Shown: positions 1 through 38,833 of the stretch, piece by piece | How the letters are laid out: every line of letters begins with the position of its first letter | Position numbering within the stretch: the first letter of the stretch is position 1 | Assembly (NCBI GenBank): GCA_016183305.1 | Contig: JACPEW010000026.1 | Location: 1 to 38,833, forward strand | Direction of reading: 5' to 3' | Length of the DNA: 38,833 nt | DNA from: Candidatus Daviesbacteria bacterium | GTDB lineage: Bacteria; Patescibacteriota; Microgenomatia; Daviesbacterales; UBA10151 | The notes under the pieces: generated by a model | The model's input: the letters and a program-made list of their open reading frames with translations, nothing else | What the model was told of the DNA's origin: nothing | Database searches by the model: none | Made by a program: the position numbers and the translations under genes

Positions 1-141
1 TCTACTGGAAAAGGATCTGGTTAAAAGCTTTAGGGCCATAGGTAAATTCCTGCCTAATAGATAATTCCTGCACTGAATTTCAATTGCAGGGCTATTTGTA
101 GTGGGAAATTCTGCTTAAAAGTGGTGCATTTCGTTTTAGAA
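1..141 (+). repeat. Terminal inverted repeat, left copy
   Basis: Bases 1-141 are the exact reverse complement of 38693-38833; the match stops at 142. The repeat holds an open frame tail ending at 64 and then 77 bp of non-coding sequence with two similar motifs of the form AGTGGnnnATT about 24 bp apart (near 99 and 120), as seen in subterminal transposase-binding sites. It is best read as the inner edge of a longer dispersed repeat, probably an insertion sequence, at which the assembly stopped. Confidence 0.9.
2..64 (+). CDS. Possible transposase C-terminal tail (partial)
   Basis: The frame opened by the contig edge reads LLEKDLVKSFRAIGKFLPNR and ends at TAA (62-64). It looks like a basic protein tail and sits where an IS transposase would end, just before non-coding terminal DNA. 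The same tail is on the minus strand at 38770-38832. No catalytic motif is visible, so the family cannot be named and the call is tentative. Confidence 0.3.
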   Translation, partial: LLEKDLVKSFRAIGKFLPNR

Positions 142-258
142 GCACCTAAACCATTAACACAAACGATTTATCCCTAAAAATTTCAGAAGATTTATCTAAT
201 CCCTCCCCTAAAAAGATACTAATTTATCTTAGTGGGGTAATGTCAGCTTACTCTTCTC

Positions 259-287
259 TTGACATATACTTACATCTCTGGTAAAGT
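259..287 (+). promoter_or_regulatory. Sigma-70-type promoter for the envelope cluster
   Basis: TTGACA (259-264) is separated by 17 bp from TAAAGT (282-287). The predicted transcript start is near 294, about 14 nt before the ATG at 308. The -35 is perfect and the -10 matches 4 of 6. The rest of 142-307 shows only a weak imperfect hairpin (about 205-237) and no gene. Confidence 0.6.
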
Positions 288-307
288 CTGCAACTCAAGT
301 CTGCATC

Positions 308-1810
308 ATGATCTATACACTGCCAAGTCAAGAACAGATCAGAGATTTCCTTCATCAGCTTTCCCAAGGGTTAGGTAGTTTTTTTAAGGCAAAAACCAGA
401 AAATACCAGCTAGCTACTGTTATAGACTTGATTTTGATAGCCTTAATCCTTTTCTATGGCAGGCAACCAGCCCAAAGGTTAATTACCCCAGTGGTTACTT
501 CTATTAACTCTTTTTATACTGTTTCCTCAGCTCATCTTCCCTCTGAATCTTTTGCTTTTGTGCCTGATTTGGCCCGCAATAAATTCTCTTCTATTGATTT
601 AGAAGGCTTAACTGTTCTGTCTTTTTTTGATGTGCCTGTCACAGAAGAAGGAATTAATTATAATTCCAGGGGTTATGCTTCTTTTACCTCTCCTGAGGCT
701 GCAGAACTTTTTGACAGGGCCCGCTTTAACCAAACTAAAATCTTTTTAACTTTGTCTGCCCTAAGTCATGAGACAATTGAAAATCTGCTAAACAGTGACT
801 GGGCCAAGCGGCAACTGGCTGACCAGGTGATTGAAGAAATTAAACTCACAAATATTGATGGCATAACTATTGATTTTGAGTGTTCAGATGGAATACCCCA
901 CCGGAAAAAATTTACCCAATTTATCTCTTATCTTTCTTTCCGTTTACATGCTGATCTGCCTGAAGCTAAATTAGCTATAGCTGTACCCAGTTCTAAAACT
1001 GATAACTCCCTCTATGATATCAGAGAATTAGCCAAAACCTCAGATAAAATCTTTTTAATCGCCTCAGATTTTATTGTGCCTGAAGTCCAAGGCTCTACCC
1101 GCAGGAATCCAGTTTATGGCTTTTCAGGAAACGAATATTTTGCCTCTATTGCTGGCCTAATATCAAATTTAACTAAAAAACTGCCTGCTGAAAAATTAGC
1201 TCTGGAAAGGGCCTGGTATGGCAACGGCAATAACTACCCTCTTTATAAACCCAGCAGTAAACCTGTTGAAGAACTGGCTTCAGAACCTGCTCCAATAGAA
1301 CTCGACCAAGATACTATAGATAGACTAGCGGTAGGCGTTCCATATAAAGGCAAAGAAGCAGCCAGAAAAAATATTCCTTTAATTGCAAAAGCCCTAAACG
1401 AAGAAGGGATTTTAGATACTAATGTTTTAGCTTATGCTTTAGCAACCATTGAGCATGAAACTGACGAGACTTTTGAACCAATTGAGGAAATCCAGGGCAG
1501 GATTAATGCCAGAAGATTAGGCTATGAAGGCGGATCTAATTATTTTGGCAGGGGTTTTATTCAAATTACCCATCTTAGGAATTATAGGCAAATTGGGGAA
1601 AGGATTGGTATGGGAGACAAATTGGCAAAAGACCCTCAGCTAGCCACAGACCCGGAAGTTGCTGCCAAAATCCTGGCAGCCTTTTTTAAAGACAATAATG
1701 TGGCAAACCTGGCTAGCCAAGGCTATTTTGTGGCTGCCAGAAACCCGGTTAACCCAGACAGAAATGGGTATTTAATTGCTGATTTGGCAAACAAGTACTG
1801 GCTCTATTAA
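308..1810 (+). CDS. Membrane-anchored GH18-like plus GH19-like glycoside hydrolase fusion
   Basis: A two-domain wall or chitin hydrolase of 500 aa. Residues 35-55 form a membrane anchor. Residues about 100-310 look like a GH18/YaaH-type barrel with DGITIDFE at 184-191, which fits the family DGxxxDxE motif with Glu191 as acid/base. Residues about 335-500 resemble a GH19/lysozyme-like domain: HET at 383-385 supplies the usual catalytic Glu, and NYFGRGFIQITHLRNY (411-426) is the hallmark substrate-cleft segment. The two domains are joined by a Pro/Glu-rich linker (315-335). It is first in a co-directional cluster, 3 bp before the carboxypeptidase. Likely substrate is peptidoglycan or another beta-1,4 GlcNAc polymer outside the membrane. 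The domain calls are strong; the substrate is inferred. Confidence 0.82.
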   Translation: MIYTLPSQEQIRDFLHQLSQGLGSFFKAKTRKYQLATVIDLILIALILFYGRQPAQRLITPVVTSINSFYTVSSAHLPSESFAFVPDLARNKFSSIDLEGLTVLSFFDVPVTEEGINYNSRGYASFTSPEAAELFDRARFNQTKIFLTLSALSHETIENLLNSDWAKRQLADQVIEEIKLTNIDGITIDFECSDGIPHRKKFTQFISYLSFRLHADLPEAKLAIAVPSSKTDNSLYDIRELAKTSDKIFLIASDFIVPEVQGSTRRNPVYGFSGNEYFASIAGLISNLTKKLPAEKLALERAWYGNGNNYPLYKPSSKPVEELASEPAPIELDQDTIDRLAVGVPYKGKEAARKNIPLIAKALNEEGILDTNVLAYALATIEHETDETFEPIEEIQGRINARRLGYEGGSNYFGRGFIQITHLRNYRQIGERIGMGDKLAKDPQLATDPEVAAKILAAFFKDNNVANLASQGYFVAARNPVNPDRNGYLIADLANKYWLY

Positions 1811-1813
1811 TTT

Positions 1814-2848
1814 ATGATTACATCTAAATCAATTAGAATTTTTTTTATAAGTTTAGCTTTAGTATTTTTGATGGTGGTTATCCCCCATTTGACTGTTAAA
1901 CAAACATGGGTTAGTCCCCCACCTCACTTTAAGCAAAAAGATATTTTTAAAGAAATTGAACCTAAACTAAGATTAAAACCACACGATTTTAACCTTAAAA
2001 CTTCACTTATACCACCTGTATCTGCAGGCTCTGATTATGACCAGGCCCAAGCTTACGGGGTAGTTGATTTTGAAACTGGAGAGGTTTTAGCTTCTAAAAA
2101 CTTATCAGACAAAATGCCAATGGCTTCTTTAACAAAAATCATGACTGCAGTGGTTAGTCTAGACTTAGCAAACCCACAAGAAGAGTTTACTGTTTCCCAA
2201 AAAGCAGCCTCTACTCCTCCTACTAAAGTAATGTTAAAGACCGGAGAAAAGTATAGCTTAAATGACCTGCTTTCTTTTTTACTTATTACCTCAGCCAATG
2301 ATAGTGCCCAGGTTATTAAAGAAGGAATTGATCAAAAATATGGGCAGGAAGTTTTTATTAAGGCAATGAACAAAAAAGCCCAAGTTATAGGTTTAAAAAA
2401 CAGTAGCTTTACCAATCCCCAAGGTTTTGATTCAGAAAACCACTACAGCAGCGTGGAAGATTTGAGCCTGCTGTCTCATTATGCTATGAAAAATTATCCT
2501 TTAATTACCCAGATTGTGGGACAAGATCACCAGGATCTAACTTATGGGTGGAGTGATTTAAGGTTCTATTTAAATAACTGGAATGGGTTATTAGGATTAT
2601 ATCCTGGAGTTTTTGGAATTAAGATTGGTAATACTGGAAAAGCTGGAAACTGCGCCATAGTCCTCTCAGAAAGAGAAAACGAAAAAGTTTTAGTAACTTT
2701 ATTAGGAGCTCCTGGAGTATTAGAAAGGGATTTTTGGACAGCAGAACTTTTAGATTTAGGTTTTGGAAAACTTGCAGGCCTTTCTTCAGTTAATATTACA
2801 GAGGATCAGCTCAGAGCTAAATATGCTTCCTGGAAATATTTTGAGTAG
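1814..2848 (+). CDS. D-alanyl-D-alanine carboxypeptidase (peptidase S11, PBP5-like)
   Basis: A serine peptidase that trims the terminal D-Ala from peptidoglycan stem peptides. Residues 8-26 form a signal or membrane anchor, followed by a stalk. The three penicillin-binding motifs are present: SLTK (105-108) with nucleophile Ser105, SAN (160-162), and KIG (270-272) in place of the usual KTG. The Ile in the third motif is unusual but the Lys and Gly are kept. At 344 aa it lacks room for the full C-terminal amphipathic domain of classic PBP5 and relies on the N-terminal anchor. It starts 3 bp after the glycosidase, so the two are almost certainly co-transcribed. Confidence 0.9.
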   Translation: MITSKSIRIFFISLALVFLMVVIPHLTVKQTWVSPPPHFKQKDIFKEIEPKLRLKPHDFNLKTSLIPPVSAGSDYDQAQAYGVVDFETGEVLASKNLSDKMPMASLTKIMTAVVSLDLANPQEEFTVSQKAASTPPTKVMLKTGEKYSLNDLLSFLLITSANDSAQVIKEGIDQKYGQEVFIKAMNKKAQVIGLKNSSFTNPQGFDSENHYSSVEDLSLLSHYAMKNYPLITQIVGQDHQDLTYGWSDLRFYLNNWNGLLGLYPGVFGIKIGNTGKAGNCAIVLSERENEKVLVTLLGAPGVLERDFWTAELLDLGFGKLAGLSSVNITEDQLRAKYASWKYFE

Positions 2849-2911
2849 GCTCTTACAAACTTCTACTTAAGTTTTCACGCTTTCTCAATATTGCTCATTT
2901 AAACTACAGAT

Positions 2912-4936
2912 ATGAGGTCTGTCCGCCGTAATTTATTGGTAATCTTTTTTGCTATAACAACTTTTATATCTGTTATTCCTGTTTTTACCCACATGGTTTT
3001 TGCAACAGCCTTAAACTCCCAGGAAAGTTTAATCAGAAGAAATGATGCAGGACTGGTTTTACTTGATTATAAAAACAGACCTTTTTTTAGCTTTTATTCA
3101 GCCAAACTTAAAAAAGAAGTACCTCTTTCCTCTATCCCCAAGCAGACTCAGCAAGCAATTATTGTCTCTGAAGATAAGGACTTTTACTACCATCCAGGTT
3201 TTTCTATCCCAGCAATTATCCGTTCTGCTATGGATAATGTTAAAAACAAAAGCCTTTCTTATGGAGGATCAACTATTACCCAACAGCTGGTAAAAAATTC
3301 CCTGCTTTCTTCCAGAAAAGATTTTTTAAGAAAGTACCAGGAAATAATTTTAGCTTCAGAGATTGAAAGAAAGTATTCCAAAGACCAAATTTTAGAAATG
3401 TATTTAAACTCAACTTATTTTGGTGAAGGCAGTTTTGGGATTGAGGCAGCAGCCAATACCTACTTTAATAAAAGCGCTAAAAAATTAACCTTAGCCCAAT
3501 CTGCTGCCCTGGCTGCAATTTTGCCTTCTCCTTCCAGGCTGTCTTTGCTTTATGGGGATTTTGGTGAAGCAAAAAAAAGGCAAAAATTAATTTTAGAAAA
3601 AATGGTCCAGCAAGGTTTTATTACCAATAAACAAAAGAATCAGGCTATAGAAGAAGGTTTAGCTATAGTACCTCATTTAACAGATATTAATAATATTGCT
3701 CCTCATTTTGCTTTAATGGTAAGAGACCAGTTAATTGAACAATACGGGGAAGAGGCAATTGCCCGCTCAGGCTTTAAGGTCAAAACCACCCTTGATTTAG
3801 ACTGGCAAAAATATGCAGAAAAAACAGTTGCCCAACAAGTAGCTAGACTGAAACCTAACAGGGTTTCAAATGGAGCAGCTGTTACTTTAGACCCAACTAC
3901 TTCAGAAATCAGGGTAATGGTAGGAAGCACAGATTGGTATGACGATGAGTTTGGGAAAGTAAACCTGGCTTTAGCACCAAGGCCTCCTGGGTCTGCTTTT
4001 AAGCCTATTGTTTATGTAAAAGCTTTAGAAGAAGGTATTCTTACTCCAGCTACCCTGCTTCATGACCAGCCAACCAGATTTGCTAATTTTGATGAAGATA
4101 AATACTATGCCTCATTTCCAACAAGAACTGCTGCTTTGGCTGCTTTAGCAAGAGATTCTCAGGCTTATTATTCTCCTAAAAACTACGATGGCAGGTTTAG
4201 AGGATTGGTTACAGTTAGGAAAGCTTTGGCTAATTCTTTGAATGTGCCTGCAGTAGAGGTTATGAAAAAAGTTGGGATAGAAAATGCCTTAGATTCTGCT
4301 AAAAATTTAGGAATCACTACCTTAAAAGACCCTTCAAATTATGGTTTGTCTTTAGTTTTAGGAGCAGGAGAAGTCAAGCTTTTGGAACTAACTAATGTTT
4401 ATGCTGTTTTTGCCAACCAGGGCTTGAAAAATGAATTAACTGCAATTTTGGAAATTATAGATAAAAATGGCCACCCAATCTATCAGTATCAATCAGATCC
4501 TCAGCCAGTTATAGCAAAAGAATATGCTTTCTTAATTTCTTCTATCTTATCTGATAATAAAGCAAGAAATGATGTATTTGGTACTGTTTTAAATATCTCC
4601 AGGCCAGCTGCTGTTAAAACAGGCACTACAGAAAATTATAAAGATTCCTGGACTGTCGGCTTTACCCCCTCCCTAGTAATAGGAGTTTGGGTAGGTAATA
4701 ATTTTGGCGAACCAATGGATGGAATAGCAGGCTCTTTAGGAGCAGCTCCAATTTGGAAGGATCTAATGGAAAAGTTCTCAGCTGGCACACCAATCCAGCA
4801 GTTTGAGCCTCCGGAAGGAATTATTACAGCTAGCAGCAACTGTAGTTTTGATCTTTCTACCAGGATTGCTTCTTACTCAGCTATATCAGAATATTTTGTA
4901 AAAGGCACAGAACCTGTAAAAAGCTGTAAAAAATAA
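2912..4936 (+). CDS. Bifunctional penicillin-binding protein 1 (GT51 plus transpeptidase)
   Basis: A class A PBP of 674 aa that polymerises lipid II and cross-links the stem peptides. Residues 8-30 are the membrane anchor. The GT51 domain shows SEDKDFYYHPGF (86-97), containing the catalytic Glu, and GGSTITQQLVKN (118-129). The transpeptidase domain has SAFK (361-364) with nucleophile Ser361, SLN (442-444) and KTGTT (569-573). Length and order match the family. It follows the carboxypeptidase by about 60 bp on the same strand. No strong Shine-Dalgarno sequence precedes the ATG. Confidence 0.95.
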   Translation: MRSVRRNLLVIFFAITTFISVIPVFTHMVFATALNSQESLIRRNDAGLVLLDYKNRPFFSFYSAKLKKEVPLSSIPKQTQQAIIVSEDKDFYYHPGFSIPAIIRSAMDNVKNKSLSYGGSTITQQLVKNSLLSSRKDFLRKYQEIILASEIERKYSKDQILEMYLNSTYFGEGSFGIEAAANTYFNKSAKKLTLAQSAALAAILPSPSRLSLLYGDFGEAKKRQKLILEKMVQQGFITNKQKNQAIEEGLAIVPHLTDINNIAPHFALMVRDQLIEQYGEEAIARSGFKVKTTLDLDWQKYAEKTVAQQVARLKPNRVSNGAAVTLDPTTSEIRVMVGSTDWYDDEFGKVNLALAPRPPGSAFKPIVYVKALEEGILTPATLLHDQPTRFANFDEDKYYASFPTRTAALAALARDSQAYYSPKNYDGRFRGLVTVRKALANSLNVPAVEVMKKVGIENALDSAKNLGITTLKDPSNYGLSLVLGAGEVKLLELTNVYAVFANQGLKNELTAILEIIDKNGHPIYQYQSDPQPVIAKEYAFLISSILSDNKARNDVFGTVLNISRPAAVKTGTTENYKDSWTVGFTPSLVIGVWVGNNFGEPMDGIAGSLGAAPIWKDLMEKFSAGTPIQQFEPPEGIITASSNCSFDLSTRIASYSAISEYFVKGTEPVKSCKK

Positions 4937-5002
4937 ATTCTTACAATTTTCTATTGTATCTTTGAACAAGTTCTAATTTAGATTTTGGATAATGACTTTA
5001 AT

Positions 5003-5281
5003 ATGAATCCTGATTATAATCATCAAGATTACAATAGAAGAAGCAACAGCATGCTCTGGTTAACTGTTGTAGCTGTTTCTTTAGTAGCATTAATTGTGGC
5101 TGTTGCCTATATTTTAGGAAATAATCGAACTGGCCCTAATGATACAGGGGTAGTCCCGGGAGTAGGCGGGGGACCTGGGCAAACTACTGTCCCTATTTCT
5201 TCTCCAACTCCTGCTGCCAGTCCTGAGGTTAGTCCTGAGGTAAGCCCATCTCCAATCCCAACTCAAGTGCCAGAACTTTAG
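5003..5281 (+). CDS. Small single-pass membrane protein with Pro/Ser-rich tail
   Basis: A 92-aa protein from the ATG at 5003; an in-frame TTG at 4985 would add six residues (MDNDFN) and cannot be excluded. It has an Asn/Asp/Tyr-rich cytoplasmic head, one transmembrane helix (LWLTVVAVSLVALIVAVAYI), then a Gly- and Pro/Ser/Thr-rich exported tail containing PEVSPEVSPSPIP. It lies 10 bp before the sortase gene. It has no sortase motif itself. No known family is recognised; the layout suggests an envelope-associated linker protein. Confidence 0.65.
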   Translation: MNPDYNHQDYNRRSNSMLWLTVVAVSLVALIVAVAYILGNNRTGPNDTGVVPGVGGGPGQTTVPISSPTPAASPEVSPEVSPSPIPTQVPEL

Positions 5282-5291
5282 ACAAAACCTG

Positions 5292-5894
5292 ATGTTTCAT
5301 GCTAGCAAAGTCTTAATTTATCTTGGGGTAAGCCTTATTGCTTTATCCCAAGTTATTTTTGCTTTTGTTTTTTACCCAGTTATTATCAATGAAATTAATT
5401 ACTATCTTCAGGATTCAAGTTTTAAGCAACTTCCCAAAACTGAAAAATTAAAATTATCCCTTAACAATAATGAATTTAAAATAATTATTCCAAAAGTTGA
5501 TATTTACTCTGTTATTATTCCTAATGTTAATCCATTTAAAAAAGAAGAATACTTAGAAGCGCTAACCAAAGGAGTAGCTCAGGCTAAAGGTAGCGCTTCA
5601 CCAGGGGAGAGAGGAAATATTTTTATCTTTGCCCACTCTACCAACAATCCTTTTATTGCCCAACATAATGCTTTCTTCTATTTAATTAATAAACTAACTG
5701 CTGGTGATGAGATTTATCTTACCTATCAGAATAAAAATTATAAATATATAGTTGAAAACAATAAAATAATTAACCCTTCAGAAGTTAATTATTTAAATTC
5801 TAAAAGCAAAAAACAGATGCTTACTTTAATGACTTGCTGGCCTCCAGGTACTACCTTAAAAAGACTATTGGTAGTAAGTAGTCTTACTGAGTAA
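5292..5894 (+). CDS. Sortase (transpeptidase for wall anchoring)
   Basis: A 200-aa membrane-anchored sortase that cuts LPxTG-type signals between Thr and Gly and transfers the protein to a surface acceptor. Residues 7-30 form the N-terminal anchor. The catalytic triad is visible: His115 in FAHST, Cys182 in LTLMTCWPP, and Arg191 in TTLKRLLV. Spacing matches the sortase barrel. The subclass is not certain (class D/E-like by length and the TCWPPG context). The next gene encodes an LPATG protein, a direct candidate substrate. Such sortases are expected with a single membrane and an exposed wall or S-layer. Confidence 0.9.
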   Translation: MFHASKVLIYLGVSLIALSQVIFAFVFYPVIINEINYYLQDSSFKQLPKTEKLKLSLNNNEFKIIIPKVDIYSVIIPNVNPFKKEEYLEALTKGVAQAKGSASPGERGNIFIFAHSTNNPFIAQHNAFFYLINKLTAGDEIYLTYQNKNYKYIVENNKIINPSEVNYLNSKSKKQMLTLMTCWPPGTTLKRLLVVSSLTE

Positions 5895-5974
5895 AAAGTT
5901 CTTGCCTGACTCTTACTTTATTTTTAATTAATACTTAATAATATAGATCATAATTAAACTAAAGAAAAAATAAT

Positions 5975-6736
5975 ATGAAAATAAATACTTCCAAAAAAGA
6001 AGAGGTTGTTTTTTTTATTTTAAAAACAGGAATAATGATCTCTTTTGCTCTTGTCCTAACCAGTATTGCCTATGCTCAAGGCATAACTTCACCAGCAGAG
6101 TGTAATAACCCTACTGTCACAATTGATGGGAATGATAATACCCTCTCTTATACTGCTGTCTCTGGAATTATTTCTGGTGCTTGTATAAAGTCAGGCATTA
6201 ATATGTTTGATGGCTGGCACAGTGGCCTGCTAGGCAATGGTGTTTATGAAGATGGTTGCTATAGCGTTTCAGGTGTAGGTACCAATACTGTGACTATAGA
6301 GCGGACCGGAGTTCCTTCTGCCACATGCCAAACCTTAAGTCATGTTGATGTATTTAACTCCCCAGCTCCAACCCCTACTCCTACACCTTCAGCTGGCGCT
6401 ACAGCAAGCCCATCACCAAGCCCTAATGATTCTTTATTACCTCAATTATTAGACTCTGCCTCTCCTACCCCTTCTCCTTCACCTTTAGCTTCTGCAACTC
6501 CCACACCTACTCCAACACCAATCCCCTCAACTGACGGCTCTTTTTCTCACTCTTCTTCCTCAAGTTCAACACAAACTTCTCCTCAACCAGCTTTAGAAGG
6601 AGCTGTCTTGGGGGCATCGGCTGAGCTGCCTGCTACTGGAACAGAAAACTTATGGCTTTTTACAGCTTTCACTTCTTTAATTTCTGGAACAGGACTTATT
6701 GCTTTAGGTATTAAGAAAGGACAAAAGAAGATTTAG
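5975..6736 (+). CDS. LPATG-anchored surface protein, probable sortase substrate
   Basis: A 253-aa exported protein. It has an N-terminal signal segment (residues 13-35, ending near AYAQG), a small domain (36-128) with four cysteines (43, 70, 95, 118) that could form two disulfides, a low-complexity Pro/Thr/Ser stalk (130-205), and a textbook sorting signal: LPATG (218-222), a hydrophobic helix (about 226-246) and a basic tail (KKGQKKI). It follows the sortase by 80 bp on the same strand. The ectodomain fold is not recognised. It probably presents a small disulfide-stabilised head at the cell surface. Confidence 0.85.
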   Translation: MKINTSKKEEVVFFILKTGIMISFALVLTSIAYAQGITSPAECNNPTVTIDGNDNTLSYTAVSGIISGACIKSGINMFDGWHSGLLGNGVYEDGCYSVSGVGTNTVTIERTGVPSATCQTLSHVDVFNSPAPTPTPTPSAGATASPSPSPNDSLLPQLLDSASPTPSPSPLASATPTPTPTPIPSTDGSFSHSSSSSSTQTSPQPALEGAVLGASAELPATGTENLWLFTAFTSLISGTGLIALGIKKGQKKI

Positions 6737-6737
6737 A

Positions 6738-6767
6738 TTGACAAATAGCATAGCGGTGTACTACCAT
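6738..6767 (+). promoter_or_regulatory. Candidate promoter for the CAP-domain gene
   Basis: TTGACA (6738-6743) overlaps the stop region of the LPATG gene and is followed after 18 bp by TACCAT (6762-6767). The predicted start near 6774 leaves a leader of only about 4 nt before the ATG at 6778, so the message would be nearly leaderless. Confidence 0.45.
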
Positions 6768-6777
6768 TTACGTCCTT

Positions 6778-7209
6778 ATGCAGCTTTCTGCTGCCAAAAT
6801 TTTGGCGGTAACACTTATTAGCATACTTTCCTTGTATTTAACAGTTAAACCTACTTTTGCCACAAATTCAGACCGTTTTATGGTTAAAATCAACCAGTTC
6901 AGACAGTCTCAAGGTCTCCAGCCTATTAAACCAAGCCCAATAACTTGTAAATTTGCTGCAATCAGGGCAAAAGAAGCTTCCAGCCAATTTACCCATGATG
7001 GCTTTTACAACAGGGTTAAAAACTATACCTTACCTTATCCCAAATACAGATTAGTCACAGAAAATTTAGCCTGGGCTCCTAATGGAAAAGATGCTGTTAA
7101 TATGTGGATTAACTCCCCCTCTCATACAGCTAATTTATTAAAAAATACTGAGTTTGCTTGTATAGAAAAATATGGTGATTATTATGCTTTTGAAGGCCTG
7201 CAAGTTTAG
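6778..7209 (+). CDS. Secreted CAP/SCP-domain protein (YkwD-like)
   Basis: A 143-aa exported protein with a signal peptide (residues 1-29) and a compact CAP domain. The conserved cavity residues are visible as His73 (FTHDGF), Glu95 (VTENLAW) and His116 (SPSHTANLL). Two cysteines (57 and 128) may form a disulfide. CAP proteins are extracellular with varied roles, including lipid or wall binding and rarely proteolysis; the function here is open. Its 3' end overlaps by 4 bp the end of the convergent minus-strand membrane gene. Confidence 0.85.
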   Translation: MQLSAAKILAVTLISILSLYLTVKPTFATNSDRFMVKINQFRQSQGLQPIKPSPITCKFAAIRAKEASSQFTHDGFYNRVKNYTLPYPKYRLVTENLAWAPNGKDAVNMWINSPSHTANLLKNTEFACIEKYGDYYAFEGLQV

Positions 7210-8531
7210 ACAATCAAACCGATTAAGCTCAAAAAGATAATTATTACCATGCTTACTGTGGATTTAACAGCAAATTCTTTTTTACCGTGCAAAAAGCTAT
7301 ATAAAGACTTACCTGCTAAATTAACAAAATTAGCTAGGATAAAAGCAATTATCCCCAGTCTAAAATCAATAACTTGTCCAGCTGCTTGAGCAGTATTAAT
7401 CATTACTGCATCCAAGCCCACTAAAGCTCCTAAGCCGGTAGTAACTAAAAACCCACTGTCTCCAAATATTGCCAGAGCTAGTTTGGATAAGATGCTAATT
7501 GTTATAAATAGGGCTACAAATTTTAAAGCCCCATACAAATCTATAATCTTTTTTTCCTCTATTACCTTTGTTTGGCTTTCTGGAGCAGGTTCTTTAGACA
7601 TCAGGAAAAATAAAGCTATTATTAAAGTTCCTATAATCATTGGGATAATAGTAGGTAAAAGCTGAATTAGGAAAAAGATATTTAAAGAACCAATAACAAT
7701 AGCAATCTGGATAAAGCTGACCATATTGGCTATTACCACAGCAGATACTAAGTGGTTAATACTGTTTGATTTTTTGCTTTGTTGGGCCATGGTTTGGGTG
7801 GTGGCAGTTGAAGAAATAAAACCTCCTGCAGCTGAAGCCAGCAACCAGCCTTTTTTCTGGCCAATAGTCCTTTCCAGGATATAGCCTATTAACTCAATCC
7901 CGGTAATTAAAGCAACAATTATCCAAACCTTGAAAGGATTAATTAACTCAATATTAATAATTTGGTTTAGGTTAACCCCAAGCTTTTCTAAGAAACCTGG
8001 CAAACCAGAGATATCTGATAATGAATAAGCGGTATTTGGCAGAAAAGGTAAAATCGCTAAGGCAATAATGGTATAGCTAATAAAGGCATTAATTTCCCTT
8101 CTTTTAATATCCTCAATAATATTTTTAATACTTTCTTTTCTGGAAAGTAAAACTATTAAAACTACAGATAGGGCTAAAGTAAGCTGAATTGGGATAATTT
8201 CTGAAATAATTAATAAACCAATCAAAAAACTATAAATCAAAGCCAGTTCTGTAGTAATTCCTGTATCTTTGGTAGATAAACTATCTAAAACATAAAAAAC
8301 AATACTTAAAGCAAAAAAAGCTACAGTAATCACAGCAGAAATTAAGAAAAAGTCAGCATATAATACCCCAACCAAACCTCCTAAAGCAGCTGTCAAGGAA
8401 AATGACCTTAAGCCTAAAATAGCTATAGGTTTTTGACCAAAATTAAGGGCTTTTTTCTCATTAACTTCCCTTTCTATCCCAATCACAGCACCTATTACAA
8501 AAGCCAGTATAAACTTCAAAACCAAATCCAT
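7206..8531 (-). CDS. MgtC/DUF4010-type polytopic membrane protein
   Basis: A 441-aa integral membrane protein with roughly eleven to twelve hydrophobic helices. The N-terminus (FVIGAVIGIEREVNEK) matches the MgtC/SapB signature in which a GxxxGxERE-like segment follows the first helix. The C-terminal half matches the DUF4010 domain that often accompanies it. Such proteins are linked to Mg2+ or phosphate homeostasis or act as regulators of membrane ATPases; the transport substrate is not known. It is transcribed alone on the minus strand. The AT-rich stretch 8532-8635 upstream holds no gene. Confidence 0.8.
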   Translation of the reverse strand: MDLVLKFILAFVIGAVIGIEREVNEKKALNFGQKPIAILGLRSFSLTAALGGLVGVLYADFFLISAVITVAFFALSIVFYVLDSLSTKDTGITTELALIYSFLIGLLIISEIIPIQLTLALSVVLIVLLSRKESIKNIIEDIKRREINAFISYTIIALAILPFLPNTAYSLSDISGLPGFLEKLGVNLNQIINIELINPFKVWIIVALITGIELIGYILERTIGQKKGWLLASAAGGFISSTATTQTMAQQSKKSNSINHLVSAVVIANMVSFIQIAIVIGSLNIFFLIQLLPTIIPMIIGTLIIALFFLMSKEPAPESQTKVIEEKKIIDLYGALKFVALFITISILSKLALAIFGDSGFLVTTGLGALVGLDAVMINTAQAAGQVIDFRLGIIAFILANFVNLAGKSLYSFLHGKKEFAVKSTVSMVIIIFLSLIGLIV

Positions 8532-8635
8532 ATATTATCTATTATACATATTTTAAAATCTTAGTCTTCACTATCCGCACTAAGAATGCAGAGTTCTGAC
8601 AAAACGGTTATAATAATCCTATATCAACCTATAGT

Positions 8636-8664
8636 TTGCAATTTAGACAAATCTTGCTTATAAT
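8636..8664 (+). promoter_or_regulatory. Candidate promoter upstream of unknown protein
   Basis: TTGCAA (8636-8641) and a perfect TATAAT (8659-8664) are separated by 17 bp. The predicted start is near 8671, which falls inside the reading frame that continues upstream of the next gene's first standard start codon. Confidence 0.5.
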
Positions 8665-8772
8665 ACACTTACGTTTAAAGAGGCTTTAGATTTAACACTG
8701 GCTGCGCATTGTACAATAGGAAATGATTTTACCAGAAGAAAATTCCATTCTGGCGCACTTACCCTGCTCTGC

Positions 8773-9531
8773 TTGAGCGCTCTTGATTATTCAATGCGTC
8801 ACAGGGGAATAAACTTAACTGGCCGACAAAAAGAAGATGTTTTTACCTTTTTAGAACTAGGGAAACTGATAAACAACCATCATGATGGCGTAGGTCCTTT
8901 ACCTGTTGATAAATACAAGAAATTAAGAAGAGGATTAAGGAAAACTCCTTTAAAACCTGATTACTTACAATATTATAAAGATGTTGCTGTTTTGGAACAC
9001 AACAGGCCAAACCCATGGAAAACAGATAAAGACCTATTAAACAAAGTAGCCCAATACCGTTCAGGAACAAATTTAGTTTACTGGGCTGCTGCCTGTAGTG
9101 CAGCAGGAATAGCTTCATATTCTGAATTAGTTAATCATAATTTTGATTTTACTGACTCTGCCCCTGATTGGTTTAAAGGCATGCATAGTCTTCTTTTAGC
9201 CTTACAGGTAACAGATGACAAGATTGGCTGGAAAGGAGATCTAAGGTTCCAAAGACCAAGCTTCTTTACAGCCTTTTGCCCCGGGGAATACCTCAAGCTT
9301 CCACCAGAATATTTACCTCCTATTGTGATACAAACAGTATTTTTTGAGATGGACAAACATTTTGCTGTTTATTTAAAACAAGCGCAAAATAAACTTCCTG
9401 GCCATTATGCCTTACTGGCTGCTACAACTGCTTTAAATCAGGTACCAAATTTAGCTAGATGGAAGCTTTATGAAAAAATGCAAGAATTAACTGGCATAGA
9501 GCTGGTTAATAGCAGGCATTTTGCTGAATAG
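8773..9531 (+). CDS. Conserved-looking protein of unknown function, start unresolved
   Basis: At least 252 aa, mostly helical, with no recognised domain, signal peptide or membrane helix. The first standard start is TTG at 8773 (ATG at 8794), but neither has a Shine-Dalgarno sequence. The same frame is open back to 8647 and reads like protein, for example TFKEALDLTLAAHCTIG and DFTRRKFHSGALTLL. The promoter at 8636-8664 would start transcription near 8671, so the true start could be non-standard (ACG at 8671 or CTG at 8698) or lost by mutation. The 3' end lies 10 bp from the convergent SGNH hydrolase gene. Function unknown. Confidence 0.6.
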   Translation: MSALDYSMRHRGINLTGRQKEDVFTFLELGKLINNHHDGVGPLPVDKYKKLRRGLRKTPLKPDYLQYYKDVAVLEHNRPNPWKTDKDLLNKVAQYRSGTNLVYWAAACSAAGIASYSELVNHNFDFTDSAPDWFKGMHSLLLALQVTDDKIGWKGDLRFQRPSFFTAFCPGEYLKLPPEYLPPIVIQTVFFEMDKHFAVYLKQAQNKLPGHYALLAATTALNQVPNLARWKLYEKMQELTGIELVNSRHFAE

Positions 9532-9541
9532 TTAAGCATCT

Positions 9542-10330
9542 TTAATCACCAATCAGTTTCTGTTGGAACACAAATTCAGCTACTTGCTGACTGATAAACT
9601 CAATCCCTCTTGCTGAAGGATGGATAAAATCACTGCTGTTTAAATAAGCTGTATCTCCATCTCCCCTATTATTTAAACTTTTCTCATAAATATTTACTAA
9701 AGGGATATTGTGGGATTTGGCAAACTCTATATGGTTTTTAATATATGCTACTCTTTCTGCTACCCACTGCTTTTTTTGTTCAGGAAATAGCTTTACTGCT
9801 CCCGTACCATACTTTTGTTCAGATGGAGCAATTGTGGCTACAAAAACAAGTTTTGCCTTAGGGGCATTTTTTTTAATAATAGCTACTATTTGTTCTAAAG
9901 TATCTGTTTGTTTTTTTAAGCCTTCTTCCAAGCTAAATTCTGATAAAGGGTTATTGCCAAAAGATTCTAAAAAAATAATATCTGGTTTAGTCTCTAAAAC
10001 TGGAGGCAAAATTTCTGAACCTCTTTTAGATTCTTTCTTTAATCTGTCTGGAACAGATAAAATTGAGGAAGACCCTATACCAAAATTTAAAATACCAAAT
10101 TCCTTACCAGGATAATAACCCCTTAAGCTATCCCTTAACCCATCAGCAGTACCTAGGCTTTCAGTCATAGAGTCCCCTACCAAAGCTAAGGTATAACTTT
10201 TAGTTATTTTTACTGGAGCAGAAGGCTGGTTAGCAAAAAAGGTATTAAAAATTTGATCAAGAAAACTATCACTAATATTAAAAGATAAAAAACTCCCTAA
10301 TAATAGAATAGAGATAACTAGTGTTCTCAC
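9542..10330 (-). CDS. Exported SGNH/GDSL-family hydrolase
   Basis: A 262-aa esterase or acyl hydrolase with an N-terminal signal or anchor (residues 1-20). SGNH blocks are visible: GDSMTES (52-58) with nucleophile Ser54, FGIGSSS (83-89) contributing the oxyanion Gly, FGNNP (124-128) with the block III Asn, and DFIHPS (234-239) with the Asp and His of the triad. Family members deacetylate or deacylate sugars and lipids outside the membrane, and a role in editing surface glycans is plausible. It is divergent from the copper-storage-like gene across a 163-bp spacer. Confidence 0.85.
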   Translation of the reverse strand: MRTLVISILLLGSFLSFNISDSFLDQIFNTFFANQPSAPVKITKSYTLALVGDSMTESLGTADGLRDSLRGYYPGKEFGILNFGIGSSSILSVPDRLKKESKRGSEILPPVLETKPDIIFLESFGNNPLSEFSLEEGLKKQTDTLEQIVAIIKKNAPKAKLVFVATIAPSEQKYGTGAVKLFPEQKKQWVAERVAYIKNHIEFAKSHNIPLVNIYEKSLNNRGDGDTAYLNSSDFIHPSARGIEFISQQVAEFVFQQKLIGD

Positions 10331-10357
10331 CCTTAAATTCTGCCAAAAAAGTATTTA

Positions 10358-10417
10358 AATACTGTAAGAATTAAGCTGTAAGAAAGTAAGGCATTAAATT
10401 CAGTATCTTACAGTATT
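10358..10417. promoter_or_regulatory. Inverted repeat, possible operator, in a divergent spacer
   Basis: AATACTGTAAGA (10358-10369) and TCTTACAGTATT (10406-10417) form a perfect 12-bp inverted repeat with a 36-bp spacer. A third copy of the core, CTGTAAGAA, starts at 10376. The set lies between the divergent SGNH and Cys-rich genes. TACnnTGTA-like cores resemble operators of BlaI/CopY-type repressors, so metal or envelope-stress control is possible. No regulator gene is nearby. Confidence 0.4.
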
Positions 10418-10493
10418 CTTATTTTTTACTCTCATAATCTTCATTTAAAAAAGTTAATCTAAAAACTCAAAATATTAATAGAAAGGAGGTAAT

Positions 10494-10826
10494 ATGGACC
10501 AAGCTATAACAGATAGTTTAAATTGCTATAGAAGTTGTATTGAAACAATATCCTATTGTGTAGAAAAGGGTGGTAAGCATACAGAATCTAATCATTTGCA
10601 AATCCTTAGAGATTGCGCAGACATTTGTATCCTTAACACTTCTTTCATGATCAGAGGTTCCACTTTTCACACAAAAACAGCTGAACTTTGCGCTGATATT
10701 TGCGAAAAGTGCGCAACCAGCTGCGAGACAGTTGATCCTACAGATACACAAATGAAAACCTGCGCAGAGATGTGTAGGAAATGCGCTTCCTCTTGCAGGA
10801 AAATGATAGAAAGAATGGGGGTGTAG
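10494..10826 (+). CDS. Cys-rich four-helix-bundle copper-storage-like protein (DUF326/Csp type)
   Basis: A 110-aa cytosolic protein with 13 cysteines at 11, 15, 22, 41, 45, 66, 70, 73, 77, 90, 94, 97 and 101, mostly in CxxxC or CxxC steps on predicted helices. In the Csp family such cysteines line the core of a four-helix bundle and bind many Cu(I) ions. No signal peptide is present, which fits the cytosolic Csp3-like branch. Translation is strongly signalled by AAAGGAGGT six nt before the ATG. It is followed by a small CxxC protein and an oxidoreductase in one likely operon. Copper binding is inferred from family resemblance. Confidence 0.85.
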   Translation: MDQAITDSLNCYRSCIETISYCVEKGGKHTESNHLQILRDCADICILNTSFMIRGSTFHTKTAELCADICEKCATSCETVDPTDTQMKTCAEMCRKCASSCRKMIERMGV

Positions 10827-10838
10827 ATTTTAAAAGAT

Positions 10839-11042
10839 ATGGATAACCATTCTTATAATTTGATTAAAGCTTTAATAAAAAAAGCTAATGCAGTATTAGT
10901 TTATGAACAAAACCTAAAAGATAGTCCAGATTGCGGTGAGTGCAGACCAATGTGGAAAAAGCTTAAGGAAGAAGATAAAAAACACCTTGAAGAACTTAAA
11001 AAATTACTTTACTCACATACTGCAAGAGAAGCAATCAAATGA
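10839..11042 (+). CDS. Small charged protein with a CxxC motif
   Basis: A 67-aa helical, highly charged protein with one CGEC motif (residues 32-35) in the middle and a Lys/Glu-rich second half. The start is 12 bp after the copper-storage-like gene, and its TGA overlaps the ATG of the next gene (ATGA at 11039-11042), showing translational coupling. No family is recognised. Its place between a metal-binding protein and an oxidoreductase suggests a metal or redox helper, which is only an inference. Confidence 0.6.
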   Translation: MDNHSYNLIKALIKKANAVLVYEQNLKDSPDCGECRPMWKKLKEEDKKHLEELKKLLYSHTAREAIK

Positions 11043-11965
11043 AAGCTGCTCAACTTATAAAATTTGAAGGAAGCGGTGGCATTGAAATTGTGGGTGTTGA
11101 TAAACCAAAAATTAGCCAGGGGAAAATATTGGCACAAATTCATGCTGCTGGAGTAAATCCAATTGATTGGAAAATAGCTCATGGCATGATGCCTTTAACC
11201 TTACCTTTAACAATGGGCGGAGATTTTGCCGGAGTAATTATTGAGACTGGTAGTGATGTTTTAAACTTTAAGCCAGGTGATAAGGTTTATGGACAAGCCC
11301 CGGCTTTTGCTGGAGGAACAGGCACTTTTGCGCAGTTTGCTCTGGCAAAGAAAGATACAGTTGCTTTTAAACCAAGCAGCCTCAACTTTATGGAAGCTGG
11401 GGCATTACCCTTAGTAGGTGTAAGCGCTTTACAAGGACTTACAGAACATTTAAACCTCCAAAATGGCCAAAAGATCCTTATTCACGGCGGAGCTGGAGGC
11501 ATAGGCTCAATTGCAATACAGATTGCCAAATATATTGGAGCATATGTGGCTACAACTGTCAGTCCAAATGACATGGAGTATGTTAAAAAATTAGGAGCAG
11601 ATAAGGTAATCAATTACAAAAGCCAAAGGTTTGAAGATTTACTTTCCAATCAGGATAGCGTCTTTGATACAGTTGGCAAAGATACATACAAAAGATCCTT
11701 TAAAGTTTTAAAGCAAGGAGGCAGCATGGTTTCTATGCTTGAAGAACCAGATGAACAGCTAATGAAGCAGTATGGGGTAACTGTTACTTCTCAACAAACC
11801 AGGGTAACCACTGAAAGGCTAAACAGGTTAACTGAGCTGGTTGAGCAGAAAGTAGTTACTGTATATATTGAAAAAGCCTTTACCTTAGACCAAACAGCCC
11901 AGGCTTTATCCTATTTAGAAAATACTCCCCCTCAAGGCAAAGTAGTTGTGGTAGTCAAAGAGTAA
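11039..11965 (+). CDS. Zinc-independent MDR-type NAD(P)H:quinone oxidoreductase-like protein
   Basis: A 308-aa medium-chain dehydrogenase/reductase of the quinone oxidoreductase branch. The N-terminal GroES-like domain includes HAAGVNPIDWKIAHG (35-49), and the nucleotide-binding domain carries GGAGGIGS (150-157). The Cys and His ligands for structural and catalytic zinc are absent, as expected in this branch. It probably reduces quinones or enals with NADPH. Its start overlaps the stop of the preceding gene, tying it to the Cys-rich operon, and its end is 6 bp from the convergent flavoprotein gene. Confidence 0.85.
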   Translation: MKAAQLIKFEGSGGIEIVGVDKPKISQGKILAQIHAAGVNPIDWKIAHGMMPLTLPLTMGGDFAGVIIETGSDVLNFKPGDKVYGQAPAFAGGTGTFAQFALAKKDTVAFKPSSLNFMEAGALPLVGVSALQGLTEHLNLQNGQKILIHGGAGGIGSIAIQIAKYIGAYVATTVSPNDMEYVKKLGADKVINYKSQRFEDLLSNQDSVFDTVGKDTYKRSFKVLKQGGSMVSMLEEPDEQLMKQYGVTVTSQQTRVTTERLNRLTELVEQKVVTVYIEKAFTLDQTAQALSYLENTPPQGKVVVVVKE

Positions 11966-11971
11966 TATGTA

Positions 11972-13354
11972 TCAAACTACAAAAGATAAATAAGGCGTAT
12001 GTTTAAGGTAAAAATTTACACCTCCTAAACTTTCAGCATAAGTAGGATAAGCATAAACAAGCGCGTCTACTTGGTCAGCTGTTAAACCTGTCTGCATAGC
12101 TAGAGCAATAAGGTGGACAAATTCTGCAGCGCAGTTACCAATAATTGAGGCGCCAAGAAATTTTCTGGTTTTTTTATCCAAGATTAACTTGATTAAACCT
12201 TTTGGATCCGAGGAAATTTGAGCCCGGGCAGCCCCATAGGGAAAAATAGGAGAAGCTGTTTCATATCCTTGTGCTTTTGCCTGTTCTGAAGTTATCCCTA
12301 CACTGCCAATTTCCGGATCAATAAATATTCCTCTAGGCACTACTCTATGGTCAGGTTTAAACTTTTTACCCAAAATATTTCTTCCTATAGCAAAACCTTC
12401 ATAATCAGCCACATGAGTATATTGCATAATACCTGCTGCGTCTCCAGCAATAAAAATGTGAGGCTGGGAAGTTTGTAAAAACTCATTAAGTTCTAATTTG
12501 TGATTTTTAAGCAGGATGTTGGCATTCTCAAAGTTAAGATCTTGAATATTTGGCGCTCTGCCTGTTGCTACTAGGATTTCTTCTGATTCTACTTCTTGTG
12601 TCTGGCCTGATATCTCAAGAGAAACCACTTTCCGTCCTTTCTTCTGGGTAATCTTTTTAAAATTTGCTCCTAAGATAAATTTAACTCCATCTGTTTCCAG
12701 ATGCTTTTGGGCAAGCCCGGCAATTTCCAACTCTTCTTTGTCTAAAATACACAGTTTGCGGTTGATAATTGTTACCCTGATTTTAAACCGGGCAAAAACC
12801 TGGCCAAGTTCCACCCCAACAGCGCCTGCTCCTAAGATAATAAGAGATTGTGGTAGTTTTTTAAGTTCAACTGCTTGATCGGAATTAATAAATCCGGTTT
12901 CCCTAAGTCCTTCAATATCCGGAACATTAACGGTTGATCCGGTGGTGATGGCAAATTTTCCAGCCTGGTACCTTTTACCGTCAACTTCAATTTCATAAGG
13001 CGATATAAATTTGGCTGTTCCCCAAAGGAGATCAATACCCCATTTTTTTAAAAGTTCATCAGATTTAGCAGAAATAGTACGGGCAACTTTATCGGCCCGG
13101 TACTCCTGCACCTTTTGCCAATCAAAAGTTACTTCCTTAGTTTTAATTCCGAACCTATCTGTATTTTCTGCAGTATGCAAAATCTCAGCACATTTTAATA
13201 ATGCCTTACTTGGGACACAGGCAAAATTAGGACATGCTCCTCCCAATTTCCTATTTTCGGCAACAGCCACCTTGAGTCCCTGACCTTGGAGTTGCTGTAA
13301 AACATTAAAACCAGCAGAACCCCCACCGATAACGATTACATCATATTTTTCCAT
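11972..13354 (-). CDS. FAD-dependent pyridine nucleotide-disulfide oxidoreductase (MerA/Lpd-like)
   Basis: A 460-aa flavoprotein. GGGSAG (10-15) binds FAD; the redox-active pair lies in GGACPNFACVPSK (Cys41 and Cys46); GAGAVGVELG begins the NAD(P) domain; and GDAAG is the second FAD contact. In lipoamide dehydrogenases the C-terminal dimer arm ends with an active HP..E pair, but here the segment is AYPTYAES, so His is replaced by Tyr. This argues against a true lipoamide dehydrogenase and, with no tail CC pair, against classical mercuric reductase. Related reductases act on small disulfides or metals. It lies 17 bp downstream of the zinc-finger gene. Confidence 0.85.
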   Translation of the reverse strand: MEKYDVIVIGGGSAGFNVLQQLQGQGLKVAVAENRKLGGACPNFACVPSKALLKCAEILHTAENTDRFGIKTKEVTFDWQKVQEYRADKVARTISAKSDELLKKWGIDLLWGTAKFISPYEIEVDGKRYQAGKFAITTGSTVNVPDIEGLRETGFINSDQAVELKKLPQSLIILGAGAVGVELGQVFARFKIRVTIINRKLCILDKEELEIAGLAQKHLETDGVKFILGANFKKITQKKGRKVVSLEISGQTQEVESEEILVATGRAPNIQDLNFENANILLKNHKLELNEFLQTSQPHIFIAGDAAGIMQYTHVADYEGFAIGRNILGKKFKPDHRVVPRGIFIDPEIGSVGITSEQAKAQGYETASPIFPYGAARAQISSDPKGLIKLILDKKTRKFLGASIIGNCAAEFVHLIALAMQTGLTADQVDALVYAYPTYAESLGGVNFYLKHTPYLSFVV

Positions 13355-13371
13355 AAAGTTCTTGGAGATTA

Positions 13372-13512
13372 TTACTTCTCTTCCTCTCCCATTTCTTCAC
13401 GGGCCTTTTTGTGAGCTGGATCATTTTTAGTCTCTTCCATGTGTTTCATCTTTTCTTCTTCATTATTAGCCTCAAATCCACACACAGGACATTTCCAATA
13501 TACTTCTGCCAT
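13372..13512 (-). CDS. 46-aa single zinc-finger protein
   Basis: A short gene encoding 46 aa beginning MAEVYWKCPVCGFEANNEEE. The ligand set Cys8, Cys11, His24 and His34 forms a C2H2-like finger, followed by a charged Glu/Lys tail. A strong Shine-Dalgarno sequence (GAGGAGGTGG) stands upstream of the ATG. It is the first gene of a two-gene minus-strand unit with the flavoprotein. Similar tiny fingers are common in anaerobes and this lineage with unknown roles; nucleic acid binding or metal sensing is possible. Confidence 0.8.
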   Translation of the reverse strand: MAEVYWKCPVCGFEANNEEEKMKHMEETKNDPAHKKAREEMGEEEK

Positions 13513-13629
13513 TTAAACCACCTCCTCTATTTATTAATAATAACTTTTATAGGTAAAGATGAAGTAATAAAGGAGTTAATGTATCGTAAAGAAATACTAA
13601 ACAAATACAAAGGAATCTGGCTAGATATA

Positions 13630-13816
13630 TGGCAAAAGCCCCAGTAGAGTGGCAAAATCTCTACTCATTAGTCAGAGAAAGTTTATAAATGCAGCCAATA
13701 CCGCAAAAAAGGTACTTGCACAAAAAATCTTCGGCTCGAACCACAAGAAAGGGTGTGAAAGCTCCAAAGATAATATCTTATACCAACAAATTCGAACGCT
13801 ATTTGCGTCACTTTAA
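13630..13816 (+). pseudogene. Frameshifted serine-recombinase C-terminal remnant (left edge of island)
   Basis: Two frames join into one sensible tail. From 13630 one frame reads APVEWQNLYSLVRESL and stops at 13687-13689. From 13688 the other reads NAANTAKKVLAQKIFGSNH and ends at TAA (13814-13816). The pattern W...A...K....A.K.FGSN resembles the last domain of large serine recombinases and parallels the better fragment at 17.6-18.0 kb (W...AKTVGSN). An insertion/deletion near 13685 would explain the break. A 22-codon open frame with a good Shine-Dalgarno sequence (AAGGAG) at about 13579-13647 overlaps it and may be part of the same debris. Confidence 0.4.
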
Positions 13817-14565
13817 TACTTCGACTTCGCTCAGTACAAGTCGACGCATTGGTAGTCGGCTGCTACCGCAGGTGTCGGCTCCAAGCCCATTATTCGTTTC
13901 CCACCTTTTTTCTGAAATCCTGCCTTGCTCTTTGGTATTTTTTGCCAAGTCAATAATCACAAATGCCACGATTTTTTTTGTTTATAGTCCGGCTTTTGCC
14001 GGACGTCCACATCACAAAGCTTTAATAATATTCTATCAAATATTACAAAATATAGTTTAGCCGTATTTGACAATCTAATCTCGGTAACGGACCGTAACGG
14101 TCACCGTAACGGTAAAAAGAGAGAAAAACTACCTCAGTTTGTTGATATTCCTAGCAACCCACCCACCCATATTTAAGGAGGTGGCACCCCCGCTTTTGGG
14201 CGAGAGGTTGCCCTAAGGGGCAACTCGCCGGTAACAGTGTTTTCAATTTATCTTTCTACAGTCTTTAGCTCGGCGAAAAGTGTGGGTTTATTGAATTGTT
14301 GCCTTCGGCCACTTTTCGCCTATCTTAAAGTTTTTATGAAGTATCGCCTGCCGTTGCGGGGGTATTCCGCTTTGCCCCCGCCACTGATTGATACCCTCTT
14401 GTGGTTTCCATTCCTTAATCAAAGTTCCGATGGCTCAGGCCGATGGTACAAATCATTAAAGATAATCTTTCGGCCTTCGCTGTAATCGGGCAGCACCCAA
14501 TTTTACTTAAATATTTAATTCCATACCTATATATTTAAATGGTGCTGCCCTCTTGATGGGTCTTC
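13817..14565. other. Non-coding, palindrome-rich stretch of the island
   Basis: About 750 bp with no convincing gene, richer in GC than its surroundings. It holds at least five clear hairpins: 13987-14004 (7-bp stem, TTTT loop), 14207-14224 (7 bp, TAAG loop, extendable), 14272-14282 with 14310-14320 (11-bp perfect), 14356-14362 with 14375-14381 (7 bp), and 14488-14497 with 14541-14550 (10-bp perfect around an AT-rich core). A further weak palindrome lies at 13821-13843. It could be a structured RNA, a replication or recombination site, or decayed mobile DNA. It does not match tmRNA, RNase P RNA or SRP RNA by eye. Confidence 0.6.
14079..14113. repeat. Three 12-bp tandem near-palindromes
   Basis: ACCGTAACGGT occurs at 14091-14101 and 14103-14113, each a perfect inverted repeat around one A. 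A diverged unit precedes them (CGGTAACGG, 14082-14090). The period is exactly 12 bp, close to one helical turn, as in operators or iterons. Confidence 0.6.
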
Positions 14566-14596
14566 ATATCCAGGCAAGGCGGGGGAGCGGAAGCCA
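14566..14596. repeat. Dispersed 31-bp repeat, copy 1
   Basis: A 31-bp sequence starting ATATCCAGGCAAGG that recurs at 15351-15381 with one mismatch. Its final part with the following bases (GAAGCCACCAAAA) recurs near 16265. The copies stand between separate cargo genes of the island. It contains a run of five G and no reading frame. Confidence 0.75.
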
Positions 14597-14752
14597 CCAA
14601 AAGAATAATTATATCGAGCATTGTTTGACAATGCTTATAATTATAAAAAAACTCCGCTTTCTTAAAACGAAGTTCCATTGACTTTCAATTACAGTCTTTC
14701 TCTGGATTGATTGGTATACTTAACTATAGAAACACCATTATTTAAATAAAAT

Positions 14753-15175
14753 TCAATTCCAGAGAGAGAATTTTCTTGTCAACTCCGTAACTTTATCCCA
14801 ATCATCAAACACTGCAATTCCATAATACTCTAATTCAGACTCTTTAATTCGCCTACTCTCGCTAGGATCATCAAATGTACCAATTGATTTAATTACGTTT
14901 GTAAAGTCAATATAATTCACACGACTGTCAATCAACGCTTTTCTCAGACTTCTCAACTGATTCGAGTTTTTTGCTTTGAGGATAATAAAGGGCAACTCCG
15001 AGATATTAGGATGACTATTGCCATCAGCGTCTGTCTAGTCAATCAATCTAAGTTCATCCTTATTCTTAGCGCTTGCACCTAAACCAAGTGCCATGTGGGC
15101 AAGTGCATTCATGACATCGCCGAGCTTCACCTTCTCATTCAACACAACAGCCAGCTTTTTAGAATATTTGTGCAT
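14753..15175 (-). pseudogene. DUF2000-family gene broken by an in-frame TAG
   Basis: From ATG at 15175 the frame reads MHKYSKKLAVVLNEKVKLGD, runs 46 codons, meets TAG at 15035-15037 and continues in the same frame with TDADGNSHPNISELPFIIL to TAA, 140 aa in all. The whole matches the DUF2000 layout: a short N-terminal motif with MNALAHMALGLGA, the DADGN.HP.IS segment, a central LKAK block, and a C-terminus with YYGIAVFDD...TRKFSLW. DUF2000 proteins have a peptidyl-tRNA-hydrolase-II-like fold and unknown function. Codon 47 is the only lesion, consistent with a recent nonsense mutation. Restart after the stop would lose the N-terminal strand. Confidence 0.7.
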
Positions 15176-15350
15176 TTTCTGTTTTTTCTCTTCTTACTAT
15201 CAAATTCACTAAAACTATGTCAGTATTTATTACTTCTTCTACTTATTGCCGATCCCTTCCTGTATTCATCTATGCTCAAAGTATAGCAATAATTTGCATA
15301 CAATCAAGTATACACAATATATTGTTTTCAGGACCGAAGATTGCAAGTTT

Positions 15351-15381
15351 ATATCCAGGCAAGGCGGGGGAACGGAAGCCA
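15351..15381. repeat. Dispersed 31-bp repeat, copy 2
   Basis: Direct repeat of 14566-14596 with a single G-to-A change at the 22nd base. It lies 44 bp before the next cargo gene. Confidence 0.75.
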
Positions 15382-15424
15382 AGGTTATAAAAAATAAAAG
15401 ATGTGTTATATTTAGATTAATATT

Positions 15425-16249
15425 ATGACTGATCAGGGTTCTGAGATTTTAAAACAAGCTTTTGGTAGTGAACACGCTCCTTTGACTGAAGAGCAAAGGC
15501 AAACAGCAAGACAAGCTTGTGCTTTTGCTTTAGTTGCTTTTTCATCTCAGTGGGAAGGGGAATGGCTTAATGATTGGTTGCAACAAAGAAATGTTGCCTT
15601 AACACCTGAGCAGATTAATTTTGCTAGAAACTTACGTGAAGTGTTCCCTGAGGCAAGTGAAGTTTTACCAGAATCAGAATTTGACTCTGCTTACAACGGA
15701 TACCGTTCCTTAGCAAGTACTCCAATAGGAGAAATTATACCTGGTCTGCTGCGTGATGCAAATAAAACTCATCCAAACACTCCATACGAGATTGCTACAG
15801 ACTTGATGAGAGAAGATCCAACAGGTGTATCTTATCTACAACGTCTTTTAGCTGACCTTGAGGAAAAATCAACAATAAATTCATCAGCTCTTTGGGGAAG
15901 AGAGAATGAGGTTCGTGCAAGAATTATTGATATTCTGAAAAAAGCAGAAGAAGTTCCCAACGAGCCCAAACCTCAAAAACCCCTGGATGATCAAGATACC
16001 AGTGATACTATTCTTTATGCATTTATGGCAACATTTGGAGGAAATAAAACACAAAGAGATGAATTTGTAGAAAAGTCCCGTGATGCTTTAAGAGAAGAGG
16101 CTCCTTTAGAGTTTAATAAGGAAGGTAAATTACTTTCAACCGATGCCTTGTTCGCCACGGGTGCTAGGTTAGCCTTTGAAAGATGGCAAACAGCGGTTAA
16201 TGTTTATATGAATCGCTGGGGTACTCAAACTCCTAATATTCAACCTTAA
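15425..16249 (+). CDS. Unknown soluble island protein
   Basis: A 274-aa acidic, mostly helical protein without signal peptide, membrane helix or cysteine-based site. It starts MTDQGSEILKQ and contains two helical halves joined by a Pro/Lys linker (about 190-205, EPKPQKPLDDQD). No family is recognised. A TATATT stands about 20 bp upstream without a clear -35. It is a cargo gene flanked by a full 31-bp repeat upstream and a partial one downstream. It has a plausible start and no internal lesion, unlike its neighbours, so it is probably expressed. Confidence 0.65.
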   Translation: MTDQGSEILKQAFGSEHAPLTEEQRQTARQACAFALVAFSSQWEGEWLNDWLQQRNVALTPEQINFARNLREVFPEASEVLPESEFDSAYNGYRSLASTPIGEIIPGLLRDANKTHPNTPYEIATDLMREDPTGVSYLQRLLADLEEKSTINSSALWGRENEVRARIIDILKKAEEVPNEPKPQKPLDDQDTSDTILYAFMATFGGNKTQRDEFVEKSRDALREEAPLEFNKEGKLLSTDALFATGARLAFERWQTAVNVYMNRWGTQTPNIQP

Positions 16250-16261
16250 TTCTGTGAAATC

Positions 16262-16280
16262 AGCAGAAGCCACCAAAAAT
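16262..16280. repeat. Partial copy of the island repeat
   Basis: AGAAGCCACCAAAA here matches the tail of the first 31-bp repeat plus its next bases (14589-14602) apart from one base. It lies 13 bp after the preceding gene's stop. Confidence 0.4.
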
Positions 16281-16324
16281 TTACGAAAAGATTTCTATAT
16301 CTAGCTAAACTGCAGAGAAAAGAA

Positions 16325-16330
16325 TATAAT
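16325..16330 (+). promoter_or_regulatory. Possible -10 element
   Basis: A perfect TATAAT stands 15 bp before the ATG of the next gene. The -35 position (about 16302) has no good match, so the promoter is weak or needs an activator. Confidence 0.3.
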
Positions 16331-16344
16331 TTTATCTGACTGCT

Positions 16345-17073
16345 ATGAAACGGTTTGTCTGTTTGTCCTTGCTTTCTATTTTCTTTTTAGCAAATACTAT
16401 ATATAGTCAATCTCCTCAAGAGAATACTCAAGCGGCTACATCTTCTTCTATCCAAAGCGAAATAAATTATTTAAGAAATCAGGTAGAGTCAATTAAAAAA
16501 GACAACTATGATTACTCAATTAAAAGTGCAGAAAACGCAGGGTTGAAAGCCGATAGACTTTTAAATTGGCTTGTGGGAATAGCAACTATTTTTGGAGTAA
16601 TTATTGCTTTAGTAGCTTTTGTGGTAGGTGGAGATCTTGCTGCTAAATTAAGAGAACTCCGTCTTTATGTTAAAGCTGCAAAAAAGAATGCAAGCCTTAT
16701 TGAAACAATTGCAAAAGAAGCTGGAGAGAAAGGCGAGCAGTTAAGTAAAGAGATTAAGGAACTTCAAGATATTAAGAAGAATATAGACAATTCTAAGAGT
16801 AAATCTACAGAACAGGAAATAAAGATTAGCGAGCTGATTAACAAGGCTCAAGGTACTATATCAGAGATACAGTCACTTAATAATTCAGCAACCCTGATTT
16901 CTGGAACAACGATTCCTTATCCTGTTAATTTTGTAAAAACAGTTGACCCGAGGACAACAATTGCTCCTGGTGGTTTTAATGTTTGCAAAAAATGTTTTAG
17001 TTTTTTTAAACCTGGACAAACTCTTTTTGGTAGTTTAACTGGTAACAATGATTATTGTCCAAAATGCGAATAA
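16345..17073 (+). CDS. Membrane protein with coiled coil and C-terminal zinc ribbon
   Basis: A 242-aa protein. It has a signal peptide or first helix (residues 4-22), a Ser/Gln-rich coiled segment, a transmembrane helix (LVGIATIFGVIIALVAFVVG, about 76-95), a long Lys/Glu coiled coil (about 98-180), and a terminal zinc ribbon with CKKC and CPKC pairs flanking a Phe-rich loop. If the signal is cleaved, the coiled coil and ribbon face the cytoplasm. No family is named. The coiled coil and ribbon suggest an assembly or sensing protein; island cargo of unknown role. Confidence 0.65.
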   Translation: MKRFVCLSLLSIFFLANTIYSQSPQENTQAATSSSIQSEINYLRNQVESIKKDNYDYSIKSAENAGLKADRLLNWLVGIATIFGVIIALVAFVVGGDLAAKLRELRLYVKAAKKNASLIETIAKEAGEKGEQLSKEIKELQDIKKNIDNSKSKSTEQEIKISELINKAQGTISEIQSLNNSATLISGTTIPYPVNFVKTVDPRTTIAPGGFNVCKKCFSFFKPGQTLFGSLTGNNDYCPKCE

Positions 17074-17140
17074 AAAAACTTTAACACGTAGAATTATTGC
17101 TAATTTGCGTATAGACCATTCTTGGATTTATACTTAATGT

Positions 17141-17674
17141 ATGGATGACCTGCTTGATGATCCATCAAATCCTAACGCCGATAAACCACCTCCTCCTTTT
17201 GGGACTAACTTTAACCCTCATCATGTCCCCACTCCTCCTGATTTATCCAATAACCCTAATACTGTAGACCCTGTCCAATCATGGGTAGCCCAACACCAAG
17301 CCAGGGATGAACATGGAAGGTTTGTTAAATTTGAACACCTTAATGATAGTTACCCAACTACCCATAATGAACCAGATGTTTATCATGCCCAATCTTGCCA
17401 AGCAGTTCCTTCTTCCCAAACTATCCCTAATCAACAATCTCAACCTTCTTCAGTCCTTCCTCCTATCATTGAGATTAACCAAAATACCAAGCCTACAGAC
17501 AAGGAAGATCCTCCATTGTTTGGTTTTTTCCTAACTAACCCTGTTACATATCTAAAGAAGTTTTTAACTAAGTTATTAAAAAGGCAGATGATTGGTATAA
17601 ATGGGTTAAGGAAGATGAAGAAAAAGAAAAACTGTTGCAGCAGGAAAATATCCATAAACTGCAAAAAGATGTAA
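17141..17674 (+). CDS. Pro-rich island protein, apparently 3'-truncated
   Basis: A 177-aa open frame with a low-complexity Pro/Asn/Gln-rich body and the motif ARDEHGRFVKFE (residues 54-65). It then runs into NPVTYLKKFLTKLLK (131-145), which looks like the start of a membrane-proximal domain. After about 17578 the frame becomes a poor basic tail (KMKKKKNCC), while the -1 frame takes up a serine-recombinase-like sequence. The last 30 residues are therefore probably not native: the gene seems fused to recombinase debris. Low-complexity N-termini with an RD..GRF motif occur in hypothetical proteins of this lineage, but the function is unknown. Confidence 0.5.
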   Translation: MDDLLDDPSNPNADKPPPPFGTNFNPHHVPTPPDLSNNPNTVDPVQSWVAQHQARDEHGRFVKFEHLNDSYPTTHNEPDVYHAQSCQAVPSSQTIPNQQSQPSSVLPPIIEINQNTKPTDKEDPPLFGFFLTNPVTYLKKFLTKLLKRQMIGINGLRKMKKKKNCCSRKISINCKKM

Positions 17675-17817
17675 AGCTGATAGATAAAAAGCTAAATATG
17701 CTGTTGGATAGCTATTTAGAATAGGTGATTGATTCTGAGACTTACAAGAAAAAGAAAAACGAACTTTTTGAAGAAAAGTTAAAAAAACTTCAGCAAATTG
17801 AGCAAATAAAAACCAAT

Positions 17818-17922
17818 GGTTCGAGTTGGCTCGAACCTTTCAAAACCTTCATAGGTACCGCACTTTCGTGCGGAAAAATCGTGGCAGCAAAAAATACCTG
17901 CTCCGATTTAGCTATCGGAGCA
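17818..17922. repeat. Three consecutive hairpins inside the recombinase remnant
   Basis: GGTTCGAG/CTCGAACC (17818-17825, 17830-17837), CCGCAC/GTGCGG (17858-17863, 17868-17873) and TGCTCCGAT/ATCGGAGCA (17899-17907, 17914-17922) are perfect stems with 4, 4 and 6 nt loops. They lie in sequence that also encodes the recombinase tail, within 135 bp of the tRNA. Confidence 0.7.
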
Positions 17923-18055
17923 AAAACCGTTGGCTCGAACTTCTTTTTAATAAACCGCCAGCTCCAAGTCCAGTATGAAAAGGGCTTTGCAACACTCTGG
18001 CTGTCCCCACCCAGCCAGAGTAAATCTCTGGGGCTACCTACAATATCCCAATCAG

Positions 18056-18129
18056 TACCGCGTACGGGAGTCGAACCCGTGATTTCCGGGATGAAAGCCC
18101 GATGTCCTAGGCCACTAGACGAACGCGGC
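18056..18129 (-). tRNA. tRNA-Glu (UUC)
   Basis: A 74-nt cloverleaf on the minus strand. The acceptor stem is GCCGCGT with ACGCGGT, starting with a G-U pair; the D arm is TCGTCTAGTGGCCTAGGA; and the anticodon stem TCGGG/CCCGG encloses the loop CTTTCAT with anticodon TTC. The T arm is ACGGG-TTCGACT-CCCGT. The discriminator is A and CCA is not encoded. Its 3' end faces the recombinase remnant, so it marks the right boundary of the island and is the likely attachment site. It has its own good promoter. Confidence 0.93.
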
Positions 18130-18142
18130 AAACCACCTTCAA

Positions 18143-18171
18143 ATTATACTGGAATTAAACTCCTTACTCAA
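18143..18171 (-). promoter_or_regulatory. Promoter of tRNA-Glu
   Basis: On the minus strand TTGAGT (18171-18166) is followed after exactly 17 bp by TATAAT (18148-18143). The predicted start near 18136 gives a 6-7 nt leader before the mature tRNA 5' end at 18129. Confidence 0.75.
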
Positions 18172-18267
18172 GCAGCATAGAAAGAAAGTTCTCTATCTCA
18201 ACTCTAACCCAAATTTATTTCAGCTCTTATCCTGATGTGATTAAATTTATAGAAAGAGGTGAAAAGA

Positions 18268-18471
18268 ATGGATGATTATGCTATGGGAGAAATCAGGGAA
18301 GCTATTGAGGATCATGTGACTTATCCAGCTACTAAACCAGCCATAGTTAGCGCTTTCAATAACATATCTACTATTTCTGACCAGGATAAAAAATGGGCTG
18401 ATGATAACTTACGTGATGGATTATATGAGAATGCTGAAGAAGTAGAAAAAGCAATGGGAATTTTAAAGTAA
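18268..18471 (+). CDS. Small acidic protein, DUF2795-like
   Basis: A 67-aa protein from the ATG at 18268, which has AGAGGTG seven nt upstream; the GTG at 18259 lies in that Shine-Dalgarno sequence and is less likely. The pattern YPATKPAIVSAFNN...NLRDGLYENAEEV resembles the DUF2795 layout (yPAtKdeLi...lp.reY.saeeV), a small helical fold of unknown function. The match is by eye and moderate. It is a single gene between tRNA-Glu and the convergent NUDIX gene. Confidence 0.65.
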   Translation: MDDYAMGEIREAIEDHVTYPATKPAIVSAFNNISTISDQDKKWADDNLRDGLYENAEEVEKAMGILK

Positions 18472-18486
18472 TTCCTAGATTTGAAC

Positions 18487-18891
18487 TTAATTTATATATC
18501 CATGTTCTTTTAACCAGGGGAAGATAGTCCTCCGGGCTATGGTGGAGATATATTTTTTATCTGAGGAGGTATCAAACCAACCAATTTCTACTATTTCTGA
18601 AGAGGGTTTAGGTTCTCCAATTAGTTTTCCTTCATAAACTTTAATATTAACCATCTCCCCTGCTTTATCATGAGCTATATCCTGAAATGTGGTTAAATAT
18701 TTTAAAGAAGACTCCATAACCTCACAGCCTACTTCTTCCTTTACTTCCCTTCTTAAACACTCTATCTCAGACTCCCCTTCTTCCAGCTTGCCTCCCAGGG
18801 TAAAAAAGACCTCTTTTTGTTTATTAGTCCTTACCTGCAGCATTTTTTTATCTTTAAATACAGCTAAAGCAATTTTTTGTATCACCCTCAC
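18487..18891 (-). CDS. NUDIX hydrolase
   Basis: A 134-aa hydrolase of nucleoside diphosphate-linked compounds. The Nudix box spans residues 34-56, from GKLEEGE to RREVKEEVGC, fitting Gx5Ex7REUxEExGU with the metal-binding Glu residues at 49, 52 and 53. Size is typical of a single-domain MutT-like enzyme. The substrate cannot be read from sequence; oxidised nucleotide cleansing is one possibility. It is divergent from the dehydrogenase gene across 50 bp. Confidence 0.9.
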   Translation of the reverse strand: MRVIQKIALAVFKDKKMLQVRTNKQKEVFFTLGGKLEEGESEIECLRREVKEEVGCEVMESSLKYLTTFQDIAHDKAGEMVNIKVYEGKLIGEPKPSSEIVEIGWFDTSSDKKYISTIARRTIFPWLKEHGYIN

Positions 18892-18904
18892 AAGATACTA
18901 GTTT

Positions 18905-18934
18905 TTGACAAAACCCGCAATATGCATATATACT
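18905..18934 (+). promoter_or_regulatory. Promoter giving a leaderless dehydrogenase mRNA
   Basis: A perfect TTGACA (18905-18910), an 18-bp spacer and TATACT (18929-18934). The expected transcript start, 6-8 nt after the -10, falls at 18940-18942, on the GTG start codon itself. Confidence 0.65.
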
Positions 18935-18941
18935 GACTAGC

Positions 18942-21128
18942 GTGGACTCAAAAGATTTGTTAGTTCCTCTCAATTTAGGTATTGTTGGCTATGGGTTTGT
19001 GGGCCAGGCTGTAGCTAATGGCTTTAATGTTTCCTCAAAAGGCAAGGATATTATCCGCTACTATGATAAATTCAAAGATACTTTATCTTTAGAAGAAGTT
19101 ATTACCAAATCAGAAGTGATAGTAGTAGCCTTGCCTACCCCTATGAGAGAGGATGAATCTGGGATAGATTTAACTATTTTGGAAGAAATGGCAGGGGAGA
19201 TAACTAAATTTACAGATAATACAGATAAGATAATTTTAATTAAATCCACAGTAATCCCAGGCACAACAGCTGCTTTAGAAGAAAAATATCCCAAATCCCA
19301 TTTTGCCTTTAGCCCGGAATTTTTAACAGAGGCTAATTTTTTAGAAGATTTTATCAATGCTGACAGGACCATAATTGGGGCTAGTAATGATTTAGTTTCC
19401 AGAAGGCTGGCTGTTATTTTTAAACAAAGGTTTCCTAAAACAATAATTTTCCAAACAGACCCAACCACAGCAGAAACAGTTAAGTATTTTGCTAATGCTT
19501 ATCTTTCTTTAAAAGTTACTTTTGCTAATTTTATGTATGATTATTGTCAAAAAAAGGGAATTAAGTATGAGGAAGTTAAAAAAATGGCTGCCATAGACCC
19601 AAGGATTATTGATGCTCATTTAGAAGTTACTACTATGAGGGGGTTTGGGGGGAAATGTCTAGCTCCGGAAGAAAGGATATTTGCTTTTAATAGCAGCAAG
19701 CTGAAAGTTATAAGGGCCAAAAATATAAACAATAAGGTAGTTGGAGTTTTGGGATGGAAGGATGGAAAAATCATCAAAGATGATTTGATGATTGCAGGCT
19801 CTAGAAAAGTTGACCATTTGCTTAAGTTCTCTCTTTCTAAAGGCAGGGACCTAACTGTAACATCAGACCATATTATGATCGTTGCTGATAAAGATGGCAA
19901 TTTAAGCCAGAAGGAAGCATTCGAGGTTAAAAAAGATGATTATATCCCTGTAATCTTAGATGGACTTAAAGAACCGCAGGCAAAAGAACATAAAGTAGCT
20001 ATTAAATTATACAAGGAAGTTGATTTATCCAAATATAAAACATTTGTAGAAAATCTGCCTAAATCTCATGCGGGATTGCTAAAACCTTACCTATCTTTTC
20101 ACCAATATAAATCATCTGCCCGTAAAAGAGTATACTCCGTACCTCTTAAAGCCTGTTTGGATGCTGGGATTAATATTGATTCACTGCGGATTAAAACAAA
20201 TAAAACCGGGACTTGGGTTCCAGCAGTTATCCAGGTAAATGAGGATTTTGCCAGACTTGTTGGATACTATTTATCAAAAGGTTGTGTTAGTGATGGCAAG
20301 GTATTTATTTCCTTTTCTTTTTTAGAAAAGGATTTGATCCTAGATGTTAAAAATATCTTACAAAGTTTAAATATCAAATTTAGTATGCAAACACTTTATT
20401 GGCAAGGCCATGAGAACGCAGTTAACATAAAGATTTCCTCTCCCATTTTATCTTCTTATTTTTCAAGCTTTGGCACTAATTCCTCAAATAAAACTATCCC
20501 CTATTTTATTTTTCATTCAAATCAAGCAATTAAAGATAATCTCCTAGCAGGTATCCTAAGAGGAGATGGCTCTATATTTTCTTCCAATATGGGTAATTAC
20601 TGGACTGTTAATTTATCTACTACCAGCCAAATCTTAGCAGAAGGAGTTGATGCTTTACTTAGGGAAAAGGGCATTTTAGCCAATATAGGAACTGTTAAGA
20701 CTGCAAAAACTAAAAGTTATGTTTGGTCATTAGATGTTTCTGAGCGGGAGAGCGTACAAAAGCTTTTATTACTTTTTACTCCCGGACAAAGGTCTAAAGT
20801 TAAAGAGACAGGAATAAGGATAATCAAATCACCTGCTTATTCAAAAATTAGAAATCTTGCTTTACTTAATATTAAAAACATTGAAAATATTCAAAAATCC
20901 AGTCTCGTTTATTCAATAGAAACTAAAAACCATTATTACATTACCTCCTGGGGAATACTAACCCACAACTGTTTTCCAAAAGATTTAGTAGCTTTAATAG
21001 GGGAGTTTAAAAAAGCAGGAGTGGATTCCTCACTTTTGGAAACTATGTGGAAATACAATAAAAAAATCAGAAAAACCCATGATTGGGAAGAGATACCTTT
21101 TGTAGTAGGAAGCAAACCAAAGCATTAG
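18942..21128 (+). CDS. UDP-glucose/GDP-mannose dehydrogenase family protein with intein
   Basis: A 728-aa precursor. The extein (residues 1-238 plus 677-728, 290 aa) begins with the Rossmann motif GIVGYGFVG (13-21) and continues through SPEFLTEANFLEDF (124-137) to RGFGGK, directly joined after splicing to CFPKDL, which rebuilds the family active-site motif GGxCFPKD. The enzyme oxidises a UDP-sugar C6 alcohol to the acid using NAD. At 290 aa it has the NAD-binding and central domains but not the usual C-terminal UDP-binding domain of 430-450 aa members, so it may be a short lineage-specific form or may act on another substrate. The start is GTG, with a strong promoter placing transcription at it. 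Confidence 0.88.
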   Translation: MDSKDLLVPLNLGIVGYGFVGQAVANGFNVSSKGKDIIRYYDKFKDTLSLEEVITKSEVIVVALPTPMREDESGIDLTILEEMAGEITKFTDNTDKIILIKSTVIPGTTAALEEKYPKSHFAFSPEFLTEANFLEDFINADRTIIGASNDLVSRRLAVIFKQRFPKTIIFQTDPTTAETVKYFANAYLSLKVTFANFMYDYCQKKGIKYEEVKKMAAIDPRIIDAHLEVTTMRGFGGKCLAPEERIFAFNSSKLKVIRAKNINNKVVGVLGWKDGKIIKDDLMIAGSRKVDHLLKFSLSKGRDLTVTSDHIMIVADKDGNLSQKEAFEVKKDDYIPVILDGLKEPQAKEHKVAIKLYKEVDLSKYKTFVENLPKSHAGLLKPYLSFHQYKSSARKRVYSVPLKACLDAGINIDSLRIKTNKTGTWVPAVIQVNEDFARLVGYYLSKGCVSDGKVFISFSFLEKDLILDVKNILQSLNIKFSMQTLYWQGHENAVNIKISSPILSSYFSSFGTNSSNKTIPYFIFHSNQAIKDNLLAGILRGDGSIFSSNMGNYWTVNLSTTSQILAEGVDALLREKGILANIGTVKTAKTKSYVWSLDVSERESVQKLLLLFTPGQRSKVKETGIRIIKSPAYSKIRNLALLNIKNIENIQKSSLVYSIETKNHYYITSWGILTHNCFPKDLVALIGEFKKAGVDSSLLETMWKYNKKIRKTHDWEEIPFVVGSKPKH
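19656..20969 (+). mobile_element. Intein (438 aa) with LAGLIDADG domain
   Basis: Residues 239-676 of the precursor. Block A starts with Cys239 (CLAPEERIF). Block B is LTVTSDHIMI with the TxxH set Thr307 and His310. Block F is VYSIETKNHYYITSWGI, and block G ends THN (674-676) before Cys677. All splicing residues (Cys1, TxxH, terminal HN, Cys+1) are present, so splicing should work. Between them is a LAGLIDADG endonuclease with motifs at LVGYYLSKG (439-447) and LLAGILRGDG (534-543). The first motif has Lys where the catalytic Asp belongs. Confidence 0.93.
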
Positions 21129-21129
21129 G

Positions 21130-21999
21130 TTGCTTTCTTCTAGAGAAATAGATGAAATTGCCCATCGAGAACCGAAAACAGTCGATGACTACTTAGAAGA
21201 TGGCGAATTTACAATCCCTCTGGTATTCCGCAATAGTCCTTTATCTGACGATCCAAACAGAAAACTTGGTCTAAATATCAGGAGAGATCCTCCGGAAAAG
21301 GAGGCTTGTGGTAGGACTTATATACTTGATGTACATGAGTACAACGATATACGGTTCCCTCGGGCAAAAGAAGAGGCACTTTTGGCTTAACAACTTGGAA
21401 TAGAACAAGGAATTTACCGCCAAACTGTTACAGTCAATTTATCTACTAGAGGAAAAAGTTTGCGACTAGATCTTAAGCCAGTCGGGGAAAGATTAATGCA
21501 ATCGCTGACTCCATATTTCCCCCAAACAATAGGTTCCGATAGATATAAACATACCTCAGGTAATCCTCCTACACTAGAACAACTTTTAGCTCGTATTCAA
21601 AGAGAATTACAAGAACCTTACTCTTACCACTATAGCATTCAGAAACATTTACCTTTAGTAGAAGATAGAAATCCCAGAGATATAGCAGTTGTTTTAGAGC
21701 TAGGAGGAATAGGTCCTCGTTATGACGAAAGTACCCTTTCATCTAGAGATCTATATGATCTATCTGGTCTAAAAGATCGATGGTATTGGACAAGGATGGT
21801 TCTAACTGCTCCGCGTCAACAGGCCTGGAAAGCTGGAGTTGGCTTAGTAAATAACAAGTTTAAACCTGCGTTTTTAAGCTTTCATGTCGGTAGATTACAT
21901 TCTGCACCAAGAGGACTTATTCTACCTGCAACAGATCCAGCTATGAAAACACGTATAGAACAAATATCAAAAAGTCTTGCAAGTGCTTTCAGCAGCTAA
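21130..21999 (+). pseudogene. Unknown gene split by an in-frame TAA
   Basis: From TTG at 21130 the frame reads MLSSREIDEIAHREPKTVDD through 86 codons, stops at TAA (21388-21390), then continues in the same frame with QLGIEQGIYRQTVTVN and DLKPVGERL to TAA at 21997, about 289 codons in all. The region after the stop is clearly protein-like well before the next possible start (TTG at 21460), which points to one gene with a nonsense change (CAA to TAA would suffice). No domain is recognised. It starts one base after the dehydrogenase stop. Alternatively there are two small adjacent genes, each with a weak TTG start. Confidence 0.6.
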
Positions 22000-22008
22000 T
22001 TATATTTC

Positions 22009-22036
22009 AGCTTTGCAGGGTGCCCCCTTTAAAGCT
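22009..22036. terminator. Hairpin between convergent genes, possible terminator
   Basis: AGCTTT (22009-22014) and AAAGCT (22031-22036) enclose AGGG/CCCT, forming a hairpin in the 36-bp gap between the plus-strand split gene and the minus-strand yraN. There is no long U tract, so efficiency is uncertain. Confidence 0.35.
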
Positions 22037-22395
22037 TAAGAAGTAATATTTTTAATTAATTCTATTTTGGGATTATTTTCATCTTCAGCAAAATCTATCC
22101 CTACAAAATCCAACCTGTATTCTTTATCTCCCCAGCCTATTTTCTGTATATAAAACCTGGCTGTTTTTAATAAATATTTAATTTTCCAGGGAGTCATAGC
22201 TTCTGCTGGAGGTCCATATTCATAAGACCATCTGGTTTTAACTTCTATAAAAACTAGGGTTTCCCCATCTTTACCTACTATATCTATTTCCCCACCCCTG
22301 ATCCTAAAATTCCTTTCTAAAATCTTATATCCTTGTTTTTTAAGATACTCGCAAGCTCTATCTTCTCCATAATTTCCCGCTGGTTTATTATCCAT
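22036..22395 (-). CDS. yraN: YraN/UPF0102 family protein
   Basis: A 119-aa protein of the UPF0102 family, which has an endonuclease-like fold. The signature GEDRACEYLKKQGYKILERN (10-29) is followed by GGEIDIVGKDGETLVFIEVKTR, whose E-ID...E-K pattern is the nuclease-like core. The biological role is unsettled; a link to DNA processing is proposed from the fold. It lies 1 bp after rnhB, the arrangement typical for many bacteria. Confidence 0.93.
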   Translation of the reverse strand: MDNKPAGNYGEDRACEYLKKQGYKILERNFRIRGGEIDIVGKDGETLVFIEVKTRWSYEYGPPAEAMTPWKIKYLLKTARFYIQKIGWGDKEYRLDFVGIDFAEDENNPKIELIKNITS

Positions 22396-22396
22396 A

Positions 22397-23008
22397 TTAA
22401 AGAAACTTATTTAAATTAAATGACTTTCTATGAATTCTTGATAAACCATATTTTTTAATAGCTTCCTGGTGAAGCTTAGTTCCATAGCCTTTGTGTTTGG
22501 CAAAACCATATTGGGGATATTTTATATGAAGCTTTTCCATCAGTTTATCCCTGTAAACTTTAGCAATAATTGAGGCAGCAGAGATAGATGCACAAATTTT
22601 ATCCCCATCTTTAACAGCTTTTTGTCTTTTTCTGTTTAAGTGTTTTATATAAAAAGCATCTATTAAAATAAAATCTGGTGTTTTAGAAAGTAGTTTAATA
22701 GATTTCCTAAAAGCCATCTGTGTTGCTTTGCCAATTCCTAGTTTATTAATTTTTCCTACACTAATTTCTGCTATGGAAAAAGTTAAAGCTTTCTTTTTAA
22801 TCTCTTCTGCTAATTTTCCTCTTTTTTTGGGTCTTAATAATTTAGAATCAGCTATACCTTCTGGAAGAATAATATCTTTGGGGAAAATAACAGCTCCTAC
22901 TACCACAGGCCCAGCAAAAGAACCTCTGCCAACCTCATCTAAACCTGCTATATAGTAATAACCATAATTCCAGAGTTTTTTCTCAATATTGAAAGTAGGG
23001 AAAATCAC
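22397..23008 (-). CDS. rnhB: Ribonuclease HII
   Basis: A 203-aa enzyme that cuts RNA in RNA-DNA hybrids and removes single ribonucleotides misincorporated in DNA. The metal site starts in [13 protein letters not shown] (23-35) with the Asp-Glu pair; the further acidic residues are in LIDAFYI and near [14 protein letters not shown]. Length and motifs are complete. Its start overlaps the rplS end by 4 bp, and yraN follows, giving the common rplS-rnhB-yraN order. Confidence 0.96.
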
Positions 23009-23319
23009 ACTCTAACAGCGCTTCTACCAGTCAGATCCCTTAAATAGAAAAGTTTTGCCCTTCTTACTTTAGTAGCTTTTTTCTTTACCTCAATTTTAAC
23101 TATGGATCTGCTGTCTAAAGGCCAAATTCTTTCTACTCCAACCCCGCCTGCCCCAATTTTTCTGACAGTAAAGGTTTTATTTACTCCCCTGCCTCTAAGG
23201 TTAATTAAAATTCCCTCAAAAACTTGAATCCTGGTTTTATTTCCTTCCACAACCCTATTATGGACTCTAATAGTATCACCAATATGTATATTTTCTTCTC
23301 CAATTTTTGTTGAAATCAT
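23005..23319 (-). CDS. rplS: 50S ribosomal protein L19
   Basis: A 104-aa L19 that lies at the 30S-50S interface. [20 protein letters not shown] (14-33) and [20 protein letters not shown] carry the family signature, and the basic tail ([18 protein letters not shown]) contacts rRNA. It is slightly shorter than the E. coli protein. It lies 20 bp downstream of dnaE and overlaps rnhB. Confidence 0.97.
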
Positions 23320-23339
23320 GATAGCTATACTACCACAAA

Positions 23340-26300
23340 CTAGACTATTTTAAAAGCACCTTCACCTAGAATCCTTGTTATCTCATCTTCTAAAACAGTT
23401 GAAGGATTTATCCCAAAAGGCAAATCCATTCTCCTGACCTGGTCCCCGCTTGGCAGCAGCAACACCACCCCTGCTTTCCCGGGAAACTGCCTTAAAATCC
23501 TATTAATATTTTGTAAAACAGTAATCCCTGTGCCTATTGGAATACTAATTTCTACTACTGAGCTATTTTCCAAATCATCTTCCAAAACTTTTTCTGGATC
23601 AAATTGGCTAATTTTTTCTACTACCAGAGATAATTCCTCTTCCCTTTTTTCGACCCTGCCAGAAATTAAAACTACTGTATCTTGGACTAAAAATTCTTTA
23701 CAAACCTCATAGATTTTAGGAAATATCACCACCTCTAAAGTTGTTGCCCCATCAGAGATTTTTAAAAAAGCCATCTCTGAAGCATTCTTTTTAGTTAAAA
23801 CTTTTTTAACATTTTGTATTACCCCACCTAGTTTTAAAGTTTTTCCTATATGCTCATCTTCTAAATCAGACAATTTATTAGAAACAAACCTGGTTAATTT
23901 TTTAAGGGTTTCTAGATATGGAGGCTCATGTAAATAAAAACCTAATAAATCCTTTTCAAATACCAGCAGCTGTTCTAAAGGTAATTCCGGAACATCTGGT
24001 AATTTAACAACTAGGCTATTTAATTGCTCCTCTTCCCCAAATAAAGAAACCTGCCCAGAAATTTTACTCTTATTTTGCTTATGGACTTCTCCCAAACATT
24101 CATCTAAAACCAGGAGCTGGGAGGCCCTGGGGCCTAGTTTATCTAAAGCTCCTGCTTTAATTAAGCTCTCCAAAGTTTTCCTGTTAACCAACCTATTATC
24201 TATCCTGGAAATTAAATCTCCTAAAGATTTAAACTCCCCATCTTTTCTGGCTTGAATAATTGATTCTATAGCAGAAATTCCCACATTTTTAATAGCAGAT
24301 AAGCCAAATCTAATGCCTTGTTGTGCCTGAGATAATTTTTCAAGTTCTTCCAAAGAAAAACCTATCCCTGATTTATTTACATCTGGCGGTAAAACCACAA
24401 TTCCCAATCTTCTACACTCTTCAATTGCTGCAGCAATTTTGTCTGCATCCCCTGATTCTGCTGTCATTACTGCTGCCATAAACTCTCCTGTAAAAGAGGC
24501 TTTCATATAGGCTGTTTGATAAGCAACCATGGCATAGGAAGCAGCATGGGCTTTATTAAATCCATAAGCAGCAAAAGGAGCAATTAAAGCGAAAACTTCT
24601 TCAGCCTTGGCTTTTCTCATCCCATTGTTAATACAACCTTCAATAAACTTACCTTTTTGCTTGGCCATTTCAGCTGGATTTTTTTTACCCATTGCTTTTC
24701 TGAACTTATCCACCTCTTCCCAAGAATAGCCTGCCAGGACAATTGCTGCCAAAAGCACATCATCCTGATAAACCAGCAAACCTAACGAGGCTTCTGTATA
24801 TTCTTTCATTCTAGAATCAATGTAGGTAATTTTTTTGGGGCTATGTTTTCTGGCAATATATTCTGGAATCACACTCATTGGTCCTGGCCTATATAAAGCC
24901 ACCATTGCCTGGATATCAAAAATTGTTGTAGGTTTTAATTCCATCACATACCTGGTCATCCCACTGCCCTCAAGCTGAAATATACCCATGGTTTCACCTT
25001 TGGCTAACATCTCAAAAGCTTTTTTATCATCAAGAGGGATTTTATTTAAATCCACACTGATTTTTCTATTTTCTTTTACAAATTCTACAGCTTTTCCTAA
25101 AATAGCCAAATTCCTAATCCCCAAAAGATCCATCTTAACCAAACCGATCCCGCCATACTCATCTGCCAGAGAAAACATATCGTATTGAGAGACTAATTTA
25201 TTGCCTTTAGCCTCTCTTTGCAGTGGAGCAAAGTTTGTGATATCTTCTGGGGCAATTACCACTCCGGCAGCATGGACTGAAGCATGGCGGACAGTACCCT
25301 CAATTCTTACTGCTAAATCAAGCAGCTTTTTGATTTGCGGGTCACTTTTATATAAAACAGAAAGCTCTGGCACTTCCTTAATACTCTGGCTTAAAGGTTT
25401 ATGAAAACCCTGGTAAGGAGGAGGAACAAGTTTGGCAATCTTATCAACATCACCATAAGATACCCCCAAAACTCTTCCTACATCCCTAATAGCAGCCCTG
25501 CCCATCATAGTTCCAAAAGTCACAATATGGGCAACTTTATCTTCACCATATTTTTGGATCACATAATGAATAACTTCATCCCTTCTGTCATCAGCAATAT
25601 CAGCATCAATATCAGGCAGGGTGGGTCTGTAGACTGTTAAAAACCGCTCAAAAGGCAATAAATAATCCAAAGGGTTTAAGTTCGTTACCCCTAAGCAATA
25701 TAAAACCATAGAAGCTGCTGCAGAACCCCTGGTATTGGTAATAATTCCTCTTTGGTGAGCCCACTCCATAAAATCAGCCACCACTAAAAAATAATCAGCA
25801 TACTGTTTTTTCTCAATTACCCCTAACTCATACTCTATTCTTTCCTTAACTTTATCTGTGATTTCTAGTTTTTCTTTAGCTTTCTCGAAAGTAAGCTCCC
25901 TTAAATATTCCATGGAAGGTTTTTTATCAGGAGTAGCAAAAACAGGAAAACGGGCAATACCCAAAGGTAATTCTAAATCAACAGCTTCAGCAATTTTTAC
26001 TGTATTTTCTAAAGCCTGGGGTAAATCCCTAAAATTTTCTTCCATTTCTTCCGGGGATTTAACATAATAATCAGGGGTATCAATCATCCTAAGCCTTTTA
26101 GTTTCTGACAAAAACTTACCAGTTTGGACACAAAGTAAAGCATCTTGGGCCTGCGCATCTTCTTTTTTAACATAGTGGAAATCATTAGTGGCAACAATTG
26201 GTACACTCATCTTTTGAGATAAGTTCCCAACTGCCTGCCTTGTTTCATTTTGAATATCCAGCAATTCTTGCAGGTCTTTTCTAACAGTATCATCAACAAC

Positions 26301-26858
26301 AGTTTCTAAGGACTTTTGGTAAGGATGGGATTGCAGTTCTAAGTAAAAATTACCTTCCCCAAAAATATCTAAGTAGGTTTTAATTACTTCTTCACTCTTT
26401 TTAAAATCTTTAAGGTTTAAAGACCTGATAAATTCTCCTGAAGGACAGCCTGATAAAGCAATCAAACCTTCGTGGTACTCCTTGAGGAGGGTTTTATCTA
26501 CCCTGGGTCTGTAATAATAACCTTCAATATGGGCAATAGTAGATAGCTTCATTAAATTAAGGTATCCTTGATAGTTTTTAGCTAAAACTGTTAAATGGTA
26601 AGGCTCACTGTCAAGCCTTCCTTCTTTGTCTTTATAAGATCTTTTAGCCACATACATCTCTACCCCAATAATAGGTTTTATCCCAGCTTCTTTGCAGGTT
26701 TTATAAAATTCTATAGCCCCATACATCACTCCATGGTCAGTAATGGCTAAAGCATCCATCCCCAAGCTTTTTACAGTTTTTATCATCTCAGGCATTTTAG
26801 ACAAGCCATCAAGCAGGGAATATTGAGTATGGCCATGAAGATGAACAAATTTAGGCAT
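23340..26858 (-). CDS. dnaE: DNA polymerase III alpha subunit
   Basis: The 1172-aa replicative polymerase. The N-terminal PHP domain shows [13 protein letters not shown] (7-19) and AITDHG (38-43). The catalytic palm has PDIDAD (415-420) with Asp416 and Asp418 as the metal ligands, and RGSAAASMV (377-385). The helix-hairpin-helix and OB domains lie in the C-terminal 350 residues. No intein interrupts it, although dnaE is a frequent intein host. A Shine-Dalgarno sequence (GGGGAG) is just before the ATG and a palindrome precedes that. It sits between gatB and rplS on the minus strand. Confidence 0.97.
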
Positions 26859-26869
26859 AAAACTCCCCT

Positions 26870-26896
26870 GTCATCCCCAATCAAGTTGGGGACGAC
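26870..26896. repeat. REP-like palindrome before dnaE
   Basis: GTC-A-TCCCCAA, a TCAAG loop and TTGGGGA-C-GAC form an almost perfect 11-bp stem. It lies 11 bp upstream of the dnaE ATG, so in the mRNA it forms a leader hairpin just ahead of the Shine-Dalgarno sequence. The rest of the dnaE-gatB gap (26897-26959) shows nothing clear. Confidence 0.65.
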
Positions 26897-26959
26897 AATT
26901 TGGTGATTGTCATTTTACCAGCACCCTAGGATACTATTTCAAGTAGGAAAATTGTAAGC

Positions 26960-28306
26960 TTACTGCTTAAGTAGTTTTTCTAAGATTGGTCTTAGCTTTG
27001 CCACATCTGCTTTACCAGAGGATAATCTCATTACCCCACCGGTTATTGCCTGCAGGGCTGGGATTTTGCCTGCTTTGTAATCTGCCACTGATTTGGGGTT
27101 GTCTTTAATAGCCCGCTCTGCTAATTTAGTTAATTCTTCCTCATTATCTATTATTCCAACTTTTTTATTCTTTATTTCCTCAATAATTTGGGTTGGCAGG
27201 GTTTCTTCTATGTTTACTTTTTTGTTAATAATATAGTTTGCTATCTGGACTGCTTCTACCCCATGTTTTTTACCATGTTCTACAGTTTGTTCAAAATAAT
27301 CTGCCAGCTCTTTTGTTTCTGTTAATATTTTTGCCTGGGCTGAAGTTAATTTATACTCCTCCTCAAATCTCTTACTCTTAATCCAAGGCAATTCTGGCAG
27401 ACTTGACTCTAGACTCTTGACTCTAGACTCTTCTATTCTGAGTTCTGGTAAGTCTGGTTCGGGAAAATAGCGGTAATCATGAGCTTCTTCTTTACTTCTT
27501 TGAAGGTATGTGCTCTTTTGTTCTGCATCCCATCCTCTGGTCTCTTGAGAGATCTTTTCTCCTTTTTCCAAAGCAGTAATTTGGCGTTTAATTTCATACT
27601 CAATAGCAGCCACCATAAATCTAAAAGAATTAATGTTTTTAAGCTCCACTCTATAATTTGGTAAATCTGTACTTCCTTCTGGCCTAACAGAAACATTAGC
27701 CTCTAGTCTCATATCTCCTCTTTCCATATCAGCATTGGAAACACCCAAATACCTGAAAAGCTGCTGGAGTTTTTTAGCATAATCCCTGACTGCTTCAACA
27801 TTATGGAAATCAGGCTCTGTGACTATTTCCACTAACGGCACACCACTTCTATTGAAATCAATTTGTGTTCCATTTTGACTTTTGACTTTTGACTTTTGAC
27901 TTCCAAATCGATGCATCAATTTGGCCGTATCTTCTTCCTGGTGAGCCCTGTTAATTCTTATTTTTTGTCCATTATCTAAAACCAAATACCCATTAACACA
28001 AAGTGGCCATCTGTATTGGGAAATCTGATAACCTTTAGGAAGATCAGGGTAAAAATAATTCTTTCTTTCAAACCTGGATAGGGAAGGGGTGAAACAATTT
28101 AAAGCCAAACCAATTTTTATACAAGCCTCAATAGCAGCTTTATTAGTATAAGGCAAGGCTCCGGGTAAACCTAAACAAACAGGACAAGTATGGGTGTTAG
28201 GTTCTTTACCAAAATAATCAGCAGAACACCTGCAAAACATTTTGTTTTTTGTATTTAATTCAACATGTATTTCTAAACCAATGACAGGTTCATATTTATT
28301 AGTCAT
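26960..28306 (-). CDS. gatB: Asp-tRNA(Asn)/Glu-tRNA(Gln) amidotransferase subunit B
   Basis: The 448-aa tRNA-binding and kinase subunit of GatCAB. The ATG at 28306 is chosen because it overlaps the gatA TGA (ATGA) and gives the standard N-terminus YEPVIGLEIHVEL; an open upstream extension of 16 codons lies inside gatA. The zinc-site cysteines CRC and CPVC, the loop RKNYFYPDLPKGYQISQY and FNRSGVPLVEIVTEPD are present. Two in-frame insertions stand out: SQKSKVKSQNGTQ before DFNRSG, and EESRVKSLESS near residue 300. Both are encoded by heptamer tandem repeats. Confidence 0.95.
   Translation of the reverse strand: MTNKYEPVIGLEIHVELNTKNKMFCRCSADYFGKEPNTHTCPVCLGLPGALPYTNKAAIEACIKIGLALNCFTPSLSRFERKNYFYPDLPKGYQISQYRWPLCVNGYLVLDNGQKIRINRAHQEEDTAKLMHRFGSQKSKVKSQNGTQIDFNRSGVPLVEIVTEPDFHNVEAVRDYAKKLQQLFRYLGVSNADMERGDMRLEANVSVRPEGSTDLPNYRVELKNINSFRFMVAAIEYEIKRQITALEKGEKISQETRGWDAEQKSTYLQRSKEEAHDYRYFPEPDLPELRIEESRVKSLESSLPELPWIKSKRFEEEYKLTSAQAKILTETKELADYFEQTVEHGKKHGVEAVQIANYIINKKVNIEETLPTQIIEEIKNKKVGIIDNEEELTKLAERAIKDNPKSVADYKAGKIPALQAITGGVMRLSSGKADVAKLRPILEKLLKQ
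27403..27430. repeat. Heptamer tandem repeat within gatB (T[T/A]GACTC)4
   Basis: Four consecutive heptamers alternate TTGACTC and TAGACTC on the plus strand. They encode the gatB insertion ESRVKSLES with the frame kept. Confidence 0.9.
27873..27900. repeat. Heptamer tandem repeat within gatB (TTTTGAC)4
   Basis: Four perfect copies of TTTTGAC (GTCAAAA on the coding strand), encoding most of the in-frame gatB insertion QKSKVKSQ. Confidence 0.92.
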
Positions 28307-29670
28307 ATATTTCTTTCTTTGGCGGGTGACAATGGTGGTTTCTCCTTGTGCCATTCTGTTGCTTGTTCATAAATCTCACCAACATTTAATATAGTTTCCT
28401 CATCCATATATTTTCCTAAGATTTGTAAGCCTACTGGTAAACCTTGGGAAAAACCGCAAGGTAAACAAAGTCCTGGAATACCGGCAAGATTTGCTGGAAT
28501 AGTATAAGCATCAGAAAAGTACATAGCCAAAGGATCATCTGCTTTTTCCCCTAGATTCCAGGCGACAGTAGGGGAGGCTGGACCAACTATCACATCACAT
28601 TTTTCAAAGGCTTTTTCAAAATCCTGCTTGATTAAAGTCCTGACTTTAGCAGCTTTCATAAAATAATCATCAAAATATCCAGCAGAAAGGGTATAGGTCC
28701 CAAGCATTATTCTTCTTTTTACCTCTGCTCCAAAATTCTTCCTTGAAGAACCAAACCTAATTCCATCAAAACGGGCTAAATTAGCTGAAACTTCTGAAGG
28801 CAACACAATATAATAAGCAGCAATAGCATATTCTGTATGAGGCAACTGCACCTCCACAATTTCTGCTCCCAACTCTTCTATTTTTTTAACAGCGTCCTTA
28901 ATTACTTTCTCTACTCCCTCATCTAATCCTTTACCAAAATACTCCCTAGGCAGCCCAATTCTTAAATCCTTCATCGAAAATTGAAAATTGAAAATTGAAA
29001 ATTCCGAATTGGTACAATTCGGATCATATCCATCCGGTCCGCTGATCCATTCTAATACCTGCCTGGCATCAGCAACTGATTTGGTAAATGGCCCAATCTG
29101 GTCTAAAGAAGAAGCTAAAGCTATAACTCCATACCTGGATACCCTACCATAGCTTGGTTTTAGGCCCACTACTCCAGACAAAGAAGCTGGCTGCCTGATT
29201 GATCCACCAGTATCAGTACCCAAAGAAAAAACTGCTAAATCTGCTGCTACAGCTACTGCTGAACCAGAAGAAGATCCTCCAGGAACTTTAGTTAAATCCC
29301 AGGGGTTTTTTGTGGGGCCGTAAGCAGAATTTTCTCCAGATGAGCCCATGGCAAACTCATCACAATTTGTTTTACCAACTACCCTAATATTTTGTTCTTT
29401 AAGTTTTTGAACAACAGTAGCATCAAATGGGGGAATAAAGCCTTCTAAAATCTTTGAACCTGCAGTTGTAGGAATATTTTTTGTGATAATAATATCTTTA
29501 ATAGCAACAGGAATTCCTTTTGAACCCTCAGCGGTAACTAAAAAGGCATTAAGTTTTGGATTTAGTTCTGCGATTTTCTGCTGATAAGCCTTATTTAATT
29601 CTTCTTCAGAAAATTTATTTTCTTTTAAACCTTTTATAGTTTCTAATAAAGTAAGTTGTGTGATATTCAT
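28303..29670 (-). CDS. gatA: Asp-tRNA(Asn)/Glu-tRNA(Gln) amidotransferase subunit A
   Basis: The 455-aa amidase subunit, which releases ammonia from glutamine. The Ser-cisSer-Lys triad is readable: Lys58 in VAIKDII, Ser133 in PGGSSSGS, and Ser157 in TGGSIRQ, with the 24-residue spacing of known GatA. An insertion NSEFSIFNFQFSM (221-233) is encoded by a heptamer repeat and follows GYDPNCT, a surface-loop position. The TGA overlaps the gatB start. The order gatC-gatA-gatB is the common operon. Confidence 0.96.
   Translation of the reverse strand: MNITQLTLLETIKGLKENKFSEEELNKAYQQKIAELNPKLNAFLVTAEGSKGIPVAIKDIIITKNIPTTAGSKILEGFIPPFDATVVQKLKEQNIRVVGKTNCDEFAMGSSGENSAYGPTKNPWDLTKVPGGSSSGSAVAVAADLAVFSLGTDTGGSIRQPASLSGVVGLKPSYGRVSRYGVIALASSLDQIGPFTKSVADARQVLEWISGPDGYDPNCTNSEFSIFNFQFSMKDLRIGLPREYFGKGLDEGVEKVIKDAVKKIEELGAEIVEVQLPHTEYAIAAYYIVLPSEVSANLARFDGIRFGSSRKNFGAEVKRRIMLGTYTLSAGYFDDYFMKAAKVRTLIKQDFEKAFEKCDVIVGPASPTVAWNLGEKADDPLAMYFSDAYTIPANLAGIPGLCLPCGFSQGLPVGLQILGKYMDEETILNVGEIYEQATEWHKEKPPLSPAKERNI
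28976..29003. repeat. Heptamer tandem repeat within gatA (GAAAATT)4
   Basis: Four perfect GAAAATT units. On the coding strand they give the Phe/Ser/Asn-rich insertion FSIFNFQFS of GatA without breaking the frame. Confidence 0.92.
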
Positions 29671-29713
29671 ATTAAATAATTTTCAATTCTCAAGTACCAA
29701 TTTACAATGTTTG

Positions 29714-29761
29714 AAAATTTGAAAATTGGATATTGATTGAAAATTGCAAATTGAAAATTGA
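29714..29761. repeat. Degenerate GAAAATT repeats in the gatC-gatA spacer
   Basis: The 100-bp spacer holds several GAAAATT units (two near 29714-29730 and two near 29739-29760) broken by variants such as GCAAATT. It is the same family as the repeat inside gatA, in an older, scrambled state. Confidence 0.7.
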
Positions 29762-29770
29762 TCATTAAAT

Positions 29771-30061
29771 TTATTCTTCAAATACTCCTTTAATTACAAA
29801 ATACCCATCTTTTTTATTAGAAGCATTCGCTAAAGCTTCATCCTGGCTTAAACTGGGTTGGGTCTCCCCTGCTTGAAAAACATTAAAATGGGGGATTACA
29901 TTAAAGGCAGGTTCAACTCCTTTTGTATCAGCCTTCTCCAACTGATCAACATAATCTAAAATTTGGGAAAGCTGCTTAGCATAATGCACCTCTTCCTCCT
30001 CAGTTAAAGGAAGATTAGCCAGTTTTGCTACATGTTTTACTTGATCTCTAGTCAAAGCCAT
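29771..30061 (-). CDS. gatC: Asp-tRNA(Asn)/Glu-tRNA(Gln) amidotransferase subunit C
   Basis: The 96-aa small subunit that wraps between GatA and GatB. The pattern HVAKLANLPLTEEEEVHYAK (10-29), the QLSQILDYVDQLEKADTKGVEP helix and turn, and the C-terminal tail YFVIKGVFEE match the family. It is the first gene of the gatCAB set, 21 bp after obg. Presence of GatCAB indicates that Gln-tRNA and/or Asn-tRNA are made by transamidation. Confidence 0.95.
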   Translation of the reverse strand: MALTRDQVKHVAKLANLPLTEEEEVHYAKQLSQILDYVDQLEKADTKGVEPAFNVIPHFNVFQAGETQPSLSQDEALANASNKKDGYFVIKGVFEE

Positions 30062-30082
30062 GCTCAGATTATACTTGATTGT

Positions 30083-31036
30083 TCAAATCCTGTTAAGCTT
30101 TAAATAATCTTGAAGTTTTTGCAAACTATCCCAGTCATAAATTGACACAGGAATTATTTCTTTGTTAAACTTTTTGAGTTTACCTATCTTTTTTTGTAAA
30201 TTTTTTTCCTCTATTAAATCGCTTTTAGTCAGTAGTATTATTTCCTGTTTTTCAATAAGTTTTGTATTGTATTTTTCCAGTTCATTTCTTACTACCTGAT
30301 AGTCTCCTGTTATATTTTCTGAGTCTGCAGGAACACAGTGAAGAAGTAACTTTACCCTCTCAATATGTTTGAGGAATTTTATCCCTAATCCTTTTCCCTC
30401 AGCTGCCCCTTCAATTAAACCTGGAATATCTGCAATTACTTTACTATTCCACATACCCAGATTTGCTTCAAGGGTAGTAAAAGGATAGTCTGCGGTTTTA
30501 ACCCCTGCATTCGTCAATTCATTTAATAAGCTGCTTTTCCCTGCATTTGGTAAACCAATAAGTCCAAAGTCTGCAATAAATTTTAACTCCAATTTCAAAC
30601 TCTTCTCCTGACCTGGTAAACCCTTTTGGGCATACAACGGAGTAGTTTGCCTTGAAGATCTCATCTCATAATTACCTTTTCCGCCTAATCCTCCCTTACA
30701 GATTAAAATTCTTTTATCCAAACCATTAAGTTCAAATACTTCCTTTGTTTGTAAGTCTGTGAGCTCTGTACCAAGAGGCATTTTTATTTTTAAATCTTTT
30801 CCAGCACTACCAGATTTCTGGAAATTACCTCCCATTTCCCCATCTTCTGCTTCTAAAAGCTTTGTTTTGGAAAATTGGTTTAAAGCTCTTAAGTCTGAAG
30901 TTACACTAATATAAATATCCCCCCCACTTCCTCCATTACCTCCATTAGGGCCACCTTTTTTACCAGGATTAAAAGAAACTTTACCAGGACCGCCATGTCC
31001 TGCTTTTAAAGTAATTTCTACTTCATCAACTAACAT
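30083..31036 (-). CDS. obg: Obg/CgtA GTPase, short form
   Basis: A 317-aa ribosome-associated GTPase. The Gly-rich Obg fold is residues 1-155 (for example GGNGGSGGDIYI). The G domain follows with the P-loop GLPNAGKSS, the switch segment ADYPFTTLEANLG, DIPGLIEGA and LTKSDL. It ends after the G domain, so the C-terminal OCT domain of many homologues is absent. It starts inside the end of htpX (11-bp overlap), indicating coupling. Confidence 0.95.
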   Translation of the reverse strand: MLVDEVEITLKAGHGGPGKVSFNPGKKGGPNGGNGGSGGDIYISVTSDLRALNQFSKTKLLEAEDGEMGGNFQKSGSAGKDLKIKMPLGTELTDLQTKEVFELNGLDKRILICKGGLGGKGNYEMRSSRQTTPLYAQKGLPGQEKSLKLELKFIADFGLIGLPNAGKSSLLNELTNAGVKTADYPFTTLEANLGMWNSKVIADIPGLIEGAAEGKGLGIKFLKHIERVKLLLHCVPADSENITGDYQVVRNELEKYNTKLIEKQEIILLTKSDLIEEKNLQKKIGKLKKFNKEIIPVSIYDWDSLQKLQDYLKLNRI

Positions 31037-31952
31037 GCCCCTCCATCTGACGGAGGGCTTTTACTCTAACTTCTATTGGAGGATGGGTATTAAAAAGTCC
31101 AGCCAGAAAACCCATAGCTTCTTTACCTTTTAAAGGATTAACAATATATAAATGGGCTGTTCCCCTATTTGCTGCCTCCAGCGGTTCTCTATCCCCTGAT
31201 ATTTTTAATAAAGCAGCAGCCAGTCCATCAGGATTCCTGGTTAACAATACTCCAGAAGCATCTGCCAGCAGCTCTCTTCTTCTGGAAACTGCCAGTTGAA
31301 TTAAAGTAGCAATAATTGGGGCTAAAATTGCTGCAACTAAAGCCAAGATCATAAAAATTGCCTGGCCTTTATTATCACGGTCACCTCTTCCAAACCATAA
31401 GCTTCTTAGGAAAAAATCAGAAATTAAAGCAATGGTTCCAACCAAAACTGACACCACTGTCATTACCAGGGTATCCCTGTTACCAACATGAGAAAGCTCA
31501 TGGGCAGTTACCCCTTCCAACTCCTGTTTATTTAATTTTTGTAAAATACCTGTGGTAAAAGCAATTGCTGCATGTTTAGGATCCCTGCCTGTGGCAAAAG
31601 CATTAGGAGCGCTGTCTTCCATAATATAGATTTTTGGTTTAGGTAATCCTCCAGCTACACATAAATTCTCCACCATCCTGTAGAGCTCTTTATTGCTTTT
31701 CTCATCAACAGGCTTTGCTCCTGAGATTCCTAAAACAATTTTATCTGACCAGAAGTAAGAAACAAAGTTCATAATCCCAGCCATAATCAGGGCAAATCCG
31801 GTTAAACCCAAACCCCCTATTTCCCCATAACCAAAACCCTGGGCAATAATATAGATTACTGCCACAGTAAACATAGAAAAAAATAACATGATTACCCAGG
31901 TTTTGAAGACATTGCCTGATACATGATCCCAAGCAGTATTAACAGTGGCCAT
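31026..31952 (-). CDS. htpX: HtpX-family membrane zinc metalloprotease
   Basis: A 308-aa M48B protease for damaged membrane proteins. There are two N-terminal helices (about 17-38 and 45-68), then the zinc site HELSH (151-155), two further helices (about 162-210) and RRELLADASG with the third ligand Glu. Order and length match HtpX. It lies in the same run as lemA, its common partner, but here a Tat-like metalloprotease gene separates the two. Confidence 0.95.
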   Translation of the reverse strand: MATVNTAWDHVSGNVFKTWVIMLFFSMFTVAVIYIIAQGFGYGEIGGLGLTGFALIMAGIMNFVSYFWSDKIVLGISGAKPVDEKSNKELYRMVENLCVAGGLPKPKIYIMEDSAPNAFATGRDPKHAAIAFTTGILQKLNKQELEGVTAHELSHVGNRDTLVMTVVSVLVGTIALISDFFLRSLWFGRGDRDNKGQAIFMILALVAAILAPIIATLIQLAVSRRRELLADASGVLLTRNPDGLAAALLKISGDREPLEAANRGTAHLYIVNPLKGKEAMGFLAGLFNTHPPIEVRVKALRQMEGHVS

Positions 31953-32010
31953 AGTACCTTAATTTTAGCACTTTTTAAGGATTGGTGCGAGTCCCACAAG
32001 CTGTAAAGAA

Positions 32011-33321
32011 CTATGTATTTTTCGCATCAACCACATGATTTGATCTATCCCCAGTTAGTATAAAATGTCTATCTTGTTCCCTCTTAAGGACAAGGAAGTA
32101 ACCAGCATTATTTTTACCCTGCCTCAGGAGCTCACTGGCCTGAGCTATTGTTTTCAATGCGCGAATATCAGTGTTTGATTCGCTTTCATTACCCCTAGTT
32201 ACATCATGCGCTAGTTCATGTCTCAGGGTAAAACCCACTGTTGTTCTACCTATATCATATTGACTTTTTGGTTTCCCAAGAATATACCTTGCAAATGATC
32301 CAGGCTCAGGGAAGGAATTATTTGGACTGTAAGAGGGAATTTTTTCCACAATTACATCACGGTTGAACATACTAATTGTTCCAAATCTGGTGTAAAAACT
32401 AGACTCGCCAAAAGGCGTATCCGCAAAAACTGCCAGATAGGTCCTTGGTCTAGGTTGTTCACCAGCAGCTACAAAAATTACAGTAGTTCCCGGAAGTCCA
32501 ACTCCTTGCGGACCATCCTTCGGAGGATAGTACTGTCCATACATACTGCTGGTTAATCCAGCTGCAATAATTTTTTCATCAGGCATTTTTTCCCAAATAG
32601 CAATTTCTGTATATGTATTGCCACCCATTCCTGGCGTGGTCCGAATATATTCTATCTGCTTTTTTCTTATTTCATCTGGCGTAAGAACGGGATGTTCTTT
32701 AAAGAATAAATCAATCACAGTCTGAAGTTTTTGATAACGAGGATTAGCAAATGATTCAGGAGTAAGCTGGGGACTATCCACCAAAGCAATGATTAATTTG
32801 TTGCCCGCATTTTTACTATATCGCGCCATTAAACCATCTTCTGCAAATGCTTGTTGCCGAATATATAATTCTATTCCATCAGGAGTAATAATTTCTATTC
32901 CCCTGGACAGAAGTCCTTCCCTAGTGAGGACATCACGAGGCAATTCTTCAATAAGAGGTTTTTGGGTATACTCGGTAAGTGATGTTTCGCCTAGATCCAC
33001 CCAAGCTGTTAATTGTGGTTTTCGAGTTTGTCTGGCCAGTTCTTGTGCTTGAATAAATACACCTTTATCAATCGTTATTCTGTGACCATCAGCCATCTGC
33101 AGATAATATGGCCGTCCATATTGATGGTAGAGTGTAATTCCGTGACCCACATCCATTGGTCGCACGTTCCATCCTTGCTCTTCATCCAGTCTATTAACTG
33201 CATCAATTGCTTCCTTCCCTCCAATCCCAACGAAAGTACCTACCCCTGCAAGGGCTACTTTAGCAACCTTCTTGAGAAAATCTCTACGACCAGGGGATGA
33301 CGGTTGATCCCTTTGTTCCAT
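32011..33321 (-). CDS. Tat-like exported putative zinc metalloprotease
   Basis: A 436-aa protein of unknown family. The N-terminus has GRRDFLKK (11-18) followed by a hydrophobic stretch (about 20-34), matching a twin-arginine signal. Near the C-terminus HELAHD (368-373) is a gluzincin-type HExxH zinc site, with acidic candidates for the third ligand in RGNESESNTD (376-385). The central region (about 50-350) is not recognised. It lies between lemA (10 bp) and htpX (58 bp). It may process envelope proteins. Peptidase activity is inferred from one motif. Confidence 0.7.
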   Translation of the reverse strand: MEQRDQPSSPGRRDFLKKVAKVALAGVGTFVGIGGKEAIDAVNRLDEEQGWNVRPMDVGHGITLYHQYGRPYYLQMADGHRITIDKGVFIQAQELARQTRKPQLTAWVDLGETSLTEYTQKPLIEELPRDVLTREGLLSRGIEIITPDGIELYIRQQAFAEDGLMARYSKNAGNKLIIALVDSPQLTPESFANPRYQKLQTVIDLFFKEHPVLTPDEIRKKQIEYIRTTPGMGGNTYTEIAIWEKMPDEKIIAAGLTSSMYGQYYPPKDGPQGVGLPGTTVIFVAAGEQPRPRTYLAVFADTPFGESSFYTRFGTISMFNRDVIVEKIPSYSPNNSFPEPGSFARYILGKPKSQYDIGRTTVGFTLRHELAHDVTRGNESESNTDIRALKTIAQASELLRQGKNNAGYFLVLKREQDRHFILTGDRSNHVVDAKNT

Positions 33322-33331
33322 GAATTTAACG

Positions 33332-33883
33332 TTAAAACTTGACTGAAATATCTGCTTTTTCTTCTTCTCCCGCTTTGAAGAATTCTTCCTTTTGGAAGTT
33401 AAAAATAGATCCTACCCAGGCAGAAGGAATAGTTTCTAAATTATTATTTAAATCTAAAACATTAGTATTATAAAATTGCCTGGAAGCTGCTACTTTAGTT
33501 TCAGTATCAGAAAGCTCATCCTGGAGTTGTTTAAAGTTTTCTGAAGCTCTAAGTTGGGGATAGTTCTCAGCAACAGCAAACAGGGATTTTAAAGCCCCTG
33601 ATAACATATTATTGGCATCTGCTGCCTGATGAGGATCTTTTGCTCCCATTAAAGCTGTTCTTGCCTTAGTTACCTCTTCTAAAACTCCTTTTTCGTGCTT
33701 TGCATAACCTTTAACTGTTTCAACCAGGTTAGGAATTAAAGAGGATCTTCTTTTAAGCTGAACATCAATTTGGGACCAGGCTTCTCTAACTCTATTTCTA
33801 AGAGTTACTAAGGAATTATAAGTAGCAAGCAGCCATAAAATTGTTAAAACAACTATCCCAATAACAACGTATGTTGTAATCAC
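33332..33883 (-). CDS. lemA: LemA family membrane protein
   Basis: A 183-aa protein with one N-terminal membrane helix (3-22) and a long helical domain. [20 protein letters not shown] (26-45) and [21 protein letters not shown] carry the family signature. The role is poorly defined and often linked to HtpX-type proteases. The start is GTG, overlapping the polX stop by 4 bp. Confidence 0.95.
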
Positions 33884-35628
33884 ATCTTTATATTAAACCA
33901 ATCTGTAAAACTTGTCCAGTCCCAGGTATTAACAATATCTTTTTTAGTTACCCAGCCTCTTCTAGCAACAGCTACGCCAAACCTCATATTATCCATCTGG
34001 GAAACTTGATGGGCATCAGTATTAATAATAAACTTAACTCCAAACTTTAAAGCTTGTCTTATTAAATCATCTCTTAGATCCAATCTATTAGGATAAGCAT
34101 TTATTTCCAGTAGTTTCTTATTTTTAGCAGCTAACTTAAAAATTGTTTCCCAATCAATAACTGATGATTCCCTTTCATTAATCAATCTGTTAGAAGGATG
34201 GGAAATTATATCTACATAAGGACTCTCCAAAGCTTTAATTAATCTATTAGTAATTTTTTCTTTTAAAGAATGGTGGCCACTATGAATTCCAGCAATACAA
34301 TAATCAAGCATTGCTAAAGCCTCTTCAGGAACACTTAAAGAACCATCACCAAGAATATCTATTTCAAGTCCATTTAGTACCCGGATACTTTTTGTCCTCA
34401 GGTGTAAACTATGGATAAATTTTGTCCTCTTTTCTGTCCATTTAGTTATTTGCTCCTTGCTAACTGATGTAAAACCCGGAGGATGGTCAGAAATACCCAC
34501 ATAACTATATCCTAAACTTATAGCTTTTTTTACCATTACTTCTACTGGATCAACCCCTGGGCCATGGGAAGGATTTGAAATAGGATAACTGGAATGCAGA
34601 TGAAGATCGCCCTTAATATCTTCAAGTTTAACTAGGTTTGGTAATTTATGCTCTACAGCTGCTTCAATCTCCCCTGTATCCTCTCTTGTCTCTGGCGGGG
34701 GAGTCTGCATGCCAAGTAAACTATAAAGCTCCTCTTCTGTCTCGCATCTAATAATTCCATTATTTTGACTTTTCTTTATTCCATACTCACTGACTGAGTA
34801 TCCTTTTTGCTGAGCATACGTCCTCAAATGAATATTATGGCTTTTAGAGCCTGTGAAGTGCTGCAAAAGGGCTCCAAAACTATCAGGCTGGCCAACTAAT
34901 AAATCAGCTTGGATACCACTTTTAAGTACCACTGTAGCCTTGTTTTTCCCCTGGTCTAAAACTCTAACAATACCAGGAATCCTGCAAAAATAATCTACTA
35001 CTTCCTGAGAAGAATTTGAGCTGACAGCAAAATCCAAATCCCCTATTGTTGCCACCATCCTTCTTAAAGATCCCAAAGGATAAACTTGTATTACTGCTGA
35101 ATTCTTTTTTAAATATTCTAATATTTTATCTGCCTGGGCAGCTGCATATGGTAAAAGCATCCTATGATCTCTTTGATCTAAACTATGAAAGCCAAACATA
35201 ATTTTTTGGGCAATTTTGGCAGAAAATCCTTTGTCTACCAGTTCCCCTGTTTTAATTTGTTTTCTTAATTCTCCTAAATTTTTTACTCCCAATGAAGCTA
35301 TACTCTGAGCAGTTTTTGGTCCGACACCAGGAATATCTAAAAGCTCAAAAATAATTTGTGGTATTCCCTCTTCTACTTTCTCAAAATGTTTAACTTTACC
35401 TGTGGTAAACAACTCATTCAAATACTCTTGCAGTTTAGCTCCTAAAGCTGGAATTTGAGATAATTTTCCTTCCTGCCAAAGATCTTCTACCTCAGCAGTT
35501 GAGTGTTCAATAGAGGATGAAGCATTTTCATAGGCTCTGATTTGGAATATATTACCCACACCTTTAATGGTATAAGCAGCAGCTACATTTTTGAGGATCT
35601 TAGCCAGCTGTTGATTAGAGAATTCCAT
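33880..35628 (-). CDS. polX: DNA polymerase X family protein with PHP domain
   Basis: A 582-aa repair polymerase. The ATG at 35628 gives the normal N-terminus [19 protein letters not shown]; the frame is open 25 codons further up but those overlap the divergent endonuclease gene. The 8-kDa-like domain and helix-hairpin-helix ([17 protein letters not shown]) precede the palm with [17 protein letters not shown], whose DLD supplies the metal ligands. The C-terminal PHP domain has [12 protein letters not shown] and [11 protein letters not shown], as in bacterial PolX with 3'-5' exonuclease activity. A weak promoter (CTGCAA, 17 bp, TATATT at 35643-35638) precedes it. It heads the minus-strand run. 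Confidence 0.94.
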
Positions 35629-35692
35629 ATTAATCGTAATATAGCACTTATTGACAATGCTTGCAGTATGTTTTAACTTATAGATAACCCAA

Positions 35693-36391
35693 ATGAAACC
35701 CAAAATCTCAAAGCGTTGGCCAGAGCGATCTGTTGAAACTTTCTTTGATATCTGGAACCCAGATATGGCTTATGTGCTTGGTTATTTCGCTGCTGATGGA
35801 TCCATGTATCAAAATAAGCGAGGCTCTTGTTATATTGCTTTTACTTCCACAGATAGAGATCTTATAGCTCAAGTCAAGAATATCATGAAAGTATCAAATA
35901 GAATTGAAGTCTACCAGGCTAAAGAGAAACCTAATCAGAAATTAAGATATACTTTGCAAATTGGCAGTAAATCAATTTTTGGCAAATTACTCAAACTCGG
36001 GTTCACTCCTAACAAAAGTTTAACTCTAAAGTTTCCTCCAGTTTCAGATGATCTTATAGGTCATTTCTTACGCGGGTATTTTGACGGTGATGGCTGCGCC
36101 TCATTTGTATACTACAAGCGTAAAAATAGGAAAAACTTACAAAGAATCCTAAATATGAGAATAAGATGTGGTAGTAAAGAATTTATCCAAATACTTCAAA
36201 ATAAACTTGCTGAAATAAAACACACTAAAGGGTTGTTATATTTCCATAGTGGCGCCTACGAACTAGTATATAGAGCTAAGGATGTGATAAAATTGTACAG
36301 CTTTGCGTACCCTACTTTAGTTGTACCTTGCTTAAAAAGAAAAAGAGATATACTAATAAAGGGACTTAAAGCATTTAATGTGGGGCCGTAG
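35693..36391 (+). CDS. Free-standing LAGLIDADG homing endonuclease next to an intron-bearing tRNA
   Basis: A 232-aa protein with two LAGLIDADG motifs, VLGYFAADG (28-36) and LRGYFDGDG (126-134). Both keep the metal-binding Asp (35 and 133), so it is a monomeric two-motif enzyme that looks catalytically intact. No splicing blocks are present, so it is not an intein. The reading frame ends ...NVGP-stop, and its last ten bases (36382-36391) are the first ten of the mature tRNA-Asp. The tRNA carries a group I intron with no reading frame of its own, so this enzyme is the best candidate to mobilise it from outside. A TTGACA (35651) upstream has no strong -10. Confidence 0.88.
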   Translation: MKPKISKRWPERSVETFFDIWNPDMAYVLGYFAADGSMYQNKRGSCYIAFTSTDRDLIAQVKNIMKVSNRIEVYQAKEKPNQKLRYTLQIGSKSIFGKLLKLGFTPNKSLTLKFPPVSDDLIGHFLRGYFDGDGCASFVYYKRKNRKNLQRILNMRIRCGSKEFIQILQNKLAEIKHTKGLLYFHSGAYELVYRAKDVIKLYSFAYPTLVVPCLKRKRDILIKGLKAFNVGP

Positions 36392-36656
36392 CTCAGTTGG
36401 TTAGAGCGCCTCCCTGTAGAATTGCAGCTCCCAAAGGAAACTTTGGGATGAATAATTCTGGGATAACGGTGAAGGCTAAAGTCTTTAAGATATGCAAATA
36501 CCGTGGGAATCCATTTAGGGTGGAGCGCCGTAGAGACTAGATACCAGAATACCTAAATCTTATTTCAAGATAAGGTAAAGATATAGTCCATGCCAATATG
36601 AAAATACTGGAGACCATGCACGGAGGAGGTCGCGGGTTCGAGTCCCGTCGGCCCCG
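36382..36656 (+). tRNA. tRNA-Asp (GUC) split by a group I intron
   Basis: Exon 1 is 36382-36417 and exon 2 is 36619-36656, giving a 74-nt tRNA. The acceptor is GGGGCCG/CGGCCCC, the D arm GCTC/GAGC, and the anticodon stem CCTCC/GGAGG has the loop CTGT|CAC with anticodon GTC. The variable loop is AGGTC and the T arm GCGGG-TTCGAGT-CCCGT. Discriminator G73 and the loop CTGTCAC match Asp identity. CCA is not encoded. The intron lies between U35 and C36. The only nearby promoter-like site is TTGCTT/TATACT (36328-36354, 15-bp spacer) inside the endonuclease gene, so co-transcription is likely. Confidence 0.93.
36418..36618 (+). other. Group I intron in tRNA-Asp anticodon
   Basis: A 201-nt intron. 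Exon 1 ends in U and the intron ends in G (36618), as group I requires. P1 is CUGU (36414-36417) with GCAG (36424-36427), giving the U-G pair at the splice site. P2 is CCCAAAG-GAAA-CTTTGGG (36430-36447). P3 is ATTCTGG (36455-36461) with CCAGAAT (36544-36550). P4 is ACGGT (36466-36470) with ACCGT (36500-36504). P7 is GACTA (36535-36539) with TAGTC (36584-36588). P8 is CTTAT with ATAAG (36559-36563, 36570-36574). It has no reading frame of its own. The set leaves little doubt; splicing should need no protein or only general helpers. Confidence 0.93.
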
Positions 36657-36743
36657 CTTGAAACTAAAGGGTAAATAGATTATCCAAAGATTTGGTAATT
36701 TTGTGCCTAAAAGTGCTCCAATCACTTCAGACGGAGAGTGAAC

Positions 36744-38051
36744 TTATTTTCCCTGATAAAGCGTATCGTATGAGCTGTTGTTAAAATTAACCTTAAATAG
36801 CTTCACATTCACTCCTCCTAGTTGTCCGGACAACTTTAGATAGAAAATCTGACCCTTAGTAAAAGCATTTGGATCAAAACTGGAAATCCAATCAGACTGT
36901 GACATCTTTAAATTAACTTTCCCAACAATATTTAAGGAACTGTCTAAAAGGGCAACAAAGACAGATCTGTTCGCTTGGTCTTTTACAGGCAGAACATTCA
37001 AAATTTTATTATTTTGATTCATATCGCAATAAAAAATATTTGCATTAGTTGGCATATTAGCTCCAGATATAATCTTTGTGATCTTCAGGCTTGTATTAGT
37101 GTCTAAAGAATAACCAGCATATCCACCATATCTAGGATGAGTTTTATCCATTGATTCATAAATACTATTGGAATTTAAAGCATATGGTATGCAGACTCCA
37201 GAGATTAAATCTCCATCTGACAAAGACTGAATAAAGGAAGAATAGGAACCGTCAATTGAACCTTCAGTACCTTTTTTGAACTTTTTAGCTGAGTAAACTT
37301 GGGCAGCTACAGGATCCGTAACAGGAACATTTATCTGGGAAGAAGAACTAGACGAAAAATTCTGTGTTGAACTATTGGTAGCAGGTTGAGCCAAACCTCT
37401 CCCAACAAGATCAGCTTTTCGAGAATTAAAATCAATTTTATAAATATTTTCTATTAAGTCTTTTCCTTTAGCTCTAAGGTAAAGTATTCCATCTTTGGTA
37501 TAAGCCAACACTTCAGAGCGTCCCTGTGATTGGCTTTCTACCTTAATGGTTAGTCTGTTCTCCAGTTCATATCTTTTTGTGAGACGAAGAATAAATAAAT
37601 CATTAGGGTCATTTTTTCCACCTCTCTCCACTAGAAGCACATTATCTAAGTCAGATAAACACATTTGCATATCTGGATTATATTTAGGTGGATGTTCTGG
37701 AATAACTGTCAATAAAGCTTTATCTAAATTAACAGAGTCTTCTGCAGAAAGGGATGTTTGTGTTTTTCCATAAACAACATAATGTCCTCCTTCTTTGTAA
37801 TAAACCTGTGAGTCTGTTCCGCCAGAAAAACCTAAAGTTGCACAATCAATTTGGTTAAGTTTATCAGGGGGAATGCTTTTTATTTGTTGTTCTATCGCTG
37901 ATACATCTGACAAAGATTCAACCTTATTTGTATTTGAAGATCGGCTTACTGGTAAAAATAAATTGGAATTTTTATAAAATAAAATTCCAAGCCCAAAAAG
38001 CAAGGTGGCAATAATGACAACCAAAATTGGACTAAAGCCATTTTGTCTCAT
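36744..38051 (-). CDS. N-terminally anchored protein of unknown function
   Basis: A 435-aa protein from the ATG at 38051, giving MRQNGFSPILVVIIATLLFG; an open extension to 38120 adds 23 residues that do not look native. The start has a short positive stretch and one helix (about 8-26), a pattern frequent in this lineage and like a pilin or prepilin leader. The exported part has two regions separated by a Ser/Asn-rich linker (NSSTQNFSSSSSSQINV, about 225-241). Cysteines are few. No domain is recognised. The 80 bp before tRNA-Asp and the stretch 38121-38304 hold no further clear gene. Confidence 0.7.
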   Translation of the reverse strand: MRQNGFSPILVVIIATLLFGLGILFYKNSNLFLPVSRSSNTNKVESLSDVSAIEQQIKSIPPDKLNQIDCATLGFSGGTDSQVYYKEGGHYVVYGKTQTSLSAEDSVNLDKALLTVIPEHPPKYNPDMQMCLSDLDNVLLVERGGKNDPNDLFILRLTKRYELENRLTIKVESQSQGRSEVLAYTKDGILYLRAKGKDLIENIYKIDFNSRKADLVGRGLAQPATNSSTQNFSSSSSSQINVPVTDPVAAQVYSAKKFKKGTEGSIDGSYSSFIQSLSDGDLISGVCIPYALNSNSIYESMDKTHPRYGGYAGYSLDTNTSLKITKIISGANMPTNANIFYCDMNQNNKILNVLPVKDQANRSVFVALLDSSLNIVGKVNLKMSQSDWISSFDPNAFTKGQIFYLKLSGQLGGVNVKLFKVNFNNSSYDTLYQGK

Positions 38052-38304
38052 TATCTTAACTATACCACAGTAATACCTACTTGTTGTAATGTTTGATATT
38101 GGTATAAAAGGCTTTTCCATAGGTGTTCAAAATTCGAAGCGTTAAGTCCGCATAGGCATGATATTTTAATACTTGCTGAAATCTTCTAATTTTTGAAGCT
38201 AAAAGTGTTCGAGTCCAGTTAGGCGCAGGTTATTTTGACCGCTTGTTGGTCCTTCATCAGTATAGTTTCCATATTCATCAAGCCTCGAAGCCACAAAAAG
38301 GGCT

Positions 38305-38692
38305 TCAGTAATAAACCGGCTTTGGTTCGCCTCTTGTTGAAGCATCAAATACATCTCCTTTTTGACCTCTTAAAACCAAGGCTTCCCTTACTATTGCTGC
38401 AATTTGTTTCGGATCTAACTTCCACTCTCTTATTTTATTAGCAATCTCTCTTTTCAAAGGATCAATATATATCCCTTCATCATAAGCCAATCTTTTAAGA
38501 GTTCTAACTGATTCAGATAGATGCTTATCTTTATCCTCATCTAATAAAGAATACCCATAATATGTTTTGTATCCTTCACCAGTTGAAATTCCATATACCA
38601 CTAAATTAAAAAGTTTCCTTTTAAGGTAGGGATCATGTAAATATTCAGAGAGATTTAAAGGATGAATGTATTTTGTTATGTGGTTGAGCAGA
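38305..38692 (-). pseudogene. Unknown gene cut off by the right terminal repeat
   Basis: The protein-like frame begins immediately inside the repeat edge (NLLNHITKYIHPLNLSEYLHD..., no ATG) and reads through GISTGEGYKTYYGYSLLDED to RGEPKPVYY and TGA at 38305. The first standard start is GTG at 38601, which would discard 30 plausible residues, and the frame hits TAG inside the repeat at 38695-38697. This fits a gene whose 5' end was removed by insertion of the repeat. Beyond the TGA the next frame reads TEALFVASRLDEYGNYTDEG up to 38196, so the 3' end may also be frameshifted. A GAAGCC/GGCTTC hairpin spans the stop. Confidence 0.5.
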
Positions 38693-38833
38693 TTCTAAAA
38701 CGAAATGCACCACTTTTAAGCAGAATTTCCCACTACAAATAGCCCTGCAATTGAAATTCAGTGCAGGAATTATCTATTAGGCAGGAATTTACCTATGGCC
38801 CTAAAGCTTTTAACCAGATCCTTTTCCAGTAGA
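38693..38833 (-). repeat. Terminal inverted repeat, right copy
   Basis: Exact reverse complement of bases 1-141. It carries the same frame tail on the minus strand (38832-38770) and ends inward at 38693, where it abuts the truncated gene. Both copies point the same end of the repeat toward the inside of the window. Confidence 0.9.

What the first reader, a model, noticed from the sequence alone, without database searches (positions are those of the whole stretch)
19656..20969. Intein at the catalytic cysteine of a UDP-sugar dehydrogenase
The 438-aa insert starts with Cys, ends with His-Asn and precedes Cys677, the active-site nucleophile of GGxCFPKD. The enzyme is inactive until splicing, since its catalytic residue is also the +1 splicing residue. 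Insertion at the most conserved codons is typical for inteins, but this host family is not a common one.
Basis: partly seen in the sequence, partly recalled or inferred. Interest (0 to 1): 0.72.

Follow-up and report, generated by a model that had tools for sequence, protein, structure and literature searches.

The report
Self-splicing insert in sugar dehydrogenase
A gene for a sugar-modifying enzyme in a tiny-genome bacterium is interrupted, exactly at its active-site cysteine, by a self-removing protein insert (an intein) of a type already known from archaea and other bacteria, here with a homing nuclease that is probably dead.

Summary
Window 19656-20969 (+) is a 438-codon in-frame intein inside a 728-aa ORF (18942-21128). 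Removing it joins RGFGGK to CFPKDL; 19 of 20 close intein-free homologues read straight across this join, and the twentieth has unread bases there. All class 1 splicing residues are present (Cys1, TxxH, His-Asn, Cys+1), and the AlphaFold model (pLDDT 93) matches LAGLIDADG-bearing inteins (Z 35). The +1 residue is the dehydrogenase's catalytic cysteine, so the precursor should be inactive until spliced (inferred).
Soucy et al. 2014 list a 'udp' intein allele in UDP-glucose 6-dehydrogenase. A motif scan gave at least 95 complete inteins at this exact site in 17 phyla. The window intein belongs to that allele by HMM score and tree, but is a very divergent member (31% maximum identity). It sits in the short (290-aa) dehydrogenase of a Patescibacteria-type genome, and its first LAGLIDADG motif has Lys where 81 of 87 relatives have Glu, so homing is probably lost.
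In passing: viral contigs carry this same site split into two genes by a split intein, mostly with a free-standing nuclease-like ORF between. New member of a known kind; interest modest.

The parts
18942..21128 (+). Precursor ORF (728 aa plus stop): NDP-sugar dehydrogenase interrupted by an intein
18942..19655 (+). N-extein, 238 aa: NAD-binding and central domains of the UDP-glucose/GDP-mannose dehydrogenase family, ending RGFGGK
   Evidence: uninterrupted in relatives
19656..20969 (+). Intein, 438 aa (Hint splicing domain with LAGLIDADG homing endonuclease), udp allele
19656..19682 (+). Splicing block A, CLAPEERIF; Cys1 is the first nucleophile
   Evidence: C1 in 87 of 87 other same-site inteins of at least 320 aa
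19860..19871 (+). Splicing block B, T69-S-D-H72 (TxxH)
   Evidence: H72 in 87 of 87, T69 in 84 of 87
20256..20282 (+). First LAGLIDADG motif, LVGYYLSKG; position 208 is Lys instead of the acidic residue
   Evidence: Glu at this position in 81 of 87 relatives
20541..20570 (+). Second LAGLIDADG motif, LLAGILRGDG; acidic residue Asp304 kept
   Evidence: Asp in 84 of 87 relatives
20904..20969 (+). Splicing blocks F and G, LVYSIETKNHYYITSWGILTHN; ends in the His437-Asn438 pair
   Evidence: H and N in 87 of 87; intein_Cterm
20970..21128 (+). C-extein, 52 aa plus stop; first codon (20970-20972) is Cys677, which is both the +1 splicing residue and the catalytic cysteine of GGKCFPKD
   Evidence: C677 and D681 invariant
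18487..18891 (-). Divergent NUDIX-hydrolase gene, a conserved neighbour that marks the dehydrogenase as the local orthologue (context, not part of the intein)
   Evidence: NUDIX 6.3e-12; found beside the dehydrogenase in 12 of 20 relatives

Best explanation
This is a class 1, cis-splicing intein of the known 'udp' allele, inserted immediately before the catalytic cysteine of a short NDP-sugar (probably UDP-glucose-type) dehydrogenase in a Patescibacteria-type genome. The cell makes a 728-aa precursor. Cys1 of the intein attacks the Lys238-Cys239 peptide bond (N-to-S shift). Cys677, the future catalytic cysteine, takes over the N-extein by transthioesterification. Asn676, helped by His675, cyclises and releases the 438-aa intein, and an S-to-N shift seals K-C to give a 290-aa enzyme. 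Until then the catalytic cysteine is held at the intein's C-terminal junction, so the precursor should be inactive. The element arrived as a homing intein that exploits the strongly conserved GGxC/FPKD codons. Its LAGLIDADG endonuclease has since lost one catalytic acid (Lys208), so it probably no longer homes and persists because precise loss is rare. Shown: the boundaries, the intact splicing residues, the fold prediction, allele membership, the intein-free orthologues and the lost acid. Inferred: that it splices, that the precursor is inactive, and that the nuclease is dead.
For: Boundaries and profile hits. Uninterrupted join in 19 of 20 close homologues; the other is unreadable there. Splicing residues C1, H72, H437 and N438 are in 87 of 87 other same-site inteins of at least 320 aa and T69 in 84 of 87; all are kept in the window. 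AlphaFold model pLDDT 93, pTM 0.92; VIA-align Z 35.2, 327 residues at 2.5 A rmsd, to the TliVMA intein with homing endonuclease; Foldseek E 5.7e-22. HMM of 83 same-site inteins: window 248 bits, next 120 bits (L087), other-host inteins at most 98 bits. Tree: window with 24 udp inteins, support 98/98. Position 208 is Lys where 81 of 87 have Glu. Host residues PEFL, K181, N185, C677 and D681 are invariant across 30 precursors. No second dehydrogenase copy was matched in the 85%-complete genome.
Against: The window intein is the most or second most divergent member in every domain (maximum identity 31% over the full length, at most 35% in a domain), and its exact place within the udp group is unsure because of a long branch. 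Block B has Ile73 where 84 of 87 have Pro. No transcript, protein or splicing data exist. Lys208 rests on one assembly. The precursor model is weak at the junction (pLDDT under 50 at residues 231-237), so it says nothing about precursor activity.
Confidence: 0.92

Rival explanations
1. The intein is decayed: it no longer splices or splices very poorly, and the dehydrogenase is a non-functional gene.
For: Strong divergence from all relatives, a lost endonuclease acid, and another intein in the same genome (FtsH, contig C17) whose reading frame breaks.
Against: The 728-codon frame is open, every splicing residue is kept, Hint and endonuclease are about equally divergent rather than one collapsing, host catalytic residues are intact, and the model is confident along almost the whole length.
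Confidence: 0.05
2. The intein has become a regulatory switch: splicing is slow or redox-sensitive because the +1 thiol is also the catalytic thiol, so enzyme activation is conditional.
For: Insertion exactly at the catalytic cysteine; probably dead endonuclease with intact splicing residues; same-site mini-inteins of 178-205 aa without room for an endonuclease persist in 11 of 95 complete genome examples.
Against: No splicing-rate or redox data; 19 of 20 close homologues lack the intein, so regulation by it is not generally needed; simple retention explains the same facts.
Confidence: 0.05
3. The same-site inteins of short dehydrogenases (window, Microgenomates L087, viral L166/L167/L173) are one lineage specific to the short host, and resemblance to the udp allele of full-length enzymes is secondary.
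For: Same site and same short host type. A tree with all same-site inteins in one clade is not rejected (p-AU 0.096), nor is udp plus L087 (p-AU 0.46).
Against: Window scores 248 bits against the udp profile, L087 120 and the viral ones 41-70; L087's best partners are PHP-domain inteins (116 bits); window plus L087 as a pair is rejected (p-AU 0.003).
Confidence: 0.04

Closest known systems
'udp' intein allele of UDP-glucose 6-dehydrogenase (Soucy et al. 2014, PMC4071816; Halobacteria, Methanocaldococcus jannaschii, Dictyoglomus and others)
   Same: Same host enzyme family; same-site inteins found here in Halobacteria, a Methanococci MAG and many bacteria form the group in which the window intein falls.
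   Different: The window intein is far diverged (31% maximum identity), sits in a short dehydrogenase without the C-terminal domain, and has a substituted endonuclease acid. The insertion site in the paper's own sequences was not read here; identity of site is inferred.
LAGLIDADG inteins with solved structures: TliVMA (7qsu, 7qss), PI-PkoII (2cw7), PI-PfuI (1dq3), PI-SceI (1vde)
   Same: Same Hint plus LAGLIDADG fold over the whole length (Z 35.2 to 20).
   Different: Different hosts and sites; 13-20% sequence identity in the structural alignment.
354-aa intein at the same site in a short dehydrogenase of Microgenomates group bacterium Gr01-1014_5 (L087 = G207)
   Same: Same host type and same insertion codon.
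   Different: Closer to PHP-domain-protein inteins than to the udp allele; pairing with the window intein is rejected.
'Fractured genes' with split inteins and a free-standing endonuclease (Dassa et al. 2009; recalled, the paper is not held)
   Same: Viral dehydrogenase genes found in passing have the same arrangement at this site.
   Different: The window intein is contiguous, not split. Whether that paper includes this host gene could not be checked.

Membership tests
Class 1 intein (protein splicing element) | In-frame insert whose removal restores a conserved protein | tested here: met
   19 of 20 close homologues read through the join, 1 unreadable
Class 1 intein (protein splicing element) | Cys/Ser at position 1, block B TxxH, C-terminal His-Asn, Cys/Ser/Thr at +1 | tested here: met
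Class 1 intein (protein splicing element) | Hint fold | tested here: met
   Predicted model pLDDT 93; Z 35.2 to 7qsu and 16-20 to many splicing-domain structures
Class 1 intein (protein splicing element) | Autocatalytic splicing | not testable with these tools
   Needs expression
udp intein allele | Inserted in UDP-glucose/NDP-sugar dehydrogenase between GGx and CFPKD | tested here: met
   that the published allele uses this very site is inferred, not read in the paper
udp intein allele | Groups with other same-site inteins rather than with inteins of other hosts | tested here: met
   248 bits against at most 98 for other-host inteins; clade support 98/98
Active LAGLIDADG homing endonuclease | Two LAGLIDADG helices, each with an acidic catalytic residue | tested here: not met
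   Motif 1 has Lys208 in place of Glu (81 of 87 relatives have Glu); motif 2 keeps Asp304. The domain is there, but activity is not supported.
UDP-glucose/GDP-mannose dehydrogenase family | NAD-binding and central domains with GGxCxPKD and conserved E/K/N/D | tested here: met
UDP-glucose/GDP-mannose dehydrogenase family | C-terminal UDP-binding domain of full-length members | tested here: not met
   C-extein is 52 aa and no such Pfam domain was hit; open frames of the 18 readable intein-free homologues are also short, 282-348 aa, so this is a trait of the short branch and not caused by the intein

The most novel reading that the evidence does not exclude
The catalytic-cysteine codon of NDP-sugar dehydrogenases is a recurrent intein trap across cells and viruses, entered by more than one intein lineage in full, mini and split form. 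In the window's short enzyme an endonuclease-dead udp intein has been kept because splicing, which hands over the same thiol that catalyses the reaction, now serves as an activation step that responds to cell state.
Probability: 0.07. Interest if true: 0.62.

Novelty: new member of a known kind. Interest (0 to 1): 0.3.

Why it matters
It places the udp intein allele in a short dehydrogenase of a tiny-genome bacterium, far from the full-length archaeal and bacterial hosts, and shows that the catalytic-cysteine codon is a widely used insertion site (at least 95 complete cases in a truncated scan). Because the splicing +1 residue and the enzyme's nucleophile are one thiol, the system offers a simple test of whether inteins at active sites act as switches or are only hard to lose. 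The viral split versions at the same site could add new trans-splicing pairs.

Tried and rejected
Rejected: 'rare host'. Rejected: a window-plus-L087 lineage (p-AU 0.003). Not shown: independent invasions by several lineages, because one clade of all same-site inteins is not rejected (p-AU 0.096). Looked for endonuclease-specific decay by comparing domain identities: the window is lowest in Hint and second lowest in the endonuclease and linker, so decay is not confined to the endonuclease. Looked for another intein in the 753-aa dehydrogenase ORF of G027: it is a fusion with an epimerase-like domain (my reading of the sequence), not an intein. The precursor model (pLDDT 81) is too weak at the junction to judge activity. 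The paper search on active-site cysteine and regulation gave nothing relevant in its listing; searches gave no papers. A tblastn of one viral IntC plus C-extein against 50,697 phage records gave no match at 1e-5; its N-fragment matched 86 records, none covering 80% of it.

Correction to my notebook: entry 2 says the NUDIX neighbour was in 13 of 20 relatives; the count is 12 of 20.

Full report
OBSERVATION. The + strand ORF 18942-21128 (GTG start, 728 aa) contains a 438-codon insert at 19656-20969. It begins CLAPEERIF and ends GILTHN; the next codons encode CFPKDL. Pfam finds the NAD-binding and central domains of the UDP-glucose/GDP-mannose dehydrogenase family in the exteins, and LAGLIDADG_3 and Intein_splicing in the insert. 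NCBIfam intein_Nterm begins at residue 1 of the insert and intein_Cterm ends at residue 438.

INTEIN-FREE HOMOLOGUES. A search of 56 related genomes with the joined exteins found a match in 45. Besides the window there are 20 close homologues (62-82% identity). Of these 20, 18 read GFG[GQ]KCFPKD without interruption, 1 reads GFGGKCLPKD and 1 cannot be read because the locus has a run of N there. The closest, in G015, is 82% identical. Twelve of the 20 also have the NUDIX gene beside the dehydrogenase, as in the window, so the interrupted gene is the local orthologue in many relatives. The G015 locus does not show the NUDIX gene. No other dehydrogenase match was found in the window's own genome, which is only 85% complete.

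THE HOST. The spliced protein would be 290 aa and lacks the C-terminal domain of full-length UDP-glucose dehydrogenases. The 18 readable intein-free homologues have open frames of similar size (282-348 aa), so shortness is a trait of this branch. Short dehydrogenases of this kind are also in viruses. Residues PEFL, K181, N185, C677 and D681 are invariant across the 30 precursors aligned; naming them as the catalytic set is from recall. The genome is 0.94 Mb.

HOW COMMON THE SITE IS. I scanned GTDB genomes for DNA encoding H-N-C-F-P-K-D, that is, an intein C-terminus fused to the catalytic motif. Of 119, 95 hold a complete intein starting after G[YFW]GGx, 12 are cut by a contig or locus end, 4 have the C-terminal motif but a broken or odd frame, and 8 lack block F and look like chance. 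The 95 come from 17 named phyla plus 4 unassigned; lengths are 178-495 aa, 11 of them mini-inteins of 178-205 aa. In the window's class, 3 of 373 genomes matched the same pattern: the window, a full-length enzyme in G129, and a short enzyme in G207. The pattern fixes Phe after Cys, so LPKD variants were not counted there. The allele is in print: Soucy et al. list 'udp' in UDP-glucose 6-dehydrogenase with 7 halobacterial, 2 bacterial and 6 other euryarchaeal members (PMC4071816, passages only).

WHICH INTEIN. An HMM of 83 same-site inteins scores the window intein 248 bits, L087 120, and inteins of other hosts (PHP-domain, FtsH, DnaB, RecA, GyrA) 98 down to 27. In a careful tree the window falls with the 24 udp inteins sampled, support 98/98 (24 of 83 were used, and GyrA was left out of the 7 other-host inteins). 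In a larger quick tree of 95 rows the same group has SH-aLRT 95. The window sits on a long branch, so its nearest relative is unsure; best pairwise scores are to a Methanococci MAG (147.8 bits, 31% identity), Omnitrophica and Woesearchaeota. Pairing the window with the Microgenomates short-host intein is rejected (p-AU 0.003), but one clade of all same-site inteins is not (p-AU 0.096), so I do not claim independent invasions as shown.

FOLD AND ACTIVE SITES. The AlphaFold model of the intein has pLDDT 93 and pTM 0.92. It aligns end to end with the TliVMA intein (Z 35.2, 327 residues, 2.5 A) and with PI-PkoII, PI-PfuI and PI-SceI. Cys1, His72, His437 and Asn438 are in all 87 other same-site inteins of at least 320 aa, Thr69 in 84 of 87. 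In the first LAGLIDADG motif the window has Lys208 where 81 of 87 have Glu; the second motif keeps its Asp. Since LAGLIDADG enzymes normally need both acids (general knowledge), double-strand cutting is probably lost. Divergence is general and not confined to the endonuclease.

MECHANISM. Standard class 1 cis-splicing explains everything seen: N-S shift at Cys1, transfer to Cys677, Asn676 cyclisation, S-N shift. Splicing itself, inactivity of the precursor and loss of homing are inferred. The modelled precursor is too uncertain at the junction to add to this.

IN PASSING: SPLIT FORM IN VIRUSES. Three scans of viral contigs for HN-C-[F/L]-PKD gave 26 + 5 + 3 = 34 stretches. By my reading these are 21 short ORFs with an intein C-terminal piece of about 45-60 aa joined to a C-extein, 7 contiguous inteins and 6 chance matches; some contigs are near-duplicates. 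I looked for the N-terminal half in 14 of the 17 split-like loci and found it in 10, and in 1 of the 4. Between the halves, 8 of those 10 have an intact ORF of 239-267 aa with a shared YYPDF...VDIK motif and 2 have fragments of it. Pfam gives the intervening ORF only weak, below-cut-off hits to Phage_endo_I in 2 of 3 tested. The N-half examined in L184 carries intein_Nterm (8.1e-11); that of L175 is weaker (0.015, below the cut-off). This matches the fractured-gene arrangement that I recall from Dassa et al. 2009 (not held). Searches for split inteins with UDP-glucose and inteins with UDP-glucose listed no paper whose listing describes this; absence from the held library is not proof of novelty.

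VERDICT. A real intein, correctly described; a divergent new member of a published allele at a site that is widely used. Interest lies in the short host, the probably dead endonuclease and the shared splicing/catalytic thiol.

Noticed in passing
L168, L170, L175, L176, L177, L183, L184, L186, L187, L188 (viral contigs): Viral dehydrogenase genes split at this same catalytic cysteine into an N-half with an intein N-piece and a C-half with an intein C-piece; 8 of these 10 have an intact nuclease-like ORF (YYPDF...VDIK) in between and 2 have remnants.
   Followed up: partly
L087:2-1960 (-) = G207:C14: A Microgenomates short dehydrogenase with a 354-aa intein at the same codon whose best relatives are PHP-domain-protein inteins, not the udp allele.
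   Followed up: yes
L171, L191 (viral contigs); L048, L060, L068, L085, L099, L128, L138, L146, L152, L154, L159: Mini-inteins of 170-205 aa at the same site, too short to hold a LAGLIDADG domain.
   Followed up: partly
L198 (G000:C9), L200 (G000:C19): The window's genome also has inteins in GyrA and RecA; gene names are my reading of the sequences.
   Followed up: partly
L199:2353-3780 (G000:C17): An FtsH-like gene with an intein much shortened in the endonuclease part and with a broken reading frame at its C-terminal side, so either a decayed intein or an assembly error.
   Followed up: no
window 17141-17674, 16345-17073, 15425-16249: Three ORFs upstream of the NUDIX gene with no Pfam match at 0.001.
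   Followed up: no

Follow-up and report, generated by a model that had tools for sequence, protein, structure and literature searches.

Group I introns in the anticodon loop of bacterial tRNA genes are known from tRNA-Leu(UAA) and tRNA-fMet of cyanobacteria, tRNA-Ile(CAU) of Azoarcus and tRNA-Arg(CCU) of alpha-proteobacteria. The Azoarcus-like tRNA introns of subgroup IC3 have a compact core, with the GNRA loops of P2 and P9 positioned opposite receptors in P8 and P5, and the cyanobacterial tRNA-fMet intron encodes within itself an endonuclease, I-SspI, that is not known to be of the LAGLIDADG type. Here we analyze a group I intron in the tRNA-Asp(GUC) gene of a Candidatus Daviesbacteria contig of 38,833 nt (the window). 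It shares with the known introns the location in the anticodon loop, a short P1 with a U.G pair and a terminal G, and at 201 nt it is close to their size (about 200–250 nt); unlike them, it resides in tRNA-Asp and interrupts the gene between positions 35 and 36, a site in common with the tRNA-Asn genes of its relatives.

In reviews, cyanobacteria and the alpha- and beta-proteobacteria are the only sources listed for bacterial tRNA group I introns (PMC4033280, PMC8450103, PMC3984707). A brief remark on newly closed genomes, mostly from the CPR, states that some of their tRNAs contain group I introns (PMC8172020), and a 2025 preprint deals with group I introns in Patescibacteria tRNAs (bioRxiv 10.1101/2025.07.03.662931, cited in PMC12641178). 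As cited there, the introns of the preprint belong to the same phylum-level group and gene class as that of the window, which limits the novelty of the latter.

Collaborative homing, in which an intron is accompanied by a free-standing endonuclease, is known from phages (PMC2988022, PMC10448857). As in those systems, the window has an endonuclease gene outside of, but adjoining, an intron-bearing essential gene; it differs in that this is a cellular tRNA gene, the endonuclease is of the LAGLIDADG family, its ORF ends inside the tRNA and its cleavage is a prediction. Like the product of the window ORF, both I-SspI and T4 SegB are homing endonucleases tied to tRNA genes. SegB, from a phage tRNA cluster, is a GIY-YIG enzyme whose target lies between tRNA genes (PMC2988022). 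In the CPR, rRNA introns also contain LAGLIDADG endonucleases, as exemplified by I-ShaI (PMC11270868); these share with the window ORF the protein family, the bacterial radiation and the link to structural RNA genes; however, they lie inside rRNA insertions, whereas the family of the window ORF abuts tRNA genes, outside introns. In the literature, we found no endonuclease described as ending within a tRNA gene.

The Split tRNA-Asp Gene

The preliminary description had proposed that exons 36382–36417 and 36619–36656 give a clean tRNA-Asp upon removal of a 201-nt insert between U35 and C36, and these coordinates are exact. The joined exons were recognized by ARAGORN as a 74-nt tRNA-Asp(GUC) with a complete cloverleaf and a GUC anticodon, and its intron mode returned a 201-nt intron with the junction between cctgt and cacgg. 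The splice junction is fixed by genome G351, from another family, because the intronless gene in its polX-flanked tRNA-Asp locus matches the spliced sequence at all 74 bases; this is also the type of intronless allele for which a search of relatives had been suggested. The 3′ exon does not encode CCA. With the Rfam group I model RF00028, the insert scored 55.0 bits (E 2e-11), above the gathering score of 50, so that the covariance search agrees with the proposed group I core, and it is the only match to this model in the 940-kb assembly. Conversely, ARAGORN with default settings reported a tRNA-Glu alone in the window, and nothing at the split tRNA-Asp. The features of the locus are collected in Table 1.

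Table 1. Features of the split tRNA-Asp locus (window coordinates).
Feature	Position	Strand	Evidence
polX, divergent neighbor marking the orthologous tRNA-Asp locus; outside the element	33880–35628	−	NCBIfam PolX, 424.9 bits, slightly below the cut-off of 426
Two-motif LAGLIDADG_3 ORF, 232 aa	35693–36391	+	Pfam PF14528, E 3e-14; AlphaFold2 pLDDT 91.8
tRNA-Asp(GUC) 5′ exon, 36 nt, last base U35 (standard numbering)	36382–36417	+	ARAGORN, spliced and intron mode; identity to G351
P1: exon CUGU (36414–36417, C32–U35) with IGS GCAG (36424–36427)	36414–36427	+	Sequence; invariant in 8 introns
Group I intron, 201 nt, first base A, last base omega-G	36418–36618	+	RF00028, 55.0 bits; covariation on 8 homologs
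P2: 8-bp hairpin, GAAA loop	36429–36448	+	Both-side changes in 5/8 pairs
P3: AUUCUGG/CCAGAAU, 7 perfect pairs	36455–36461 with 36544–36550	+	Both-side changes in 4/7 pairs
P4: ACGGU/ACCGU, 5 pairs, around P5	36466–36470 with 36500–36504 (36466–36504)	+	Sequence; 8-intron alignment
P7 (guanosine site): GACUA/UAGUC, 5 pairs	36535–36539 with 36584–36588 (36535–36588)	+	Invariant in 8 introns
P8	36551–36576	+	Sequence; 8-intron alignment
P9.0-like pairing CAU/AUG and P9 hairpin (GAAA loop), then omega-G	36589–36618	+	Sequence; 8-intron alignment
tRNA-Asp 3′ exon, C36 to discriminator G73	36619–36656	+	ARAGORN; query 238–275 100% identical to G351

The assembly (0.94 Mb, 85% complete) corresponds to a Patescibacteria-like genome and contains 39 intact tRNA matches above the Rfam cut-off, none of them for Asp. 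A search of this 85%-complete assembly with the whole split gene found no second tRNA-Asp copy, and hence no other intact tRNA-Asp(GUC) of the kind that the preliminary description had named as contrary evidence; tRNA-Cys, tRNA-Ala and tRNA-Ile(GAU) were likewise not found in it. It is therefore likely, for an assembly that is 85% complete, that the genome has no second tRNA-Asp and, because the split gene is the only copy found, an essential tRNA would likely depend on self-splicing.

When ten split tRNA-Asp genes were joined in silico, 98.6% of the cloverleaf cells paired and both-side changes were evident at 8 cloverleaf pairs. The intron separates the two bases of pair 28:42, for which C-G, A-U, U-A, and G-C are all observed, depending on the species; since the anticodon-stem pairs covary across the intron, selection has acted on the joined product. 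In the window copy all the cloverleaf stems are intact. Genome G065 contains two split tRNA-Asp genes, on C24 (L050) and C17 (L265), and each of them is accompanied by an endonuclease of its own. Stem mismatches occur in the copy on C24, at whose locus no neighboring polX was found. As a whole, the tRNA-Asp gene of the window does contain a group I intron, which is very probably functional.

Structure and Covariation of the Ribozyme

The preliminary description had listed a P1 with U-G at the splice site, a GAAA-capped P2, P3, P4, P7, P8 and a terminal G, each of which can be recognized in the sequence; the U.G at the 5′ splice site and the terminal G are present in all 8 aligned introns, and P7 encloses the 3′ strand of P3 and P8. 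The pseudoknotted structure accommodates these 8 homologous introns with 92.3% of the cells paired, vs. 36–43% when it is slid by 1–3 columns. Across the same introns, 21 pairs show both-side changes, a number that none of 500 shuffles reached (mean 11.8); P1, P6, and P7 do not vary among them and so contribute no covariation evidence either way. Near the 3′ end, the CAU/AUG pairing is replaced by CAC/GUG in 3 of the 8 introns, i.e., U-A to C-G with changes on both sides.

Both P2 and P9 are capped by GAAA loops, and motifs resembling CUAA...UAUG are found in P5 and, less exactly, in P8. By analogy with IC3 introns, this suggests that the motif in P5 could be a tetraloop receptor like theirs. 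A search for P10 in the window intron gave nothing convincing, this pairing being weak or absent.

Distribution of Related Introns

Group I intron matches are present in 35 of the 45 genomes of the GTDB family of the window, and their hosts, besides rRNA, are tRNA-Asp, tRNA-Asn(GUU) split between GU and U, and a CAU-anticodon tRNA split at 33/34. The latter shows high RF00028 scores (loci L078, L079, L084, L085, L086, and L088). The tRNA-Asn(GUU) of many relatives, overlooked in the preliminary description, is split at 35/36, the same position as in tRNA-Asp (loci L077, L080, L081, L083, L087, L090, L092–L096, L099, L303–L311, and L313). ARAGORN often misnamed these genes; for several neighbors it gave labels such as tRNA-Thr, tRNA-Gln, or tRNA-Leu, which were rejected because the genes are tRNA-Asn once spliced after CUGU. 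Both Asp and Asn tRNAs have C32-U33-G34-U35, so a single IGS (GCAG) would serve both, and tRNA-Asn(GUU) would be split at the same point because of this common CUGU target.

A pattern combining the tRNA 5′ half and the IGS was found in 20 of 374 genomes of the class, and in none with the reversed control. Judged by their second exon, eight of these correspond to Asp, with two intron types, and ten to Asn, the others being one locus cut by the contig end and one false match. The Asp intron occurs in Zambryskibacteria RIFOXYD1_FULL_40_13 and Nomurabacteria RIFCSPLOWO2_12_FULL_44_11, as well as in REEB12 and isolate clean1861. Nine Asp introns, including that of the window, form one clade (96/89), composed of G000 (the window genome), G030, G021, G065 (two copies), G344, Zambryskibacteria, REEB12, and Nomurabacteria. 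The intron is thus not a one-off, as the tRNA-Asp genes of other genera and families carry orthologous introns. Three Asp introns from family f17 group instead with Asn introns; with a p-AU of 0.19 for a single Asp clade, the tree neither demonstrates nor rejects a common origin for the Asp introns as a whole. A viral scan for the split-tRNA pattern retrieved only the gap-4 form, without a detectable intron, and in the scan of genome contigs the matches listed were mostly of this gap-4 form, their count being no estimate of prevalence.

Intronless tRNA-Asp genes of the family often show an unusual D-arm or a U32 anticodon loop (loci L058–L060, L062, L063, L067, and L071; L061, L064, L066, L068, and L072; and L253), and are possibly alleles resistant to the intron or the endonuclease, or the result of drift. 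Separately, relative G015 gave a hit for the group II intron family RF01998 directly downstream of a 16S rRNA gene (L037, 2106–2178).

The Adjacent LAGLIDADG Endonuclease

Also overlooked in the preliminary description was a LAGLIDADG ORF that runs into exon 1 and whose stop codon, TAG, consists of nucleotides 8–10 of tRNA-Asp (36389–36391). Both LAGLIDADG motifs are intact, and their acidic residues D35 and D133 are invariant in 25 sequences. A fold search with the predicted structure retrieved LAGLIDADG homing endonucleases as the best PDB matches, the nearest being I-Tsp061I, while a PDB sequence search gave no real homolog and a viral scan found no relatives. From its motifs and modeled fold, the product of the ORF is a putative LAGLIDADG homing endonuclease with predicted site-specific cleavage activity. 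Elsewhere in the window (18942–21128), a UDP-glucose dehydrogenase ORF contains an intein with a LAGLIDADG_3 endonuclease domain.

Among 36 homologous ORF loci from the family and the class, 31 have a tRNA no more than about 65 nt away, and the ORF runs into the downstream tRNA in 20 of those 31. The endonuclease tree sorts by tRNA, with all Leu-associated sequences in one clade (100/100) and those associated with Cys and Asp in the other. Relatives at tRNA-Leu mostly extend into its 5′ end and those at tRNA-Cys mostly follow its 3′ end; in other Patescibacteria, ORFs at these two tRNAs were seen in loci L259, L260, L262, L264, L267, L269, L270, L289, and L291–L295, and L256, L257, L280, L281, and L285–L287. 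Most endonucleases of this family abut intronless tRNAs.

The endonuclease adjoins the split tRNA-Asp in G000, G021, G065 (both copies), and G344, a genome from another family whose endonuclease is only 34% identical, and it is degenerate in REEB12. The intron is kept without an adjacent endonuclease in G030 and Zambryskibacteria, whereas in G001 the endonuclease lies beside an intronless tRNA-Asp, indicating that both are separable; G022 retains a fragment. We found no endonuclease next to any Asn, CAU or f17 Asp intron in the sample. For the tRNA-Asp loci of the family, an endonuclease is adjacent in 4/5 vs. 2/24 (Fisher p 0.003, relatedness ignored) and, by intron lineage, in 6/8 assessable vs. 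0/27 (Fisher p 2e-5, relatedness ignored). Additionally, for G000, G065-C24, and G021, the tree of the intron is in agreement with that of the endonuclease. In several lineages, therefore, an endonuclease lies outside of and next to the intron-bearing gene, the arrangement that characterizes collaborative homing.

History of the Locus

Among the homologous loci compared, 25 have polX as a neighbor of tRNA-Asp. In empty loci with a divergent polX, the gap between polX and the tRNA is often of some tens of bases and contains promoter-like sequence. In the window, a TTGACA is found within 35647–35693, where a consensus promoter scan flagged nothing, and the ORF begins right after this promoter-like region; it thus appears to have been inserted in the tRNA leader. 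The ORF probably shares the tRNA promoter, in which case cleavage by RNase P would strip it of its stop codon.

In the polX tree, G000 groups with members of its genus that have an empty locus, whereas the closest relative of its intron comes from a different genus. The distribution of the intron conflicts with the tree of the host polX, requiring at least four changes, a pattern that would fit either transfer or repeated loss.

Proposed Mechanism and Alternatives

We propose that, upon folding of the precursor, exon CUGU pairs with the IGS GCAG to form P1; an external guanosine held by P7 would then attack after U35, and the freed U35 would attack after omega-G, joining the exons into a normal tRNA-Asp. 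The free-standing LAGLIDADG gene occupying the 5′ leader of this tRNA would encode an enzyme that cuts element-free tRNA-Asp at a presumed site within it, and repair from the donor would copy intron and endonuclease together, so that the intron lineage could persist and spread through collaborative homing. Collaborative homing with the adjacent endonuclease is, on balance, our best account of the spread of the intron; taken loosely together, a group I intron and collaborative homing make up an account that we hold with good confidence. More tentatively, and with somewhat less than even confidence, we suggest that this LAGLIDADG family is specialized by isotype (Leu, Cys, and Asp), often resides in the leader of a tRNA and has a stop codon that falls within the tRNA itself, and is limited in expression by the stopless message that RNase P would leave; at tRNA-Asp, pairing with a group I intron would make it a cellular collaborative-homing element whose intron shields the host gene from the endonuclease.

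A self-splicing intron could instead have been inherited vertically, with occasional loss, next to an unrelated tRNA-targeting endonuclease that shares the locus by chance. The presence of same-family endonucleases at intronless tRNA-Leu and tRNA-Cys, and of the intron alone in G030 and Zambryskibacteria, agrees with such a history, which we nevertheless consider rather unlikely: adjacency is confined to one intron lineage, the intron and endonuclease trees are congruent for the three copies named above (G000, G065-C24, and G021), and the intron distribution departs from host polX. These solitary introns and the relatives at intronless tRNAs also argue against the LAGLIDADG protein being a maturase that aids splicing, like I-AniI or the bI3 maturase, as does the invariance of its catalytic-type D35 and D133, which is expected under selection for DNA cleavage. 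Although the matches of the predicted fold include I-AniI and the bI3 maturase, and the protein would be co-transcribed with its substrate, we give this role only a slim chance.

The least probable reading takes the split gene for a pseudogene, decaying or unspliced, and places an intact tRNA-Asp in the missing 15% of the genome. It draws on the incomplete assembly, in which three other tRNAs were also not found, and on the stem mismatch in the C24 copy of G065; against it, the cloverleaf of the window copy is intact, the stems covary across the intron between species, and the gene occupies the orthologous polX locus, where relatives keep tRNA-Asp.

Significance

The CUGU target shared by tRNA-Asp and tRNA-Asn suggests why these introns affect tRNAs with GUN anticodons. 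Intron-blind tools miss the split tRNA and, because ARAGORN in default mode does not find it, Patescibacteria may wrongly appear to lack tRNA-Asp or tRNA-Asn. An endonuclease ending inside a tRNA would allow collaborative homing, for which the described cases are mainly from phages, to be tested directly in a cellular context. Likewise, an essential tRNA that is spliced in its anticodon would be a strong test of the safety of ribozymes in the core genes of minimal genomes.

Follow-up and report, generated by a model that had tools for sequence, protein, structure and literature searches.

Collaborative homing, in which a free-standing endonuclease and a group I intron without an ORF share one target, has been described for phages (PMC3984707). 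In bacteria, introns in the anticodon region of tRNA-fMet carry intron-encoded endonucleases (Bonocora and Shub 2001, as cited in PMC3984707). Furthermore, CPR bacteria have LAGLIDADG endonucleases in their rRNA insertions (PMC11270868). These systems were compared with a locus in the window analyzed here, by which we mean the whole stretch of 38,833 nucleotides (contig JACPEW010000026.1) from a Candidatus Daviesbacteria bacterium. In contrast to the phage pairs, the interrupted gene is a bacterial tRNA gene, the endonuclease gene lies flush with it and reads into it, and cutting of the intron site is putative. As in the tRNA-fMet case, a group I intron resides in a tRNA anticodon loop, and its spread by a homing endonuclease is proposed here. 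There the endonuclease ORF is intronic, whereas here it precedes the tRNA on its 5' side, and an ORF-less intron interrupts tRNA-Asp at 35/36. With the rRNA insertions the locus has LAGLIDADG_3 proteins, group I introns and probably the same kind of host in common; that survey was restricted to rRNA, and a text search did not find the word "tRNA" in its main text (PMC11270868).

Reading frames that enter a tRNA gene are known from Alphaproteobacteria, where selC is nested in selB and tRNA processing was proposed to repress the protein (PMC8124441). There, too, the protein ORF enters a tRNA gene on the same strand. However, selB belongs to the host and encodes the factor that serves this very tRNA, the whole tRNA often lies within the ORF, and neither a mobile nuclease nor several tRNA types are involved. 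For E. coli arfA it was shown experimentally that RNA processing strips the stop codon and that trans-translation limits the product (PMC10107115). In that case RNase III or a terminator is responsible, whereas at our locus it would be RNase P, and what is seen of it are the geometry and a tmRNA gene. In mitochondria, excision of tRNAs sets the ends of mRNAs and can remove stop codons, which are completed by polyadenylation. Excision of a tRNA may strip a stop codon here in a similar way; completion by polyadenylation is a mitochondrial feature, and we know of no such stop repair in bacteria. In open-access literature with few subscription papers among it, no report was found for these bacteria of a homing endonuclease whose gene overlaps the 5' end of a tRNA; this is weak evidence of novelty.

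Overlap of an endonuclease ORF with tRNA-Asp

The ORF at positions 35693-36391 (+ strand) encodes a predicted LAGLIDADG homing endonuclease of 232 amino acids and ends with the codons AAT GTG GGG CCG TAG. The 5' exon of tRNA-Asp(GUC) (36382-36417, + strand) ends at the anticodon base U35, and the 3' exon (36619-36656, + strand) extends to the discriminator base; CCA is absent from the encoded 3' end. ARAGORN in its default mode, which allows no introns, missed the tRNA at 36382. When 36382-36417 was joined to 36619 onward, the same program recognized a canonical tRNA-Asp(gtc). A tRNA-Ala was also considered as the split tRNA and dropped, since proper splice sites were obtained with tRNA-Asp(GUC) only. 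The bases common to ORF and tRNA (36382-36391, + strand) are tRNA nucleotides 1-10, i.e. the last base of the GTG codon followed by GGG CCG TAG. The original prediction had placed the last three codons of the endonuclease including TAG inside a tRNA, and this was borne out: 36383-36391 correspond to nucleotides 2-10 of tRNA-Asp, the stop codon itself (36389-36391, + strand) to nucleotides 8-10. The splitting of this tRNA by a group I intron had not been mentioned. Nucleotide 1 is position 36382, and RNase P is predicted to cut at 36381/36382. The endonuclease frame has no stop codon of its own and borrows the first in-frame stop of tRNA-Asp.

The deduced protein matched PF14528 (LAGLIDADG_3) with 53.4 bits at a cut-off of 22.5 (E 3e-14) and contains the two motifs LGYFAADGS and LRGYFDGDGC. 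In the AlphaFold model (mean pLDDT 90) these form two LAGLIDADG helices with acidic residues (residues 23-35 and 119-133) within a monomer fold. The closest solved structure was that of the archaeal I-Tsp061I (2dch, best Foldseek match). A phage search gave remote LAGLIDADG matches with less than 37% identity among the ten matches listed. Two scans of named genomes yielded no relative of the nuclease and a single distant polX. In the model the complete fold closes with the helix 215-227, before the tRNA-encoded residues, and everything beyond is of low confidence. Of the protein, the tRNA contributes no more than residues 231-232 plus a single base of codon 230. That this tail is a functional part of the protein was rejected, since it is so short, belongs to the low-confidence end of the model and differs in frame among homologues. 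Between endonuclease homologues pN/pS was 0.29-0.47, with saturated synonymous sites in several pairs. This says only that the protein was under constraint in the past.

Elsewhere in the window, a 728-aa ORF (18942-21128, + strand), UDP-glucose dehydrogenase-like by eye, is interrupted by an apparent intein containing a region of the LAGLIDADG type (near 20238-20795).

The group I intron and the history of the tRNA gene

The sequence between the exons is a 201 nt group I intron without an ORF (36418-36618, + strand), located between the anticodon bases U35 and C36. It matched the covariance model RF00028 with 55 bits (E 6e-13, gathering threshold 50), possesses the P1 pairing CUGU/GCAG with a U.G at the 5' splice site, and ends with G. 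Six homologous introns could be aligned and have a conserved core; 31 predicted pairs show changes of both partners in one or more sequences. Among the 373 genomes of the class that were searched, the intron core pattern was found at six places in five genomes, always in tRNA-Asp and always with a free-standing LAGLIDADG nuclease immediately upstream (6/6), as in a collaborative homing pair; at one of them (L026) this nuclease is represented by a C-terminal fragment only. In the order-level sample no tRNA-Asp without a LAGLIDADG nuclease contained an intron. One genome (G025) has two tRNA-Asp genes (L005 and L016); each of them contains an intron and is overlapped by a LAGLIDADG gene of its own, and the two nuclease proteins fall into different parts of the tree. 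The intron is absent at two nuclease-bearing tRNA-Asp loci, L004 with an intact and L014 with a broken nuclease, and numerous Leu loci carry the nuclease and no intron.

The neighbouring polX gene (DNA polymerase beta / PHP; 33880-35628, - strand), which is placed upstream in divergent orientation, in the window as well as in many relatives, served as a marker for the host phylogeny. The polX gene of the window shared 64.7-73% identity with its congeners and at most 65% with other genera in the sample. The tRNA-Asp, compared over about 75 nt, gave the reverse picture with 74-80% identity to congeners and up to 93-96% to other genera. Several of these out-of-genus tRNAs carry a nuclease or the intron, and the D-arm of the window tRNA is unlike that of all five nuclease-free congeners. 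The discordance indicates that the body of the tRNA gene was replaced, most simply along with the cassette. Thus, nuclease, tRNA and intron probably move together.

We consider it likely that the locus is a homing cassette of the collaborative type, composed of nuclease, tRNA-Asp and intron, and that the borrowing of the stop codon results from the flush junction. The nuclease gene lies outside the intron, and its product probably attacks those tRNA-Asp alleles that lack the intron. With the cassette as repair template, nuclease, tRNA and intron would then be copied as a unit, and the intron would subsequently shield the site. Against this account stand the intact nuclease at the intronless L004, the intron-free Leu loci, the weak promoter match and the short length of the tRNA comparison. 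Directly supported are the overlap, the near-fixed junction, the co-occurrence with the intron and the discordant history of the tRNA.

A related explanation makes the tRNA itself the protective part. The nuclease would cut the tRNA gene of the host, and the tRNA of the cassette would be a cut-resistant replacement, carried as cargo, which rescues the cell. The discordant histories of tRNA and polX and the deviating D-arm agree with this, and the intact nuclease next to the intronless tRNA-Asp at L004 indicates that the intron is not the sole possible protection. However, co-conversion of the tRNA during ordinary homing would produce the same pattern, and we regard such a rescue as a tentative, somewhat unlikely explanation. 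With similar hesitation we put forward a wider form of it. Several convergent, mutually unrelated nuclease families of these bacteria with small genomes (LAGLIDADG; GIY-YIG at tRNA-Asp; possibly HNH at tRNA-Phe) might insert flush at tRNA 5' ends, take over the promoter, borrow the stop codon and carry a cut-resistant tRNA, either intron-split or re-coded, as cargo. They would then constitute a natural cleave-and-rescue element on an essential RNA gene.

Transcription of nuclease and tRNA

For the homing cassette, the upstream region suggests that nuclease and tRNA-Asp are transcribed together. Relatives without the nuclease have a promoter region that extends to nucleotide 1 of the tRNA. In a moderate alignment with such empty sites (L033, L052 and L055 were compared), the corresponding upstream part of the window ends at the ATG of the nuclease, which thus occupies the place of tRNA nucleotide 1. 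A candidate promoter (TTGACA-17-TAACTT, 35651-35679, + strand) is found at the position of the tRNA promoter of the empty sites. Its match is weak, it was not called by the consensus scan, and the predicted nuclease message starting from it would be nearly leaderless. Since the nuclease starts where the tRNA starts in empty sites, the most straightforward interpretation is a single transcript initiated at the tRNA promoter, and the promoter geometry suggests that this transcript probably bears both genes.

Alternatively, nuclease and tRNA could be uncoupled neighbours. A tRNA promoter would then reside inside the end of the nuclease gene, and the overlap would reflect tight insertion with no effect on expression. 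Roughly 30-60 nt before the tRNA-Asp of the window, an A/T-rich stretch similar to TTGCTT...TATACT could serve this purpose, but the consensus scan called no forward promoter in the nuclease-gene end before the tRNA. In addition, several Leu loci have the nuclease embedded among clustered tRNAs in the order tRNA-Leu(cag)-nuclease-tRNA-Leu(gag), and this speaks for common transcription. Independent expression of the two genes is rather unlikely in our estimation.

The junction among homologues

Nuclease matches, mostly clear relatives, were obtained from 47 of the 373 genomes. The overlap was counted with HMM-defined ORFs and intron-aware ARAGORN for all clear matches with a same-strand tRNA just downstream (n=29). 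As the original prediction had suggested checking, the overlap recurs in homologous pairs: 23 of 29 extend 10-44 nt into the tRNA. The remaining six end 0, 0, 0, 6, 9 and 12 nt before it. A spacer of more than 12 nt was not observed among the 29. The tRNAs at these loci are specific for Asp, Leu (GAG, CAG, TAG, TAA) and Cys; weaker nuclease matches end in tRNA-Tyr and tRNA-Ser, and one spans an entire tRNA-Ser. A separate set of nuclease relatives (L007, L008, L012, L114, L116, L119, L121) directly follows tRNA-Cys or tRNA-Leu(CAA) and does not precede it, and some members have no adjoining tRNA.

Between the RK motif near the C-terminus, the last conserved motif of the nuclease, and tRNA nucleotide 1, most Leu loci have 40-45 nt and Asp loci 29-38 nt; within a clade this distance hardly varies. 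A spacing of 42 nt occurs alike with an own stop codon (L109) and without one (L010, L021, L096, L103, L107). All three reading frames are used, the stop lies at varying positions of the tRNA, and the broken nuclease copies L014, L019 and L120 have retained the junction. Near-fixed spacing combined with varying frame and stop, and with own stops in some members, argues that the conserved feature is the junction at the DNA level and not the stop inside the tRNA. An effect of this geometry on expression stays compatible with it. As background, 47 tRNAs from fetched loci chosen regardless of nucleases gave one convincing non-nuclease overlap, a 426-aa ORF on the minus strand of L050 which extends 42 nt into tRNA-Val. 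This ORF has a Tat-like signal by eye and no Pfam match, and its stop is likewise borrowed from the tRNA; thus, stop-borrowing is not limited to nucleases.

These data also bear on the original prediction that the overlap is a built-in throttle. In the form weighed here, the stop would be kept inside the tRNA since tRNA maturation destroys the message, so that nuclease synthesis is limited to unprocessed RNA and the rest is tagged by tmRNA. The frequency of the overlap fits this idea, and the genome possesses a tmRNA gene able to handle non-stop messages. Moreover, a comparable proposal exists for tRNA-Sec nested in selB (PMC8124441), and arfA of E. coli is a known case of control by non-stop messages via RNase III (PMC10107115). 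However, in the six flush homologues with the stop outside the tRNA it is beyond removal by RNase P. The frame and position of the stop are not conserved, although conservation would be expected for an arfA-like element, the spacing is independent of an own stop, and broken copies keep the junction. As the purpose of the overlap the throttle is therefore unsupported, and we judge this possible selected function unlikely. Chance overlap or an assembly error, for which the entry of ordinary genes into tRNAs as at L050 could be quoted, can practically be dismissed, since the arrangement recurs with near-fixed spacing in separately assembled genomes of many families.

In the homing cassette the nuclease frame would leave the folded domain directly into the tRNA and take the first in-frame stop there, because the nuclease gene is flush against the tRNA. 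On a shared transcript RNase P would remove this stop and turn an unfinished nuclease message into non-stop RNA. This may reduce the nuclease output, but it appears to be a side effect of the flush arrangement. The recurrence of the junction in relatives from many genomes and at several tRNAs points to a tRNA-riding selfish gene family rather than a designed off-switch.

Other nuclease ORFs and tRNA relics were also observed. Upstream of tRNA-Asp at L024, L038, L043 and L049, GIY-YIG ORFs unrelated to LAGLIDADG proteins have their TAG at tRNA nucleotides 8-10. The L049 protein matched PF01541, and the L024 ORF seems N-terminally truncated. Each of the four is preceded by a truncated tRNA-Asp copy. 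Such relic tRNAs adjoin intact Asp, Val, Arg and Gly tRNAs (L024, L038, L043, L049, L140, L141, L146, L152, L155). They agree with the local tRNA in the D and T arms, whereas an invariant palindrome, TCCGATG(2-3 nt)CATCGGA, takes the place of the anticodon arm. Of the fetched loci with this palindrome, about half are unrelated to tRNA. The relics could represent scars or the termini of a mobile element. At L041 a 159-aa ORF (944-1423) with HNH-like Cys/His motifs by eye and no Pfam match extends 36 nt into tRNA-Phe and may represent a third family of nucleases that has this junction.

Such loci are a warning for annotation, since tRNA and gene calling fail there, as with the tRNA-Asp missed by ARAGORN. 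They also offer a natural test of translation and tRNA maturation competing over the same RNA bases. If the proposed cassette is true, homing endonucleases use tRNA genes as landing sites in uncultured bacteria with small genomes. Nuclease and intron would sit on opposite sides of one exon and move the tRNA along, which bears on the question of how group I introns and endonucleases become associated.
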